From NCBI GenBank assembly GCA_030041305.1, contig JASHOC010000228.1, positions 1 through 64,000 of the forward strand: 64,000 nucleotides of DNA. The letters are read 5' to 3'. A program made the translations under genes and the position numbers. The number at the start of each line of letters is the position of its first letter. Position 1 is the stretch's first letter. Under the pieces are notes generated by a model. The model did no database searches. It had not been told where the DNA came from and was given only the letters and a program-made list of their open reading frames with translations. This DNA is from Acidobacteriaceae bacterium (lineage in GTDB: Bacteria; Acidobacteriota; Terriglobia; Terriglobales; Acidobacteriaceae). This document shows positions 1 through 64,000 of this stretch, in pieces.

Positions 1-40
1 CGGTCGTGTTGCACTATAATCGCGTTACGGAGATGGTTTG

Positions 41-322
41 ATGCTGGCTCCCCGAGATGCTTTGGGAAAGGCTCGGACGTACTTGGAAGAGGTGATTCCG
101 GAATTTGCCGCCTTGGATCCCAAAGTGGACGAGATGAAACTGTCGCCCCATCAAACAAATACGCAAAAGTGGGTAATCACCTTTTACGCTCCAACCAACG
201 ACAATCCTAAAGTCGAGACGCTGGCAGACGTTATCCGACGGCAAAGAGTTGAAAAGGTGGTTTCGTTGGACGCCGAGGATGGTCAACTTCTCTTCATAGG
301 CGCTCCCGACATTCCCTTCTGA
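41..322 (+). CDS. Small alpha/beta protein of unknown function paired with a PIN-domain gene
   Basis: I do not recognise this 93-residue protein. It opens with an amphipathic helix (about residues 4-20), followed by a strand ending KWVITFYAP and a last strand pair around EKVVSLDAEDGQLLFI, an arrangement loosely like a PepSY-type small alpha/beta domain. The ATG at 41 is preferred because GGAG lies 8 bases before it; a TTG just upstream is in frame but lacks that spacing. Its stop is 9 bases before the PIN gene, so the two are almost surely cotranscribed. By analogy with PIN modules it could be the antitoxin partner, but no DNA-binding motif is visible, so that role is only inference. Confidence 0.6.
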   Translation: MLAPRDALGKARTYLEEVIPEFAALDPKVDEMKLSPHQTNTQKWVITFYAPTNDNPKVETLADVIRRQRVEKVVSLDAEDGQLLFIGAPDIPF

Positions 323-331
323 GCCTATTCC

Positions 332-853
332 ATGAATTTGGAAGAGCAGCTTTTCGCACGTCATGTTGGGAAAAACGTCCTGTTGGACTCGAACCTACTG
401 CTCGTCTTCTTATCCGGCGCTCTTGGCGCGAGATTCTTTGCGAGATTTAAGCGGGTCAGCGATTACAAAATGGCGGATTACGAACTGCTTGTTCGCCTCC
501 TGAAGTCGTTCACCGTGCTCCTCACGACCCCGCATGTGCTCACCGAAGTAAGCAATCTCGCGAACAGCTTGCCGGAATCGTACAAACAAAATTGGTTTTC
601 GAACCTGGCTGCGTTAATCGCGTCGCAGCAGCAACCGATCGGAATGCGGGAGGACTGGACGCCCGCCGCCGATCTGGTGAAAAGCCCCGACTTTGCCGGC
701 TTCGGGATCACCGACGCCGCCCTGTGTAAATTGTCCGGGGAGGCGCTTCTCGTAACAGACGACTACCGCCTCTCCGGCGCCCTGAAAAACCGCGGAATTC
801 CTGTGCTCAATTTTGGCGATCTTCGCAAGATGCAGTTGTTGGCCAACGAATGA
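332..853 (+). CDS. PIN-domain protein (putative RNase toxin of a toxin-antitoxin-like pair)
   Basis: A 173-residue PIN-fold protein, a family of Mg-dependent endoribonucleases found in VapC-like toxins. The acidic active-site set is visible in order: Asp19 in VLLDSN, Glu72 in VLTEVSN, Asp128 in GITDAAL and Asp143/144 in VTDDYRLS. The domain fills the whole protein; the length is above the roughly 130-140 residues of a classical VapC. It follows the small protein at 41-322 by only 9 bases, so translation is probably coupled. Enzymatic activity follows from the intact acidic residues; the toxin role is inferred from gene pairing and could be wrong if this is a stand-alone PIN nuclease. Confidence 0.75.
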   Translation: MNLEEQLFARHVGKNVLLDSNLLLVFLSGALGARFFARFKRVSDYKMADYELLVRLLKSFTVLLTTPHVLTEVSNLANSLPESYKQNWFSNLAALIASQQQPIGMREDWTPAADLVKSPDFAGFGITDAALCKLSGEALLVTDDYRLSGALKNRGIPVLNFGDLRKMQLLANE

Positions 854-984
854 CTGCAATCTCGTGCAAACCACCCGTGCCTGGCACTTACCAGATTATC
901 GAAAGTCATCGGCGTCCACAGCGTCGATCTCATTTGGGGCTTGGGCGCGCTTCACTGCATGACCCAGCAGCAGCCGGCGGGGAA

Positions 985-1023
985 CCCTAGTCCCTAGTCC
1001 CTTCGTCCCTGGTCCCTGACCCC
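985..1023. repeat. Degenerate TCCCTAG/TCCCTGG quasi-tandem repeat
   Basis: A run of 7-8-bp variants of CCCTAGT and CCCTGGT occupies this stretch. It overlaps the 3' end of the minus-strand RNase HI gene, whose last residues (around GVRDQGRRD) are encoded by the repeat. Related runs occur in several other gaps of this window. Confidence 0.7.
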
Positions 1024-1485
1024 TGTCTTCCCCACGCCCCTGTCCATCGCCGCGTTGGCTAGGCGGTCAGCTTCGCGATTGCCGCCGCGAAGCGTGTGCC
1101 GCATCTCGAAGGCTTCCAGCCGCAGCGCGCGCCGCTGCGCTTCCTCCCAAAGCGGACGCAACCCCGGGTTCTTCACCCGGTAAACACCCTTCATCTGCCG
1201 CACCATCAGCTCCGAGTCCGAAACTACGCGCAGCCGCTTGACTCCGTTCTCCAGGGCCCAGCCAAGCACGGCCAGCAGGCCGGCGTACTCGGCATAGTTG
1301 TTCGTCTGCCGGCCCACGTAGTCGCTCAGGCGCGCCGCCACTTCCCCCTGGGGGTCTTCGATCACCGCCCCGTAGCCCGCCGGCCCCGGATTGCCGCGCG
1401 ACCCGCCGTCGCAGTGCGCCGTAAACCACTCGCCGGCCGTCGCCGTCCCACTCGCGTCAAGATCTGCAAAAAGATTGCCGCTCAT
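994..1485 (-). CDS. rnhA: Ribonuclease HI family protein
   Basis: RNase HI cleaves the RNA strand of RNA-DNA hybrids. The 163-residue product starting at ATG 1485 carries the four catalytic acids: Asp26 in HCDGGSRGNPGPAG, Glu66 in NNYAEY, Asp90 in VVSDSELM and Asp140 in NREADRLAN. The open frame continues upstream, but that part has no RNase H similarity and runs against the sigma-factor gene, so the Met before SGNLF is chosen. The last 10 or so residues come from the repeat at 985-1023, so the natural C-terminus was probably altered by that repeat. It diverges from the sigma-factor gene and appears monocistronic. It belongs to the short reverse-transcriptase-like RNase HI group without an N-terminal hybrid-binding domain. 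Confidence 0.88.
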   Translation of the reverse strand: MSGNLFADLDASGTATAGEWFTAHCDGGSRGNPGPAGYGAVIEDPQGEVAARLSDYVGRQTNNYAEYAGLLAVLGWALENGVKRLRVVSDSELMVRQMKGVYRVKNPGLRPLWEEAQRRALRLEAFEMRHTLRGGNREADRLANAAMDRGVGKTGVRDQGRRD

Positions 1486-1690
1486 CGCTTTCCAGTCTAC
1501 GGGAGCCGATGCGTGACCTTTGTACCCGATTACCAATGCCGTGAATGCACGTCTACTTGGATGACGCACAGATCGCTGCGGAATGGAGAGTTGAATGGCA
1601 GCGGAGGCGGTAGACTTTCCTGTTTCCTCGGATCCAATTCCGGGGCCTTTGGCCTGGACGGGCGGCCGGAGGGTAAAATCCTCTCCAGGC

Positions 1691-2338
1691 ATGGCTGTTT
1701 CCAGAGCAGTGGGCGGCGCCAACCGGGAGAAGGCAAGCCGGGCGCAGGATCGCGTGCAAGGCCGCAGCGCGGAGATGGATTTGATCCGCGAGGCGCAGGC
1801 CGGTTCACGCGCGGCCTTTGACGCCCTGGTGCGCCAATACGAGCACCAGGTGCTGCGCCTGGCCCTGCATCTCACCGGCTCCGAGCACGATGCGGAGGAC
1901 ATTTACCAGGAGGCCTTCCTAAAAGCCTACCGGTACATCGGCAATTTTCGTTTCGAGTGTTCGTTTTACACCTGGATTTACCGCATTGTCACCAACCTTT
2001 GTCTGGATCAGTTGCGGCGGCGCAAAACCCGGCGCGAAGACCACGCTGTGGTCGTAGACCGCAGCGGCGACGAAATCGACATCCTGGCGTCCATCTCCGA
2101 TGACCGGTCGTTTTCCAATCCGGCGCGCGAGTTGGACCGCAAACGACTGGGGGAGAAAATTCAGGACGCGCTGGGGAAACTGACTCCCCGCGAGCGCATG
2201 GTTTTCGAGCTGAAGCATTACCAGGGTCTCCGCCTGCGCACCATCGGAGAGATGTTGCATACGACGGAAGAAACCGCCAAAAACACGCTCTTTCGGGCAA
2301 CCAAGAAACTGCGGGCGCAGTTGGCGGATTTACGCTAG
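1691..2338 (+). CDS. ECF-type RNA polymerase sigma factor (RpoE-like)
   Basis: An extracytoplasmic-function sigma factor. Region 2 is recognisable in DAEDIYQEAFLKAYRY and in the downstream FYTWIYRIVTNLCLDQLRRRK; region 4 with its helix-turn-helix is LTPRERMVFELKHYQGL followed by TIGEMLHTTEETAKNTLFRA. The ATG at 1691 gives 215 residues; an ATG at 1775 (MDLIREAQAG) would give the more usual ECF length and is a real alternative, although GGAG sits directly against it and is too close to be its Shine-Dalgarno. The zinc-finger anti-sigma gene lies about 130 bases downstream on the same strand, the standard arrangement for sequestering the sigma factor, and a PDZ protein follows. Confidence 0.9.
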   Translation: MAVSRAVGGANREKASRAQDRVQGRSAEMDLIREAQAGSRAAFDALVRQYEHQVLRLALHLTGSEHDAEDIYQEAFLKAYRYIGNFRFECSFYTWIYRIVTNLCLDQLRRRKTRREDHAVVVDRSGDEIDILASISDDRSFSNPARELDRKRLGEKIQDALGKLTPRERMVFELKHYQGLRLRTIGEMLHTTEETAKNTLFRATKKLRAQLADLR

Positions 2339-2441
2339 CCGCTAGCTTCTAGCCACTAGCTGCTAGCTCTTTCCGGGCAATCCGAAGCCCAGTGATGGAG
2401 CACGATGAGCGGGAGGCTAGGAGCTGGGAGCTGGAAGCTGC
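2334..2441. repeat. Quasi-inverted GCTAGC/AGCTGGGAGCT low-complexity repeat pair
   Basis: Just after the sigma-factor stop (2334-2372) there is a run of CTAGC words about 7-8 bases apart (GCTAGCTTCTAGCCACTAG), and at 2409-2441 a run of AGCTGGGAGCTGGAAGCT. The two arms are imperfect inverted copies around a short spacer. Nothing here looks coding; it may fold as an RNA hairpin between the sigma and anti-sigma genes. Confidence 0.6.
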
Positions 2442-2467
2442 ATATTTGAGGCTTACAGGACGTAACT

Positions 2468-3481
2468 ATGAATTGCGAACTTGCCCATGAATGGATTGTA
2501 TCGGCGGCTTATGGGGAACTGCTGGACGAAGAGATCCATGAGCTGGAGCGGCACATTGACGGGTGCCCCGAGTGCCAGGCGGAGCGCGAACAGGTGTTGG
2601 CTCTCAAGGTGCTGGCCGGCGCGCACCCGGTAGAGGAACCCGAAGCCAATCTTATCGCGCGCGCGCGCTTGCGCCTGGATGAAGCGCTCGACGCGTTGCC
2701 GCCCAAGCGCTTTTATGAGCGCTGGGCGCAGCGGATGCGGAACGGCGTCGCCACCCTCCAGGCCGCGCCCGTGGCCGCGCTGCTGCTGTTGCTCGTGGGA
2801 GCCGCGGCCGGGGGCGCCGGTGGGTTCCGGCTTGCCCAGCGCCGAGCCGCGGAAAGGACCGCGCCCCGGCAAACCGCCGCCGGGGACCAATCGCAGCCGA
2901 CAGCTGCCGTTCAGACGGCCGACGCTCAGTCTTCCGACGCCCCGCAGATCGCCGACGTCGCCAACGTGATCAACATCAAGAGAGAGCCATCCAACGAAGA
3001 GGTGCAGGTGAGCTATAACCAGCTTGTGCCGCGCCAAGTGGACGGCTCACTCGACAGCCAGCTGATCCGCCAATTGCTGATGATGGCCTCTGAAGATTCC
3101 GATTCGCCCCGCGTGCGCAGCGATTCGGTGGGGCTGCTCGCCGATGAGTGCCGCAAAGGCCACAGTTGCCAACCTTCGGGCATTCGCGATGTTTTGATGA
3201 TTGCCTTGCACTACGACACTAGCGCGGAGGTGCGCGAAAAGGCCCTCGAGGGGCTGGAGCCCTACGTGGCCCAGGACGTGCGCGTGCGCGATGCGGTTCT
3301 GGAGGCGCTGATGACCGACAGCGATCCCCGAATCCGCACCGATTCGATTAACCTTTTGGAGCCCGTGGAAGCCGACACCAGCGTCCGGCAAGTGCTGTAT
3401 TCAGTTTCCACCTCGGACGACAATCCCCAGATCCGGAATGTGTCGCGGCAAATTCTCAGCCAGGTTCCGGAGATTCAGTAA
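2468..3481 (+). CDS. Membrane anti-sigma factor with zinc-finger and C-terminal HEAT-like repeats
   Basis: Residues 1-45 form a zinc-binding anti-sigma domain: Cys3 and the H-x3-C-x2-C motif His29/Cys33/Cys36 in HIDGCPEC. A hydrophobic helix at about residues 98-118 (VAALLLLLVGAAAGG) is the single membrane span. After a low-complexity Ala/Gln/Thr linker, residues about 190-335 hold repeated helical units (for example SDSPRVRSDSVGLLADE, TSAEVREKALEGLEPY, SDPRIRTDSINLLEP), typical of HEAT-like repeats. The N-terminal domain would hold the adjacent ECF sigma factor at the inner membrane; the outer HEAT-like part is a plausible sensor or protein-binding surface. Zinc-finger anti-sigma factors usually lack such a large C-terminal repeat domain. 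Confidence 0.87.
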   Translation: MNCELAHEWIVSAAYGELLDEEIHELERHIDGCPECQAEREQVLALKVLAGAHPVEEPEANLIARARLRLDEALDALPPKRFYERWAQRMRNGVATLQAAPVAALLLLLVGAAAGGAGGFRLAQRRAAERTAPRQTAAGDQSQPTAAVQTADAQSSDAPQIADVANVINIKREPSNEEVQVSYNQLVPRQVDGSLDSQLIRQLLMMASEDSDSPRVRSDSVGLLADECRKGHSCQPSGIRDVLMIALHYDTSAEVREKALEGLEPYVAQDVRVRDAVLEALMTDSDPRIRTDSINLLEPVEADTSVRQVLYSVSTSDDNPQIRNVSRQILSQVPEIQ

Positions 3482-3599
3482 TGGGGGTGGCTTTCTGCGA
3501 TCGGAACGTTGGAGCGCGGAAATTGATTTCACTTAGCCCTTTCGGAAATCGCGCCGCCAGAGAAGAGCGATCCGGAAGAGGTTAACGGGAGAGCGGAAG

Positions 3600-4523
3600 A
3601 TGCATCGCTTTTTGAGGCCGAATGGGAGCTTTTCGATCCCTTGTTCATTTCGTTATTTGATTGGGTTGGGCGCGTTGCTCACCCTTGGGGTTCGCCCCGT
3701 CCGGGCCCAGGCCTTGGAGGTCGTCCAGGTCTATGAGGGTCCTGGCGCCTTACTCACCCATTCCGGCGCGCAGGGTTACCTGGGCGTCCATGTCACCGAT
3801 GTCGATCCTAGCCAGGTGCAAACCTATAAGCTCAAAGACGCGCACGGCGCCCTCATCACGCTTGTCGATCATGACGCGCCCGCGGGCAAAATCGGGCTCA
3901 AGGTCAATGACGTAGTCCTCGAATTGGATGGCCAAAACATCGCGGACGCTGAGCAGTTGGGCCGCGTCCTCAAAGACATTCCTCCCGGACGCACGGTGAA
4001 CCTCCAGATCAGCCGCGAAGGGGTCCTCCAAACCATCACCGTGCAACTGGCTGAGCGCACAGCGGTCGAGCACGACGTCTGGGACAAGATTGGCAGCGAC
4101 GGCGACGGGGTTCCTCCCTCCGGCAGCATGGGCATTTTGACCGGCGGGGGCAGCAGTGTTCCCAGCGGCTTCCATTTTCCCTTCTTTGGCAGCACGCTCA
4201 AGGTGGGCGCCCTAGTCGAGCCCCTCACCACGCAGATGGCTGCTTACCTGGGCGTGCAGAGCGGGCTGATGGTCAAGCAGGTGGAACGTAAAAGCGAGGC
4301 GGCCGCCGCCGGGTTACGCGCTTTTGACGTAATTCTCAAGGTCGGGGCCGAATCCATCGCCACCTCGGCCGATTGGGAGCGCGCGCTGCGCTCCAACCAG
4401 GGAAAACCGGTGCAGCTCACCATCCTTCGCGATAAGAAGCAGCAACAACTGACGCTGAAGGTGGATTCAAAGCGTCAGAAGAGCCAGCTCGATCTCACGC
4501 CCAGCGCTGGTCACTCCGTCTGA
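3600..4523 (+). CDS. Secreted protein with two PDZ domains
   Basis: The 307-residue product has a signal-like N-terminus (RYLIGLGALLTLGVRPVRAQA). A first PDZ domain covers about residues 55-145 (GYLGVHVTDVDP, DAPAGKIGLKVNDVVLELDGQ, LGRVLKDIPPGRTVNLQISR) and a second about residues 195-290 (AYLGVQSGLMVKQVERKSEAAAAGLRAFDVILKVG, split here only for description). There is no trypsin-like protease domain, unlike DegP/HtrA, so it is a PDZ-only periplasmic protein that probably binds exposed C-termini of envelope proteins. It follows the ECF sigma / anti-sigma pair by about 120 bases on the same strand, which suggests envelope stress. A GGAAC word at 3503-3507 resembles an ECF-type -35 element, but I could not fix a matching -10. 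Confidence 0.82.
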   Translation: MHRFLRPNGSFSIPCSFRYLIGLGALLTLGVRPVRAQALEVVQVYEGPGALLTHSGAQGYLGVHVTDVDPSQVQTYKLKDAHGALITLVDHDAPAGKIGLKVNDVVLELDGQNIADAEQLGRVLKDIPPGRTVNLQISREGVLQTITVQLAERTAVEHDVWDKIGSDGDGVPPSGSMGILTGGGSSVPSGFHFPFFGSTLKVGALVEPLTTQMAAYLGVQSGLMVKQVERKSEAAAAGLRAFDVILKVGAESIATSADWERALRSNQGKPVQLTILRDKKQQQLTLKVDSKRQKSQLDLTPSAGHSV

Positions 4524-4812
4524 CCCGATTCGTGGCATGAACGGGCGCCGCGCTTCAGCATCCCGAGCGCCAGCGAAGGATCCGCGGTTGCTTTTGGAAA
4601 TTTCCCGCAGCAGGTCAATTCGATCTCTCCCGCTACAGTCGGATTTCAGCTACTGCAAATAGACCGATGCTGTACACTGAGGTGCGTGCCAGCGCGCCAG
4701 TTTTCGAATGGATGTCACCGGTAATCTCCCCCGAATAGACTGTCACTCCGACCGATCGCCGATTTGAACTTCTCCTTGCGCGGGTTCGTATTACGCTGCA
4801 TGGGAATGTGCT

Positions 4813-7236
4813 ATGGAGACTCTGCTTCAGAAGCTCCGGGTCAGTGTCCGCATGTTGGCGCGGAACTCCAGCATGACCCTCACGGTTCTGCTCACGTTGG
4901 CCATCGGCATCGGAGCGAATACCGCCATCTTCACCATGGATTACGCGACCCTCCTCGCGCCCCTGCCTTATCCCCATCCGAACCAGCTCGTCATGGTCTG
5001 GTCGAAGATCCAGAATTTCCACAACGGAGTTTCGGCGGGAGATTTTCTCGATTGGAAACAGCAGAACACCGCGTTCCAGGATCTCTGCGCCTGGACCGGC
5101 GAGAACTTCAACATCGCCACCAGGGAACAGCCGGATTACCTGCAGGGCGAGGAAGAAACCTACAGCATGCTTCGTACGGTTGGTCAGCCGCTCTTCATGG
5201 GGCGTTATTTTCTCCCCGAGGAAGGCGTGGCCGGCCGCGACCACGTCGTGATCGTCACACATAAGTTATGGGAACGGCTCGGCGCCAATCCTCACATTGT
5301 CGGCACGACTTTGCGCCTCAACGACCAGCCATACACCGTCGTCGGCGTGCAGCAGCCCGGCGTCTACGATCACCAGCAGGCGCAACTCACAGTGCCTCTG
5401 GTCTTTAAGCCCGAGCAGCTCAATCACGACTTTCACTGGCTTTTGGTCATCGGCCGTCTCAAGCCCAGCGTCACCATCCAACAGGCGCAGCAGAACATGG
5501 ATGCGGTCACCGCGCACATCGCCCGGATGTACCCCAAGAGCGATGAGGGCTGGGGCGCTTACGTCGATCCCCTCAAGAACGATTTCATGCCCAAAGACCG
5601 CATCAAGATGCTATGGCTGCTGCTTGGCTCCGTCGGGTTCGTTCTTCTCATCGCCTGCGTCAATGTGGCCAATCTTCTGCTTGCGCGCGGCGTGGTGCGA
5701 CAGAAGGAACTCGCCGTCCGCACCGCCCTGGGCGCACCCCGCAGGACCATCTTTGCCCAACTGCTCACGGAAAGCCTGCTGCTGGCTCTGGCTGGCGGCG
5801 CCTTGGGTGTGGGCTTCGGCTATGCCATGCTGCGGGGCCTCATCGCCGCGATGCCGCGAAACACGCTGCCCGCCGAGGCCGATCTGCGCCTCAACATTCC
5901 CGTTCTGCTCTTCACCCTCGCCGCAGCCATGTTCGCGGGTCTCGTGGCGGGTTGCGCTCCTGCGTGGTATGCGTCACGCATCGATCCCGGTGAAACTCTC
6001 AAGGAGGGCGGCCGCACCGGCGCCGGCACCGGCAAGCATCGCCTCCGCCGCATTCTGGTTGTCGGCGAGACCGCCCTGGCCCTTTCCCTGCTCGCCGGCG
6101 CCGGACTCACCATCCACAGCTTCTGGAATCTCGCCCACGTCGATCTCGGCCTGAGAACCGACCATGTGCTCGCCTTTTTCCTGCCCGTGCCCGATTCGCG
6201 CCCCAAAAACCTGCCGACCATCACCGCCTACTATCGCGACATCCTTGCCCACATCGACGCGGTTCCCGGCGTGCAACATGCCGCGGTCTCGGTGGGCAAT
6301 CCGCTTTACGGCGGTGGTTTTGGAATGCCGTTTACGCTCGAGGGCGGGCCCACCTACGCCGATCTTTCCCAGCGGCCCGGCGCCGGCTTCGGAATGGTCA
6401 CGCCGGACTACTTCAAGACCTATGGGATTCGGATCGAATCGGGACGCGCCTTCACCGATCAGGACACGGCGGCGACTGTCCCCGTGGCGATGGTCGACCA
6501 GGACTTCGTCAAGAAGTTCCTCCAGGGAAAGAACCCTCTGCTTCAGCGCCTGCTTGTCGAGCAACTCATTCCCGGCGTGACCAGGCTCGGTCCGCCCATT
6601 GCGTGGCAGATCGTGGGAACGTTCCACAACGTACATACCGCCGATCAGCGCGACCCACGGCCGCAGATGCTCATCCCCTTCATGCAGATTCCGTGGCCGC
6701 AGGCGGAGTTCGGCGTGCGCACCGCGGAGGACCCCTCTACCATGCTGGCAAGTATTGCCGCCGCAGTGCATCAGGTCGACCCTGTGGTCGCCCTTGCGCA
6801 GCCCAAAACCATGGACGAACTGCGCGACGAATCCATGGCCAGCGAGCGCTTCACCCTCACGCTCTTCACCTGCTTCGCAGTCATCGCATTGTTACTCGCC
6901 GCGCTCGGCATCTACGGCGTCATGTCGTTTTCCGTGGCGCAGCGCGCGCACGAGATTGCCCTTCGTATGGCGCTGGGGGCTACGCGCAACCGTGTGGTGG
7001 CTCTCGTCGTCCGCGACGGCGTGATCCTCGCCGCCATCGGAACGGGAATCGGCCTTGTCGGGGCTTACTTTGTGGGCCGCGCCATGCGAAGCCTATTATT
7101 CGGCGTCGGCGCATTGGACTTATCCGCATTCATCAGTGTGACCGCCGTTCTACTGGCCGCCGCCGTTCTGGCCTGCTTTTTGCCCGCCCGGCGCGCCGCT
7201 TCGGTCGAGCCCATGCGGGTCCTGCGCACCGAGTGA
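4813..7236 (+). CDS. MacB/FtsX-type ABC transporter permease (ADOP-like)
   Basis: An 807-residue permease with the duplicated architecture of the acidobacterial FtsX-like permeases. The start METLLQKLRVSVRMLARN is followed by TM1 (about residues 19-40, LTVLLTLAIGIGANTAIFT), a MacB-type periplasmic domain, and a first FtsX three-helix core (about 270-385) with VLLIACVNVANLLLARG and the conserved ELAVRTALGAPRRTI. A second MacB-like domain and a second FtsX core (about 690-800) repeat the EIALRMALGATRN motif. No ATPase gene is adjacent, so it must use an ATPase encoded elsewhere, or act non-canonically. The family is linked to export of lipoproteins, toxins or peptides; the substrate here is unknown. 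Confidence 0.92.
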   Translation: METLLQKLRVSVRMLARNSSMTLTVLLTLAIGIGANTAIFTMDYATLLAPLPYPHPNQLVMVWSKIQNFHNGVSAGDFLDWKQQNTAFQDLCAWTGENFNIATREQPDYLQGEEETYSMLRTVGQPLFMGRYFLPEEGVAGRDHVVIVTHKLWERLGANPHIVGTTLRLNDQPYTVVGVQQPGVYDHQQAQLTVPLVFKPEQLNHDFHWLLVIGRLKPSVTIQQAQQNMDAVTAHIARMYPKSDEGWGAYVDPLKNDFMPKDRIKMLWLLLGSVGFVLLIACVNVANLLLARGVVRQKELAVRTALGAPRRTIFAQLLTESLLLALAGGALGVGFGYAMLRGLIAAMPRNTLPAEADLRLNIPVLLFTLAAAMFAGLVAGCAPAWYASRIDPGETLKEGGRTGAGTGKHRLRRILVVGETALALSLLAGAGLTIHSFWNLAHVDLGLRTDHVLAFFLPVPDSRPKNLPTITAYYRDILAHIDAVPGVQHAAVSVGNPLYGGGFGMPFTLEGGPTYADLSQRPGAGFGMVTPDYFKTYGIRIESGRAFTDQDTAATVPVAMVDQDFVKKFLQGKNPLLQRLLVEQLIPGVTRLGPPIAWQIVGTFHNVHTADQRDPRPQMLIPFMQIPWPQAEFGVRTAEDPSTMLASIAAAVHQVDPVVALAQPKTMDELRDESMASERFTLTLFTCFAVIALLLAALGIYGVMSFSVAQRAHEIALRMALGATRNRVVALVVRDGVILAAIGTGIGLVGAYFVGRAMRSLLFGVGALDLSAFISVTAVLLAAAVLACFLPARRAASVEPMRVLRTE

Positions 7237-7783
7237 CATTCTCAGGCCCCTTTTCAACCTTTGGCGATGTCTTGTTCAGTACTTGACAACCGGCGGCTGT
7301 CCGCTGGAGCCCCGAATTTGCACCGTCAATTTTCCGGACAACATAGAAAATTTCCCGATCCTGCAGTGATTTTTTTACTCGATCAGGAGGAAAATTCTTC
7401 GATGCACGTAAGAATTTCCGGGATGTCTGGAGCGTCGAATTTTTTTGCTTTTTCTTGCAAAAATTCGTTGCCTTGTCAGGTGAATTATGTAATGATTTCG
7501 CCGTACCTTCAAAGTTGCCTTTTGGTCGCCCATACGCGGGAGCTTCGCAATACGCAGTTTGCTCGGGCTTATCGGCGTTGACCAGAATCAGTCCGCGGTT
7601 TGCGCACGCTCGCTTGCAGTGAACCGCGGCCTGCCATCAGAGGTTGCTGAGTAGTTCGATTCGGCGCAGGTTGTTCTGTGCCTCTCAGACCAGCCCACCT
7701 ACACATTTGAGAAAGCATTTGGCTCCTTGAGAGAAAGGCGAGGAGTCTGCGCGGGGACTGTTTTCACACCAAGAAAGGGTTCA
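7237..7783. other. Intergenic region, AT-rich, with inverted repeat and possible short reading frame
   Basis: No convincing gene. The stretch 7340-7500 is clearly AT-richer than its surroundings. An AGGAGG at 7385-7390 stands 11 bases before an ATG at 7402 that would encode a 59-residue peptide with no recognisable features; I do not call it. An 8-bp inverted repeat, CCGCGGTT at 7593-7600 and AACCGCGG at 7622-7629, lies about 155 bases upstream of the next gene and could be a regulatory or mRNA structure for it. Confidence 0.5.
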
Positions 7784-8803
7784 ATGAATATTTTCAGTCG
7801 TTTGACTTTCGGTTCCTCCGTCATTCTCACTCTGGCAGTGCCCGCACTGGCCGGAGTGACAGTTGATAGTCCTGGGAACAATACCACTGTCCCGTCCCCT
7901 TTTACCCTGTCTGCAAGCGCTTCCACGTGCTCGTCGCAAAATGTGGTTTCGATGGGTTATTCGTTTGATAGCAGCTCCGACACCACGGTCTTTGACTCGC
8001 AATCGATCAATACCTCCGTTTCCGGTTCCTCCGGAACACATACACTGCATGTCAAGGCTTGGGGAGATGACGGCTCCTCATGCGTAACCGATGTCACCAT
8101 CACAATCGAAGCGAGCGCCACCGCGATCATCCCGTCGAGCGCCGACACCGTCAGTTCGATCCAAGCGCTGAGCGGCTGGCAAATGGAGCATGATACCGGC
8201 ACGCCGGGTTCTTCAAGCGGCTATATGACCCTCGTTACTTCGCCAACCCTGTACGGGAGCTCGCGCGAATTTGTAACTGACTTCACCGACAGCGCAGGTG
8301 AGCGCTACTCGCTCTCCTTCTCTGACAACTCCACCGCAGAAAACTTCTTCTATGACGTGTGGGTGTATCTCACCAGCTCGGCCAGTAATCTCGCCAACCT
8401 GGAATTCGACGTGAATCAGGTGATGTCCGACGGGCAGACCGAATTGATGGGAGTGCAATGCAGCGGCTATTCGAGCACGTGGCAGTACACGGCTAACGAA
8501 GGAAGCGCCGAAAGCCCGCAGCCACAATGGGTCACCAAGAGCGGCGCCTATTGCAACCCGCGCACGTGGTCGCAGTATACATGGCATCACGTTCAGGCGA
8601 GCATTTCGCGGGATAGCGCAGGGTGGGTCACCTACAACTCAATATGGCTGGACGGCTACGAGTTCCCGATCAACGTCACGGTCTATGGCGGGGCCAATCT
8701 CGGCTGGGCGCCGATCATCAACACGCAGTTCCAGGTGGACGGATATGGCTCGAGCGGCCACGTCACCGCTTACCTGGACGAGTTGCAGATCTCGATGTGG
8801 TAA
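7784..8803 (+). CDS. Secreted beta-rich protein with N-terminal Ig-like domain, function unknown
   Basis: The ATG at 7784 is chosen because AAGAAAGG precedes it and a clear signal peptide follows (LTFGSSVILTLAVPALAG); the longer frame adds nothing recognisable. In the 339-residue product, residues about 24-110 resemble a bacterial Ig-like domain (VTVDSPGNNTTVPSPFTLSA, then HTLHVKAWGDDGSSC). The remaining 220 residues are Trp- and Tyr-rich beta strands (for example FFYDVWVYLTSSA, WSQYTWHHVQASISRD, AYLDELQISMW), reminiscent of a LamG or carbohydrate-binding jelly roll. Cysteines are few and spaced as in exported proteins. It stands alone on the plus strand. I cannot name a function; glycan binding is a guess from the fold impression. 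Confidence 0.8.
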   Translation: MNIFSRLTFGSSVILTLAVPALAGVTVDSPGNNTTVPSPFTLSASASTCSSQNVVSMGYSFDSSSDTTVFDSQSINTSVSGSSGTHTLHVKAWGDDGSSCVTDVTITIEASATAIIPSSADTVSSIQALSGWQMEHDTGTPGSSSGYMTLVTSPTLYGSSREFVTDFTDSAGERYSLSFSDNSTAENFFYDVWVYLTSSASNLANLEFDVNQVMSDGQTELMGVQCSGYSSTWQYTANEGSAESPQPQWVTKSGAYCNPRTWSQYTWHHVQASISRDSAGWVTYNSIWLDGYEFPINVTVYGGANLGWAPIINTQFQVDGYGSSGHVTAYLDELQISMW

Positions 8804-9236
8804 CTGTCTGCAATATCCCATGTGCGGACGGAAAGCCGGTCTACGTCATTTTCCGCCGCGTGATTGTGGTCCTGCTCGCTGCTCCTCAACGCGAGCCGGG
8901 ACCCGGGTTGATCGTGCCGCCGATGGATTGTGTGAGGGCCGTCCGGTCGGATGCCGCCCTCACTTGTCGCTCATCGATCGGCCTCCCGCCGGAGCAGCTT
9001 CTTTACCGTCTTCGTCCCCGCCCATATCACTTCTTCCGCCCGTTTTCCTCCGTCACCAAGTTGAGAACAATGCCGTAACGGCATTGCAGCCCATCGTTGA
9101 ATTCCGCACTTGACAGCCCAAAGGCGAATCGGTAGGTTTTGAGCATCGCTTCATCTGCTACCGCAAGGACGATTCCGTTCTCACGCGCAACCTCGTCATA
9201 GCACCTCCCCAACCTGTCGCTTTCCTGGAGCAACCC
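8804..9236. other. Intergenic region upstream of the S53 peptidase
   Basis: About 430 bases without a convincing gene. The one clear element is a perfect 19-bp palindrome, CAATGCCGTAACGGCATTG, at 9068-9086 about 150 bases before the peptidase start; it could be an operator or a short hairpin. A minus-strand frame crosses this area but mostly opposes the peptidase gene and shows no domain. Confidence 0.5.
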
Positions 9237-12200
9237 ATGCACCCGCGCCATCTTGCCGTCTCCTCCGCGTTGATATTGGCTCTCAGTTGCAGCGCGCTGG
9301 CGTGGCCGCAGACCCAGCCCGCCGATCGCCTGCTTTCGCCGATCATCGCCTCCCGGCGCACCCTTATCGCCCCGGTGCATCCCCTCGCGGTCAGCCGCAA
9401 CGACATCGGCCCCGTCAACGGAAATCAGGTGTTCCATCGGATGGTGATGCTTCTCGAGCGCAGCGCTACCCAGCAGGCTGAGCTCACCCAGCTGCTCCAG
9501 GAACAGCAGGACCCAAAGTCGCCCGAATACCATCACTGGCTCAGTCCCGCTGCATTCGGCCGGCGCTTCGGCCCCAGCGACAATGACCTTGCGAAAATCC
9601 TCGGCTGGCTCCAGTCTCAGGGCTTTTCCGTTGAAAACCCCTCCAATGGCCGACAGTTTCTCTTCTTCACCGGAACCAGTGCGCAGGTCGAAGCCGCCTT
9701 CCAGACGCAGATGCACCGTTACTCGGTCAACGGCAAGACCTACATCGCCAACGCAACGCCGGCCAGCATTCCCTCAGCGCTTGCGCCCGATGTCTCAACC
9801 CTTGCCAGCCTGAACAACTTCAAGCTGTTGCTGCCCCAGTCCTACCCGGCCGCCAAGCCGCAAATCCTCATCGGCCAGGACATCTTCACCGGCCCCGCCG
9901 ACCTTGACGCCATCTACGACGCCGCGCCCCTCCAGACCGCCGGCATCGAGGGCCAGGGCGAATCCATTGCTCTGATTGAAGAGAGCAACATCAACCTCCA
10001 GGACCTCACCGATTTCCGCAACGTCACCGGGCTGCCCGCGGCCGATGTCAATGTCATCGTGAATGGACCGGATCCCGGCCTGCTGGCCGGCGATTTCGAG
10101 GAGTTCGAAGCTATCTCCGACATCGAGTACGCCGGCGCCATGGCGCCTGACGCCACCCTTAATCTCATTGTCTCCGCCTCCACAGAGTTCGTGCAGGGCA
10201 TCGATCTTTCCACGGTCTACGCCGTCGACTACGATGTCTCCCCCCTCACCTCGATGAGTTACGGAGGCTGCGAAACTCTCGAAGATGCCTATTCGCCCGG
10301 CGTCACTCAGCTCTTTGGCGACGCCTATGAACAAGGGGCCGCGGAGGGCATCAGCATGTTTGTTTCCAGCGGCGATAACGGCGGCGACGATTGCTGGGAT
10401 TTCAGCGCCGGCTACGGCGTCAACGCCATCGGCGACTCGCCCTGGAACGTGTCCGCGGGCGGCACCGAATTTATCATGCCCGATCCCTACGTTTATTTTC
10501 CCCCCTCCGCCAACTACACCGCCTCCGGCTACATCCCCGAAAGCACCTGGAACGACTACGAGAATCCCTACGACGGCCGTCCCCTGGCCGGCAATGGCGG
10601 CGTTTCAATCGACTTCACCAAACCAAGCTGGCAAACCGGCCCCGGCGTGCCCCAGGACGGTCAGCGCGATACTCCCGACGTATCGCTGCTGGCCGGCGAC
10701 AATCTGGCGTACCTCACCTGTGAAAGCGACCTTGGATTCGACTGCGCCAACGGCATCGGCGCAGGCGTGATCGGCACCTCACTGGCTTCGCCCAATTGGG
10801 CCGCCATCCAGGCTCTCATTGACCAAAAAAATAATCTGCTGGGCGGCGCCGGAAACCCCAATCCCACTTACTATCAGCTCGCCGCCGGCGCCAACTCGCC
10901 CTTCCACGACATCACTGTCGGCGACACCAAGGTTCCCGACCCCAACGGCGAATTAGTCGGTTACGCCGCCGGCCCCGGCTACGATCTCGCCACCGGCCTC
11001 GGCTCCGTCGACGTGAACAAGCTGGCCACGAGCTGGATGCCGCCCACCGGCAGCGGCGCCGTCACCGTGACTCTCACCACCAGCACCACTGCCATCACCC
11101 ACGGCGACCCGCTCAGCGCCTCCATTACTGTCGGCTCGACCGGCGCCACCACGCCCTCCGGCGACGTCGTCCTCCTGGCGGGAAGCGAGGCCGTTGCGCT
11201 GCTCACCCTCCAGAACGGAACGCAATCGTTCACCTTTGGCCCCGCCACCGGCGTGGAATTGCCAGGCGGCGCTTACAACCTCACCGCCCGTTACGAAGGC
11301 GACGCCAACTTTGCCCCCGCAACCTCCAGCGGCATCGAGCTCAGCGTCAATCCCGAACAAACCACCACCGCGGGTTCGAGCAATGCCTTAGCACCCACCC
11401 TTTACGGCACGCCGGTGGTTCTCACTGCTGAAACCACCGGCAACAACTCGGGCGCCGCCTACGCCGTTCCCGGCACGTATTCATTTATCGAAAAGGGCGT
11501 CACCCTCGGCAACGCCACCATCGCTCGCACGGGAGAAAGCTTTGCCTATCTCGACCTCGGAGCGACCGCCAATCTCACCCTGAGCGGCGCCCAAACCCTC
11601 GCCGCCGGAACCCACAGCATCGCAGCAGACTCGCCGCCGATTTCCACCAGCTTTCTCCCCAGCGCTTCCGCCCCCATCGCGGTCATCGTCGTTCCCAGCA
11701 CTGTCCTGGTCGCTCTCGTTCCCGACCACACCACGCCGGCCGTGAATTCGACGGTCAATCTCCACGCCAGCGTCATCAACCTATGGGGCGAAAACAGCAA
11801 CAGCTACGCCGCCGTCCCGGTCACCGGCAAGGTGGATTTTTACGACTTCAGCGCTAACCCGGCCGTCAAGCTCGGAACCGTCACGCTGTCCGTCACACCC
11901 GACTCCTCCGGCGCGTTCGACGTGACTTTGCCTTACCAGTTCGCCACCGCCGGCGTTCACGTCCTGCAGGCCGAATACGATGGCGACGCGAACGACATCC
12001 CCAACTCCTCCGGCGCAGTCAATGTCGATGTCGGCGGAGCCGCCGCAAAAGCTTCGACCTCCACCAAGATCAGCACCTCGCTGGTCGGCGGAGCCTTCGC
12101 CCTCGCGCAGCAGAGCGTCAACATCGTCGCCACCATCGCTGGTGACTCCGCAGGCGCTACGCCAACCGGCTCCGTCACCTTCACTGACGTTTCCGCCAAC

Positions 12201-12971
12201 AACGGCGCCGGCGCCACCATTGGCACAGCCCCGCTCGCCACCAACGGAACCGCTACGCTCACCATCGATACCCTGGCCGCCGGCCGCCATTACATCATCG
12301 CCAGTTACCCGGGCGACGCCAACTTCGCGCCCTCGGCTTCGCAATCGATCGAAGCCATCATCGGCGACTTCACCCTCGCCGCTGCGCCTTCGAGCGCCAC
12401 GGTCATCGCCGGCCAGGCTTCCTCGGCGATCGCCCTCACCTATGCCGGCTCCGCCGACTTCACCACCTTTGCCTCAGGCTCGGTGTTCGACTCCGGCGTC
12501 ACGCTCGCCTGCTCTGGCCTGCCCACCGGCGCCGCGTGCAGCTTTTCGAGCGGCGTCATTACACCCACCGCCGGCTCCAACGGCGCCACCTCCGGCACGG
12601 CCACGGTCACCATCTTCACCACCGGACCCACCGTCACCAAGGCCTCGCTCGCTCATCCGCCCGAACCTCGCACTCACAAACTTTCCGGCGCCGCCGCGCC
12701 CTTCACTCTCGCCGGCTTGCTCGCTCTAGGACTACCGTTCGCCTTCCGCCGCAGGCTCTTCACCACGCTGCTCGGCCTGGTGCTCGTCGCCTCGGTCTTC
12801 TCCTTGAATGGATGCGGCAGCGGAGGAGGCGGCTACACGATCTCCAACCCCGGCACGGCCGCCGGAACCTCGAGCGTGACCATCACCGCGACCGTCAACG
12901 GCGGCCCGGCTTACGGCACGCTCTCCCGCACGGCCACCGTCGCGCTCACCGTCAACTCCGCCGGCCAATAA
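9237..12971 (+). CDS. Secreted S53 (sedolisin/kumamolisin) peptidase with Ig-like repeats and C-terminal hydrophobic module
   Basis: A 1,244-residue exported serine-carboxyl peptidase. After a signal peptide (about 1-25) the activation prodomain covers about 40-200 (PEYHHWLSPAAFGRRFGPS). In the catalytic domain Glu291 and Asp295 sit in EAISDIE, the oxyanion Asp380 in VSSGDNGG and the nucleophile Ser515 in GTSLASP, so all four key residues are present. Residues about 610-1120 are several Ig-like repeats with DANFAP-type linkers (YEGDANFAPATSS, YPGDANFAPSASQ). The last 90 residues form a distinct module: hydrophobic helix, FRRRLF, second hydrophobic helix, LNGCGSGGGG, then a beta tail. These peptidases act at acidic pH outside the cell, suiting an acidophilic decomposer. 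Confidence 0.93.
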   Translation: MHPRHLAVSSALILALSCSALAWPQTQPADRLLSPIIASRRTLIAPVHPLAVSRNDIGPVNGNQVFHRMVMLLERSATQQAELTQLLQEQQDPKSPEYHHWLSPAAFGRRFGPSDNDLAKILGWLQSQGFSVENPSNGRQFLFFTGTSAQVEAAFQTQMHRYSVNGKTYIANATPASIPSALAPDVSTLASLNNFKLLLPQSYPAAKPQILIGQDIFTGPADLDAIYDAAPLQTAGIEGQGESIALIEESNINLQDLTDFRNVTGLPAADVNVIVNGPDPGLLAGDFEEFEAISDIEYAGAMAPDATLNLIVSASTEFVQGIDLSTVYAVDYDVSPLTSMSYGGCETLEDAYSPGVTQLFGDAYEQGAAEGISMFVSSGDNGGDDCWDFSAGYGVNAIGDSPWNVSAGGTEFIMPDPYVYFPPSANYTASGYIPESTWNDYENPYDGRPLAGNGGVSIDFTKPSWQTGPGVPQDGQRDTPDVSLLAGDNLAYLTCESDLGFDCANGIGAGVIGTSLASPNWAAIQALIDQKNNLLGGAGNPNPTYYQLAAGANSPFHDITVGDTKVPDPNGELVGYAAGPGYDLATGLGSVDVNKLATSWMPPTGSGAVTVTLTTSTTAITHGDPLSASITVGSTGATTPSGDVVLLAGSEAVALLTLQNGTQSFTFGPATGVELPGGAYNLTARYEGDANFAPATSSGIELSVNPEQTTTAGSSNALAPTLYGTPVVLTAETTGNNSGAAYAVPGTYSFIEKGVTLGNATIARTGESFAYLDLGATANLTLSGAQTLAAGTHSIAADSPPISTSFLPSASAPIAVIVVPSTVLVALVPDHTTPAVNSTVNLHASVINLWGENSNSYAAVPVTGKVDFYDFSANPAVKLGTVTLSVTPDSSGAFDVTLPYQFATAGVHVLQAEYDGDANDIPNSSGAVNVDVGGAAAKASTSTKISTSLVGGAFALAQQSVNIVATIAGDSAGATPTGSVTFTDVSANNGAGATIGTAPLATNGTATLTIDTLAAGRHYIIASYPGDANFAPSASQSIEAIIGDFTLAAAPSSATVIAGQASSAIALTYAGSADFTTFASGSVFDSGVTLACSGLPTGAACSFSSGVITPTAGSNGATSGTATVTIFTTGPTVTKASLAHPPEPRTHKLSGAAAPFTLAGLLALGLPFAFRRRLFTTLLGLVLVASVFSLNGCGSGGGGYTISNPGTAAGTSSVTITATVNGGPAYGTLSRTATVALTVNSAGQ

Positions 12972-13155
12972 ATGCGCAAACGAATATCCCCATCCTTTCG
13001 CTGCCAAATCAACCCGGTGAATGGATGGGGATCAAGATTCGAACAGGGTACGCCACAAAGAAGAAAGACCGTTCACTCGCAAACCAGCTCATTCGATAAG
13101 TCGTTAGTCGATGACTTATTAATCCGCTAACTCAATCACCCGCTGACTTACTATA

Positions 13156-13264
13156 GCGGTTCTCCAATTGGTGTAGAGCAGAACCTCGAACGTTGAGTGG
13201 CGTTTTTCCCAAGAAAACGCCACCTGGCACGCCCCTCAAAACTCCACGGGAATTGGAGAACCGC
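13156..13264. repeat. 109-bp element: 14-bp perfect inverted repeats around an inner hairpin
   Basis: GCGGTTCTCCAATT at 13156-13169 is perfectly inverted as AATTGGAGAACCGC at 13251-13264. Between them is a second hairpin (13197-13223). Degenerate TTAGTC and GCTAAC words lie just outside both ends. It resembles a small palindromic repeat unit (REP/BIME- or MITE-like) in the 320-base gap between the convergent peptidase and GH27 genes; nothing else in that gap looks functional. Confidence 0.65.
13197..13223. terminator. Stem-loop GTGGCGTTTT/AAAACGCCAC, possible bidirectional terminator
   Basis: Perfect 10-bp stem with a 7-base loop. Because the arms themselves end in TTTT and AAAA, the structure could terminate transcription from both the S53 gene (plus) and the GH27 gene (minus), which converge here. 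It is about 225 bases after the S53 stop, rather far, so a terminator role is only likely. Confidence 0.45.
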
Positions 13265-13291
13265 CGTAATGCGCTAACTCTGCCAGCTCCG

Positions 13292-14497
13292 CTATCTCGG
13301 CTCCCCCACCCTTACCAGCAAAATATCGTGGCTGGCAATCTCCAGCGGCATGTTCTCGGTCAGGGTCATCTCTTTCCCCGTCCACAGGTCCTTCGCCTGC
13401 TGCGCCCCGTGCAGTCCCAGCCGCGTCAGACTCAGGTGGAAAGGATGGCTTGAGTACCGGTCGCTTCCTGCATTCAGCACGGCGAGCGCCATGGCCCCGC
13501 CCGCAAGCCGCCGCGTCCACACTTCCACTTCTCCGTCCGCATAGGCCCGCGTGGCCTCTTGGCCAAGCCGGTCCTGGTCAATCGCAATCACATCCCGGTT
13601 GGTCAAAATGGCCAGAATCTCCGGCTTCATGTGCGGCAAATCGTTGCCTGCCAGCAACGGCGCGGCCAGCATCGCCCACATCGAAAAATGACTCCGATTT
13701 TCCGCCAGCGTCAACTTGCCGTTGCCCACCTCCAGCATGTCCGGATCATTCCAGTAGCCCGGCCCGGCATATTTCGCCAGTCCCGCCTGCTGCTCCAGAA
13801 TCGCGTATACCCGATCCCAGTTCGGCTGGATGTCTCCGGTCGTCCGCCACAGGTTCGCGCCCACCTGGGGCCCCCACTCCCACACCGCGTCCCATCCGTA
13901 CTGGCACAGCGAGTACACGATCGGCCGCCCCGTCGCCTTCAGCGCCTGGTCCATCTTGGTGTACGCGGCCTCCATCAGCCGCATCTGCTCCGCACCATCG
14001 TTCGGCGCCTGCGCAGCCATTACCGCCTGGCGAAAACTGCACAAATCGTATTTCAAATAATCGATGCCCCACTGGGCGTACAGCGCCGCATCCTGCTGCT
14101 CGTGCCCCAGGGAGGCCGCGTACCCCGCGCAGGTCTTCGGCCCCGGCGACGAGTAAATCCCCAGCTTCAACCCTTTGGAATGGACGTAATCCGCCAGCGC
14201 CTTCATGTCCGGGAACTTCGAGTTGGTGTGCAGCACGCCGTTCGCGTCGCGCTCGCCCTCCCAGGTGTCGTCGATGTTCACGTACACATACCCTGCGTCC
14301 TTCATCCCCGTAGAAACCAGCGCATCGGCGGCGCCGCGCACGTCCTGATCGGTCACGTTGCGGTGAAAATAATTCCAACTGTTCCATCCCATCGGCGGCG
14401 TCAAAGCCACGTTCTGCGGCGAGCCGGACCTTTGGCCGGCGGCGAGCAGCAAACTCAAAGCACTTACGACAAGCGGCAAAGCTGCGCCGAAACGCAT
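13292..14497 (-). CDS. Secreted alpha-galactosidase, glycoside hydrolase family 27
   Basis: GH27 enzymes remove terminal alpha-galactosyl residues with retention of configuration. The start at 14497 is fixed by a perfect AGGAGGG (14506-14512) 8 bases before the ATG and by the signal peptide that follows (LPLVVSALSLLLAAG). The 401-residue product shows the family hallmarks TPPMGWNSWNYF near the N-terminus, VNIDDTWE, the nucleophile Asp151 in YLKYDLC and the acid/base Asp222 in WRTTGD. A C-terminal antiparallel beta domain follows. It lies about 170 bases downstream of a TonB-dependent receptor on the same strand, so enzyme and receptor may serve the same galactose-containing glycan or oligosaccharide. 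Confidence 0.93.
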   Translation of the reverse strand: MRFGAALPLVVSALSLLLAAGQRSGSPQNVALTPPMGWNSWNYFHRNVTDQDVRGAADALVSTGMKDAGYVYVNIDDTWEGERDANGVLHTNSKFPDMKALADYVHSKGLKLGIYSSPGPKTCAGYAASLGHEQQDAALYAQWGIDYLKYDLCSFRQAVMAAQAPNDGAEQMRLMEAAYTKMDQALKATGRPIVYSLCQYGWDAVWEWGPQVGANLWRTTGDIQPNWDRVYAILEQQAGLAKYAGPGYWNDPDMLEVGNGKLTLAENRSHFSMWAMLAAPLLAGNDLPHMKPEILAILTNRDVIAIDQDRLGQEATRAYADGEVEVWTRRLAGGAMALAVLNAGSDRYSSHPFHLSLTRLGLHGAQQAKDLWTGKEMTLTENMPLEIASHDILLVRVGEPR

Positions 14498-14669
14498 CGC
14501 GAAATCCCTCCTGAAAGCCTTTTCAAGGAATACTACGCTCCCCTGCCGCAACCCGGCAATCGCATCGCCCTGTTCTGACTTTCGGCGCAAAATGCGGCAG
14601 GGAGCCCGAAGGCTCCCTGCGGCGGCGATTGCGACTGGAATGGAGGCGGAAGCGGGTTCCGCGATTGGG

Positions 14670-17600
14670 TTAGAAGACCACCTTCAGCGCGAACTGGCCG
14701 AAACGGCGCTCGTCGTGGTTGCCGCCAGTGGCCAATGTACCAAGTCCGCCTCTTTCCTCTTCAACATAGAGCGGGGTCGTCGTAGCGCCGTCATAATCAA
14801 GGGTCGTGGTGTTGACATAGTAGTTGTGGTGATTCAGGACGTTGAACCCTTCGGCGCGGAACTGCAATTGCGTGCGCTCAGTAATGGGGAAGTCCTTTTG
14901 AACCGCTGTGTCCATATTCCAGGCGCCCGGACCGGTAAGCGAGTTGCGGCGCATCATGTCGCTCGGGAACGGCCCGAAGTCGGAGATGCCCAGGGTGCTG
15001 CTGTAGGGAACAAAGCTCTTCGGGAGCGGGACGTTCAAGCCGTTGAAGAGGTTGGGGCCGACGACCTGTGGCGATTTGCCAACCTTATAGCTGGTGAAGG
15101 GCGTCGCAGGCTCCAGACGGGGCACGGTGTAGATGGTTTCGTCCTCGCTGTAGTCGAAGACGGAGAACGGGATGCCACCACGCGCAGTGAAGATGCCGGA
15201 GAGATTCCAGCCGCCGAGAGCCTCGCGTTCAGCGTAGGTCCCACCGTTTTTGAACCACGGTGTCGTCCAGATAGGAGAAATGGTGACGCGATTCCGTATA
15301 TCGTAATCGGAGCTGCCCCAGTCGAGGCCGGGATCGGCCAGGGAGGTATAACCGAGCGAACCGATATAACCGGAGCCGCCCTGCAGGCTGTCACCGAAGG
15401 TTGAGCTCAGATCGTCGAGAGAGTGGGCCCAGGTGTAGTTTGCGATCAGCGTCACGCCCGAGTTGTGAAGGTTCTGCGACTGCAGACCGATGTTTAACGC
15501 GGAATAGTTACTGGCTGCCGCGCTGCCGCGCATATTGACGTTGGTATATTGCGGGTTGGGGCGGGTGAGGCACTCCGAGGCGTCCGTAGAGGCGGTCGAG
15601 TCTCCCGCGGCGGTGAGAGCGTTAAACGTGTTGATGTTGTATATGCCGGAGCCGGCGCAAAGTGCTCCGATGTAGTTGGGATCGTTCAGATAGACCTGAC
15701 CGGCGCCAATCTGGTTGACATTGGCCAAGTCGTAGAGGTGGGCGCCGCGCGCGCCGGCGTAGCCCAAATCGAGAACGGTGCCGGGTTTGACCTGGTGCTG
15801 CACATCGAAGCTCCAGAACTGGGTTTGCGCGACTTCGATGTTCTGATCCATGTGACGCAGTTCCACGGGGGGCAGGTACTGAGGCCCGATGGACTGACCC
15901 AGGGGGCCGAGGTCTTCGTTGGTTACCGTGGCGATGCAGCTTGCATCTTCCGCAGAACAGGAGTCGCTGATCACGGCGCTGGCGGGAGGATTGAAGCTGG
16001 CGTTGAAGGTGACGTTGCCGAAGTTGCGTTCGTAGCTGATGCCGTAGCCGCCGCGGAGGCTGGTTCGGCCATTGCCGAAGAGGTCATAGGCGAAGCCGAC
16101 GCGGGGAGCAAGGGTGCCCCAGCGGGGCTTCCAGAACTCGCCGATGGGGCTCTGTTGCGTGAGGAAGACGTTGCCGGTGCGGGTCTGCTGCTCGAGTCCT
16201 GTGCCGGAGCCGAAGTAAAAGTTGGAATCGAGATCCTGGTGGTTGTTGTGCTGCACGCCGTAGTGCTCCCAGCGCAGGCCGTAGTTCAACGTCAACTGGG
16301 GCGTGACCTTGAAGCTGTCCTGGCCATAGATGGCCCAATCCCTGTAGCGATAGCTGCGTCCGTAAACGGCGGGGGTGACAGGCGTCTGAATCTCGCAGGA
16401 TGAACTGTTCACAACGTTGCCGAAGCCGGGGTTGGTGTCGGGGGGAATCGTCTGGTCGATGGGGCAGGGGAGTTTACCCTGAGCGTTGGCGCGCGTCTCG
16501 AACTCGACTAACGGCGCGCCGCCGGGGTTCCCCGCGGTATTCATCATGTCGTTCAAGCTGTCCTGGAATGCCGCGCCAAGCTGCTCGACGGCCTGGGCAT
16601 AAGCGCCGTACGCGTAATCTAACTGGATGTAGGTCCCGAGGAAGCCAAAGCGCATGGAGTGCCTGCCCTTGGTCCAGCTCAGGTCGGGCTCGATCTGCAC
16701 GGTGTTCTGAGGACCGCCAACCGGGACGCCGCCTTCGCCCGGTTCGCTGGCGTTTTCCAGTCCCGGCATCTGAATGGTTATGCCGGTAACCGGGTCGGTG
16801 GGTGAAAGAAACATCAGGTTCGGGGTGCTGGTGAGCGCGGTGTCGAATGAGGTGATGTTGTTATAGCGCGTGTAGCTCACCTTGGCGGAGAGAAAAAGAC
16901 TCGGGGTGAAGGTGTGGGCCAACGAATAGAGGTAGCTCTGGTTCAGGTAAACGGAGCCGACGTCGTACTGGGGATACGTGCTGTAACTGGTGGATCCGAC
17001 GAACTGGTTGGAAGCCTCGCGACCTGCACGGAAATACATTTGCGTCTTATCGGTGGGGTTATAGTCCACGCGGCCCACCAGAGCGTAGGTGTTTTGGGGA
17101 GTGCCGCCGCCGGCGTCAAAGGGGGCGGTGAAATTGATGGTGTCGAACATGGGTGTGCTGGCGGGAACGGTCGTTGAAGGGTTGCCGTTGACATCGCCAA
17201 AAGCGATCCCTGTGCCTGCAACTTGCCCCACCGTAGCGGCCACGCCCGCGGACTTCAGGGTCGTTTGGCCATAGGTGCTGTAATATGACTGAATATTCGA
17301 GGGCATTAGAGCGATGAAGGCGGGATCGAAGTCTTCTTCGACGAGAGAGGCGGCGCTGCGCACGCGCGTCCACTCTGTGCTCTCGAAGATGAAGAGCTTG
17401 TTCTTCTTGATGGGACCACCGGCGGCGTAGCCGAACTGGTTGCGGGTGTAAATGCCTTTCGGGTCGACGATGGCGCCTGCCGCCGCGTTGGCCGCGTCGT
17501 TGGCGTACGTATTGGCGGTGTAGTCCGAGAGGCGGTTGAACTCCCACGCCGAGCCATGGATCTGATTGGTCCCCGACTTGGTGGTGACGTTGAGGACGCC

Positions 17601-18410
17601 ACCGGAGGCGCGGCCGTACTCGGCCGAGTAATTACTGGTGATGACGCTGTATTCCTGAACGGAATCGACGGGAACGTCCTGGCCGGGGGTAACGCTGAAA
17701 ATGGAGACGTTTTCGACGCCATCGAGGAGGATTTCGGTGCCGGATTCGCGCTGGCCGTTGATGGCGTAGCCGACGCCCCGATCGGTCTGGTTCTGTCCGC
17801 TGCCGCCCATGACGGCGCTGCCGCCGTTATTGGTGCTGTTATCGCCGCCGGAGACGTTGCCGGAGAGAGCGACAAAGTCATATGGATTGCGGGTGAGGCT
17901 GGGCAACTGCAACATCTGCTGGGTGTCGACGACCTGGGAGAGCTCCTGGCTTTGGGTGTTGACCTGGGCTCCGCCCTCGGCGATGACCTGCACCTCGGTG
18001 GTGGCGGCGCTGACCGAAAGCTTGGCGTCGAGAGTGACGTGGCTGCCCACAGTCACTTCAGCCCTGGCCGTGAAGGGCCGGAAGTTGCCGGAGGAAAAGG
18101 TGACCTGATAGGTGGCGGGCTCGAGGCCGGTAACCACGTAGAGGCCGCTGTTGTTGGAGGTGCTCGTGCGCTCTTCGTTGGTGGCGACGTTCCTGACGGT
18201 GATGGTCGCGCCCGGAATGACGGCGCCGGAGGGGTCAGTCACAGTGCCGGCGATTTGGCCGGATTCGAGCTGGGCCGAAGCGGCCACAGCGCCGAGAAGG
18301 ACTGCAGCGACGAGGCCGAGTATGAGCCGAATCGTTCTGGGGCGAAGGCCGCGTCGAGCAGCAGCGACGACAGATGCGAGCGGCGCAACGAGAAACCAGG
18401 AAAACCTCAT
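14670..18410 (-). CDS. TonB-dependent receptor, Oar-like, with carboxypeptidase-regulatory domain
   Basis: A 1,246-residue outer-membrane receptor. The ATG at 18410 has GGGAGGG upstream and starts a long signal region ending AAVLLGAVAASAQ. Residues about 52-135 are a carboxypeptidase-regulatory-like domain (GQIAGTVTDPSGAVIPGATI), followed by a plug (about 150-300; QMLQLPSLTRNPYDF, ASGGVLNVTTKSGTNQIHGS) and a long beta barrel ending in Phe (FGQFALKVVF), as needed for barrel assembly. This is one of three complete such receptors in 15 kb. Such proteins import large ligands using TonB energy. The GH27 gene follows directly and may share a transcript. The ligand cannot be read from the sequence. 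Confidence 0.93.
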   Translation of the reverse strand: MRFSWFLVAPLASVVAAARRGLRPRTIRLILGLVAAVLLGAVAASAQLESGQIAGTVTDPSGAVIPGATITVRNVATNEERTSTSNNSGLYVVTGLEPATYQVTFSSGNFRPFTARAEVTVGSHVTLDAKLSVSAATTEVQVIAEGGAQVNTQSQELSQVVDTQQMLQLPSLTRNPYDFVALSGNVSGGDNSTNNGGSAVMGGSGQNQTDRGVGYAINGQRESGTEILLDGVENVSIFSVTPGQDVPVDSVQEYSVITSNYSAEYGRASGGVLNVTTKSGTNQIHGSAWEFNRLSDYTANTYANDAANAAAGAIVDPKGIYTRNQFGYAAGGPIKKNKLFIFESTEWTRVRSAASLVEEDFDPAFIALMPSNIQSYYSTYGQTTLKSAGVAATVGQVAGTGIAFGDVNGNPSTTVPASTPMFDTINFTAPFDAGGGTPQNTYALVGRVDYNPTDKTQMYFRAGREASNQFVGSTSYSTYPQYDVGSVYLNQSYLYSLAHTFTPSLFLSAKVSYTRYNNITSFDTALTSTPNLMFLSPTDPVTGITIQMPGLENASEPGEGGVPVGGPQNTVQIEPDLSWTKGRHSMRFGFLGTYIQLDYAYGAYAQAVEQLGAAFQDSLNDMMNTAGNPGGAPLVEFETRANAQGKLPCPIDQTIPPDTNPGFGNVVNSSSCEIQTPVTPAVYGRSYRYRDWAIYGQDSFKVTPQLTLNYGLRWEHYGVQHNNHQDLDSNFYFGSGTGLEQQTRTGNVFLTQQSPIGEFWKPRWGTLAPRVGFAYDLFGNGRTSLRGGYGISYERNFGNVTFNASFNPPASAVISDSCSAEDASCIATVTNEDLGPLGQSIGPQYLPPVELRHMDQNIEVAQTQFWSFDVQHQVKPGTVLDLGYAGARGAHLYDLANVNQIGAGQVYLNDPNYIGALCAGSGIYNINTFNALTAAGDSTASTDASECLTRPNPQYTNVNMRGSAAASNYSALNIGLQSQNLHNSGVTLIANYTWAHSLDDLSSTFGDSLQGGSGYIGSLGYTSLADPGLDWGSSDYDIRNRVTISPIWTTPWFKNGGTYAEREALGGWNLSGIFTARGGIPFSVFDYSEDETIYTVPRLEPATPFTSYKVGKSPQVVGPNLFNGLNVPLPKSFVPYSSTLGISDFGPFPSDMMRRNSLTGPGAWNMDTAVQKDFPITERTQLQFRAEGFNVLNHHNYYVNTTTLDYDGATTTPLYVEEERGGLGTLATGGNHDERRFGQFALKVVF

Positions 18411-18862
18411 AAACCCTCCCAAAAGGCGTCTGGTTGAGTCCTTTACTTGGGCGTACCGTGAAAAGCGATTCCCGATTCGCCCGTAAGTTACTGCAAATAG
18501 GGAAAACGTAGAGGGATGTAGCTTCGGTTCGTTCCCACTGTCGTTTCCCTGCTGCACTTTCAGGTCAAAACATGGCTGGTAATCCGAAAATAGGAAATGC
18601 ACGCCGGGCGCCATTCTGAAAAACACCATCCCTTACCGGCTTCCTCTCTGGAAACAAAAGTGTTATTGACGAACGGCGGGTGTGGTCGGTGCGCTTGGCT
18701 ATGAATTTACGGAGAAATGCGAAGGGAGATTCCAAAACAGGGATGGGCATGTGGATTTTGGGAGAGCAGGGAAGTCGGGCGCGAGGTTTTCAGGCTGCGG
18801 GCTTGAGGGAATCAGGGAACAGGGATTAGGGGACAGGTGCGGGGGTGGGGACAGGACTCGGG
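18411..18862. other. Intergenic leader of the TonB receptor with GGGA-type quasi-repeat
   Basis: No gene seen. It must contain the minus-strand promoter of the receptor starting at 18410; I found no clear -35/-10 pair. From about 18808 to 18858 a run of AGGGAACAGGGATTAGGGGA-type words belongs to the same class of degenerate intergenic repeats found elsewhere here. Confidence 0.5.
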
Positions 18863-18979
18863 TTAAAAGGTGATCCTGGCTACGATTTGGGCGGTGCGGC
18901 CAGGCACCGGATCGCCGTTGTAGTCCACGCCGCCCTCCGTAATGCCCGAATTGCGGAGCGCGAGCACAATCGGGCGAAA
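18863..18979 (-). pseudogene. C-terminal remnant of a TonB-dependent receptor
   Basis: Reading on the minus strand, the last 38 codons before the TAA at 18863 encode a stretch ending GRTAQIVARITF, preceded by YNGDPVP. This matches the C-terminal barrel strand of the neighbouring receptor, which ends NGDPQPGRAVQIAGRIYF. No receptor body precedes it: the frame runs straight into the inverted-repeat element at 18980. It is therefore the 3' tail of a receptor gene whose body is gone. The frame stays open through the element, but that part has no receptor similarity. Recombination between tandem receptor copies, or an insertion followed by deletion, would explain it. Confidence 0.75.
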
Positions 18980-19426
18980 TCTAGAGCCTGTTACGAACTT
19001 TGGGGCGGGCAGCGACGGGAGCCAATTTTTCCCCAGTTCCAGGAGCGAGGAGGGACGCATACCGGGGCCCCCACGGACGTGCTCTTCGTCCGTGGGGTGG
19101 AACACCGGGTGTCTGCTAGCGACGAGCGACCACGAAATCGGGAAAATTGGCCCCGTCCCGAAGGGTTGCGGTGGAAATCCCGGGGTCCCCAGCGACGGCC
19201 TTTGGTCGCTGGGGTGGAAATCCCGGGGTTCCCAGCGACGGCCTTTGGTCGCTGGGGTGGAAATCCGGCCATACTTCGTTCTCGCCCTTGACGGTGGACC
19301 CGCCACAGCCTGCGGGCTCGGCTTCGTCTCCACCCCACGGACAAAGACCCATCCGTGGGGACCCCGGTTCTGGCCGAATTTTCGCTCGCAACGCTGTCTG
19401 CCCCAAAGTTCATAACAGGCTCTAGA
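18980..19426. mobile_element. 447-bp MITE-like element with about 27-bp terminal inverted repeats
   Basis: The left end (18980-19006, beginning TCTAGAGCCTGTTACGAACT) is inverted at the right end (19400-19426) with one mismatch in 27; weaker pairing continues inward. Both ends have CTAG (18981-18984 and 19422-19425), which could be a 4-bp target duplication with the element proper being 18985-19421. AGCCTGTT-type ends and CTAG targets recall the IS5 family, but this is only a suggestion. There is no transposase; the interior consists of hairpins (19069-19097, 19187-19214, about 19230-19257, 19333-19360) and a 43-bp tandem repeat. Long Pro/Arg-rich frames across it are artefacts of the repeats. 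The right end supplies the TAG stop of the receptor gene at 19422. Confidence 0.75.
19171..19260. repeat. 43-bp tandem repeat inside the MITE-like element
   Basis: The word GTGGAAATCC starts at 19171, 19214 and 19257, a period of exactly 43 bases. Each full unit contains a hairpin, CCAGCGAC-GGCCTTTG-GTCGCTGG. The two complete copies differ by about one base, so the duplication is recent or kept uniform. Confidence 0.85.
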
Positions 19427-22400
19427 AATAGATGCGGCCGGCGATCTGCACGGCGCGGCCGGGCTGCGGGTCGCCATTTGTTAAGCCGGTCACCTGGCCG
19501 GGCTCTACCACCGACGTAATGGCGCCAAATTCGGAACCATCGCTCAGGTTGCCGTTCGGCGGCGCGAAGTTCGGGTGGTTGAAGACGTTGTAAGCTTCCA
19601 GCCGGAGCTGAATGTAGCGCGGAGTGTCGGCCCGGCCCAGCGGGAAATTCTTGTAGAGGCTCATGTCGGTGTAGTCGAATCCCGGGCCGCGCATGAAGCC
19701 GCGTTTGACGTTGCCGAAGGTTCCCAGCGGTTCGGGAGAGAAGTACGACGGGTTGAACCAGTCGTGCTGGCTCGACGAGCGCGGGTTCAGCAGCGGTATG
19801 TGGAAGCTGGAGGTTTGGGGCGTATCCGGGCAGGAATAAAAATTGTAGGGTGAGTCGCAATAGAGGGAATCGTTAGTGCCGGTTTCACCGATGGAGAGGG
19901 GGTTGCCCGACTGCAGAGCGGTGATTCCGGTAATGTTCCAGCCGCCCAGCGCCTCGTTCACAAAGCGATTCTGTCTCATGTCGCGGAGGAGCGGGACCGC
20001 ATAGCCGTAGCCGGCGGAGAAGCGCTGGCGCGCATCGTATTCCGAGTTCCCGTAGCTGAGATACTGGAAACCCGGGACCCAGTTGGTCCCGGTGATATCG
20101 TAGCTGTTGCCGAAGCCCGCGCTCTCGAGGCCAGAGCCGTTGTCGAGGGCATGGCTCCAGGTGTAAGCGAGGTCGTAGTAGAGGCCGTGGGTGATGTTCT
20201 TCTTCAGGCTCACCTCCAACGCGTTGTAGTTGGAGGCGCCGTCGGTGTGTATGCGGCCTACGGAAAGGAAATTGCCGGTGGTGTCGATGTACCACGATGG
20301 ATCCGACACGGGATTGACGGCGGCTGGACCGCCCGAGCAAGCGCCCGATGTGGTGCTCGCGGTGCAGGCTGCGACGGCGGCCGCGTGGCCCGACGGCGTG
20401 ATCTGGTCGGCCTCGTAGGCCCGCACCAGTTTGCGGCCCAGCGACCCCACATACGCGATCGTCAGCACCTGGTCGCTCGGAATCTGGCGCTGCACGTTCA
20501 GATTGAAGTTATACGCGTAAGGAACGTCGTAGTTGGAAGCAATGGTGCTGAATTCGTACGGAATGTACGATGCAAACTGAGCCGCGGTAATCATACTCGC
20601 CGTCGCTGGGGTGGGGAAGGTGTAAGGGAAGGGGCTCGTCACCGTACCGTTTCCGGCGACGTCGACATACGGATCGGCGAAGCTGGGGCTGAGGCCGGGA
20701 ACACTGCTGGCGCCGTAGCTGCTGGTGCCGAACGGGGGATCTTCCAGGTTCTGTCCCGTTCCTTCTTCCGAGTCGCGGTTGAAATAGACGCCGAAGCCTC
20801 CGCGGATCGAGAACATATGCGATCCCGGTGCGCCAAACAGCGCGGAGGGGCCATTGCCGGGCGACCAGGCGAAGCCCACGCGCGGGGCGAAGTGGTCGTA
20901 TTTTGTGGTGGCGCCGCCCTGGTTGTTGCAGCCCGGGTCGCCGGGATACAGGTTGCTGGTTGAAGCATTGGGGAAGACTTTGGACTGCGCGCCGGGCACC
21001 CAGCAGATAATCCCTAAGCCGCCGTACTGCAGGTTTTCAAAGGGGCTCATGATCTCGTAGCCGGAGCCGTAATTCAGGGTCAGCGCGCTGGTCGCTTTCC
21101 AACTGTCCTGCGCGTAACCGTAAAAGTCCCACGAGAGGGCGTCGACATAGGCGCCCGATCCCTGAACGAAGCTGTCGGGAACGCCCAGCAGGTAGTCGAG
21201 CAGCGGATCGCCGGAGGAATAGATCCCCACCCCGCCGAAGCTGAAATCCCCGTTGTTTTCCGCGTAGTAGGGATTATCGACGGTGAAACGCTCCACTTCC
21301 GCGCCGAACATCAGGGTGTGGTTGCCCACGATCTTGGTGAGGTTGTCGGCGTAATCCTCGTTGATGTCCAGGCGCGGCTGGGGGCCATAGGGGGTGAACC
21401 CCAGAGTGAAGTATCCCGCCACCGGAACGTAAGGCATGGAGGCCCCGGCGGGAAACTGGGGGCTAATTCCGGTGAACCCATACGAAGAAGGCTGCGTGAC
21501 CGTTTCCGGCTCGACGGAGGCGAAATTGAAGTGGTAATAGCCGGCGCGCAGTTGGTTCAGCGTGCTGGAGTTGAAGGTGTGCGTCCACGAAGCGCTGAAG
21601 ATTTTGAAGTGCCGGGCATCGGTTTCGGGCCATCCGGGCAGAGTGGCATTGTAGGGAACAAACGCCAACGCTTCGGTAGTCGGCTGCGACTCGAAGATGC
21701 TGGAGGCCCACATCGAGTCGCTCGACGAAAGGTGATAGTCGATGCGGATGATGCCCTGGTCGCTGCCCTCCGTGTTCAGGGCATTGAAGTTGTAGTACGT
21801 GCCGCCGGGAGGGGCGGTGGTGTCGTAGTTCGGCGCGGGTACGTATTTGCTGAGCAGGCTGGAAGAGATCGGGTTGAAGTCGGAAGTGGGCAATTCCACC
21901 GAGCCTGTGGGGAAGCAGACATTCCATGCCTCGCCCTTGGGGCAGGTGGTCCCGCTCGGTCCGGTCATCGCGAGGGGGATCGGATTGGAGCTCAGAGTCT
22001 GGTCTGTTCCACCGCCGCCCGTGCTGGTGTTAATGTTGGCGTCTTCGGTCAGGTTGGCGATGCCGGTGGTGGTTCCCAGTTGCGAGGCCGTGGGAACGTT
22101 GGTGAGTGTAGCGGTGGCGGTGCGGTTGCGGATTCCCTGATAGGCGAGGAAGAAGAACAGCTTGTTGCGCACGATGGGCCCGCCGAGCGTGCCGCCGAAG
22201 ACGTTTTGGTGATAGACCGGCCGCTCGCCCGGCGCCGCGAAGTAGCCGCCGAGGTTCATAAACGTATCGCGATAGAACTCGAAGCCGTCGCCGTGGAACT
22301 GGTTGGCGCCGCTCTTCAGGACTTCGTTGACAATGGCCCCAGAGTTGCGGCTGTACTGCGGGTTCTGGGTGCTGGTCACGAACGTCACTTCTGTCAGCGC

Positions 22401-23048
22401 ATCGGGATTCACAACCAGGCCCGACGTTTCCAACACCGTGTCGTTGATGTCCGTGCCGTCGATCAGGTAGCTGTTGTCCTGGGTCTGCGATCCGTTGGCG
22501 GAGAAGTTGCCGAAGCGGTCGGAAGATTCCACGGTGCCGGGCGTGAGCTTTTGCAGAATATCGGCGTCGAGGCCCAGCATCGGCATGGCTTCGATCTGCG
22601 AACCGGTCAGGGTGGTCTGTAGCTGCGTGTTCGCGGTTTGCACCTGCGAGGCCGATGCGTTCACCGTGACTGTCTGCAGAGCGGCGCCGACGACCATTTT
22701 GGCGTTCACCTCGACATTGGCGTTGACGGTCAGCATGACGCCGTTCGAGGCGAACTCTTCGAAGTTCGGCGCTTGCACGGTAACGGTGTAGGGACCGCCG
22801 ATTTGGAGGGACGGAAAGGTATAATATCCGCTCGTGTTCGTGGTCGTAACGGTTGAAATGCCGGTGGCGGTGTCGGTCGCCGTAACTTTGGCGTTGGGGA
22901 TGACGGCTCCCGATTCGTCGGTGACGGCGCCGTGGATGGCGGCGGTAGTCACTTGCGCCGAGGCGTCTGGAGCGTGGACGAACGCCAGAAGACCGGCGGC
23001 GAGTAAGGATCCAACGAAGAGAGTTGTTTGCAGACGGGCCAGTTGCAT
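19422..23048 (-). CDS. TonB-dependent receptor, Oar-like, with carboxypeptidase-regulatory domain
   Basis: A 1,208-residue receptor. The ATG at 23048 follows GGAGGAATGCG and opens a signal peptide (TTLFVGSLLAAGLLAF to DASAQ). The regulatory-like domain (TTAAIHGAVTDESGAVIPNA) spans about 33-115, the plug about 125-260 (QIEAMPMLGLDADILQKL, GAIVNEVLKSGANQFHGD) and the barrel runs to the terminal GRIYF. It is the same family as the receptors at 14670-18410 and 26061-29714 but clearly diverged in the barrel. The stop codon TAG lies in the CTAG at the right edge of the inverted-repeat element, so insertion occurred exactly at the gene's end, apparently without loss of coding sequence. It diverges from rlmH. 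Confidence 0.93.
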   Translation of the reverse strand: MQLARLQTTLFVGSLLAAGLLAFVHAPDASAQVTTAAIHGAVTDESGAVIPNAKVTATDTATGISTVTTTNTSGYYTFPSLQIGGPYTVTVQAPNFEEFASNGVMLTVNANVEVNAKMVVGAALQTVTVNASASQVQTANTQLQTTLTGSQIEAMPMLGLDADILQKLTPGTVESSDRFGNFSANGSQTQDNSYLIDGTDINDTVLETSGLVVNPDALTEVTFVTSTQNPQYSRNSGAIVNEVLKSGANQFHGDGFEFYRDTFMNLGGYFAAPGERPVYHQNVFGGTLGGPIVRNKLFFFLAYQGIRNRTATATLTNVPTASQLGTTTGIANLTEDANINTSTGGGGTDQTLSSNPIPLAMTGPSGTTCPKGEAWNVCFPTGSVELPTSDFNPISSSLLSKYVPAPNYDTTAPPGGTYYNFNALNTEGSDQGIIRIDYHLSSSDSMWASSIFESQPTTEALAFVPYNATLPGWPETDARHFKIFSASWTHTFNSSTLNQLRAGYYHFNFASVEPETVTQPSSYGFTGISPQFPAGASMPYVPVAGYFTLGFTPYGPQPRLDINEDYADNLTKIVGNHTLMFGAEVERFTVDNPYYAENNGDFSFGGVGIYSSGDPLLDYLLGVPDSFVQGSGAYVDALSWDFYGYAQDSWKATSALTLNYGSGYEIMSPFENLQYGGLGIICWVPGAQSKVFPNASTSNLYPGDPGCNNQGGATTKYDHFAPRVGFAWSPGNGPSALFGAPGSHMFSIRGGFGVYFNRDSEEGTGQNLEDPPFGTSSYGASSVPGLSPSFADPYVDVAGNGTVTSPFPYTFPTPATASMITAAQFASYIPYEFSTIASNYDVPYAYNFNLNVQRQIPSDQVLTIAYVGSLGRKLVRAYEADQITPSGHAAAVAACTASTTSGACSGGPAAVNPVSDPSWYIDTTGNFLSVGRIHTDGASNYNALEVSLKKNITHGLYYDLAYTWSHALDNGSGLESAGFGNSYDITGTNWVPGFQYLSYGNSEYDARQRFSAGYGYAVPLLRDMRQNRFVNEALGGWNITGITALQSGNPLSIGETGTNDSLYCDSPYNFYSCPDTPQTSSFHIPLLNPRSSSQHDWFNPSYFSPEPLGTFGNVKRGFMRGPGFDYTDMSLYKNFPLGRADTPRYIQLRLEAYNVFNHPNFAPPNGNLSDGSEFGAITSVVEPGQVTGLTNGDPQPGRAVQIAGRIYF

Positions 23049-23414
23049 CGCATTCCTCCACAGCGCGCGGACACGAAGAGAGCGATGGGCGATCTTCGCG
23101 ACCCGCGTATTTGCTTCGGCATCTCGGAGGCTACGCGAAGCTCGGTCCGCAAGCGAGATGCAGAAGACAGAGAGAGCCTTCCCGGAAAGGCCGGGAAGCT
23201 CTTCTTCCACGAACAGGCCGACGTGCGGATTGCTGAGCAATGCTCTAGTGAGGGGAATCAGGCAATGCTGTCGAAATTAGGACTCATTGAAAAAGCGGGC
23301 ATAAGTCCCACCGCTGAAATCGATGCTCGCGACCCGGCATGGGATGTCTTGAGAGGCTGTCAGGTAGATACCCTACAAGCCGCAAGAGACGCGGTTTGCG
23401 ATATTCTCCCGATC
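23049..23414. other. Divergent intergenic region between receptor and rlmH
   Basis: This gap holds the promoters of two divergent genes. The rlmH frame is open upstream to an ATG at 23265 preceded by GAGGGG, which would add 50 residues (starting MLSKLGLIEKAG) not typical of RlmH. That extension is either a genuine N-terminal addition or a fortuitous open frame; I leave it out of the CDS. Confidence 0.4.
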
Positions 23415-23864
23415 ATGCAAATCACTCTTGCGCAGATCGGCGCCCGCGCGGCGGCGAAGGACGAATGCGATCCGCTGGTGCGGAAGTATCTCGAGCGCTG
23501 TGGCGCGTTTGCACGGCTGCGCACACAAGACTTCAAGAGCGAAGAGGCGCTGCTCGAGTGGCTGGCTCGGCTGGCGGGACGGACACCCGTGACCGCGGTG
23601 CTGCTGGATAGCCGCGGACGCGCGATGAGTTCGGAGACATTCGCGGAATGGCTCCGGGTGCGGCGCGATGAAGGCGCGCAGCACCTGGTGTTTGCCGTGG
23701 GACCGGCCGATGGATGGTCCGAAGAGGCGCGAGCGCGAGCCACGTTGCTGCTTTCGCTGGGGCCCATGACGTTGGCTCACTCGCTGGCGCGTTTGGTGAT
23801 GGCGGAGCAGATCTATAGGGCATTTACAATTCTCGCTGGACATCCGTATCACGGGGGACACTGA
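23415..23864 (+). CDS. rlmH: 23S rRNA pseudouridine1915-N3-methyltransferase RlmH
   Basis: RlmH is the SPOUT-class methyltransferase that uses S-adenosylmethionine to methylate pseudouridine 1915 in helix 69 of 23S rRNA in assembled ribosomes. From the ATG at 23415 the 149-residue product has the usual RlmH length. Visible landmarks are TAVLLDSRGRAMSSETFA, the SAM-pocket glycine region LVFAVGPADGW, LLSLGPMTLAHSLARLVMAEQIYRA (described in two parts in the family as SLxxMTxxHxLxRxxLxEQxYRA) and the C-terminal GHPYHGGH replacing the common NHPYHRE. The start lacks a strong Shine-Dalgarno; an in-frame ATG at 23265 with a better one would add 50 unfamiliar residues. Next downstream is cobO. Confidence 0.9.
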   Translation: MQITLAQIGARAAAKDECDPLVRKYLERCGAFARLRTQDFKSEEALLEWLARLAGRTPVTAVLLDSRGRAMSSETFAEWLRVRRDEGAQHLVFAVGPADGWSEEARARATLLLSLGPMTLAHSLARLVMAEQIYRAFTILAGHPYHGGH

Positions 23865-23869
23865 GCGGC

Positions 23870-24000
23870 GAGTTCACAGTTCATAGTTCTCAGCTCTTAG
23901 TTCGCGAGCCCCTCGCTTTTTTGCACGACGTGCAATTTATGGGGAAGTAGCCGGAGATTGGCCCGTAAACTGTGAACTGCGAACTATGAACTCTGAACTG
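23870..24000. repeat. Quasi-inverted AGTTCATAGTTC / GAACTATGAACT repeat pair
   Basis: About 23870-23903 consists of AGTTCACAGTTCATAGTTC-like words, and about 23966-24000 of GTGAACTGCGAACTATGAAC-like words: imperfect inverted copies around a 60-base spacer. The right arm contains the annotated start of cobO. Confidence 0.7.
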
Positions 24001-24531
24001 TCCTCCAGGCGCGGACTCCTGTTGATCAACACCGGCCCGGGCAAAGGCAAGACGACCGCGGCGCTGGGGACGGCCCTGCGCGCCGTGGGCAACGGCATGA
24101 AGGTGCTGATGCTGCAGTTCCTCAAAGGCTCATGGCATTACGGCGAACTGGACGCCGTCGAGGCGTTCGGCCCCAACTTTGTGCTCAAGCAGATGGGGCG
24201 AGGCTTTGTGAAGGTGGGCGGAGCGGAAACGGATCCGGAAGACATTCGCTTGGTGGAAGCGGCGTGGGCTGAGGCGCGCGAGGCGATCTCGTCGGGCGCA
24301 TGGGACATGGTGGTGCTGGACGAGATCAACTACGCTATCAGCTACAAAATGCTCGATGCCGGCGTGGTGGCTGAGACGCTGCGCAACCGGCCGGAGATGG
24401 TGCACGTGATTCTCACCGGGCGCAACGCTCATCCGCTGCTGGTGGAAATGGCCGATACCGTAACCGAGATGCGCGAAGTGAAACACGCCTACCAGAAAGG
24501 CGTGTTGGCGCAGCGCGGCATAGAATATTGA
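23986..24531 (+). CDS. cobO: Cob(I)yrinic acid a,c-diamide adenosyltransferase
   Basis: This CobO/BtuR-type enzyme transfers the 5'-deoxyadenosyl group of ATP to cob(I)alamin or its precursors, making adenosylcobalamin. The 181-residue product has the P-loop GPGKGKTT at residues 17-24, MLQFLKGSWHYGEL, the acidic motif DMVVLDEINYAI and the C-terminal EVKHAYQKGVLAQRGIEY, which is characteristic of the family. The first few codons (MNSELSS) lie in an intergenic repeat, so the true start may be slightly different; the conserved part begins at about residue 10. No other cobalamin genes are near, which fits use of salvaged corrinoid. The stop overlaps the TTG start of the cupin gene. Confidence 0.93.
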   Translation: MNSELSSRRGLLLINTGPGKGKTTAALGTALRAVGNGMKVLMLQFLKGSWHYGELDAVEAFGPNFVLKQMGRGFVKVGGAETDPEDIRLVEAAWAEAREAISSGAWDMVVLDEINYAISYKMLDAGVVAETLRNRPEMVHVILTGRNAHPLLVEMADTVTEMREVKHAYQKGVLAQRGIEY

Positions 24532-24986
24532 AACGAACCGGATCGGGCGGCCGCTCGTTTGAGGTCGCGCCGGAAGAGGCCGGTGAGGAGGATCAAGCCG
24601 TGGAGGACAAGGCCGTGGACGAGGAAACCGCGCCAGTTACAAGCCTGCATCGTTGGGCCGACATTGAGCCCGAGCAGATGAATCCGCTGACCACGCGGCA
24701 ATATATTGTGGGCACCAATACGATGCTGGCCCGCATCGGGATCAAAAAGGGTGGACGGGTGGCCCGGCACCAGCATGTTCACGAGCAGATCAGCCACGTG
24801 GTCGAGGGAGCGTTGCTGTTCCGGATGGATGGAGAAGAGAAGACGGTGCGTGCTGGAGAAATTCTCTGCATTCCCCCGCACGCGCCGCATGAGGTGATCG
24901 CGCTCGAAGATTCGGTGGCGCTGGACATCTTCAATCCGCCGCGTCAGGACTGGATCAACGGTGACGACGCGTACTTGAGGGAATAG
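24528..24986 (+). CDS. Cupin-domain protein
   Basis: A 152-residue protein with one cupin barrel in the second half: ARHQHVHEQISHVVEGALLF carries the metal-ligand set H-x-H-x3-E-x6 (His83-type His residues and Glu), followed by the second motif PPHAPHEVIALED with another His. The first 45 residues are acidic and low in complexity. The TTG start at 24528 overlaps the cobO stop (TTGA), indicating coupling. Small cupins of this kind bind a metal and may be dioxygenases, isomerases or sensors; sequence alone does not decide. A shorter start within the acidic N-terminus is possible. Confidence 0.78.
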   Translation: MKRTGSGGRSFEVAPEEAGEEDQAVEDKAVDEETAPVTSLHRWADIEPEQMNPLTTRQYIVGTNTMLARIGIKKGGRVARHQHVHEQISHVVEGALLFRMDGEEKTVRAGEILCIPPHAPHEVIALEDSVALDIFNPPRQDWINGDDAYLRE

Positions 24987-24991
24987 CGGTC

Positions 24992-25024
24992 GGGGACTAA
25001 GGGATTGAGGGACTAAGGGACTCG
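24992..25024. repeat. Degenerate GGGACTAAGGGATT quasi-tandem repeat
   Basis: Four variants of GGGACTAA/GGGATTGA in tandem, 7-9 bases apart, in the gap between the cupin and accD. Reverse complement of the class seen at 985-1023. Confidence 0.7.
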
Positions 25025-25132
25025 AGAAAGGCGCGGGGCGCAATTCGGTGTCCGCGGTCGACGGTTCTCCATTGTCGGGCCTCAATCCACGATCTCGAAA
25101 TACGCGCCAGAGTTGGGGCTGGCCGATTTACA

Positions 25133-26032
25133 ATGGGCTTCGGGATGACCTGGTTCAAGCGCGAGAACGGCGATTACGCGGCCACGGCAACGGCGCCGGC
25201 CGGCGGACCCGACGGCGAGAACGGCGCCGACGCGGGTGAACGCACGGTGCGCACCGAAGGCCTGTGGATCAAGTGCATTGGTTGCCGGCAGACGATTTGG
25301 AAGGCCGATCTGGAGGCCAACCTGAACGTATGCCCGAAGTGCCAGCACCACTTCAAGCTGAGCGCGCGTAAGCGTATCGAGATGCTGCTGGAGCCGGGCT
25401 TTGAGCTGGTGGACACCGGTTTGCGCTCCACCGATCCTTTGAACTTCACCGACGTGAAACCCTACAAACAGCGACTCGTCAAAGCCCGCGAGGAGACGGG
25501 GCTGTCCGACGCGATTTTGAGCGCTACGGGCCGGCTGGGACCGCATAGCGTGGTGATGAGCGCCATGGAGTACGGGTTTATCGGCGGTTCGATGGGCGCG
25601 GTAGTGGGGGAGACGATTGCGCGGGCCGTGGATCGGGCGCGCACGCAGCGGAAGCCCTTGATCGTGGTGGCGGCGTCGGGCGGCGCGCGCATGATGGAGG
25701 GCGTGGTGAGCCTGATGCAGATGGCGAAGATCGCCACGGCGTTGGCGCAACTCGATGACGCCCGGGTTCCCTACATCAGCGTGCTCACCGATCCCACCAC
25801 GGGCGGCGTCACGGCGAGCTTCGCCATGCTCGGCGATCTGAATATTGCCGAGCCGGGGGCGCTGATCGGCTTTGCCGGGCCGCGCGTGATCGAGCAGACC
25901 ATCCGCCAGAAATTGCCCGAGGGCTTCCAGCGGTCGGAGTTTCTGCTGGAAAAGGGATTTCTGGACGCGGTGGCGCCGCGGAGAGACTTGAAACCTTATC
26001 TGATCAGGGCGCTGGAATTCATGCGGGCGTAA
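25133..26032 (+). CDS. accD: Acetyl-CoA carboxylase carboxyltransferase subunit beta
   Basis: AccD, with AccA, transfers carboxyl from carboxybiotin to acetyl-CoA to give malonyl-CoA, the committed step of fatty-acid synthesis. The 299-residue product has the N-terminal four-cysteine zinc finger (CIGC at about 49-52 and CPKC at about 68-71), then the crotonase-fold carboxyltransferase domain with MGAVVGETIARAVDRA, IVVAASGGARMMEG, LTDPTTGGVTASFA and IGFAGPRVIEQTIRQ. The start is ATG 25133 or 25145 (both short N-terminal variants before KREN). It is convergent with the receptor at 26061-29714; accA is not in the window. Confidence 0.96.
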   Translation: MGFGMTWFKRENGDYAATATAPAGGPDGENGADAGERTVRTEGLWIKCIGCRQTIWKADLEANLNVCPKCQHHFKLSARKRIEMLLEPGFELVDTGLRSTDPLNFTDVKPYKQRLVKAREETGLSDAILSATGRLGPHSVVMSAMEYGFIGGSMGAVVGETIARAVDRARTQRKPLIVVAASGGARMMEGVVSLMQMAKIATALAQLDDARVPYISVLTDPTTGGVTASFAMLGDLNIAEPGALIGFAGPRVIEQTIRQKLPEGFQRSEFLLEKGFLDAVAPRRDLKPYLIRALEFMRA

Positions 26033-26060
26033 GGCTTTGCGATTCCCGTCCTTCGGACTG

Positions 26061-29000
26061 CTAGAAAATGATTTTCCCGCCCAGGATCAGGAATCTGTTG
26101 CCGGAGGTATTGCCCGGAACATTGGTTCCCGACTCATTATAAAGATTGCTCGTGAAGAGGGGCGAGGCCACGAACGCATTTCCGGGGCCGAGATATTGCT
26201 GGTTCAATGCGTTGTAAGCCGCGAGCGAAAGTTGCAACGAGAGGCGTTCGGTGATCCTTGTCGTCTTGGCGACGGTTGCGTCCAGTTCGCTGATGATTGG
26301 CCCACGCAGCAAGCCTCTTGATGATCCGGGGTACGGATTGTTCACCGCGAGCGCATAGGCCTGATTGTTGATGATCCAATGCGTCGAGGCGGGATTGACG
26401 GGCGTCCCTGGGCTGTAGACGCCGGTGGGGTAAGTCGAAGTGTCGCTGTTGAAGCCGTCGCTGTTGTAAACCACATACTCCGGCGTGCCCGGAAGCGGAG
26501 TCCCAGCCGGGATCGATGAAGACCCGGGGGAAGGCTCCTGCCCCCCCGTGTAAGGATTCAGGTAAGCGACCGTGTTGGCAGGGGCGTTTTTGTTCGAGAG
26601 CACCAACCGGCAGGTATCGACGCCGATTACGTCGGCATTGAAGACCCCATCGCAAAAGCTGGTGTCTCCGGTATTCCCATCGAGGATTACAGGCTGATAT
26701 GGCGTATACGGGATGCCGCTGCTGAAACGATATACGCCACCCAGCATGAAGCCATTCGTCACTCTTGAGAAAAAGTTGTTTTCGTGCACGAAGTTGGGGA
26801 GGTTATAGGTGAATTCAAGGCCCGTAACATTCGGGAAGTCGTTGCCGCTGAGTCCCCGCTCGCCAGCGCTGGGGTTCAGTGGATCCTGAGGAAAGGCGAT
26901 CGTGCTGCCACCGGAGCCGGTGCTGCGAAACGCGTCGGTGGCGTTGTTCATCGACTTGCTCCAGGTGTAAGAAACCGTCGAGGTGAGGCCGTGGTAGTTT
27001 TGCGTGGTCAGGTTCAACTGCAAACCGTTGTAGTTGGCCCAGCCTCCGTTGGCGGTATAGATGAGATTCGAGTCATTGCAATTGGGGCGTCCGAATCCAT
27101 CGGCAGACGGGTCCGAGCAAAGCGATAAGCCGGAGTAGAAACTGGGAAAGGCCGTGACCACGGGCAACAGAAAAGGATTGGCATCCAGCGACTGGAAATC
27201 GTGGGTGGTCTTTGAGCCGACGTAGCGCGCCTCCCCAACGGCGGCTTTCCCTATTTGATGTTCTATGCCGAGGGTCCAGGTTTGCACATAGGGTGTGCGG
27301 AAATTCGATGGGACGGCGTCCTCGACATCTTGGCCTGGGTCTCCGCCGGTGGGCAGGGAGGGCAGGTTAAGCGTGCGGAAGTCACTGTTCAGGATGGAAC
27401 CGTTTGAGGGGACGCAGGCGTTGGCGCCGCAAGGGAAAGCGCCAAGGTTGGCTACCGGGGCTCCGTCGCCAACGAGCAGAATGATGTTATAAAACGAGGG
27501 ATTGGCGTTGATGGCGTAACCGGCGCTGACGACGAGCTTCCGGTCGAAGTCCGGATTCCATGCCAAACCGATGCGGGGCTCGAAGTTGGTATAGACCTGC
27601 GCGACTTTGGGTACCGTACGATCGCTGAGGGGCAGCGCAGTACTCCAGAAAGCAGTGGCGGGATTGGATTCGCGGGCCACGGTTTCATTGTGCAGAGTGT
27701 TGATGGCCTGGCCGAAGAACTCCCAGCGCATGCCGAGATGGAGTGTAAGCGTAGGAAAAGCCTTCCAGTCGTCCTGGAAGTAGGCTGCGACGTCGGGCTC
27801 AGTGTATGGAGTAGTGAGACTGCCGTTCGCCAGTTCGGCATAGCTCGACACGCCCGACACGCCTGTCTCGGACTCCAGCCCCGGGCTGGGCGCTCCCACC
27901 AGGTTGCTAAGGGTTCCGTAGTCGCCCTGGCCGTTATAGTAGAAAATTCCTGTGATCGGGGTGTTCTGGTAATCGAACTCTCCACCAAAGAGAAACGTTT
28001 GGGCGCCATGGGTCCAGGTGGCGTTGTTCTGCACCTGCGTTACCTTCGTCGTGCGGCCTTGCGGGAAGTCAGTGTCTCCACCGAAGGTCAGGTCGTCGTT
28101 CGAGCCGGTGAATTCCATCTGCGCCGGGCACGCAGCGAAATCGGAGTTGACGCAGCTTGGAAAGGCCCCGCCCTCGTAGGGGACTTTTGCTTCCTGGAAG
28201 CCATAGCGCAATTGATCGACGATATGGGGTGTAAAGGTGTGGGTCCAATCGGCCCCGACGGAGTAGCCCACCGAAGGCACGGTCACCCAATCGCCGGCCG
28301 CGATGCCGTTTCCACCCGCGGCGATTCCAAATTGGGGCTGGTAAAAGTAGCGGACGAAGAAGCGATCTTTCTCCGTGGCCTGCCAATCGACGCGGGCCAG
28401 CTCCTCCTGGTCATTGGAGGGCAGGGCGATGGAGCGCGTAACGGTTTGCACTTCGACATTGGCCGTGTTGCCCGCGGCGTCGGTGACCGGCTCAAAGCAG
28501 ATACCGGCCGACGTACAGGTGGAAGATTCTGCTGTCGGCAGAAGAGCAACCAGGCTGGGAGGCGCCGGAACTGGCTGTGGATTGCCGGCCTTGATCGAAT
28601 ATGGGCCGAAGTTGACGAGTGCGGCGGCGCCGGGATCGCTGGAGAATGTCGACTGAAGGGTCGCCAGTCCGTTTGCGTCGGGAGTGAGACCGGAAGATGT
28701 GGAAGGTGTCACGCCCGTGCGGATCCTGTCCCAGTAGGTGCTGTAGAAAAAGAAGAGCTTGTTTCTGAAAATGGGACCGCCAATGGTGGCTCCGGGGCGA
28801 TTCTCGACATAGCGGGGTATGATCGGCGCCGTGCAACCCGTCGTCGGGCTTACACCCGGCGGACAGAAACCAAAAACAGGGTTCTCTTCGTAGTTGTAAA
28901 GCGAGCTCAGAAATTGACCTTGATAAAGCTCGAAAGCGCTTCCATGAAAAGTGTTCGATCCCGATTTCGTGAGGTAATTCACCACCGCGCCGGCATTGCG

Positions 29001-29714
29001 GCCATACTGGGCGCTGTAGTCGTTGGTGATGACCTGGATCTCCTGAATCGCATCCTGGCTGCCGAAAAAGACGCTCGGCCCGGCAATCGTGTTATCGTTG
29101 TTCGCCTGGCCGTCGATCTCGAAGTTGTTGTAGCGCCCGCTCTGGCCGTTGACCGAAAAATTGTCGCCATTTGCATTGCTGAAGCGGTCGCCGTAGACAT
29201 CGCCTCCCGTGGTCACCACTCCGGGAATGACTTCGGCCACGGTATCGAACCCGTTATTGAGCGGAAGGTTCTGAACTGATTCCGTGCTGAATGTCGTGGT
29301 GACCTGAGAGTCGGTGGTATTCAGCAATTCGGCAGCGGAGCCGTTGACCTCAATCACTTGGGTCGGGCCGGTTGCGACATGAAGCTTCACGTCGTTCAAA
29401 TTTGTAGTGGCCCCGGCGACGACCTGAACATTATTGACGTCCTCATTGGCGAATCCGCTTGCGGTGATGAGCGCATCATAGGTTCCGATGGGAACCAGGA
29501 AAAACTTGAATGAGCCGTCGGCCGTGGAGTTCTGAACGAGCTTGAGGCCGTTCGCCTCACTAGTCAATTGGACTTGTGCGCCAGGCACCACCGCGCCGGA
29601 CGGATCGATCACCGTCCCCGAAATTGTGCCGGTGGTGATTCCCTGGGCGGGCGCGAGCGTGGCTACGCTCACCGCGACTGCGAGCAGAAGTATTTTTGAA
29701 ATCAGCCTGGGCAT
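26061..29714 (-). CDS. TonB-dependent receptor, Oar-like, with carboxypeptidase-regulatory domain
   Basis: The third receptor, 1,217 residues. The ATG at 29714 follows GAGGAGG and a signal peptide (ISKILLLAVAVSVATLAPAQ). A regulatory-like domain (GTISGTVIDPSGAVVPGAQV) spans about 27-110; the plug contains SVQNLPLNNGFDTVAEVIPG and GAVVNYLTKSGSNTFHGS; the barrel ends GNRFLILGGKIIF with the terminal Phe. A prominent extracellular-loop feature is NSDGFNSDTSTYPTG near the C-terminus. It converges with accD and is not next to any degradative enzyme, so its ligand cannot be guessed. Confidence 0.93.
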   Translation of the reverse strand: MPRLISKILLLAVAVSVATLAPAQGITTGTISGTVIDPSGAVVPGAQVQLTSEANGLKLVQNSTADGSFKFFLVPIGTYDALITASGFANEDVNNVQVVAGATTNLNDVKLHVATGPTQVIEVNGSAAELLNTTDSQVTTTFSTESVQNLPLNNGFDTVAEVIPGVVTTGGDVYGDRFSNANGDNFSVNGQSGRYNNFEIDGQANNDNTIAGPSVFFGSQDAIQEIQVITNDYSAQYGRNAGAVVNYLTKSGSNTFHGSAFELYQGQFLSSLYNYEENPVFGFCPPGVSPTTGCTAPIIPRYVENRPGATIGGPIFRNKLFFFYSTYWDRIRTGVTPSTSSGLTPDANGLATLQSTFSSDPGAAALVNFGPYSIKAGNPQPVPAPPSLVALLPTAESSTCTSAGICFEPVTDAAGNTANVEVQTVTRSIALPSNDQEELARVDWQATEKDRFFVRYFYQPQFGIAAGGNGIAAGDWVTVPSVGYSVGADWTHTFTPHIVDQLRYGFQEAKVPYEGGAFPSCVNSDFAACPAQMEFTGSNDDLTFGGDTDFPQGRTTKVTQVQNNATWTHGAQTFLFGGEFDYQNTPITGIFYYNGQGDYGTLSNLVGAPSPGLESETGVSGVSSYAELANGSLTTPYTEPDVAAYFQDDWKAFPTLTLHLGMRWEFFGQAINTLHNETVARESNPATAFWSTALPLSDRTVPKVAQVYTNFEPRIGLAWNPDFDRKLVVSAGYAINANPSFYNIILLVGDGAPVANLGAFPCGANACVPSNGSILNSDFRTLNLPSLPTGGDPGQDVEDAVPSNFRTPYVQTWTLGIEHQIGKAAVGEARYVGSKTTHDFQSLDANPFLLPVVTAFPSFYSGLSLCSDPSADGFGRPNCNDSNLIYTANGGWANYNGLQLNLTTQNYHGLTSTVSYTWSKSMNNATDAFRSTGSGGSTIAFPQDPLNPSAGERGLSGNDFPNVTGLEFTYNLPNFVHENNFFSRVTNGFMLGGVYRFSSGIPYTPYQPVILDGNTGDTSFCDGVFNADVIGVDTCRLVLSNKNAPANTVAYLNPYTGGQEPSPGSSSIPAGTPLPGTPEYVVYNSDGFNSDTSTYPTGVYSPGTPVNPASTHWIINNQAYALAVNNPYPGSSRGLLRGPIISELDATVAKTTRITERLSLQLSLAAYNALNQQYLGPGNAFVASPLFTSNLYNESGTNVPGNTSGNRFLILGGKIIF

Positions 29715-30053
29715 CAACTGCCTCCTCAGCAAATCCGGAGCCCCGAAGAGGGTAAAACCGGGTGCAAAGCTTCTCAACTCGCGTGTAGAGCCAAGCCTCA
29801 GCGCAGCCCAGCGCGGCCACGAGTTCATGGGCGTAACGTTGTGGCGCTTTACCAATGAGTATGGGGTCCTATGACAATGGTGTAAAGAAGAAAATTACCG
29901 AAGGGGCAACCGACCGGGCAATTCCACGAAAGGGGCACGTAAATCGCGATGAATCTGCAACCTGAAGCGAATCTGGCGGCCGGCGGAAGGGTGCGCGCGA
30001 GGGGACCAGGCTGCGAGGAAACAGTGGCTTACGCTCTGGCGGCCAGGTTTTAC
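29715..30053. other. Intergenic region between aspS and the TonB receptor
   Basis: Both flanking genes run on the minus strand; the gap should hold an aspS terminator and the receptor promoter. I see no strong stem-loop with a U-tract and no clear promoter. The plus-strand frame beginning here only shadows the aspS gene. Confidence 0.4.
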
Positions 30054-31937
30054 TCAGTTCCGCAAGGCTACCCGAATATGGAGCTCCCTCAATTGCTGCT
30101 CGGCTACAGTGGTGGGAGCTTCGGCCATAAGGTCGATGGCTTTGGCGGTTTTGGGGAAGGCGATGACTTCGCGCAGGCTGGGCGCGCCGGCGAGGAGCAT
30201 GACGATGCGATCCAGGCCGAGGGCAATGCCGCCGTGGGGCGGCGTGCCAAATTCGAGGGCGTCGAGGAAGAAACCGAAGCGCTTGCGGGCTTCCTCGTCA
30301 CTGATGCCGAGCGAGGCGAAGACGTGTTGCTGGACGTCTTTGCGGTGAATGCGGATGGAGCCGGAGCCAAGTTCGAGGCCGTTCATGGCCAGGTCGTAAC
30401 AGTTGGCGCGGACGCTGGCGGGGTCGCTAACCAGGTTGGCCATGTCGGCTTCGTACGGCGCGGTGAAAGGATGGTGCGCGGGCACCCACTTGCCTGACGC
30501 CAGATCGTACTCGAACATGGGGAAATCGGTGAGCCAGATGGGATGAAACGCCTGGGCGCCGTCGATGAGGCCGGATGACGCGCTGCGCTCGCGTGCGCTT
30601 TGGACGGCTTCATCGGTGACGCGAAAGGCCTGGTGACGCTCGGCGTATTTTTTGGCCAGCTCGGAGCGGAAGTTGCCAGCCGCGGCGTACACGTTGATTT
30701 CGCGCTCGGAAAGCCGGCCGGGAAACTTGGTGTCGCTGGCCTTAATGTGGTGGGCCGGATCGCCGGCCACGACGATGACGAAGTCGTCGTCGGAGGCGCG
30801 GGCCAGCTCGCGGACTTGCGAAGCCGCATCCGGAAAGCTTTTGGCGAGGCGCTTGAAATCGTCGATGAACTTGGCGCCTTTTTTGCGGTCGAAGAGGGGG
30901 TGGTTGTCTTCGCGCTCCTTGCGGCTCAGCTCGCCGGCGGCGGGAATGCGAAAGGCGACGACAGGCAGGGCGGGATCGATTTGCAGCGTAGCCAGCGCCT
31001 CGTCGTTAAAGGCCGGGCGCACGTCGGCGAGGCCGGGCAGGCGAAGGTCGGGCTTGTCCGTACCGTATTGACGCAGCGATTCGTCGTAGGAGATGCGCGG
31101 AAACGGCGTGGGCAGCGCGATGCCGGCGGCGGCAAAGCCGGCCTTCATGAAGGATTCGACCACGGCGAAGACCGACTCGCGGCGGGGGAAGCTCATTTCG
31201 AGATCGATTTGCGTGAACTCAAGCTGGCGGTCGGCGCGCTGATCCTCGTCGCGGAAACAACGGGCGATTTGGAAGTAGCGGTCGAAGCCGGAGATCATGA
31301 GGATCTGCTTGAAAATCTGCGGGGATTGCGGGAGGGCGTAGAACTCGCCGGGATGGACGCGACTGGGGACGAGAAAATCGCGCGCCCCTTCGGGCGTGGA
31401 CTTGGTGAGAATGGGGGTTTCGATTTCGAGAAAGCCCTGCTGGCTGAGGTTGTCGCGGATGGCGAGGGTGATTTCGTGGCGGAGGCGGAAGTTGCGCTGC
31501 ATCTCTTCGCGGCGGAGGTCGATGTAGCGGTATTTGAGGCGCACTTCTTCGTTCTGGATGGCTTCTTCGGCGGGTGAAAACGGCGCCAGACGGGAGTCGT
31601 TCAGGATGCGCAACTCGACGGCCTCGATTTCGATTTCGCCGGTGGGCATTTTGGGATTGATGGCTTCAGGGGCGCGCAGGCGAACCGTGCCCACGGCGGC
31701 GACGACGTATTCGGGACGGACGAGCTCGCCTTTGCGATGACCTTCGGGGGTGAGCTCCTTGTCTAAAACAATTTGACAGATACCGGAGCGGTCGCGGAGA
31801 TCGAGAAAGATGAGGTTGCCGTGGTCGCGGCGGCGGTTGACCCAGCCCATGAGGACGACCGGCTGGCCGGCGTCGGCGGCGCGCAGTTCGCCGCAGAGGT
31901 GCGTGCGTTCCAGGTTGCCTAAGAAGTCGAGAGACAT
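30054..31937 (-). CDS. aspS: Aspartyl-tRNA synthetase
   Basis: Class II synthetase charging tRNA-Asp. The 627-residue length includes the bacterial GAD insertion. Landmarks: N-terminal OB-fold anticodon-binding domain ([23 protein letters not shown]), motif 1 region [33 protein letters not shown], motif 2 [22 protein letters not shown], the insertion at about 290-420 and motif 3 [13 protein letters not shown]. It is the last gene of a hisS - unknown - aspS minus-strand cluster (43 bases after the unknown gene). Whether it is discriminating or also charges tRNA-Asn cannot be decided here. Confidence 0.97.
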
Positions 31938-31980
31938 TCGATTAGTTCACCAGATGTTGCGCGGTGTAACACTCCGCGGG

Positions 31981-32535
31981 TTAACTTATCCATCCCTTGC
32001 ATTCACATTGACAGTCACTTATATATTTTTGGGCTAGCTTCCATTCAATCACATCGAGTGCATTTCGCTCCTTCACCACGCGATTTCGGAAAGCATTCAA
32101 GTGCAGCATTTTGTCGGCAAGAGACGAAGAGATGAGCCCCTCACGTCTCAAGCGGGAAACTCGAGTCGCAATAGGTTCAATCGAGCGTGGCACATTCTCA
32201 ACGCGATTCAATGTCTCAGCCGCTTTGGAGAGCCAATCTGACAAAATATCCGTTTGCTCTTTCAAGTTCGGGGCTCCTTTACTAAAATCGAGAGACCCTC
32301 GTGGTTTGGCGCCGGCCGCCGCTGCAAAATTAAGCACCTTTTCGCGTTCGTGGTTTCTGATGCTGCAAGTCCCAACTCGTCTAGCAACTTTGCCTTCTGC
32401 TTCGAGCCGGCGACAGATTTGGTTAACTTGTTGCCTTGGGTGAACATTCACATCAACTTCTATACAGTCGTCGCAGACGCCATTCTCCTGTCCCTGCTTT
32501 CTGAGAAGATCCAGTATCCTGTCCGCGTTTGCCAT
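31981..32535 (-). CDS. Unknown protein with winged-helix-like N-terminus and HEPN/DUF4145-like C-terminus
   Basis: A 184-residue protein inserted between hisS (26 bases upstream) and aspS (43 bases downstream). The ATG at 32535 has AAGG 7 bases before it. Residues 1-70 look like a winged helix: ILDLLRKQG, CDDC, then HPRQQVNQICRRLEAEGKVARRVGTC, where the last part reads as recognition helix and wing. The C-terminal 100 residues are helical with LHLNAFRNRVVKERNAL, resembling the R-N-x-V-x-H/E motif of HEPN or DUF4145 domains, but with Lys where the catalytic His would be. Base composition is visibly AT-richer than its synthetase neighbours, suggesting acquisition. A regulatory or defence role is inference. 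Confidence 0.72.
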   Translation of the reverse strand: MANADRILDLLRKQGQENGVCDDCIEVDVNVHPRQQVNQICRRLEAEGKVARRVGTCSIRNHEREKVLNFAAAAGAKPRGSLDFSKGAPNLKEQTDILSDWLSKAAETLNRVENVPRSIEPIATRVSRLRREGLISSSLADKMLHLNAFRNRVVKERNALDVIEWKLAQKYISDCQCECKGWIS

Positions 32536-32561
32536 CAAAATGCCTTATCGCGCGAAAGGCT

Positions 32562-33866
32562 TTATGCGCCTCCCGGCTTCGCGAGATGCGCCGCAAGCTC
32601 CACGCACGGAACCTTGGTCTGTATGCCTGAGGCGAAGTCTTTCACTGTCAGAATACCGGATTGAAGCTCGTCTTCGCCCAGGATGACGATGCGGCGGGCG
32701 GCTTTGTCGGCGGCTTCGAAGGACTTTTTGAGGCGGAAGCTGCCGTCGCCGAGCTCGATGTGGAGGCCGGCGCGGCGCAACTCACGGGCCAAGGTGAGGG
32801 CCGGGGCGTTGAGGGCTTCGCCTAATGGAGCAATGTATGCATCGGCCACTTGCGGTGAGGCAGAGCTGTGGTCGGCCTCTTTGGCCTGGAGGGTGAGAAC
32901 GAGCCGGTCGAGGCCCATGGCGAAACCGATGCCGGGAGCTTTGGGCCCGCCGATGGCTTCGCTCAGGCCGTCGTAGCGACCGCCGCCGAGCAGGGCGTTT
33001 TGGGCGCCCAATCCTCCGTGGGTGAACTCGAAGGTGGTGCGCGTGTAGTAGTCGAGGCCGCGGACGAGGCGGGGATTGAGATGATAGGGCACGCCGGCGG
33101 CTTCAAGGGCGGCGGTGACCTGGGCGAAATGATCTTTGGAGTCCTGGCCGAGCGAATCGCCGATTTTGGGCAGGGTTTCGATGATGGGCTGGTCTTCGGG
33201 AACCTTACAGTCGAGGACGCGGAGGGGATTGGTGACGACACGGCGCTGGCAGTCTACGCACATTTTTGGCGCGACGTCGACGAGGGCTGCGCGAAGAACT
33301 TGGTTGTAACGTTCGCGGTCCGCGGAGGAGCCGACGGAGTTGAGCTCGAGGGTCCAGCCGGCGATGCCCAGCGTGTCGAGGAGCGTGGCGAGCATTTCGA
33401 GGACTTCGGCGTCGCGGAGGGGCGATTCGCTGCCCGCGGAGGGAGGGCCGATGACTTCGGCGCCGATCTGCCAGAACTGGCGGTAGCGGCCTTTCTGCGG
33501 GCGCTCGCGGCGAAACTGCGGGCCGATGTAGTAGAGCTTTTGGAGCTGGCCGGTTTCGCCGAGCTTGTGTTCGATGTAGGCGCGGACCACGCCGGCGGTG
33601 TTTTCGGGGCGGAGGGTGAGAGACTGGGGCTTTTCGGACTGCGCCCGGGCGCGGTCCTCCCAGGTGTACATCTCTTTCGAAACGATGTCGGTTTCTTCGC
33701 CCACGCTGCGGGCGAAGAGCGAAGTGTCTTCGAAGATGGGAGTGCGGATTTCGCCGAAGTTGTAGCGCGCGAAGACCTGTCGTGCGGTGGTTTCGATGCG
33801 GTTCCAGAGCGCGGTTTCCGGCGGCAGCAGATCGCGCGTGCCGCGCACGGCTTTGAGCGTGGGCAT
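32562..33866 (-). CDS. hisS: Histidyl-tRNA synthetase
   Basis: Class II synthetase for histidine, 434 residues. It starts MPTLKAVRGTRDLLPPE, the usual HisRS opening, followed by motif 1 (FGEIRTPIFEDTSLFARSVGEETDIVSKEMY region), motif 2 with FRRERPQKGRYRQFWQIGAE, the two histidine-specific motifs (GLDYYTRTTFEF and the GGGRYDGL loop) and motif 3 GIGFAMGLDRLV; the C-terminal 95 residues are the anticodon-binding domain. First gene of the hisS cluster; the promoter must lie in the short divergent gap to the HicB-like gene. Confidence 0.97.
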   Translation of the reverse strand: MPTLKAVRGTRDLLPPETALWNRIETTARQVFARYNFGEIRTPIFEDTSLFARSVGEETDIVSKEMYTWEDRARAQSEKPQSLTLRPENTAGVVRAYIEHKLGETGQLQKLYYIGPQFRRERPQKGRYRQFWQIGAEVIGPPSAGSESPLRDAEVLEMLATLLDTLGIAGWTLELNSVGSSADRERYNQVLRAALVDVAPKMCVDCQRRVVTNPLRVLDCKVPEDQPIIETLPKIGDSLGQDSKDHFAQVTAALEAAGVPYHLNPRLVRGLDYYTRTTFEFTHGGLGAQNALLGGGRYDGLSEAIGGPKAPGIGFAMGLDRLVLTLQAKEADHSSASPQVADAYIAPLGEALNAPALTLARELRRAGLHIELGDGSFRLKKSFEAADKAARRIVILGEDELQSGILTVKDFASGIQTKVPCVELAAHLAKPGGA

Positions 33867-34008
33867 AACCTCTTAGTTTAAATGGGATGGGCTAGGACGC
33901 CTCGGGGTCGGGAAAGCGGTCGAATCGGGCCGCATCGGCGTCTGACGGGCTCCGTCCAACTGGGGTATAAATGTGTATGCGTGCGCCTCCCGCCGCCGGG
34001 GTTCGCCG

Positions 34009-34218
34009 ATGATGTTTCACGTGGTCCTGACGAAGGATGAAGACGGCTGGATCGTAGCCGAATGCCCTGCCCTTCCCGGCTGCTTTTCGCAGCGAAAGTC
34101 CGAGCAGGAAGCGCTGGCGAACATCAAGGAAGCCATCACGGCCTGGCTCTGGGCCGAAGACCAAAAAGCTGCCGCAGCGCTCCCGAGCGACGAGACGCCC
34201 CTTGTCGTCGCTGTTTGA
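34009..34218 (+). CDS. Solitary HicB-family antitoxin-like protein
   Basis: A 69-residue protein with the HicB/UPF0150 partial RNase-H-like fold: the strand FHVVLTKDEDGWIVAECPALPGCFSQ and the helix SEQEALANIKEAITAWL. In HicAB modules this part binds the HicA toxin. I find no HicA-like gene in the gaps on either side, and there is no C-terminal DNA-binding extension, so it is an orphan. Start choice: ATG 34009 (or 34012); an in-frame GTG at 33973 adds 12 Arg-rich residues not typical of the family. It lies between divergent hisS and convergent secA. Confidence 0.78.
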   Translation: MMFHVVLTKDEDGWIVAECPALPGCFSQRKSEQEALANIKEAITAWLWAEDQKAAAALPSDETPLVVAV

Positions 34219-34342
34219 GTCCGAATTTTCCATTGATCTCCGCGTTAGCCTTCTATAGGTTAGATTCCTTGTACTCTTAGCTTCCTCTCGCGCACCAGCC
34301 CTCGTGCGCCACCTGAAAAAACGCCGTTTCCAGCCGGAGCCG

Positions 34343-37357
<3,015 letters not shown>

Positions 37358-37420
37358 AAAACTCTCCCTTACCAGTTTACCCGTTGCGGGCATCACTCTC
37401 CGCGATTGAATCAACCCACC

Positions 37421-37454
37421 CAAAAAGAACTGGGCCCGCCAAAAGCGAGCCCAG
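37421..37454 (-). terminator. Rho-independent terminator of clpC
   Basis: On the minus strand CTGGGC (37454-37449) pairs with GCCCAG (37435-37430), extended inward by CGC/GCG after one mismatch, and is followed by TTCTTTTT. It starts 26 bases after the clpC stop, so clpC and secA are separate units. Confidence 0.85.
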
Positions 37455-37479
37455 AAGCCGTTCCAGTTTCATGTAGGGT

Positions 37480-39945
37480 TCAGTCGCTCGACAGCGCCAC
37501 GCCGGCGGCTTTCTCTTCGCTGCCGCTGTCATCACTGCTGACCGGGCGGTAGAAGAGCTGGTTCTGGTCGAGGTAGACCTCGAGGAAAGCCGGACGGGTG
37601 GGAATCTGGCCGGCGATCAGTGCCTCGGACAAAGGGTCTTCGACGTAGCGCTGCAGGGCGCGGCGCAGCGGACGCGCGCCGTAGCTGCGGTCGACGAGGG
37701 TCTTGTCGAGAATCCACTTCTTGGCTTCGTCGGTCACCGAGATGGTGATGGACTTCTGAGCCAGGTTGGCGTTCAACTGCTGCACGAGCAGCTCGACGAT
37801 CTGGATGAGGTCGGCATCCGACAGCGACTGGAAGAGGATGACCTCGTCGAGACGGTTGAGGAACTCGGGATTGAAGGTCTTTTTCACCTCCTGCTTCACC
37901 AATTCCTCGACCTTTTCGCTGACCAGGTCGTCGCGGTCGCTTTGGAAGCCCAGGCCCTGCTTCTTCTGCAGGTGGCGGGCGCCGATGTTCGAGGTCATGA
38001 TGAGGATGGTGTTTTTGAAGTCGACGGTGTTGCCCAGGCCGTCGGTCAATTGGCCATCTTCAAAGACCTGCAAAAGAATATTGAAAACATCGGGGTGCGC
38101 CTTCTCGATTTCGTCGAGCAGAACGACGGAGTAAGGCGAACGCTTGACGCGCTCGGTGAGCTGGCCGCCCTCCTCGTAGCCCACGTAGCCCGGAGGCGAG
38201 CCGATAAGCTTGGAAACCGAGTGTTTCTCCATGAACTCCGACATATCGAAGCGGATGAGCGCTTTGTCGGAGCCGAAGAGGAACTGGGCCAGGGTGCGGG
38301 CCATTTCCGTTTTGCCCACGCCGGTCGGTCCAAGGAAGAGGAACGAGCCGATGGGCCGGTGCGGCGACTTCAGGCCGGCCCGCGAGCGGCGGATAGCGCG
38401 CGCCAGGGCGGAGATGGCCTTGTCCTGCGAGATAACGCGCTTGTGCAGCTCTTCTTCCACGCGCAGCAGCTTCTGGGTTTCTTCTTCCTTGATGCTGGTG
38501 ACGGGGACGCCGGTCCAGCGGGAGACGACATCTTCAATATCTTCGCGGCCGACGATGCCGGCGGCGGAGTCGTCGAGATGATACTTATCGCGCAGGGCGC
38601 GCAGGTTCTCGCGCTCCTTCCGCTCTTCGTCGGAGTAGAACCGCGCTTTCTCGAACTCGTGGTTGGCGATCGCCGAGTCCATGCGGTGCACGATAAACTT
38701 GATGCGCTTCTGCACCTCGGTGATCTCGTCGGGCAATGAGGTCTGGCGCAGTTTGACGCGGGCGCCGGCCTCGTCGATGAGGTCGATGGCCTTGTCGGGC
38801 AGAAAGCGGTCGGGGATGTAGCGGTTGGAGTGGGCTACGGCGAATTCGACGGCCGCATCGGTGTAGCTGACAGCGTGAAACTTCTCGTAGCGGTCCTTGA
38901 TGCCCATGATGATCTTGACCGCGTCGGCCTCGCTGGGCGGCGGGACCTTGACGGCCTGGAAGCGGCGCTCGAGGGAGCGGTCTTTCTCGATCGACTTGCG
39001 GTACTCGGCGGGGGTGGTGGCGCCGATGCACTGAATTTCGCCCCGCGAGAGGGCGGGCTTGAGGATGTTGGCGGCGTCGAGCGACCCCTCCGCAGATCCG
39101 GCCCCCACCAGGGTGTGCAGCTCGTCGATAAAAACGATGGAGTTCTGGTTCTCCATCAGCTCTTTCATAATGGTCTTGAGCCGCTCTTCGAACTGGCCGC
39201 GGTACTTGGTGCCGGCGACGATCAGTGAAAGGTCGAGGCCGAGAACGCGTTTGTCGGCGAGGAAGCTGGGAACTTCGCCGTCGGCGATGCGCTGGGCGAG
39301 GCCCTCGACGATGGCGGTTTTGCCCACGCCCGGCTCGCCGATGAGGACGGGATTGTTCTTGGTGCGGCGGCAGAGGATTTGAATCACGCGTTCGAGTTCG
39401 CCATCACGGCCCACCAGCGGATCAAGCTGGCCGTCCATGGCGGCCTGGGTGAGGTCACGGCTGAACTCGGCCAGCAGACTGGATTCGCGCTGGCGCTGCG
39501 GAGCGGGAGCTTTCTCCTGGGTCACGCGGGCCAGCTCGTCGCGAATTTGGGCCAGCTTCAAGCCGCGCTCCTGGAGAATTTCCGAGGCAAAGCACTTCTC
39601 TTCGCGGAGCAGCCCCAGAAGCAAATGCTCGGTGCCGATGTGCTTGTGGCCCAGCCGCTCGGCTTCTTCCGCCGCGTACGCCAGGACGCGCTTGCACTCG
39701 TTGGAGAGGGGCAGATCCACGCTGGTGGAGACTTTTTCGCGGATGGTGGTGTGCGACTCGATTTGCTTCCGGATCGATTCCACGGAGGCGTGCGAGCGCA
39801 GAAAGCGGTTGGTCAAGGCCTTGTCCTCGCGCAAGAGGCCCAGCAAGAGGTGCTCAGTCTCGATGTACGGGGAACCGAACTGGCTGGCTTCGTACCGCGC
39901 GAAGAAAATAACGCGCCGTGCCTTCTCCGTATAGCGTTCGAACAT
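37480..39945 (-). CDS. clpC: ATP-dependent chaperone/protease subunit ClpC
   Basis: AAA+ unfoldase that works with ClpP and adaptor proteins to remove damaged proteins. The 821-residue product has the double Clp N-repeat ([20 protein letters not shown] and the second [19 protein letters not shown]), first Walker A GEPGVGKT at 203-210 and its D1 domain, a UVR-type middle segment ([20 protein letters not shown]), then D2 with [12 protein letters not shown] and [17 protein letters not shown]. The UVR-containing linker marks it as ClpC, not ClpA or ClpB. It is a single-gene unit: a terminator-like hairpin follows it, one ends the upstream lolD, and a 9-9-9 inverted repeat lies 77 bases before its ATG. 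Confidence 0.96.
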
Positions 39946-40021
39946 GATATTGCTCCTGATCCAGGCTGTCGGCTCAAGTGGCCGTCCGGTTCATTGGCTC
40001 TCTAACGACCAGATTCTCGAC

Positions 40022-40048
40022 CTCACGAACAAAAGGCCGGTTCGTGAG
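40022..40048. promoter_or_regulatory. Perfect 9-bp inverted repeat with 9-base spacer upstream of clpC
   Basis: CTCACGAAC at 40022-40030 and GTTCGTGAG at 40040-40048 are exact inverted copies separated by 9 bases. The 9-9-9 geometry equals that of the HrcA-binding CIRCE element (TTAGCACTC-N9-GAGTGCTAA) but the sequence differs. It lies 77 bases upstream of the clpC start and beyond the lolD terminator, so it is well placed as a stress-response operator or 5'-UTR hairpin. The rest of 39946-40300 shows nothing else I can name. Confidence 0.5.
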
Positions 40049-40300
40049 CCCCGATCTGCCGCCAGCGCGCCGCTTCCGGCTTCGGCCCATGGTGCACGCG
40101 CCCTTCCGCTTATCCTCCACCGCCGAAGGCCTCCATCGAAAAAGTTTCTGCCTTCGAACAGCTCTGTCGGACGGTCCGGGCCCGCGAGCGCCCGGTAGTG
40201 ACCGGCCCTGGGGCAGCCGGGAGACACCCGTCCTTTCCTGCTCAGCCCGGCCCTTATTATCCCCGGCTGATTCGTACCACGTTCTCCTTACTAAGACTCA

Positions 40301-40333
40301 AAATTCGCCTGAAAGGTGTCCTATCTTCAGGCG
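40301..40333 (-). terminator. Terminator-like hairpin at the lolD stop codon
   Basis: On the minus strand CGCCTGAA (40333-40326) pairs with TTCAGGCG (40313-40306) and AATTTTG follows. The TGA stop of lolD (40329-40327) lies in the stem. This would stop lolD transcription before the clpC leader. Confidence 0.7.
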
Positions 40334-41118
40334 CTTCCGGCGCCAGTCGCCGTTGATGGCGCGGCCACCGGCGTCAAACGTCCGCCTTCAAGGCGGAGCA
40401 CACGCGAACAACGGGCGGCCAGGTCCAGGTTGTGAGTTACAAGAATCGAAGTTAGTCTATGGTTTGCGTGCAACCGCTCGATAAGGTCGAAAATCCGTCC
40501 GGCGGTGAATTCATCCAAGTCGCCGGTGGGCTCGTCGGCCAGGAGCAGCCGCGGGTTATTGACTAAGGCGCGGGCCAGGGCCACGCGTTGCTGTTCCCCA
40601 CCGGAAAGCTCACCGGGCCGATGGGCAGCGCGGTCCTCCAAATCCACCTGACCCAGCCAGCTTGCCGCCACTGCCAGCGCCTCACGCCGCGGAACGCCGC
40701 GCGCCAGCAACGGTAAGGCTACGTTCTCCTGCGCAGTAAACTCCGGCAGCAAATAATGGAACTGCCAAACATAGCCGATTTCCCGGTTGCGAAACACGGC
40801 GGCTTCGCGTGCAGAGAGCTCAGCCACATTGGTTGACGCGCAGTATACCGTTCCTGCGGAAGGTCGATCAAGGGCGCCGAGAATGTGCAAAAGCGTGCTT
40901 TTTCCCGCGCCCGACTGGCCCAGGATCGCGACCATCTCTCCGGGCTCGATCTCGAGGCAAAGGCCCTCGAAAAGGTGCAACGCGCCTCGAGCGGTCTGAT
41001 AGGTCTTCTTGAGCCCCTCGACCCGGATGAGCGGCGCATCGGCGGCCGGCGCCCGCGATTCCGGCTCCCGCACTGCGCGGGATGCCTGGCTGGCAACCGC
41101 TGGGGTGGTTCTCATCAT
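40327..41118 (-). CDS. lolD: LolD-like ABC transporter ATP-binding protein
   Basis: ATPase of the LolCDE/MacB class. From the Met at 41118 (a second Met follows) the 263-residue product contains Walker [10 protein letters not shown], the Q-loop stretch [21 protein letters not shown] that strongly resembles E. coli LolD, signature [16 protein letters not shown] and Walker [14 protein letters not shown]. The first 40 residues are a variable Ala/Pro-rich extension. LolD powers release of outer-membrane lipoproteins to LolA. No LolC/LolE permease is adjacent, so its partner is elsewhere; a role with another FtsX-type permease is possible. Transcribed alone, ending in its own terminator. Confidence 0.88.
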
Positions 41119-41344
41119 CCGGTAGTTTGATTCTATACGACCCACCAGCGATTCCCGGCAATCCCACCTGTGGGGGAGGCGGCGGAGTTTTGTACGCCGG
41201 GACGGCGCGATTCCCGCCTGTCGGCGGCGCCGACCGGCTTCGGTGTCAGGCGCGGGGGGCTCGTCCGGCTGGGCGAATACGAAGATCCAAAGGGGGCCTC
41301 GGTTCTGCATGGTTGGCACTCTACCTCTGCTAACTTTTTGCTTC

Positions 41345-41360
41345 TGTGAGATCAATCACA
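41345..41360. promoter_or_regulatory. Consensus-like Crp/Fnr-family binding site
   Basis: TGTGAGATCAATCACA matches TGTGA-N6-TCACA, the symmetric core of the CRP consensus, with no mismatch. It lies in the 367-base gap between divergent lolD and the outer-membrane protein gene, 125 bases before the latter. The rest of this gap holds no gene I can support; TATAGAT at about 41470 could be a -10 but no matching -35 was found. Confidence 0.45.
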
Positions 41361-41485
41361 CAACTGAAGGAAAAGTTTCGCGAACGAAAGTGTTAGTTGG
41401 TGAAATCTGCCTGCCAGGCGCTGCTGGTTCAGTGCGGCAGATCACATAAGAGAGCGGAATCGTCCGTGTATAGATAACTCGACTC

Positions 41486-42325
41486 GTGAAAAGCTTCCTG
41501 CTCATCTGCGCGACGGTGGCGGGGTTCGCGCTGTCAGCCGGCGCGACCGGGGCGCAGCAGTCGTTCGCGGCGCGGTTTTTCGCCCATAACGCGGCGATGA
41601 CGCGCATCCAGCCGGGCTGGCCAACGCCGCTGGTGGCGGCGGAGCCGCGGCTGACGCAGTATTACCGTTTCGCGTTTTCCAACGAGTACACCGTCGCCGG
41701 AACCCAAACCGTGAGTTACGGCGACGCGCGCGGAGGCGGGATCGTGGCCTGGAACCGCTGTCAATTCGACCTTCTGCCGCCCTCCTATATTCAACACAAC
41801 TCCACGGCCGCCAACGGATTCGGCGACACCACGGCGCTGGTCAAGTTCCGCCTTGCCTCAGCGAACGCAGAGGCGGGCAACTTTATCGTCACCGGCATTT
41901 TGAGCCATACCTTCCCCACCGGCAGCCATAGCAATGGAGCGGCGACAGGCTCGTGGAATCCCACGCTGGCGGGCGGGGTTGGTCTGGGAAAGCGTTTCAA
42001 TATCGAAAACTCGCTGGGCGGGACGCTGCCCACGGGGAAGATCGCCGAGCAGGGCCGCACCATAGCTTGGAGCGCGCTTGCGCAGGCGCACGCCACACGC
42101 GCCTTCTGGCTGGAGCTCGAAAATAATGCTTCGTTTTACTTTGCCGGCAGCCACGACGGCAAGATGCAGAACTTCATCACGCCAGGCGCTTTCTACATTC
42201 CGCGGCGCAGGGCGTGGAGGCCCACGCATCCGTTTCTGGTCTTCGCAGCGGGGATGCAGATTGCCACCTCGGGCTTTCACACCTATAACCACAAGGCGAT
42301 TGCAGAGATGCGCGTGCTGTTTTGA
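41486..42325 (+). CDS. Putative outer-membrane beta-barrel protein, transport-like
   Basis: A 279-residue exported protein starting at GTG 41486 with signal peptide FLLICATVAGFALSAGATGAQQ. The mature part alternates short amphipathic strands (LTQYYRFAFSNEYTVAGTQT, GGIVAWNRCQFDLLPPSY, DTTALVKFRLASAN, NFIVTGILSHTFPTGSHS, FWLELENNASFYFAGS) and ends in a strand with terminal Phe (AIAEMRVLF), typical of outer-membrane barrels assembled by BAM. The pattern is like the MetA-pathway or phenol-degradation-type porin family, but I do not claim that function. A CRP-like site lies upstream. Confidence 0.7.
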   Translation: MKSFLLICATVAGFALSAGATGAQQSFAARFFAHNAAMTRIQPGWPTPLVAAEPRLTQYYRFAFSNEYTVAGTQTVSYGDARGGGIVAWNRCQFDLLPPSYIQHNSTAANGFGDTTALVKFRLASANAEAGNFIVTGILSHTFPTGSHSNGAATGSWNPTLAGGVGLGKRFNIENSLGGTLPTGKIAEQGRTIAWSALAQAHATRAFWLELENNASFYFAGSHDGKMQNFITPGAFYIPRRRAWRPTHPFLVFAAGMQIATSGFHTYNHKAIAEMRVLF

Positions 42326-42393
42326 GCGGGCGCACCCGCACGCATCGCATCCACCAGGCGCGATGGGCAGAAAACTCAGGTCCCAGCGCAACT

Positions 42394-42738
42394 TTATTGG
42401 CCGGTGTCGCCCAGCTTATACATGTATTTGATTGCGGATTTAAAGATGAGCGTCTTGGCGCGGCCACGCACCTTGATGGTGTTGCGGTCGTACCATTCAA
42501 TGCAGCCCTCCACATGCTCTCCGTCCTCGAGCACGATCACCATGGGCGTCTGTGATTGGATCTGCTTTTGCAAGTAAAAGAGTTCGGCATGGCGGTGCGG
42601 GGTATCCATCTCAGTTGCCTGCGCCGCGAACCGGTACGCAGGAGGCGCGGAAAAGCTTCGCTTATTGCGCTCTGGAAGGCGGTTGGAAGAAACACCCAAT
42701 TCGCTGCGATGAACCGGCAAAATAGAAGAAATACTCAT
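42394..42738 (-). CDS. hfq: Divergent RNA chaperone Hfq with N-terminal extension
   Basis: Hfq forms a hexameric Sm ring pairing small RNAs with mRNAs. The Sm core is residues about 50-107: FYLQKQIQSQTPMVIVLEDG and EHVEGCIEWYDRNTIKVRG form Sm1, and TLIFKSAIKYMYK replaces the usual Sm2 YKHAIST. Lys100 of that motif is kept but the His is Ser101. The start at 42738 is supported by GGGAGG in good position, giving a 44-residue basic, Ser-rich N-terminal extension; an internal ATG at 42609 without Shine-Dalgarno would give the short form. It lacks the long acidic C-tail of enterobacterial Hfq. Monocistronic; converges with the outer-membrane protein gene. Confidence 0.85.
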   Translation of the reverse strand: MSISSILPVHRSELGVSSNRLPERNKRSFSAPPAYRFAAQATEMDTPHRHAELFYLQKQIQSQTPMVIVLEDGEHVEGCIEWYDRNTIKVRGRAKTLIFKSAIKYMYKLGDTGQ

Positions 42739-43102
42739 GGGAAAAAAACCTCCCTGAAGGAACGTGCAAATCTACGAATGCCCCGCGGTTCCTACGGTCG
42801 CGAGACTCTCGTTCGAATCACCGTTTGAAATTTCCCTTGGCGAAAACGTCTGCTGGAAATCCCCCGGTCCATTTGAACCACAAACGAGCGCGGCTCCCCG
42901 TCGACACCCAACTGGATGCAAATACCCTATTGCGGAAGTGACTTTCGCGTTCCGTCTCCGGAGGAACTCTTAACCGCAAAGATGCCTTGGGCCGATTCGG
43001 GGTTGCACTTGTATTATGCAGCGGATGGAAAGTGATCGCAAGCCTGGAGCCTGTGATTCATTTTGGGACAGACAGCCTTCAGCCCCCGGTGTGCAAAGAG
43101 CT
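42739..43102. other. Intergenic region between holB and hfq
   Basis: 364 bases without a gene. A GTTCGAATC word near 42813 resembles a tRNA T-loop, but no acceptor or anticodon stem can be built around it. A small stem (GTTCC/GGAAC) occurs near 42951-42969. The hfq promoter presumably lies at the low-coordinate end. Confidence 0.5.
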
Positions 43103-44203
43103 TCAACCATGTTCCAGGCTGACGGCCATGGCGTCGAGCGAGAGCGAGCGAAGCAAGTTGCGGCGCATGCCTTGCTCCACTCGGACCAGAGCGTCCGCGG
43201 CCGCGTCGATCCAATCCAAAGTGAGTCCTTCGGCCAGCCGTTCGAGCTCAGCGGCGAGATCGAGATTGCGGATGAGCGCGGGCGTTCCGGCGAGAATGAG
43301 AAGCAGATCCTCGACCAGGCTGCCCAGAGCGCGGAGCAAATCGATCGTCTTCTGCTGTCCTTCCGCGCCGGCGCGGTAGGTTTCTGTAATGTGAAAGAGC
43401 TGTGAATCATCCGGCTCCCGCAACGCGTTGTGCAAAAGCACCAGGGCGTCCCGTCGGCTGGCGAGGTAGGCTTCCAGTTCGATGGCCAGGGCGCGGCCAA
43501 CGGCCCCCTCCGCGAGACGCGCCGCCAACGCGCGTTCCTGCGGCTTGAGCGAGGGTCGGCGCTGCGCCAGCAACGTTTCGAGCTCCGCAGCGGGAAGGGC
43601 GCCAAGACGGTAAATGACCGCCCGCGAACGGATGGTGGGCAACAGCTCCTGGGGATTTTCCGTGAGCAGCACCAGCGTCGTGTGGTCGGGAGGCTCTTCG
43701 AGGACTTTGAGCAGGCTGTTGGCGGCCTCCTTCATGAAAGCCGAGGAGGTAAAGATGGTGAAGGCGCGGCGTGCTTCCACGGGAGGGCGGAAATACGCCG
43801 CGTGAATGGCTTGCCGCACCTGGCCGAGCTTGATCAGGAGCTGCGGCGGGTCGGGCGGGATGATGAGCACGTCGGGGTGCGTCTGGATGAGGATGCGGGT
43901 TTCGCGTTTGTCGGTTTCGCGCAGCTCCTCCCGCGCGGCGACGGCTTCGGCGACCCGCTCTTCGAGGTTGGCGGCGTCGCCGATGCGCACGCAGTTGCGG
44001 CATACGCCGCAGAAGTCGGGCAAGCCGCCGCTCCTGGCTGAATTGAGGCAGTTCACCGCCTGGGCGAGCATGAGCGCGAGGGTGTATTTGCCGGCTCCGG
44101 CAGGCCCGGCAAGGATGAGGGAGTGAGGAAACCGGCCCGCGTCCATGCTCTCGCGCAGGTGAGTCACCGTGGCCGGATTGCCGATGAAATCTGCGAAGCC
44201 CAC
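43103..44203 (-). CDS. holB: DNA polymerase III subunit delta' (clamp-loader)
   Basis: Delta' is a stator subunit of the clamp loader that places the beta clamp on DNA. The 366-residue product starts MGFADFIGNPATVTHLRESM, has GPAGAGKYTLALML (a nucleotide-binding loop close to consensus), the Cys-rich zinc module with CGVCRNC, AFTIFTSSAFMKEAANSLLKVLEEPPDHTT and the SRC-like NPQELLPTIRSRAVIYRL, followed by the helical collar domain. Thymidylate kinase, often its neighbour, is not here; instead the MoaD-like gene lies upstream with a 35-base gap, so they may be cotranscribed. Confidence 0.9.
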   Translation of the reverse strand: MGFADFIGNPATVTHLRESMDAGRFPHSLILAGPAGAGKYTLALMLAQAVNCLNSARSGGLPDFCGVCRNCVRIGDAANLEERVAEAVAAREELRETDKRETRILIQTHPDVLIIPPDPPQLLIKLGQVRQAIHAAYFRPPVEARRAFTIFTSSAFMKEAANSLLKVLEEPPDHTTLVLLTENPQELLPTIRSRAVIYRLGALPAAELETLLAQRRPSLKPQERALAARLAEGAVGRALAIELEAYLASRRDALVLLHNALREPDDSQLFHITETYRAGAEGQQKTIDLLRALGSLVEDLLLILAGTPALIRNLDLAAELERLAEGLTLDWIDAAADALVRVEQGMRRNLLRSLSLDAMAVSLEHG

Positions 44204-44238
44204 GGATCGAGTCTATGGCATGGAAACGGGGCTGACGA

Positions 44239-44532
44239 TCACCCGCCGGCGATGGCGCCCAAAATGAGCAGGGGCTCGCGTCCGGCGGCGACGGCTTCGG
44301 GAAGCTCGGCGTCCATCGATTCGAGAGACCAGTCTTCCTGACAGGCGAAAAAGCGCAGAAACGGGCGGCGCTTCCCGGTGTCGTGCTCGCGGATGGCGCC
44401 GCGTAAGGTGGGATAGCGGGCTTCGAGGGCGTCGAGGACAGCGCGCAGCGTGACCGGCGCAGCGATCTCAAGGCGCACATCACCCTCCACGCGCGCCAGG
44501 TTGCGCAGATGATAGGGCAGTGTGACCTGCAC
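44239..44532 (-). CDS. MoaD/ThiS-like ubiquitin-fold sulfur-carrier protein
   Basis: About 97 residues from a GTG at 44532; longer frames reach back to a GTG at 44631, but that part is encoded by a low-complexity intergenic repeat and is unlikely to be real. The core shows the beta-grasp pattern ([54 protein letters not shown]) and ends in the exposed GlyGly needed for C-terminal adenylation and thiocarboxylate formation. The preceding gene codes a BNR-repeat protein on the same strand; such pairs are seen in other bacterial genomes, but I cannot tell what pathway uses the sulfur. Confidence 0.8.
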
Positions 44533-44585
44533 GGCCGCCGCCCTCGGAGGTTGCGTATTGGGTGATTCGGTCAACGATGCGCCGT

Positions 44586-44655
44586 TTACCCTTTCATCCC
44601 TCGTGGCTTTGTCCCTCTCTCCCTTAGCCACTAGGCGCTACGTTCCTCGGCCCTA
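44586..44655. repeat. Degenerate CCCTTTC/CCCTCTC quasi-repeat
   Basis: Pyrimidine-rich 7-9-bp words (CCCTCGTGG, TCCCTCTCTCCCTTAGCCA, CACTAGGCGC) fill the gap between the BNR and MoaD-like genes. Upstream in-frame starts for the MoaD-like gene fall in it and are therefore doubtful. Confidence 0.6.
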
Positions 44656-44660
44656 TGCCG

Positions 44661-45842
44661 CTATTGCAGCGTCTGCACTTCGACCGACAGCACCGCGGGC
44701 AGGTTTTGGACGATGGGCGTCCAGGTGTCACCGGCGTCGGCGGAGCCGTACACCTGACCGCCGGTGGTGCCGAAGTAGACACCGCACGCGTCGAGCGAGT
44801 CGACGGCCATGGCGTCGCGCAGCACGTTTACGTAGCAATTCCGGTCGGGCAGTCCATTGGCAAGGGGCTCCCACTCGTTTCCGCCGCTGCGGCTGCGATA
44901 GACTCGGAGTTTGCCTTCGAGCGGGAAATGCTCGGAGTCGCTCTTGATGGGAACGACATAAAGCGTTTCAGGCTCGTGCGCGTGGACATCGATGGCGAAG
45001 CCGAAGTCTGTGGGCAGGTTGCCGCTGACTTCCTGCCAGCTTTCGCCCGCGTCGTCGGAGCGCATGACGTCCCAATGCTTTTGCATGAAGAGCACTTCGG
45101 GACGCGAGCGGTGCATGGCGACATGATGGACGCAATGGCCCACTTCGGCGCTGGGGTCGGGCATGAAGTTCGAGACCAGCCCTTTATTGATGGGCTTCCA
45201 GTTTTTGCCGCCGTCGTCGGTGCGGAAGGCTCCGGCGGCCGAAATGGCGATGTACATGCGATGGGGATTTGAAGGATCGAGGAGGATCGTGTGCAGGCCC
45301 ATGCCGCCCGCGCCCGGCTGCCATTTCGGACCCGTGCCATGGCCGCGCAGGCCGGCGAGTTCGCTCCAGTTTTCGCCGCCATCCGTGGAGCGGAAGAGCG
45401 CGGCGTCTTCAACGCCGGCATAGACCGTGTTGGGATCGGTGAGCGACGGCTCGAGGTGCCAGACGCGCTTGAATTCCCAGGGATGCTGCGTCCCGTCGTA
45501 CCACTGGTGGGTGGTGAGCGGCTTGCCTGTTTCCGCCGACGTATCGTACGCGAAGCGGTTGGGCAGGGCCGTGGGCGGGCCGGGCGGGGGAACGCCTTCA
45601 TCCGCAAGTCCAGGCTGATGCCAGGTTTTGCCGCCATCATCGGAGCGCTGGATCAGCTGCCCGAACCATCCGCTGGTTTGCGATACGTAAATGCGGTTGG
45701 GGTCGGCGGGCGAGCCTTTCATGTGGTAAATTTCCCAACCCGCGAAGAACGGACCACTAACCTGCCAATCCTTGCGTTTGCCGTCCGCATTGAGAACGAA
45801 GGCGCCTTTGTGCGTGCCCACAAGCACTCGAACGCTGCTCAC
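44661..45842 (-). CDS. BNR/sialidase-like beta-propeller protein (exo-alpha-sialidase-like)
   Basis: A 393-residue predicted beta-propeller. Asp-box (BNR) motifs S-x-D-G-G-x-x-W recur as [36 protein letters not shown] and GSADAGDTW, each closing a blade; the start [18 protein letters not shown] and the last strand [10 protein letters not shown] suggest a closed propeller. No signal peptide is visible, so it is probably cytoplasmic, unlike true secreted sialidases, and the sialidase Arg triad is not obvious. It leads into the MoaD-like gene on the same strand. Confidence 0.85.
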
Positions 45843-46215
45843 TCATGACCTCCTTGGCACTGGCGTTTCTGGGGTTTGAAATCGCGACGCCGCTTGGGCT
45901 CGCCGGCCCGGAATCGGGACGCCGCTCTGCCATTGTTTCCGATTTTCCTTGCAAATTGCAACTTATTTTTGGAGCCGCCGGAAAAGGCTCGACGGCGTGC
46001 CTGACACGCTGCGATGGTAGGCTCCTCGCCGGGTCCAATCCGTCACGTCTGAGTTCGACGGCAAATCTTCGAGCACTTCCCTTCCCAGCTTTTTGCGCAA
46101 TAGGCCGGATGGTACGAACGTAACGGGTCTGACCTCAATTCGGCATGGGAAGGCAATATTCCTCGCGCGCCAAAGGCCAACTTCGTGAAATCATAAAGAT
46201 CGAATTACCGAATTT
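45843..46215. other. Divergent intergenic region between BNR protein and S53 peptidase
   Basis: 373 bases with no supported gene. A short direct/inverted pair TTGCAAATTGCAA occurs at about 45952-45964, near a slightly AT-rich stretch; it may belong to a promoter. A plus-strand frame at 45845-46123 shows no domain or Shine-Dalgarno and is not called. Confidence 0.4.
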
Positions 46216-48801
46216 TTGAATTGGTCCTGGGTGTTTAACTGCGTGCCACGGTTCTTTTCGTTTGTCGGATTGTCTTGGAAAACTGGCTGCCGGGTGCGAT
46301 GGGCATGGCTGGCGGCGTGGACGGTTGCGGCGGGGCTGGCGCAGGCGCAAATTCTTCCCGATCTCATTACGCAGCAGATCGACGCGGCGCAAGTGCATGC
46401 GTTGCCCAACCATCATCCGCTTTGGGCGAACGCGAGCAACAGCCTGGGCGCAGCGCCCGCCGGGCTCGAGTTGAATCAGTTGACGCTGGTGCTGGCGCGT
46501 CGGCCCGAACAAGAGCGGGCGTTCCAACAACTATTGGCTGATCAGGAGAACCCCGCTTCGCCGGAATTTCATCGCTGGCTGACTCCCGATGAGGTGGGTG
46601 AGCGCTTCGGGCTGTCGGAGCATGATCTGGACGCAATTACAGCGTGGCTTGCGTCGCGGGGAATGGACGTGAACTGGGTGGCCCCCAGTCGACTGTTTAT
46701 TGGTTTCGGTGGCGCGGCGGCGCAGGTGGGGCAGGCGTTTCACACCGAAATACGTTCGTACCGGGTGGATGGCGTAACACGCCTGGGGCCAGCTTCAGAC
46801 CCGATGATTCCCCAGGCGCTGATGCCGGCCATCCGTGCGGTGCGCGGTTTGTACACGATCGAGGACCGGCCGGCGCATCATTCTCTGGTGAAGATCGAAG
46901 ATCAAGCGGCTTCGCCGCAGGTGACCGACACCGCCGGCGATCACCTGATTGCGCCCCAGGATTTCCGGACGATCTACGACGCCGCTACCGGCTTCGACGG
47001 CAGCGGAGAAACCATCGGGATTGTCGGCTGGTCGCGCGTCAGTTTTGCCGATCTGAATAACTTCCGCGTACGCACCGGGGCCGGCTTTCCCAATCCTGCC
47101 CAGATCGTGCCCAATGCGTATGGTGGCGTGGATCCGGGGCCGGCGTACACCGCGGCGCCCACGACAAACGGCGCCCTCGGCGGGCAAGAGGAAGCAACTC
47201 TGGACGTCGAGCGCGCAGGAAGCGTTGCGCCGGGCGCGAACCTGTTGCTGGTGGTTTCTTCGCCGGCTGGAAACAGCGACGGCATCGGGGCGGATGCGCA
47301 ATACCTGGTGCAATCGACCCCCGCGCCGGCGCAGGTGATCAACATTGGCTTTGGCGACTGCGAATCGGACGCCGGCCCGGCGGGGGTGGCGTATTGGGAT
47401 GCTTTGTTTGAGCAGGCCGCGGCCGAGGGGATTTCGGTGATTGTCTCCTCGGGCGACGCCGGAGCCGCGGGCTGCGATGCGGCGTTCGCCACCCCGCCCG
47501 CAAACCCGTTGCCCAACAGCCCCAATTACATTTGTTCCTCCAGCTACGCGACCTGCGTCGGTGGAACCGAGTTCAACGACGCGGACGATCCCTCGGCGTA
47601 CTGGACTTCGACCAATGGCGCGGCCTTGGCCTCAGCCCTCGGCTACATTCCCGAAGGCGGCTGGAACGAGCCGCTGAGTGCGAACGCCACTCCGCAGGCG
47701 GCGGCGTCAGAAGGTGGCGTGAGCCGCTACATCGGCACACCGTTGTGGCAAGTTGGGACGGCGGGCATCCCCTCCGCGAGATCGGGCCGGTATACGCCCG
47801 ACGTTTCGTTTTCCGCCTCTTGCCACGACGCTTACTTCGGTTGCCTGGCGGCCGGTGGAGGCAGTTGCGAGGTAAACTCCTCCGGCAGCTTCTCGTTTGA
47901 GGCATTTTGCGGAACCTCGGCGGCGGCTCCGGGCTTGGCGGGCGTGGCCGCGCTGCTCGACGAGAAGCTGGGCGGACCGCAAGGCAATCTCAACCAGGGT
48001 ATTTACGAGACGGCGGCCAACGCGCCCGCAGCTTTTCACGACGTGACGGTTGAGACGAGCGGCGTGCGTTCGTGCAGCGCCCGTACGCCGAGCATGTGCA
48101 ACAACAGCATCCCCTCGCGCGACAGTTTGAGCGGCGGTCAGGCAGGATATATGGTGGGTCCGGGCTACGACGAGGTCACCGGGCTCGGGTCGCTGGATGT
48201 GGCGAGTTTCCTGGCCAGTTACGGAGAGTGCCCGGCGGCGAAAACGGCGCTTGCGCCCGGTTTCGCGATCAGCGGCGCGACGGCGACGATTGCGGCCGGC
48301 GCGGCTACCGGCAATACGATGACCATTACGGTTACGCCGGTGGGCGGCTTTCAGGGGAGCGTGATGCTGACGGCGCACGTTGAGAGTCCGGCGGGCGGAC
48401 AGGATCCGCCCACGGTCACCTTCCAGTCGGCGAATCCGCTCGCGATCACGGGGCCAGATCCGGTTACAGCGGCCTTGACGGTCTCGACCACCGCGAGGAC
48501 CACCGGCGCAATCGAATGGGCGCCGCGACCCCGAGGCCGCTGGGACGCAACAGCCGGCGCTGCTCTGGCTTGCTTTGCACTGTTCTGGATTCCGTTGAAG
48601 CGCCGGAGATGGCGCATGATGCTGGCAGCCGTAGCGTTATTCGCGGGGCTGGCGGGCGGGCCGGTTGCGTGCACGGGCTCGCTGAGGAGCATGGAAAGCG
48701 TCGCGGGTTCCGGCACCTCGGCCGGAACCTATACGATCGCGATCAGGGGAAGTTCGGGCTCGACCACGGCGTCGGCGGCTGTATTTCTCGTCGTGGAGTA
48801 A
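46216..48801 (+). CDS. Secreted S53 (sedolisin-like) peptidase with C-terminal hydrophobic module
   Basis: An 861-residue exported peptidase starting at TTG 46216 (in-frame GTGs soon after are alternatives) with a hydrophobic leader WAWLAAWTVAAGLAQAQ. The prodomain (about 60-210, FHRWLTPDEVGERFGLSEHD) precedes the catalytic domain with Glu and Asp in EEATLDVERAG, Asp in VSSGDAGAAGC and Ser in FCGTSAAAPG, so the S53 set is complete. In place of the long Ig region of the other copy there is a single beta stretch (about 680-760) and then the same type of C-terminal module: hydrophobic helix, PLKRRRWR, second hydrophobic helix, VACTGS, beta tail. It converges with the GH106 gene. Confidence 0.9.
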   Translation: MNWSWVFNCVPRFFSFVGLSWKTGCRVRWAWLAAWTVAAGLAQAQILPDLITQQIDAAQVHALPNHHPLWANASNSLGAAPAGLELNQLTLVLARRPEQERAFQQLLADQENPASPEFHRWLTPDEVGERFGLSEHDLDAITAWLASRGMDVNWVAPSRLFIGFGGAAAQVGQAFHTEIRSYRVDGVTRLGPASDPMIPQALMPAIRAVRGLYTIEDRPAHHSLVKIEDQAASPQVTDTAGDHLIAPQDFRTIYDAATGFDGSGETIGIVGWSRVSFADLNNFRVRTGAGFPNPAQIVPNAYGGVDPGPAYTAAPTTNGALGGQEEATLDVERAGSVAPGANLLLVVSSPAGNSDGIGADAQYLVQSTPAPAQVINIGFGDCESDAGPAGVAYWDALFEQAAAEGISVIVSSGDAGAAGCDAAFATPPANPLPNSPNYICSSSYATCVGGTEFNDADDPSAYWTSTNGAALASALGYIPEGGWNEPLSANATPQAAASEGGVSRYIGTPLWQVGTAGIPSARSGRYTPDVSFSASCHDAYFGCLAAGGGSCEVNSSGSFSFEAFCGTSAAAPGLAGVAALLDEKLGGPQGNLNQGIYETAANAPAAFHDVTVETSGVRSCSARTPSMCNNSIPSRDSLSGGQAGYMVGPGYDEVTGLGSLDVASFLASYGECPAAKTALAPGFAISGATATIAAGAATGNTMTITVTPVGGFQGSVMLTAHVESPAGGQDPPTVTFQSANPLAITGPDPVTAALTVSTTARTTGAIEWAPRPRGRWDATAGAALACFALFWIPLKRRRWRMMLAAVALFAGLAGGPVACTGSLRSMESVAGSGTSAGTYTIAIRGSSGSTTASAAVFLVVE

Positions 48802-48873
48802 CTGACAAGCAGCGAATTTTCTCCACTTGAGGCGCTGTGTAAGGCCGCGCGAGGCAGTTTGCCGCACGTCCAA

Positions 48874-51800
48874 TCAGTTCCCCTGAGTTACAGCGACGAG
48901 GCGCACGGGGCCGAGGAGCCCCGAGGGCAACAGCGGCGAGTCGGCCTTATACGGCGTGAAATCCGTGAATGTGTACTTTCTCAACGACCATGATTGCCGA
49001 TCGCCGATGAGGCGGTTGACCCATAAGTTCGTCACTTCGATGCTCAGTTGATTGTCTCCGGGAATCAGCGCGCCGGTAACATCGACCTTGAAGGGCGCCT
49101 TCCACAAGACGCCCAGCGGCTTGCCGTTGATGGTAACTCGAGCCAAGTCCCCGACGTGGCCGAGATCGAGCCATAGATGTGCTCCTGCCGCGAGCGCGCT
49201 GGCAGGAATTTGAATGGTCTTGGAGTAAGTCGCGGTCCCGGAAAAATACTTCACGCCCGCCTCGGCTACGGGAAAATCGCTCCACGATTGAAGGCGTTGG
49301 AAGTCGACGGTTGACGGGGCGCCTCTGTTGGATTGGAAAGTAACATGCCAATCAGAATTGAGCGCCTGGTCGAGGCTGTCAATCCCGGCTTCGTGCGACT
49401 CGGGCAGCTTGAGCTCAGCCGCCGGCGCGGGCTTGCGGAAGACCACGAATGCTGTTCCCCATGGATCGAGGTGGAGCGGCACAGTCGTCCTGCCATCGGC
49501 AATGGCGTAGGAGACCGGCTCCGGGGCGCCTGTGGCCGCGTCCCATAACTCCGGCGCTTTGCCCGCCACGCGGAAGGTCGCGTCGACGCTCTCGGCGCGA
49601 TCGTTGCGGTGATCTACGTAATAAATGTCTCCATCGGAGAGGCTGCGATGAACAAACATCAGGGTGGTTTCGGGATCGGGCTTGGTATACGTGAAGTCCG
49701 GAGCCACGCCGAGAGCCGCCAGCGCCTGATCGGGCGTCATGCCGGCGTACACTCTGCCCTTACCATACTTGTGAAACGATTGAGCGGCAATTTGATTTCC
49801 CCAAAGACGGCTGGCGAGGCGCTGAAACTCCTGCTCATCGTCAGCAAGACTGGGCGAATCGACGGGTTTGTCTCCCACCAGCACGGCCCCCTGCGCCACC
49901 AGGTCCTGAATGCGGCGCAAGACCGGCAGGGTCATACGGCGGCTGGTTCCACCGAGATAGAGGATGCGGTAACTCGTTCCTCGGGGAGTTACCAGACGGC
50001 CATCCTTGAACGATAACTCGTGTAAGATGACATCGCTATTGACAAAGTCGAATGCATAGCCGTTCGGCGCGTCTTGTGGAACGTGAGAGCCGTAGACCGA
50101 CGTGAGCGGCCCCTCCTCGCCGTAGAAGTAAGCGACGTCGGCGTCATAATGTCCCTGTTGGAGTAGATAGGAACAGCGGGCAAGATAAGTGACCCAAGGC
50201 TTGGCTTCGTCCGCCCAGGTCTCGTTGCGGTTGAACCACAGCCCGAAAGGTCCAAGAGTCAGGCCAGGGGCCATGTCGGGAACAGGCTGGTGCGTGGACT
50301 CGTGAATCTCAAAGCGATTGACGCCCATCGCAAACTCGAGATCGGCCACTTTCTTGAGAGTATTGGGCGAGAACGACCACCCCGGTCCACTTGACGTCAT
50401 CGACTCCGCGCCGACGAGGTTTTGCCCATAGATATGCGCAATGGATGCGGCTCCGCGTAAGTCGGCCTCATAATCGACGTCGGGGCCGGGGCGGCCGGCC
50501 CAGGTCCACATGGCGCCCATGGGGACGTCAGCCTTGCTTCTCATCTCCATGTCGTCGCCCAAGGCCGGACGATGATACTCCAAAGCTTCGCTGTAATACT
50601 TCATGCCATGACCGTGTAATTCATCGGATATCTCGCCATAATGGTTTTCAGCCAGCAGTTGCGCGATGGTGCGACGGAAATCCCACAGAAAGCGATCGGT
50701 GTCCGCGGTGCTGCCGATAACGATGCCGGTGAGCGCGGGAAGCCAGGGGCGCGGATCATAGCCGCGCAGGCGCTGAAAATCGCTGAGGATGGAATCGGTC
50801 CAGTTTTGCGCGCCGGCTTCGATGCTATCGGTGAGTAAATACGAGATGCCGGCTTCGCCCAGCATCGAAGGACCCACGGTTTGCGCATAAAGATTGAGAT
50901 AACCGTCGAGATAGCTTTTCACGTCGTCGCGGTTCAGTTTGTCGACTTCGAGGCCGGTGGCTTCAGCGGGAGCGGGACCATTCTCGTGGCCGGTGAGCGA
51001 TTCACCGATGCGCAGCACCATCCAATCGCCTGCGGGCGGGGTCCAGTCGAGAGCGCCATCGGGTTTCAGTTTGCCGGTGAGATCGATGACGTCTTTTTGC
51101 GCCACGATGTACTGAGGCGCAACTCGGGGGTCGGCGATGGCGTAATAGTCGCGCTCAGTAGAATAACCGGCGCGTTTTTCAAAATCGTTCACACGCGCTC
51201 CGCTGGCCAGCACCAGTTCGGTGATGCGGTGGTCTGGTTCAGCCTCGGCGCCGGCCGCAGTCGCGAAGACGAGGCGGAAATAGCGCGCAGTAACAGCCTC
51301 GAAGGCAACTGTGCTTTCCGCGATGCTGCTGGGAGGGATGTCGGCGATGGAGCGGAAATGCACACCGTCGTCGCCGGCCTCGAGGCGCGGCGGAATGGCG
51401 CTGCCGCCGCGATCGAAGATGCTGATGGAGCTATCCAGCGTCGCCAAAGTGACGGCTTGGATGGTCTGCGGATGGCCGTAGTCGAATTGCACCCAGGCTT
51501 CGCCTCCGGGTCGTTCGGCAGGCAGATCGAGCGCGATCGTGTAGACGTCGCCGTCGGATAACGCGGCCACGTTGGCGGTTCCACCACTCGAAGTCACCTG
51601 CGGATTGAGCTGCGCCTGGCTCTCGTCGCCCTCGGGAATGCGATAGGCGATTACGGCGGCATCGGCGTAAAACTGCGGCGGCGCAATGATGCGGCCATCG
51701 GGTGTGCGGCGTCCGGGGACGGGGAAATCCTGGAACGGGCCATCGACTTGGGGCGGATGCGCCAGCACTCCCGTGAACGGTCTGCCGCCCACGATACGCG

Positions 51801-52272
51801 TGGCTGACCAAACCATCTTCTTCATGCCCTGGGAGGCAGGCACCCACGGTCCGCCCGTTTCGCTCCAGCCGGGTGAACTGGCGATCGCGACTTCCATCCC
51901 ATAACTTCTTGCGGTGGTTACCGCATAAGTAAATGCCCGCTTCCACTCCGGGGTCATATAGATGAGCCGGTGCGGGATCACTTGCGGCGTGTTGATCGCC
52001 CCCTCAAAGATGGTGACTCCGCCCAGGCCCACACGATGCATCCAGTCGAGATCGAGCTGAATCCCCGCGCGGCTGATGTCGCCATTCATCCAATGCCACC
52101 AGACGCGCGGGCGCGCGCCGTTGGGCGGATCCTCGAAACTTTGCAGCAACGAATCCTCCTGGGCGTTGGGCTCATTGCGCGCAGCCGGTATCTGCGCGAG
52201 GAGCGGATAACTGACAAAAGTTGCAAGACAGACAAAAGTGGTGAGAATTTTGCGCAGAAGAGTCATCGGCAT
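48874..52272 (-). CDS. Secreted glycoside hydrolase, GH106-like (alpha-L-rhamnosidase)
   Basis: An exported 1,132-residue enzyme (signal ILTTFVCLATFVSYPLLAQ). The N-terminal stretch FEDPPNGARPRVWWHWMNGD followed by RAGIQLDLDWMHRVGLGGVTIFEG is characteristic of GH106 rhamnosidases; further on ITELVLASGA and the discoidin-like beta segment WVQFDYGHPQTIQAVTLA suggest an inserted carbohydrate-binding domain, and the last part (LWLDLGHVGDLARVTINGKPLGVLWKAPF, cited for its galactose-binding-like pattern in pieces) is a typical C-terminal sandwich. Probable role: removal of alpha-L-rhamnose from pectin or glycoconjugates. Last gene of a four-gene operon with SDR, zinc dehydrogenase and isomerase, 24 bases after the SDR. 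Confidence 0.88.
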   Translation of the reverse strand: MPMTLLRKILTTFVCLATFVSYPLLAQIPAARNEPNAQEDSLLQSFEDPPNGARPRVWWHWMNGDISRAGIQLDLDWMHRVGLGGVTIFEGAINTPQVIPHRLIYMTPEWKRAFTYAVTTARSYGMEVAIASSPGWSETGGPWVPASQGMKKMVWSATRIVGGRPFTGVLAHPPQVDGPFQDFPVPGRRTPDGRIIAPPQFYADAAVIAYRIPEGDESQAQLNPQVTSSGGTANVAALSDGDVYTIALDLPAERPGGEAWVQFDYGHPQTIQAVTLATLDSSISIFDRGGSAIPPRLEAGDDGVHFRSIADIPPSSIAESTVAFEAVTARYFRLVFATAAGAEAEPDHRITELVLASGARVNDFEKRAGYSTERDYYAIADPRVAPQYIVAQKDVIDLTGKLKPDGALDWTPPAGDWMVLRIGESLTGHENGPAPAEATGLEVDKLNRDDVKSYLDGYLNLYAQTVGPSMLGEAGISYLLTDSIEAGAQNWTDSILSDFQRLRGYDPRPWLPALTGIVIGSTADTDRFLWDFRRTIAQLLAENHYGEISDELHGHGMKYYSEALEYHRPALGDDMEMRSKADVPMGAMWTWAGRPGPDVDYEADLRGAASIAHIYGQNLVGAESMTSSGPGWSFSPNTLKKVADLEFAMGVNRFEIHESTHQPVPDMAPGLTLGPFGLWFNRNETWADEAKPWVTYLARCSYLLQQGHYDADVAYFYGEEGPLTSVYGSHVPQDAPNGYAFDFVNSDVILHELSFKDGRLVTPRGTSYRILYLGGTSRRMTLPVLRRIQDLVAQGAVLVGDKPVDSPSLADDEQEFQRLASRLWGNQIAAQSFHKYGKGRVYAGMTPDQALAALGVAPDFTYTKPDPETTLMFVHRSLSDGDIYYVDHRNDRAESVDATFRVAGKAPELWDAATGAPEPVSYAIADGRTTVPLHLDPWGTAFVVFRKPAPAAELKLPESHEAGIDSLDQALNSDWHVTFQSNRGAPSTVDFQRLQSWSDFPVAEAGVKYFSGTATYSKTIQIPASALAAGAHLWLDLGHVGDLARVTINGKPLGVLWKAPFKVDVTGALIPGDNQLSIEVTNLWVNRLIGDRQSWSLRKYTFTDFTPYKADSPLLPSGLLGPVRLVAVTQGN

Positions 52273-52296
52273 TCCGTCCTTGCTGATGGACGTTGA

Positions 52297-53097
52297 CTAA
52301 CTCGGGTTCTTTTTGGCCACCGTGGCGCGCGTTGAGCCGGTGGAAATGCCGCCATCGACGAGCAGAGTCTGGCCGGTGATATAGCCGCTGGCTTCGGAAG
52401 CGAGAAAGACTACGGCTCCGTCCAAGTCATGCGGTTGGCCGGGACGCTTGGCGGGAATGCGGTCAACGAGATAATCGACCCACTCTTTGTTCTCGTAGAG
52501 AACTTTGTTCTGGTCGGTGCGAAACCACCCGGGCGCAAGGCAGTTGACGGTCACTCCATGGGGGCCCCAATCGTCGGCGAGGCTCATGGTCAACTGCCGG
52601 ATGCCGCCGCGGCTGGCGCCATAAGGGGCCAGGCCGGCATACCCGAAGACACTGGTGACCGAGCCAATGTTGATGATGCGCCCATAGCGTTTGGAAATCA
52701 TGCGGCGCGCCACCGCCTGGGCCACGAAGAAGCTGCCGCGCAAATTGGTCTCGAGAACCAGATTCCAGTCATCCCAGGTGATTTCGAGGGCGGGCTTGCG
52801 CACGTTGCAGCCGGCGTTGTTGACGAGGATATGAATCTGGCCAAACGCGGCTTCAGCGGCGGCGGCCATGGCCTCAATGCTCGAGTGGCTGCGCACATCG
52901 AGCTCGAGCGAAACCGTACGCCGGCCCAAGGCTTCGATCTCCGCGGCAAAGGGGGCCAGCGTCTCGCGGTGGCGGCTGGTGAGCACCAGGTCGGCGCCCT
53001 CGAGTGCGAGGGCGCGCGCAAAATACTGACCCAACCCACGGCTTGTGCCCGTGACGATGGCGGTTTGTCCGGTTAAATCAAAGAGCGAGCCGTTCAT
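52297..53097 (-). CDS. Short-chain dehydrogenase/reductase with Arg in place of catalytic Lys
   Basis: A 266-residue classical SDR related to gluconate 5-dehydrogenase. It has the cofactor motif TGTSRGLG (residues 16-23), NNAG at 93-96, Ser146 in NIGSVTS and Tyr159. The catalytic YxxxK is YGASR here: Arg163 sits where Lys is nearly invariant (codon CGC, clear in the sequence). Ser and Tyr spacing (13 residues) is normal. It may be active with Arg or may have lost the classical mechanism. It shares a 4-base overlap (ATGA) with the dehydrogenase upstream and precedes GH106, consistent with oxidation of rhamnose or another released sugar. Confidence 0.92.
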   Translation of the reverse strand: MNGSLFDLTGQTAIVTGTSRGLGQYFARALALEGADLVLTSRHRETLAPFAAEIEALGRRTVSLELDVRSHSSIEAMAAAAEAAFGQIHILVNNAGCNVRKPALEITWDDWNLVLETNLRGSFFVAQAVARRMISKRYGRIINIGSVTSVFGYAGLAPYGASRGGIRQLTMSLADDWGPHGVTVNCLAPGWFRTDQNKVLYENKEWVDYLVDRIPAKRPGQPHDLDGAVVFLASEASGYITGQTLLVDGGISTGSTRATVAKKNPS

Positions 53098-54134
53098 TGT
53101 GCCCTCGGCGTCAAAATCACCTTCATCAGGTTCGGCTCATGGGCGTGCAGGCGATCGAACCACCGCGGGCCTTCTTCGAGCGGGGCCACGGCGGTGATGA
53201 GCGGGCTCACCTGAATTTTGCCCGCGGCGATGAGCTCGATGGCCTGGGGATATTCTCCCGATGACGCGCAGGAGCCTTGCAGGCGCAACTGGCGGGTGAC
53301 CACTCTCTGCAAGGGAAGCGTAACTTCCGGGGCGATGTTGCCGATGAGGGTAATCGTGCCGCCCCTGCGTGTGCTGTCGATGGCGGCGGCGACGGTCTCC
53401 TCGCGCCCTACGGCTTCGAAGGCGCAATCGACGCCTTGGCCGCCGGTGAGTTTCATCACCTGGGCCACCAGTTCCGCGCCGGAGCAGTGCAACACCGCGT
53501 CAGCGCCCACCTGGCGGGCGAGAGTCAGGCGGGTGGCGTCTACGTCGGCGATAAAAATGTGCGCGAAGCCCGCGGCGCGCGCCGACTGCAAGGTGAGCAA
53601 GCCGATCATGCCCGCGCCCACAACCAGTGCGGTTTCGTTGCCGGCCGCCTCAGAAACGCGGACGGCATGAAGCGCCACCGAAGTGGCTTCAAGCATGGCG
53701 GCTTCAGCAAAAGAAATCTTCTCGGGCAGCCGGTAGAGAATGCGCTGCGGGACCACGACATATTCGGCAAAGGCGCCGTAACGGCGGTATTCGCCACAAG
53801 AAACGCCGATGACCTGACGCCGGTCGCAGAGATTGAATTCGCCGCGCCCGCAATAGGCGCAGGCGCCGCAGTAGACGGTGGAATCGAAGGTGACGCGATC
53901 GCCCTTGGCGAATCCGCGCACATCGGTTGCGGTTGCTGCCACCGTGCCGGCGGCCTCGTGCCCCATGACGATGGGGGGAATGCGCCGGCCGGAGGAGCCA
54001 TCGTAGCCGTGCACGTCGCTGCCACAGATGCCGCAGGCTTCGACCCGCACCAGAACCTCGCCGGATCCAACTTGGGGCAAAGGGAGGTCGGCGATTTCGA
54101 GGTGGTTGTACTCGGAAAGGAGCAACGACTTCAT
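53094..54134 (-). CDS. Zinc-dependent medium-chain alcohol/sugar dehydrogenase
   Basis: A 346-residue member of the sorbitol/threonine dehydrogenase group. Catalytic zinc ligands are in ACGICGSDVHG and MGHEAAG; structural zinc cysteines in YCGACAYCGRGEFNLC; the nucleotide-binding glycine motif is VVGAGMIGLLTLQ. The Met before KSLLLSEYN (54134) begins the standard GroES-like domain; upstream residues are dropped. It overlaps the SDR start by 4 bases, so the two are coupled. With the SDR it probably oxidises a sugar or polyol from GH106 action; the exact substrate (for example L-rhamnose, idonate or threonine-like) is not determinable. Confidence 0.92.
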   Translation of the reverse strand: MKSLLLSEYNHLEIADLPLPQVGSGEVLVRVEACGICGSDVHGYDGSSGRRIPPIVMGHEAAGTVAATATDVRGFAKGDRVTFDSTVYCGACAYCGRGEFNLCDRRQVIGVSCGEYRRYGAFAEYVVVPQRILYRLPEKISFAEAAMLEATSVALHAVRVSEAAGNETALVVGAGMIGLLTLQSARAAGFAHIFIADVDATRLTLARQVGADAVLHCSGAELVAQVMKLTGGQGVDCAFEAVGREETVAAAIDSTRRGGTITLIGNIAPEVTLPLQRVVTRQLRLQGSCASSGEYPQAIELIAAGKIQVSPLITAVAPLEEGPRWFDRLHAHEPNLMKVILTPRAQ

Positions 54135-54248
54135 AGCGGTTCGAACTCTCGATTTCATGCGCGGCTGTTGGAGCCCGCCATTTCTAAACCTCGCACCAAT
54201 CAAACGTCACTCGAGCCAGGCGGCTCGCAACCTCAGCCTTCGACCAAT

Positions 54249-55118
54249 TCAAACGTCGCATAAATCCACGGCTGCGCGCAGACTCTCGAAAGGGTCGCGC
54301 GTGGGAATGAACTCGTGCGCAACGTAACCCTTGAAGTCTGTGCCGGCGATGCCTTGCATGACGCCATCCCATTGTACCTCTTGCGTGTTATCGAGCTCGT
54401 GACGGCCGGGCACGCCGCCGGTGTGGAAATGCGCGATCCAGGCGATATTGTCGCGGATGGTGGTGATGAGATCGCCCTCCATGATTTGCATGTGGTAGAT
54501 GTCGTAGAGGAGTTTTACGTTCGGCGAATTGACCGCCTGCACCACGCGCACGCCCCAGGCCGTGTGGTCGGCCATGTAATCGGGGTGGTTCACCTTGCTG
54601 TTGAGCAGCTCAAGGCAGATGACCACGCCATTGTCTTCGGCAATTTTCTTGACCCGGTTCAAACCCACGATGGTGTTGCGTGCGCCCTCGTCGTCGGGCA
54701 TGCCTTGGCGATTTCCTGAAAAGGTGATGACGTTGGGTGCGCCCGCCTTGGCGGCAAGAGGAATGTTGGCGCGAAACGCCGCTTCGATAGCCGCGTGGTG
54801 CTCCGGCCGGTTGAGGGCTTGTTTGATGTCGCCTCCGCCCGCGTAGGCCATGGTGCAGATCAGGCCATAACGGCGCGGCGCCTCGTATTCGTCCGGCTGC
54901 AACAGGTCAATGCCGTGGAGGCCAATGGAAGCCGCGTAGGCGCAGAGGCGGTCCATCGGAATCTGTTGATAACACCAGCGGCAAGCCGACTGCCGGATGC
55001 GGTTCTTTCTTGCGACGGGGGATTCCTGGCCCTCGAATACGCCAGCCCAGGGAGAAAGCGCAGTTGCGGCCAGTCCGGTTTTGAGCGCGGTGCGGCGGTT
55101 CATTTTCACAGAGCTCAT
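54249..55118 (-). CDS. Hydroxypyruvate-isomerase-like sugar isomerase (TIM barrel) with Tat signal
   Basis: The ATG at 55118 has GGGGAAG just upstream; a Met farther out is less supported. The twin-arginine motif MNRRTALKTGLAATAL marks export by the Tat system or a relic of it, unusual for a cytosolic isomerase but common among this family in acidobacteria. The barrel shows LHGIDLLQPDEYEAP, VVICLELLNSKVNHPDYM, LLYDIYHMQIMEGDL and HFHTGGVPGRHELDN; Glu and His metal ligands are therefore present. First gene of the sugar operon, 114 bases ahead of the zinc dehydrogenase. Confidence 0.87.
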   Translation of the reverse strand: MSSVKMNRRTALKTGLAATALSPWAGVFEGQESPVARKNRIRQSACRWCYQQIPMDRLCAYAASIGLHGIDLLQPDEYEAPRRYGLICTMAYAGGGDIKQALNRPEHHAAIEAAFRANIPLAAKAGAPNVITFSGNRQGMPDDEGARNTIVGLNRVKKIAEDNGVVICLELLNSKVNHPDYMADHTAWGVRVVQAVNSPNVKLLYDIYHMQIMEGDLITTIRDNIAWIAHFHTGGVPGRHELDNTQEVQWDGVMQGIAGTDFKGYVAHEFIPTRDPFESLRAAVDLCDV

Positions 55119-55269
55119 CTTCGCTTCCCCGATCATTCAGGATGGGATTGCATTCCCTTCCACTCTACTCCCCTGGATCGAGCCGGAGCGCGCACGCCAC
55201 CGCCCGACGCTGGAAATGCAGCGCGGTTGGCGGTCAGGAGCAGGCGGAGAAAGAAGGTGGGCGCAGTGT

Positions 55270-56985
55270 TTAGAAGGTGAAGGCCAACCCGCCGCGGAGG
55301 CTGCGCTGGTCTTGCGCGAAGATGAGCACGGGACCGTCGCCGACGAGGTAAGGGTGGTAACCCTCGGCCAGCAAGTTACGGACTTCGACCAGCGCCTCAA
55401 TGCTCGTGGATCCGCCGCTGCAGTGATGGATGCATTGGCGGAGGTGAAGATTGAGATAGGGAGCGAGAGCATCGAGCGCGTAGGGATCCACAGGGGTGAC
55501 GGTGTCGTCCGGCTGCCAGCGATAACTGGCCTGCCACCGGGTTTTGGTTCCGTCGAGTGTGCCGGAGAGCGAGATGGCGTAGGTTTGAGCGTGGCGTGCA
55601 TGGGCGCTGTCGAGCAACTGGGAAAGCGGTTTTGCCGCCGGCAGAGCCGGCATCACCACCGCCGCGCCATTGTCATAGGTGGCGCGCAGTTCGCTGCCGC
55701 CCGGCAGGCGGCGCTCGAAGCTGGCGCGCAGGCCGCTGACGGAATAGTTTGGACCCGCGGCGCGCATCAGGCCACTGGTGGAATCGAAGAGCACGCCAGA
55801 TGGAACCGCAGCGGAGCCAGAACCATTCTCGGCAAAATGGGCCCTGGCTTCGAGCACCGGATTGTCCACTTGCTCGGTATAGACAAACACGGTCATGCCC
55901 GAGGAAGCAGTGCGCCGACGCCAGCCGATTTGTTGATGCAGCCCGTGTTCAAGCTCCAGATTGTTCCCTCTCGCGGAGAACTGGGGCAACGCCGCGACGG
56001 TTTCCGTTTCGCTGACGGTTTCGGGATCGGCGGCCACGGGCGCCGTCATGGAAACCATCCGGTAGCTCACGGTGCTCGAGTTACCCACTTGCCACTCGAT
56101 CGTAGCGAAGGGCAGCGCGGCAGCCGCGGTGGTGGGGGATTGCCCGCCCATTCGGCCGATCACCTCATTCGAACCCACCTCCGCTTCAAGCGTGTCGCCC
56201 AGACGCATGGTTTCCCAGCTATGAAGAGCAGCCTGTTCCATTCCTGCGTTGCCGCCTTCTTGCATGTCCGGATGAAGCGCGATGGCGGCCACCGACTGCA
56301 CAGAACCGGCGTAGCCGAGATCCTGCCGGAAGCCCAGCATCGACTCCATGGCTGCGTCGCTGTCCGCGGCAAAATCGACGCGCGCCAGCAGTTCCCTGCT
56401 GCTGGAAGGCGTATCCTCCACAGTCGTGGAGAAGCGCTGGCCGCTTTCGCCAAAAGTTCCGGCTTGGCCGGTGGCCATCAAGCGGGCTTTAAGCTTGGGC
56501 GGCGCGCCGGAGCCGTCGGAAACCACCACCAGCGGACCGTCTTCAAGCCAGCGCAGCAGCGGCCGGTCGGCAGCCGAACGCAGGGTCCACGCCCAATCGT
56601 CTTTCTGGGCGTTGCTGGAACGCGGCTCGGAGGGAAGCCACTGAACGACTTCATAAAGAGTATTGAGGGTAAGGTTGACCACCATGCGACCGCCGCGCAC
56701 GCTCACATTTTCGCGCAGGGAAGGCAGGAAGGAGGTGTCCATGGCCTTCAATGCGTAGTGGCCGGGCAGGATGGAGGCAATAGTGAAGCGGCCGAAGCTG
56801 TTGGTGTAGACGCTGGTGACGACGCTGAGGTCGGGGCGCAACAACTGGACTTGGGCGCCGATTTGGGGCACGCCCGCCGAATCGCGGACGACACCACTCA
56901 CCGACCCGGACATGGCGCCCCAGGACGGGGACGTTCCTAAAGCCATCAGCAGGGCAAAACCGGCGAGTTGGGCGCTCCACTTCAT
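55270..56985 (-). CDS. Exported carboxypeptidase-regulatory-domain protein, unknown function
   Basis: A 571-residue protein with signal KWSAQLAGFALLMALGTSPSWG and one regulatory-like domain (SVSGVVRDSAGVPQIGAQVQLL) at about 30-110, as in the TonB receptors but without a recognisable TonB plug. The rest is beta-rich and ends LRGGLAFTF, with the terminal Phe and alternating strands of an outer-membrane barrel (for example WRRRTASSGMTVFVYTEQ, ELRATYDNGAAVVM). It may be a small receptor-like barrel. It lies 109 bases after the GWxTD gene on the same strand, so they may be cotranscribed. Confidence 0.72.
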   Translation of the reverse strand: MKWSAQLAGFALLMALGTSPSWGAMSGSVSGVVRDSAGVPQIGAQVQLLRPDLSVVTSVYTNSFGRFTIASILPGHYALKAMDTSFLPSLRENVSVRGGRMVVNLTLNTLYEVVQWLPSEPRSSNAQKDDWAWTLRSAADRPLLRWLEDGPLVVVSDGSGAPPKLKARLMATGQAGTFGESGQRFSTTVEDTPSSSRELLARVDFAADSDAAMESMLGFRQDLGYAGSVQSVAAIALHPDMQEGGNAGMEQAALHSWETMRLGDTLEAEVGSNEVIGRMGGQSPTTAAAALPFATIEWQVGNSSTVSYRMVSMTAPVAADPETVSETETVAALPQFSARGNNLELEHGLHQQIGWRRRTASSGMTVFVYTEQVDNPVLEARAHFAENGSGSAAVPSGVLFDSTSGLMRAAGPNYSVSGLRASFERRLPGGSELRATYDNGAAVVMPALPAAKPLSQLLDSAHARHAQTYAISLSGTLDGTKTRWQASYRWQPDDTVTPVDPYALDALAPYLNLHLRQCIHHCSGGSTSIEALVEVRNLLAEGYHPYLVGDGPVLIFAQDQRSLRGGLAFTF

Positions 56986-57094
56986 CTTCGCGATATGATT
57001 GTGACCCGCCGCGTCTGCTGGCAATTCCTTTGAATCAACCCGCCCGGCCGCCAGAATCTCCCGTTCGGCTGGCCCGTGTCAGGCGGAATACATC

Positions 57095-58840
57095 CTATTC
57101 CACGACAAAAGGCGCCGATTGCGCAATCTCTTGTTTTGAAATTGCGTCATCTATTTTCACTGTCACCTTGTACTTCCCCGGCTGCAGCCCGGCAATAGGC
57201 AAAGTCCTCTCCACCGTCAACTGATCGCTGTGAGCCCCTAAGTCCTTGGAAGCAATGGTCTTCTCAAGCATTACCTGACCACTGGCCGCATCCGTGATCT
57301 CGTAGGTCACGGTCGCTGAATTGCTCTTGGTGGCCTCGTCGATGCCCAGATTGTACACCTGCATCCAGAAGTTCAGGTCCTGGTTCCGGGTGTAGGACAC
57401 CGGAGTTCCCGGGTTGGCGCTCACCCGAGGCCGAATGAAGGTGTTGCCGATGATGAAATTGCCTTCGCCGATCTCCCGCGAGGGAACGGTGTTCATTTCA
57501 TCGGCGAGAATCAGCGAAGAGGCCCCCAGCTTTTCATCGTCGTACAAGGGTACGTTGATGCCGCGGCCATAGAGACCGATATGATCCGGATTGTTCACGT
57601 CCTTGATCGCGATATCGAGCCGGTAGAGGCCAGGCATCAGCGGCAGCGCCTTCCAGTAGACCGACTTGCGGTCCAAGCTCTTTTCCAGCAGCTCAGCCGG
57701 CTCTTCCACTGCCACGGTATCTTCAAACGTCTGCACAGTCTTGTCGGTGAGGGTGGTCACTTTGCCGAGAATATTGACGACCCCCTTGGCCACGCCATCC
57801 TTGGTCACAAAGGTCATGTCCCGGTTGCGAATTTGAAGGGTGATGGGAACCAGGTCGGTGTTGTCGGTCACACGGACAAAATCGGTGCGCACGTCGAACG
57901 GAAAGGGAGGGCCGGTGAGAATTTTGTGCTCGGAAACAAAGGCGTCGAGATCCTTAAATTCGATGGGCGGCGGGGCGAACAGCTTCGCGGCCAGCTCGAT
58001 GCGATCGAACTCCTTGCCCTGATCCATCGAACCCTGGGGTCCGGTGCCAAGGTTTTCAAGACCACCCCCTTTGAAGCGGTCGGTCTTGTCGGAGTGGTTC
58101 ATCTGTTCGTACTCGGTTAGGCCGGCGCCGGGCACGTGGAGCAGCGCGTCCTTTTCGCTGCGGTCGATGGTGAAGTGATAATCGCCGCACATGCAGGTGT
58201 CGACAAACTCGATGTCGATGTTTTCTCCAATGCCGTTCAGGTACCGGTAATGCCAAACCTCAAACGGGTAGGTGCTGGTTTCGCCGCCACCCTCCTCGGG
58301 AGGACGTTCGTACATGCCGCCAGAGGGATGGGCGTCAATGCTGTCCGGCGGGCCCCACATAATATAGATGCGTCCGCGATCGGTCTTCCAACCCGGCTTA
58401 CCCGCGGCAAAGTGCTCGTTGGCGTAGGCGATGCGCCGGTAGTGTTCTTCGCGGTAGCTGTTTTCGGGATCATCGGGATTGGGGTTGCGCCGCGCCCAGA
58501 ACTGTTCGATAAAGGCGTCGCGCTCCTCATCGTTGCTCAACTCCAGAAACGCCTTCCGCTCCTGGTCGGTGATGATGTACGGCACCTCTTCGTTGAGCCA
58601 GGTCTTATAGGGGCCTTTCAACTCCTGGCGCAGTTCCTTTTGCTGTTTATATCTCTCTTTGTCCGAGAGCTGCCGCTTCAGAGGATTCGGCTCCTGGTCC
58701 TGGCCATTGTCCGTCTGAACTTGTGTGTTGGAGGAGTTGGATGGCGTATTCGATTGCTGGGCGAGAAGGCCGGCAGCGGGAAACGAAACCAGACCGCAAA
58801 CCAGGGTGGGAACAAGAAGAGGGCGGCGTTTGAACATCAT
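57095..58840 (-). CDS. GWxTD-domain exported protein
   Basis: A 581-residue exported protein. The Met at 58840 follows CAGGAG and AAGG and begins a signal peptide (RPLLVPTLVCGLVSFPAAGLLAQQ). The N-terminal half has the domain named for its G-W-x-T-D motif: residues ERDAFIEQFWARRNPNPDDP then YANEHFAAGKPGWKTDRGRIYIMWGPP. The family is common in acidobacteria and of unknown function. The C-terminal half is Ig-like and ends VTVKIDDAISKQEIAQSAPF. Genomic position upstream of a beta-barrel-like protein and divergent from a MacA-like adaptor suggests an envelope role. Confidence 0.9.
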   Translation of the reverse strand: MMFKRRPLLVPTLVCGLVSFPAAGLLAQQSNTPSNSSNTQVQTDNGQDQEPNPLKRQLSDKERYKQQKELRQELKGPYKTWLNEEVPYIITDQERKAFLELSNDEERDAFIEQFWARRNPNPDDPENSYREEHYRRIAYANEHFAAGKPGWKTDRGRIYIMWGPPDSIDAHPSGGMYERPPEEGGGETSTYPFEVWHYRYLNGIGENIDIEFVDTCMCGDYHFTIDRSEKDALLHVPGAGLTEYEQMNHSDKTDRFKGGGLENLGTGPQGSMDQGKEFDRIELAAKLFAPPPIEFKDLDAFVSEHKILTGPPFPFDVRTDFVRVTDNTDLVPITLQIRNRDMTFVTKDGVAKGVVNILGKVTTLTDKTVQTFEDTVAVEEPAELLEKSLDRKSVYWKALPLMPGLYRLDIAIKDVNNPDHIGLYGRGINVPLYDDEKLGASSLILADEMNTVPSREIGEGNFIIGNTFIRPRVSANPGTPVSYTRNQDLNFWMQVYNLGIDEATKSNSATVTYEITDAASGQVMLEKTIASKDLGAHSDQLTVERTLPIAGLQPGKYKVTVKIDDAISKQEIAQSAPFVVE

Positions 58841-59181
58841 GGCCTTGAAAACTCCTGCGAACCTATATTCTACGGGTCCCAATAGAGCTGGGCAAGGCTT
58901 CCCCACATCATTAATTGCCGGTTGGACGCGGAAAGGTGGCCAAAGTCACAAGGAAAGGCCCGGCAATGCGCTAAAATCGTTCGCAGGATTGAAGCGTCCA
59001 AGTGGGGGATTGCTCGATCGCCTCCAGGCGAGTTGGCGCTTCCGTATCTTCGCCTTCTGCGTTGCCCGCTGCATCTCCCTTGCCCGCGCACGGCTGGAGC
59101 GGGTCCGGCGATCTCCCGGAACTGCGCCTGTCGCGACTGCGTAGACTGGACCAGGAAAGAGACTCGGAGCACGTATTTCGC
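58841..59181. other. Divergent intergenic region between GWxTD protein and MacA-like adaptor
   Basis: 341 bases. No gene. TAAAAT at 58972-58977 could be a -10 for the adaptor gene but no -35 of quality stands at the right distance. The open frame extends upstream of the adaptor start but without similarity or signal peptide. Confidence 0.4.
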
Positions 59182-60561
59182 ATGAAAAGGATTTTGCTGA
59201 TTGTTCTCGCCGTGGTGGTTGCCGCAGCGCTGGTCACCATCATGGTCGTTAAGCAACAGTCGGGTTACGCCAAGGTCTATACGGCCACCATCGCGCGACA
59301 GGATCTTTCCAGCGTGGTCAGCGGCACCGGCCAGATCAAGCCCAAGACCTACGTGAACGTGGGCGCCACGGCGATGGGTCGCGTAACCCATCTCTACGTA
59401 AAAGAAGGCGACAAGGTGACCAAGGGAGAAGTGGTGGCCACCATTGAGAACATCCAGCAGCAGGCGACGGTGAATGCGCAGCAGGCCACCATCGCTTCCG
59501 CCAAAACCGATATCGCCTCCTACGTCGCAGCGGAAAAAACCGCCCAGGCGAACCTGGAGCACGCCCAGGCCGATCTCGAAGACAAGAAGCTGGACTGGCA
59601 GCGCGCCCAGGCCCTCTATCAGGACGGCATCATGGCCAAGCAGGACTACGACGCCAAGAAGGCCGCCTACGATCTCGACGTGGCCTCCGTGGCCCAGGCG
59701 GTCGCCGGACTCAACCAGGCCAAAGCCAATACCGACTCCGCCCGCGGCCACATGGAGACCCAGGTGGCCACGCTGCGCGCCGACCAGGACATGTTCAACC
59801 GGACCATCGCCGTGGCGCCGTTCGACGGCATCGTAACCAACGAGCCGGTGCGCGAGGGTGAAACCGTAGTGGAAGGCATTCAGAACACCGAGGGCTCAAC
59901 GCTGATGACCTTGGCCGATATGAGTGTGGTCACTGCCGAGGTCAAGGTGGACGAGACCGACATCGTCAGCGTCCAGATCGGCCAGCCCGCCGAGGTCACG
60001 ATAGACGCGTTGCCCGGCAAAGATTTCAAGGGCACGGTGACCTTGGTGGGCGACCAGGCGCTTTTGCGATCGACCGGCATCGCCACTTCGCAATCGACGA
60101 CGGGTACGGAGGAGGCAAAGGACTTCAAGGTTGTGGTGACGCTCAGCGATCCCACGCGGCAGTTGCGTCCGGGGCTCTCCTGCACGGCCAAAATTACCAC
60201 GGCGCATAAAAACAACGTTCTGGCTCTGCCTATCCAGGCTCTGACCATGCACGATCCGGCGCTGGACCAGGCACGGAGCAAAGGCGGGGTGCAGGCGGCC
60301 AGCCGGGCGGAGACGAAATCGAATCCAGTGCAAGGAGTTTTTGTAGCGCAGAAGGATGGGCATGGGCGGCTGCGAGCCAGATTTGTTCCGGTAACCACGG
60401 GCATTACTGGGGCTACGGATATTGAAGTGCTCTCCGGCCTGGCGCCGGGCGAGGAGGTCGTGACCGGCCCGTACAGAACGTTGCGTGTCCTCAAAGGAGG
60501 GGCGCTGCTGAAGCGCGACACTTCCGAGCCGTTTTCGCTGACCAGCGGCGGCGGATCGTAA
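59182..60561 (+). CDS. MacA-like periplasmic adaptor (membrane-fusion protein)
   Basis: A 459-residue adaptor starting MKRILLIVLAVVVAAALVTIMV, an N-terminal membrane anchor. Lipoyl halves flank the coiled-coil hairpin: ARQDLSSVVSGTGQIKPKTYV and GRVTHLYVKEGDKVTKGEVV, then TIAVAPFDGIVTNEPVREGETV; the helical hairpin covers about residues 90-215 with heptad Ala/Gln spacing. Beta-barrel (AEVKVDETDIVSVQIGQPAEV) and membrane-proximal domains complete it. It joins an inner-membrane FtsX-type pump to an outer-membrane channel. The ATPase gene follows 96 bases downstream; the MacB-type permease is not in this operon. Confidence 0.9.
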   Translation: MKRILLIVLAVVVAAALVTIMVVKQQSGYAKVYTATIARQDLSSVVSGTGQIKPKTYVNVGATAMGRVTHLYVKEGDKVTKGEVVATIENIQQQATVNAQQATIASAKTDIASYVAAEKTAQANLEHAQADLEDKKLDWQRAQALYQDGIMAKQDYDAKKAAYDLDVASVAQAVAGLNQAKANTDSARGHMETQVATLRADQDMFNRTIAVAPFDGIVTNEPVREGETVVEGIQNTEGSTLMTLADMSVVTAEVKVDETDIVSVQIGQPAEVTIDALPGKDFKGTVTLVGDQALLRSTGIATSQSTTGTEEAKDFKVVVTLSDPTRQLRPGLSCTAKITTAHKNNVLALPIQALTMHDPALDQARSKGGVQAASRAETKSNPVQGVFVAQKDGHGRLRARFVPVTTGITGATDIEVLSGLAPGEEVVTGPYRTLRVLKGGALLKRDTSEPFSLTSGGGS

Positions 60562-60657
60562 CCCGGCCGGGAAGCTTGAACGCCGGGCGCGAACGGCGGA
60601 CTTTTTTTTGAGCTTATGACGGCATTCCGACTCTAAGGGAATGAGGACCAGATTCGG

Positions 60658-61431
60658 ATGAGTTTCAACAGCGTGGGTACGGTCGAGCTGGCGCCACCCG
60701 CGGTCGACCCCGCCGGCGACATCATTGTTGTCGAGGACCTGTGGCGCACTTACGACATGGGTTTGGAGCAGCAGGTGCACGCCCTCCGCGGGGTTTCCCT
60801 GCGCATCCGGCAAAACGAGTACGTCGCCATCATGGGGCCCTCCGGTTCCGGCAAATCCACCCTGATGAATCTCATCGGCTGCCTTGACACCCCCTCCAGA
60901 GGCCGTTACTGGCTGAACGGCCAACTGGTGAGCGAGCTGAACGACGACGAGCTGGCGCGCATCCGCAACAAGGAGATTGGCTTCGTCTTCCAGACCTTCA
61001 ATCTGCTGGCCCGGGCTACGGCGCTGCACAACGTCGAATTACCCCTTATCTATAACGGCACGCCAGCGGCCGAGCGCATCGAGCGCGCCAAAAAGACGCT
61101 GACTGACGTCGGCTTGGAATCGCGCATGTATCACAAACCAAACGAGCTGTCTGGCGGCCAGCGGCAGCGTGTGGCCATCGCCCGCGCGCTGGTCAATCAC
61201 CCCTCCATCATTCTCGCCGACGAGCCCACAGGCAATCTGGATTCCAAAACCGGTCTGGAGATCATGGCTCTCTTCGATCAGCTTCATGCCGGCGGGAACA
61301 CCATCGTCCTGGTCACCCACGAACCGGACATTGCCGAATTTGCGCATCGCGTGGTGCATATCCGCGACGGCCAAATCTTCACCGATGAGCCCTCGAAACG
61401 CCTCCGTGAGGATTCTCGCCCGAGACGCTAA
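60658..61431 (+). CDS. MacB/LolD-type ABC transporter ATP-binding protein
   Basis: A 257-residue ATPase: Walker [10 protein letters not shown] at residues 60-68, Q-loop [23 protein letters not shown], signature [16 protein letters not shown], Walker [15 protein letters not shown] and the H-loop [10 protein letters not shown]. It follows the MacA-like adaptor on the same strand. In the usual arrangement a MacB/FtsX permease comes next, but about 800 bases without a supported gene follow, so the membrane partner is encoded elsewhere (the unpaired permease at 4813-7236 is of the right type but far away). Probable role: peptide, toxin or lipopeptide export. Confidence 0.93.
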
Positions 61432-62232
61432 AGATGAGGTTAGTTCGGTAAAGCGTCTTACTGAGAACACGATAGATCATTGGTCGCCGGAGCCAGCAAA
61501 ACCGCCTGCGGACCGCCAAATTTCCCCCTGTTTTTGTCGATTTTTTACTAAATCCGACTTGACAAAAGTTGCAATTCGTTTCAACATTTCCACAGGTGAG
61601 TTTGAAAAAAGACGCACGCGGTCAGGATGGCCGCCAAGCGCGACGGACTGCATCCTGGCTCTCCAGCAATTCCCCCAATCTCGCTCGACAGTAATGCTCG
61701 TGTCTCCGTCGTTGTGACGCCTCATTCCATCGAGTGAATATTGCCGGGGGTGGAGCGGGTGAGGCGGGGTGGCAGGTGCGGGGTGCGCCGCCTTGGTTTG
61801 GTGGTCCGAACAACTTCTCACAAGCGGCCGAGAGCCTGTCGGTCGAACGTAAAACGCAAGTTGGTCGAAAGTGATCTGAACAGCAGCTGAGGTTCATCGG
61901 TTGCACTGTACCGGTTTCCCTATTGTGATCGTCGTCACATACCAAGGCAACGGGGCCCTGCGATGGTAAGAGTACTGGGTAGAAAGTCCGGCAGGTTTCT
62001 CACCACTCCTGAAAAGGAACTCAGTGCAAGGCCGCATGTCGGCAGGGTCCCCGATTTCCTGGAACTTCAGTCTTCGAAACGCACGCGGCGCGTAAGGCAA
62101 AGCTTGCTCAAAGCCGGGCTTTATCTGTCGCTTCACCCAAGCCCAGGTGTCACTTCGTTCCCGGCAGATTGCTGATTGCGGCAATCCCCAGGATCGGCTT
62201 TTGTTGGACGGTAACTTGAACGGGGGCGGGAC
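61432..62232. other. 801-bp region without a supported gene
   Basis: This is where a permease gene would be expected after the adaptor and ATPase. Six-frame reading shows only short frames (for example 61963-62175 plus, 61894-62361 minus) without domains or good ribosome sites. A perfect TTGACA occurs at 61559-61564, but the sequence 16-18 bases further (CAACAT) is a poor -10. The area 61520-61610 is AT-richer. I see no frameshifted permease remnant. Confidence 0.5.
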
Positions 62233-62586
62233 ATGGTTGTCAAGACTCAATGCAAAGGACATGAAGTAACGGGATTGCGCGTGGGCGCCTACAACGCGCG
62301 GAGATATTTTCCCAAGCATGTTGCGGCCATTGAGTTGCAACTGGATCATCTGCGCATCCAATGCGGCTTATCGCCGGAGTTTTGGCGCGGCGAGCCTGAG
62401 ATTCATGATCCGCGGCTGTGCGCCTGGCTGGAGTCGAAACAATTTCACGGTAAGTTCTGCCGGAGTTCAATGCCTCTGGCCATGATCCCGTCGGGCGAGA
62501 ATTCATTTAAGTTGGGCCCGACTTCGCTCAACGGAGCTGCGAAGCCCAGGCGTAGCTTGGCTTCCGCCGGCTGGGGCGCCGATTAG
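62233..62586 (+). CDS. Small protein of unknown family, paralogue of the gene at 63443
   Basis: 117 residues, preceded by a purine-rich GGGGGCGGG. The first 99 residues align without gaps to the protein at 63443-63802, about 53 identities counted by eye. Conserved blocks are MVV-T, VTGL, NARR-FP, ELQL-HL-I-C, PEFWR--PEI-D-RL--WL, FHGK-CR and AMI. The C-terminal 20 residues differ. It has no signal peptide or membrane helix; Cys44 and Cys76 are shared with the paralogue, so a metal site or disulfide is possible. I do not recognise the family. It flanks an AbiEi-like gene together with its paralogue. Confidence 0.7.
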
Positions 62587-62698
62587 CTCTTGACCTATCC
62601 GCGCGTCGCTTTTCAGCTTATCGCGGCGCGAAAATTGAGTTTGGCGTGCACGAGTTCAAACTTCAACCGATCAACCTGTCGATAGAAGGGAGACTGCG

Positions 62699-63217
62699 AT
62701 GAAGACGAACCCCACGATGAGCGAATTGGAGAAACGCGCGGTTGAAGCGCTGCAGGCGCTGCTAGGGCAGGTTTCGGTCATCAAGCTGAAAGAGATCAAA
62801 CTCGCGCCCCGCGCGACCGGAGACGCCGGCATTGTGGCCCAGGTGGACGTGCTCGGCCATCGGCATACACTGACGTGCGAGGTCAAAGAGAATGCGCAGC
62901 CGCAGAATCTGCGCGAGGCTTTGCAAAGGCTGCATGACGGCGCCGCCCGGTGCGACGGGCCCACGACGCCGGTGCTGATTGCGCCTTTCCTCTCGCCGGA
63001 GGCGCAAACTCTGTGCAAAGAGAGCCACGCCGGTTTTCTCGATCTGGAAGGGAACGCGCGCCTGACGCTGGGCGAAGCGTTTATCGGCAAGCGGTCGCGC
63101 ACCATTCGCAACACGCATCGTTCCACCGCCGCGTATGCTCGGAGTGCGGCAAGCCCGCAACGGTTGCCCTTGGGACACGCGAGCGGTAGCCGCAGTTTGT
63201 TAGCCTGCGGAGATTGA
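62699..63217 (+). CDS. AbiEi-like / restriction-fold protein, apparently truncated
   Basis: A 172-residue protein with GAAGGGAGA 7-8 bases before its ATG. Residues 8-130 read like the N-terminal region of AbiEi-family or related restriction-endonuclease-fold proteins: SELEKRAVEALQALLGQ, LTCEVKENAQPQNLREALQRL (a PD-(D/E)xK-type E-V-K), TPVLIAPFLSPEAQTLCKE, GFLDLEGNARLTLGEAFI. Family members usually continue for 150 or more residues with a winged helix; here the sequence after residue 130 becomes low in similarity (SRTIRNTHRSTAAYARSA), suggesting loss of the C-terminus by truncation or frameshift. The genes on both sides are mutual paralogues. Confidence 0.68.
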   Translation: MKTNPTMSELEKRAVEALQALLGQVSVIKLKEIKLAPRATGDAGIVAQVDVLGHRHTLTCEVKENAQPQNLREALQRLHDGAARCDGPTTPVLIAPFLSPEAQTLCKESHAGFLDLEGNARLTLGEAFIGKRSRTIRNTHRSTAAYARSAASPQRLPLGHASGSRSLLACGD

Positions 63218-63442
63218 CGCGGAGGAAGCCAATTCCTTCAACGGATCGCGCCGGATCTGGCGCGGTCCCGATCCGAAGCAAGCTTCGAAAATATCCTTGA
63301 CAATTGAACGCAAGACCATCACCATGCATCACATCATGATGCGCGCAGGCGGGCGGATGTCCGCAGCGCCATGTATCGTTGTATGTCTTGCCTCGTTTTC
63401 GGGCCCCTGGAAGTCGGTTTCATTCCTTGTTGGAGGCAAGTC

Positions 63443-63802
63443 ATGGTGGTGAGGACGCTCAGCGCAGGTCGCGATGTGACCGGGCTCTATATTGGACCCC
63501 GGAACGCAAGGCGCAACTTTCCCCGAAGCACGGATGGCGTGGAACTGCAACTGGGCCATCTGCACATTCATTGCGAATTGGCGCCTGAATTTTGGCGCGA
63601 TCGGCCGGAGATTTGCGATCGCCGCTTGGGCGATTGGCTGTTCGCCAAAGTTTTTCACGGAAAAACCTGCCGCGCGCCCGTTTCCGTGGCAATGATTCGC
63701 AAGGGAAAGAATCTGTATAAGGTGCAGCCTTTCACATTGCCGGCCGCTTCAGCCAACGGGCTGTCGCGCATCGGGCCGGTGCGACTCCCGCCGGCGAAGT
63801 GA
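63443..63802 (+). CDS. Small protein of unknown family, paralogue of the gene at 62233
   Basis: 119 residues; GGAGG is 6 bases before the ATG at 63443, which matches the paralogue's start exactly. It shares all conserved blocks listed for the protein at 62233 (NARR, ELQL-HL, PEFWR--PEI, FHGK-CR, AMI) with no gap over 99 columns. The C-terminus (SRIGPVRLPPAK) is different. Predicted alpha/beta, soluble and cytoplasmic. Two copies in 1.6 kb suggest a local duplication that has since diverged to about half identity. Function unknown. Confidence 0.75.
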   Translation: MVVRTLSAGRDVTGLYIGPRNARRNFPRSTDGVELQLGHLHIHCELAPEFWRDRPEICDRRLGDWLFAKVFHGKTCRAPVSVAMIRKGKNLYKVQPFTLPAASANGLSRIGPVRLPPAK

Positions 63803-64000
63803 AGGCGCATCGCAGCGCCCTGCACCACTTCTCCTTTTGCGGCACACCGAAGTCGCGAACTCGAGGGTCGATTCTCGCAATGAATCGCTGCGTTCGATGA
63901 AGTTGCAAGGGCTCCATGTGAAGAAGAAGTGCACTGAAAAGAAAAACACCTATATTTCCAGGATGACCGGCATAATCATCGGGCGCCGCCCGGTGGACTT

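What the first reader, a model, noticed from the sequence alone, without database searches (positions are those of the whole stretch)
12640..12968. Shared C-terminal module (helix, Arg-rich turn, helix, lipobox-like Cys, beta tail) on two S53 peptidases
The S53 proteins ending at 12971 and 48801 differ in their middle regions but end alike: a hydrophobic stretch, RRR or KRRR, a second hydrophobic stretch, L-x-x-C with Gly/Ser after it (LNGCGSGGG and PVACTGS), then a tail containing GT-AGT and V/I-T-I repeats. It is unlike PEP-CTERM or LPXTG. A Cys after two C-terminal helices could be a lipidation or processing site, or a surface-anchoring signal specific to this lineage. The second copy lies at about 48520-48800.
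Basis: partly seen in the sequence, partly recalled or inferred. Interest (0 to 1): 0.66.

Follow-up and report, generated by a model that had tools for sequence, protein, structure and literature searches.

The report
Lipid-anchor hairpin splitting an Ig domain
Many secreted proteins of a soil-bacteria group end in an immunoglobulin-like domain that is interrupted by a membrane hairpin and a lipoprotein-type cysteine, probably a way to tie the protein to the cell by its tail; the tail is catalogued by NCBI, but how it works has not been tested.

Summary
Both S53 proteins end in the same module: helix, Arg cluster, helix, [G/A]-Cys, spacer, two beta strands. It is already catalogued as NCBIfam NF058595 "lipo-invert putative C-terminal anchoring domain"; the held paper library has nothing under that name. 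At E 1e-10 it is found in 241 of 249 genomes sampled from the order, and rarely elsewhere. In 165 tails (162 distinct) the Cys is always present, residue -1 is Gly/Ala/Ser in 163, the Arg cluster has net charge +3 or more in 161, and Asp at +2 occurs in none.

What the catalogue name does not say: the module is inserted into an Ig-like domain. A profile made only from uninterrupted copies matches on both sides of the hairpin and breaks near position 70 of 97 in 150 of 165 tails. AlphaFold2 folds the two halves into one Ig sandwich.

Best reading: an internal lipoprotein signal peptide, turned round by the first helix. Lipidation and LspA cleavage would leave the last two strands as a lipid-tied clamp inside the Ig domain. 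Lipidation, cleavage and location are inferred.

The parts
9237..12971 (+). Copy 1: secreted S53-type protein, 1244 aa, with Big_3_5 Ig repeats and the module at its end
   Evidence: ORF; Pro-kuma_activ and four Big_3_5 stretches
12369..12626 (+). Copy 1: N-terminal half of the split Ig-like domain
   Evidence: profile of uninterrupted domains, E 1.9e-9, positions 1-87; AF2 pLDDT blocks 86-96, one block 57
12627..12692 (+). Copy 1: periplasmic linker before the first helix
   Evidence: sequence; low pLDDT
12693..12746 (+). Copy 1: first membrane helix (stop-transfer, inferred)
   Evidence: hydropathy 1.76 over 17 residues; not modelled as a helix
12747..12755 (+). Copy 1: Arg cluster RRR, cytoplasmic turn (inferred)
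12756..12812 (+). Copy 1: second membrane helix ending in SLNG, lipoprotein-like h- and c-region
   Evidence: hydropathy 2.43; 20 residues from last Arg to Cys
12813..12815 (+). Copy 1: invariant Cys codon (residue 1193), predicted lipidation site
   Evidence: only invariant column of 36 tails; 91 of 91
12852..12968 (+). Copy 1: C-terminal half (last two strands) of the split Ig-like domain
   Evidence: profile positions 64-97, E 2.1e-6; pLDDT blocks 90-95
46216..48801 (+). Copy 2: secreted S53-type protein, 861 aa (start codon uncertain), module at its end
   Evidence: ORF; Pro-kuma_activ and a Peptidase_S8 match
48259..48492 (+). Copy 2: N-terminal half of the split Ig-like domain
   Evidence: profile positions 1-72, E 3.6e-8; AF2 pLDDT blocks 89-98 apart from one of 72
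48553..48597 (+). Copy 2: first membrane helix
   Evidence: hydropathy 1.84; helix 98-112 of the model
48598..48615 (+). Copy 2: KRRRWR cluster
48616..48669 (+). Copy 2: second membrane helix ending in GGPVA
   Evidence: helix 116-135 of the model
48670..48672 (+). Copy 2: invariant Cys codon (residue 819)
48712..48798 (+). Copy 2: C-terminal half (last two strands) of the split Ig-like domain
   Evidence: profile positions 68-97, E 5.7e-9; strands 159-169 and 172-182, pLDDT blocks 83-97

Best explanation
The module is an internal lipoprotein signal peptide built into the last Ig-like domain of a secreted protein. Step 1 (inferred): the protein is exported by its N-terminal signal peptide until the first helix stops transfer. 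Step 2 (inferred from the charge pattern): the Arg cluster stays in the cytoplasm and the second helix re-enters the membrane pointing outward, so it presents n-region, h-region and [GAS]-Cys in the orientation of a lipoprotein signal peptide. Step 3 (inferred): Lgt puts a lipid on the Cys and LspA cuts before it. Step 4 (profile match shown; fold predicted by AlphaFold2): the 32-53 residues after the Cys are a spacer, often rich in Gly and Ser, plus the last two strands, which complete the Ig sandwich begun before the hairpin. If cut, these strands become a small lipoprotein that holds the passenger by strand pairing. Step 5 (open): to leave the inner membrane the first helix must also be removed, by a protease not identified here; otherwise the passenger stays in the inner membrane.
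For: Cys in 91 of 91 and 74 of 74 tails; -1 is Gly/Ala/Ser in 163 of 165, against 32% for these residues in the helix core of the 91 tails. Last Lys/Arg to Cys is 13-23 residues, loop net charge +3 or more in 161 of 165, Asp at +2 in 0 of 165. A screen of fetched DNA that did not ask for Cys found 179 frames ending in the last strands: 176 have a hairpin and a Cys, 0 a hairpin without Cys, 3 no hairpin. The other Cys in the outer parts of the domain are even in number in 156 of 165, which argues against an intradomain disulfide for the invariant Cys. One weak family match in another family of the phylum reads like an ordinary N-terminal lipoprotein start (helix, GC, GGGYSSGSSG; L137). LspA is in 32 of 32 genomes tested, once in the window's genome. 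Insertion at one place: 150 of 165. The AF2 model of copy 1 without the hairpin aligns to one uninterrupted Ig domain, 2ber 406-502, Z 11.3, rmsd 2.0, 97 aligned; copy 2 to 1wcq 404-502, Z 12.1, rmsd 2.0, 98 aligned.
Against: No experiment, and no signal-peptide predictor was on hand. Position -3 is looser than the textbook lipobox (recalled): Gln, Trp, Pro, Glu, His or Cys in 24 of 165, and a recalled PROSITE-like pattern fits only 74 of 91. The Cys counts come from sets gathered with profiles or patterns of this module. Cutting at Cys alone would leave the passenger on a two-helix stub, so the gain from the lipid is unclear without a second cut that I could not find. The halves pairing in AF2 shows they can make one domain, not that they stay together after a cut; hairpin confidence is low to moderate (pLDDT blocks about 49-78), and in copy 1 only the second helix is modelled.
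Confidence: 0.55

Rival explanations
1. Uncut two-helix anchor: the hairpin simply pins the Ig domain to the inner membrane, and the Cys is lipidated without cleavage or serves helix packing.
For: Two hydrophobic helices and a positive turn are enough for anchoring; nothing here shows cleavage.
Against: Does not explain Cys in all 165 tails with Gly/Ala/Ser before it in 163; Lgt substrates are normally cut by LspA (established knowledge, recalled).
Confidence: 0.27
2. C-terminal sorting signal: first helix plus Arg cluster is the working signal, like PEP-CTERM, GlyGly-CTERM or MYXO-CTERM, cut by an exosortase, rhombosortase or myxosortase; the second helix and tail are discarded.
For: Helix plus Arg order resembles those tripartite signals; 31 of 32 genomes have rhomboids; 11 of 15 carriers tested do have an exosortase match. 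Rhombosortase and myxosortase were not searched for.
Against: Exosortase is absent from the window's genome (98.7% complete) and 3 other carriers, 4 of 15 tested, and present in all 3 tested genomes of a genus with no module at E 1e-10. Discarding the tail would leave the Ig domain without its last two strands and the Cys unexplained. At E up to 1 NCBIfam finds only invert_tail in the two window proteins.
Confidence: 0.1
3. The Cys forms a disulfide or a dimer.
For: The Cys is outside the membrane in the proposed topology.
Against: Other Cys in the outer parts of the domain are already even in 156 of 165 tails; a disulfide does not call for Gly/Ala/Ser at -1. An intermolecular bond is not excluded.
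Confidence: 0.04
4. Chance hydrophobicity in two unrelated tails.
For: None found.
Against: 241 of 249 genomes sampled from the order; 76 of 76 family matches; shuffled C-terminal tails match the domain profile in 134 of 3300 cases against 165 of 165 real ones.
Confidence: 0.01

Closest known systems
NCBIfam NF058595 invert_tail (lipo-invert putative C-terminal anchoring domain)
   Same: Same domain by score: both window copies over cut-off; 76 of 76 tails at E 0.01 or better.
   Different: The 113-position model starts at the strand just before the hairpin, so most of the Ig half in front lies outside it. Only name and description are visible here; I cannot see its curators' notes, which may say more.
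MYXO-CTERM and myxosortase MrtX (PMC11980579, passages read)
   Same: C-terminal module on secreted proteins with invariant Cys, membrane helix and Arg cluster; that paper proposes lipidation of Cys and then cleavage.
   Different: There the order is Cys, helix, Arg and the protein ends in the Arg cluster, cleavage is after the Cys. Here it is helix, Arg, helix, Cys, then two strands at the end, so an LspA cut would be before the Cys.
Ordinary bacterial lipoproteins (type II signal peptide, Lgt/LspA; recalled)
   Same: Positive n-region, helix, [GAS]-Cys, flexible spacer.
   Different: Near the C-terminus, needs a preceding stop-transfer helix; looser -3.
GlyGly-CTERM/rhombosortase and PEP-CTERM/exosortase
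   Same: Helix plus Arg cluster on secreted proteins (tripartite signals, passages of PMC11980579).
   Different: No second helix, Cys or strands after the cluster in those (partly recalled); exosortase absent in 4 of 15 carriers here.
Ig-like domains split by an insertion, e.g. in RTX adhesins (PMC10865825, search listing and abstract start only)
   Same: A 'split Ig-like domain' is named there.
   Different: As the listing reads, the context is sugar-binding adhesin domains; here the insert is a membrane hairpin with a lipoprotein-type Cys.
GAIN/GPS domains and donor-strand complementation (recalled, not tested)
   Same: A beta-sandwich held together by a strand from a separate chain piece.
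   Different: Those use autoproteolysis or subunit exchange; here a signal peptidase is proposed.

Membership tests
NCBIfam NF058595 invert_tail | Score over curated cut-off 37 bits | tested here: met
   50.2 and 63.2 bits
NCBIfam NF058595 invert_tail | Lies at the C-terminus | tested here: met
   0-22 residues after the match in 91 tails
NCBIfam NF058595 invert_tail | Anchors the protein (the family's own 'putative') | not testable with these tools
   needs fractionation and mass spectrometry
Bacterial lipoprotein | Cys with Gly/Ala/Ser at -1 after a helix with positive n-region | tested here: met
   163 of 165; copy 1 LNG-C, copy 2 PVA-C
Bacterial lipoprotein | Leu/Val/Ile at -3 | tested here: inconclusive
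   Leu 56, Val 12, Ile 6 of 165; copy 1 Leu, copy 2 Pro
Bacterial lipoprotein | Signal peptide at the N-terminus of the precursor | tested here: not met
   the Cys is 32-53 residues from the C-terminus
Bacterial lipoprotein | Lipid on Cys | not testable with these tools
   no experiment
MYXO-CTERM | Cys, then helix, then C-terminal Arg cluster | tested here: not met
   order reversed in both copies; protein ends in a strand
PEP-CTERM/exosortase | Exosortase in the genome | tested here: not met
   0 matches in the window's genome, 98.7% complete
LPXTG/sortase | LPXTG motif before the helix | tested here: not met
   read by eye, no such motif in either tail
Ig-like beta sandwich | Whole domain fold from both halves | tested here: met
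   prediction only: Z 11.3 to 2ber, Z 12.1 to 1wcq

The most novel reading that the evidence does not exclude
LspA cuts an Ig-like domain in two inside its own fold, and the passenger is then held on the cell only by pairing with a lipid-tied two-strand clamp: a non-covalent, possibly releasable surface anchor used by most members of an acidobacterial order, with an internal lipoprotein signal peptide near the C-terminus of large secreted proteins.
Probability: 0.33. Interest if true: 0.87.

Novelty: new variant of a known kind. Interest (0 to 1): 0.62.

Why it matters
Acidobacteria are abundant in soil and how they hold enzymes on the cell is little studied (recalled). In the window's genome the module sits on S53 peptidases, a lectin-type protein, beta-propellers and Ig-repeat proteins, and most genomes of the order have several such proteins (1-17 found per positive genome, with at most 17 candidates scored), so one rule would place a whole set of exported proteins. 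If the cut is real, it shows that Lgt and LspA can act on an internal signal near a C-terminus, that lipoprotein predictors which look only at N-termini miss a class of lipoproteins, and that a split Ig domain can serve as a tag for tying proteins to a lipid.

Tried and rejected
Chance resemblance: rejected by counts. PEP-CTERM-like sorting: weakened by exosortase distribution. A second LspA dedicated to the module: not seen; one LspA in 30 of 32 genomes, two in G257 (a carrier) and in G001 (no match). Rhomboid as the cutter of the first helix: not testable, since rhomboids are in 31 of 32 genomes. Pro before the Arg cluster as a processing mark: only 63 of 165. PDB sequence search with the module profile: nothing useful, best E 0.012. 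Pfam: nothing over cut-off for the two split tails or for an uninterrupted pair of domains. PADLOC: nothing. N-terminal signal peptides: a crude scan finds 56 of 78 full frames in one set and 36 of 61 in the other, against 130 of 491 other frames (this control also contains the passengers of the second set); by eye several misses have a signal with a non-ATG start or an incomplete N-terminus.

Weak matches outside the own family: of 10, seven cover only model positions 73-113, the strands after the Cys. Read: L137 is a lipoprotein-like start; L138, L139, L140, L141 and L145 show ordinary uninterrupted Ig domains; L142 and L143 showed no module in the stretch printed; L144 was printed in a wrong frame and stays unread. 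So three of the 36 'over cut-off' genomes (G066, G169, G137) are not real modules.

Papers: the names lipo-invert, invert_tail and NF058595 give nothing in the held library; two searches returned no paper; listings show none on this module. The library lacks most subscription journals and preprints. PMC11980579 was read in passages; all other papers were seen as search listings and abstract starts only.

Full report
Check of the observation. The two proteins and their tails are as described, except that copy 2 has P-V-A-C and not L-x-x-C. Both score over the cut-off of NCBIfam NF058595.1, 'invert_tail: lipo-invert putative C-terminal anchoring domain' (50.2 and 63.2 bits, cut-off 37). So the tail is already catalogued as a putative anchor. 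The held library has no paper with those names, and the listings of related searches show none on such a module.

How common. The window's genome (6.4 Mb, 361 contigs) has 10 matches over the cut-off and one full module below it; all 11 show helix, Arg cluster, helix, Cys at the protein's end. In an even draw of 297 genomes of the phylum, with at most 14 candidates scored per genome, 36 have a match over the cut-off. These are 31 genomes of the window's own family, two of another family with one strong copy each (G216, G272), and three that are not real modules when read: a lipoprotein-like start and two ordinary Ig domains. The genomes without a match that are listed begin outside the own family; 235 more are not listed. 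In the window's order 241 of 249 sampled genomes have a match at E 1e-10 or better. A sample around a contig labelled Rhodanobacteraceae gave 244 of 249 at E 1e-8 and shares many places, so that genome lies in the same order and its GenBank label is doubtful. Around an Ideonella record (L198, a contig of over 1 Mb) only that genome of 250 has a match at E 1e-8, with one copy. Named carriers include Terriglobus albidus, Paracidobacterium acidisoli and Acidobacterium sp. S8.

Anatomy. I added 74 of the 80 loci of a named-genome scan: five loci lacked the motif used to place the tail and were not read, and L198 fell just under my hydropathy limit although it has YACGGG. Three tails are shared, so 162 are distinct. 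Over the 165: Cys in all; Gly/Ala/Ser at -1 in 163 (exceptions Thr and Asn); last Lys/Arg 13-23 residues before Cys; loop net charge +3 or more in 161; Asp at +2 in none; 32-53 residues after Cys. In a 36-tail alignment the Cys is the only invariant column. Because the sets were picked with a profile or relatives that contain the Cys, I also screened all closed frames in 1.5 Mb of held DNA (window included, mostly flanks of the same hits) for ends that look like the last strands, without asking for Cys: 179 frames, 176 with a hairpin and a Cys, none with a hairpin and no Cys, 3 without a hairpin (any Cys after the helix was accepted). Position -3 is loose: Leu in 56, and an uncommon residue (Gln, Trp, Pro, Glu, His, Cys) in 24 of 165.

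A split Ig domain. The window's genome also has an S53 protein on contig 37 that ends in an uninterrupted form of the same domain (L024 tail; prodomain on the same contig). From 36 full-length uninterrupted copies I built a profile of 97 positions with no split tail in it. It has a match in the stretch before the hairpin in 164 of 165 tails and in the stretch after the Cys in 165 of 165, at E below 1e-3 for single sequences; shuffled C-terminal tails match in 134 of 3300 (the stretch before the hairpin was not shuffled). In 150 of 165 the first match ends at positions 60-78 and the second starts at 53-74 and reaches position 94 or beyond: 79 of 91 and 71 of 74. Window copy 2 is among them; copy 1 is not by this strict rule, because its first match runs on to position 87, but its second match starts at 64. 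In the fitting tails 53-101 residues, median 68, lie between the halves. So the hairpin is an insertion at one place between strands.

Structure. AlphaFold2 with an alignment of 76 tails gives copy 1 mean pLDDT 78.3, pTM 0.64, and copy 2 mean 83.7, pTM 0.66. Blocks of both halves are mostly at 86-98 (single blocks at 57 and 72); the hairpin is lower (49-78), with two helices in copy 2 (residues 98-112, 116-135) and only the second helix in copy 1. Aligned to solved structures, copy 1 matches an uninterrupted Ig domain of a sialidase (2ber 406-502, Z 11.3, rmsd 2.0, 97 aligned, model range 1-196) and copy 2 the same domain in 1wcq (Z 12.1, rmsd 2.0, 98 aligned) and, tied with it, 8jmw (Z 12.2, rmsd 2.0, 102 aligned). 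The two halves together are therefore predicted to make one complete domain. A shared fold says nothing about function.

Why lipidation. The other Cys in the outer parts of the domain number 0, 2 or 4 in 156 of 165 tails, 1 or 3 in nine, which argues against a disulfide partner for the invariant Cys. The run from Arg cluster to spacer looks like the start of a lipoprotein, and one stray family match reads as exactly that (L137). LspA is present in 32 of 32 genomes tested, once in the window's genome. Exosortase is missing from the window's genome and three other carriers of 15, and present in all three tested genomes of a genus (g179) with no match at E 1e-10; four other order members without the module lack it too. 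At the laxer E 1e-8, one genome with the size and candidate count of a g179 member has one match (G866, 3.0e-9), so that genus may not be wholly without it.

Mechanism and its gaps. For the second helix to act as a lipoprotein signal peptide its Arg end must face the cytoplasm; the first helix provides that turn. This explains the odd order helix, Arg, helix, Cys. A cut before the Cys would separate the last two strands from the rest of the protein, yet they are part of its Ig domain, so they would be held by strand pairing. What happens to the first helix is open. If it stays, the protein is in the inner membrane; if a further protease removes it, the protein could travel on its lipid to the outer membrane or surface, as is proposed for MYXO-CTERM proteins through type II secretion (PMC11980579, passages). 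Lack of Asp at +2 fits outer-membrane sorting by the E. coli rule (recalled), but such spacers rarely have Asp anyway.

Passengers. In the window's genome they are S53 peptidases (three of the 11), a legume-lectin-type protein, NHL, SBBP and FG-GAP repeat proteins, and Ig or ASH repeat proteins: by their domains, exported proteins.

Verdict. Real, widespread in one order, catalogued by NCBI as a putative anchor, not found in the papers I could search. The insertion inside an Ig domain and the reading as an internal lipoprotein signal are what this work adds. The anchor role is likely; lipidation and cleavage are a testable proposal.

Noticed in passing
L236:3142-4206 (G257 contig 5): A weak exosortase-like gene (29.7 bits) lies about 480 bases after a gene with the module. 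Neighbours in other carriers were not surveyed.
   Followed up: partly
G356, G365, G391 (genus g179): Three of three sampled genomes of one genus have no match at E 1e-10 although 241 of 249 of the order do, and all three have exosortases: a possible comparison group. One may have a weak match at 3.0e-9 (G866).
   Followed up: partly
L205 / G516: A MAG labelled Rhodanobacteraceae in its record title groups with the acidobacterial order and has 9 copies of the module; the label is probably wrong.
   Followed up: partly
L198 / G515: An Ideonella MAG has one copy on a contig of over 1 Mb; 249 other sampled genomes of its order have none at E 1e-8: a possible transfer.
   Followed up: partly
L024 and L002 (window genome, contig 37): An S53 protein in the same genome ends in the uninterrupted form of the domain, so forms with and without the hairpin seem to coexist in one enzyme family.
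   Followed up: partly
window 13292-14590 (-): Next to copy 1: a protein with LTPPMGWNSWNYF, by recall an alpha-galactosidase of the GH27 kind; not searched.
   Followed up: no
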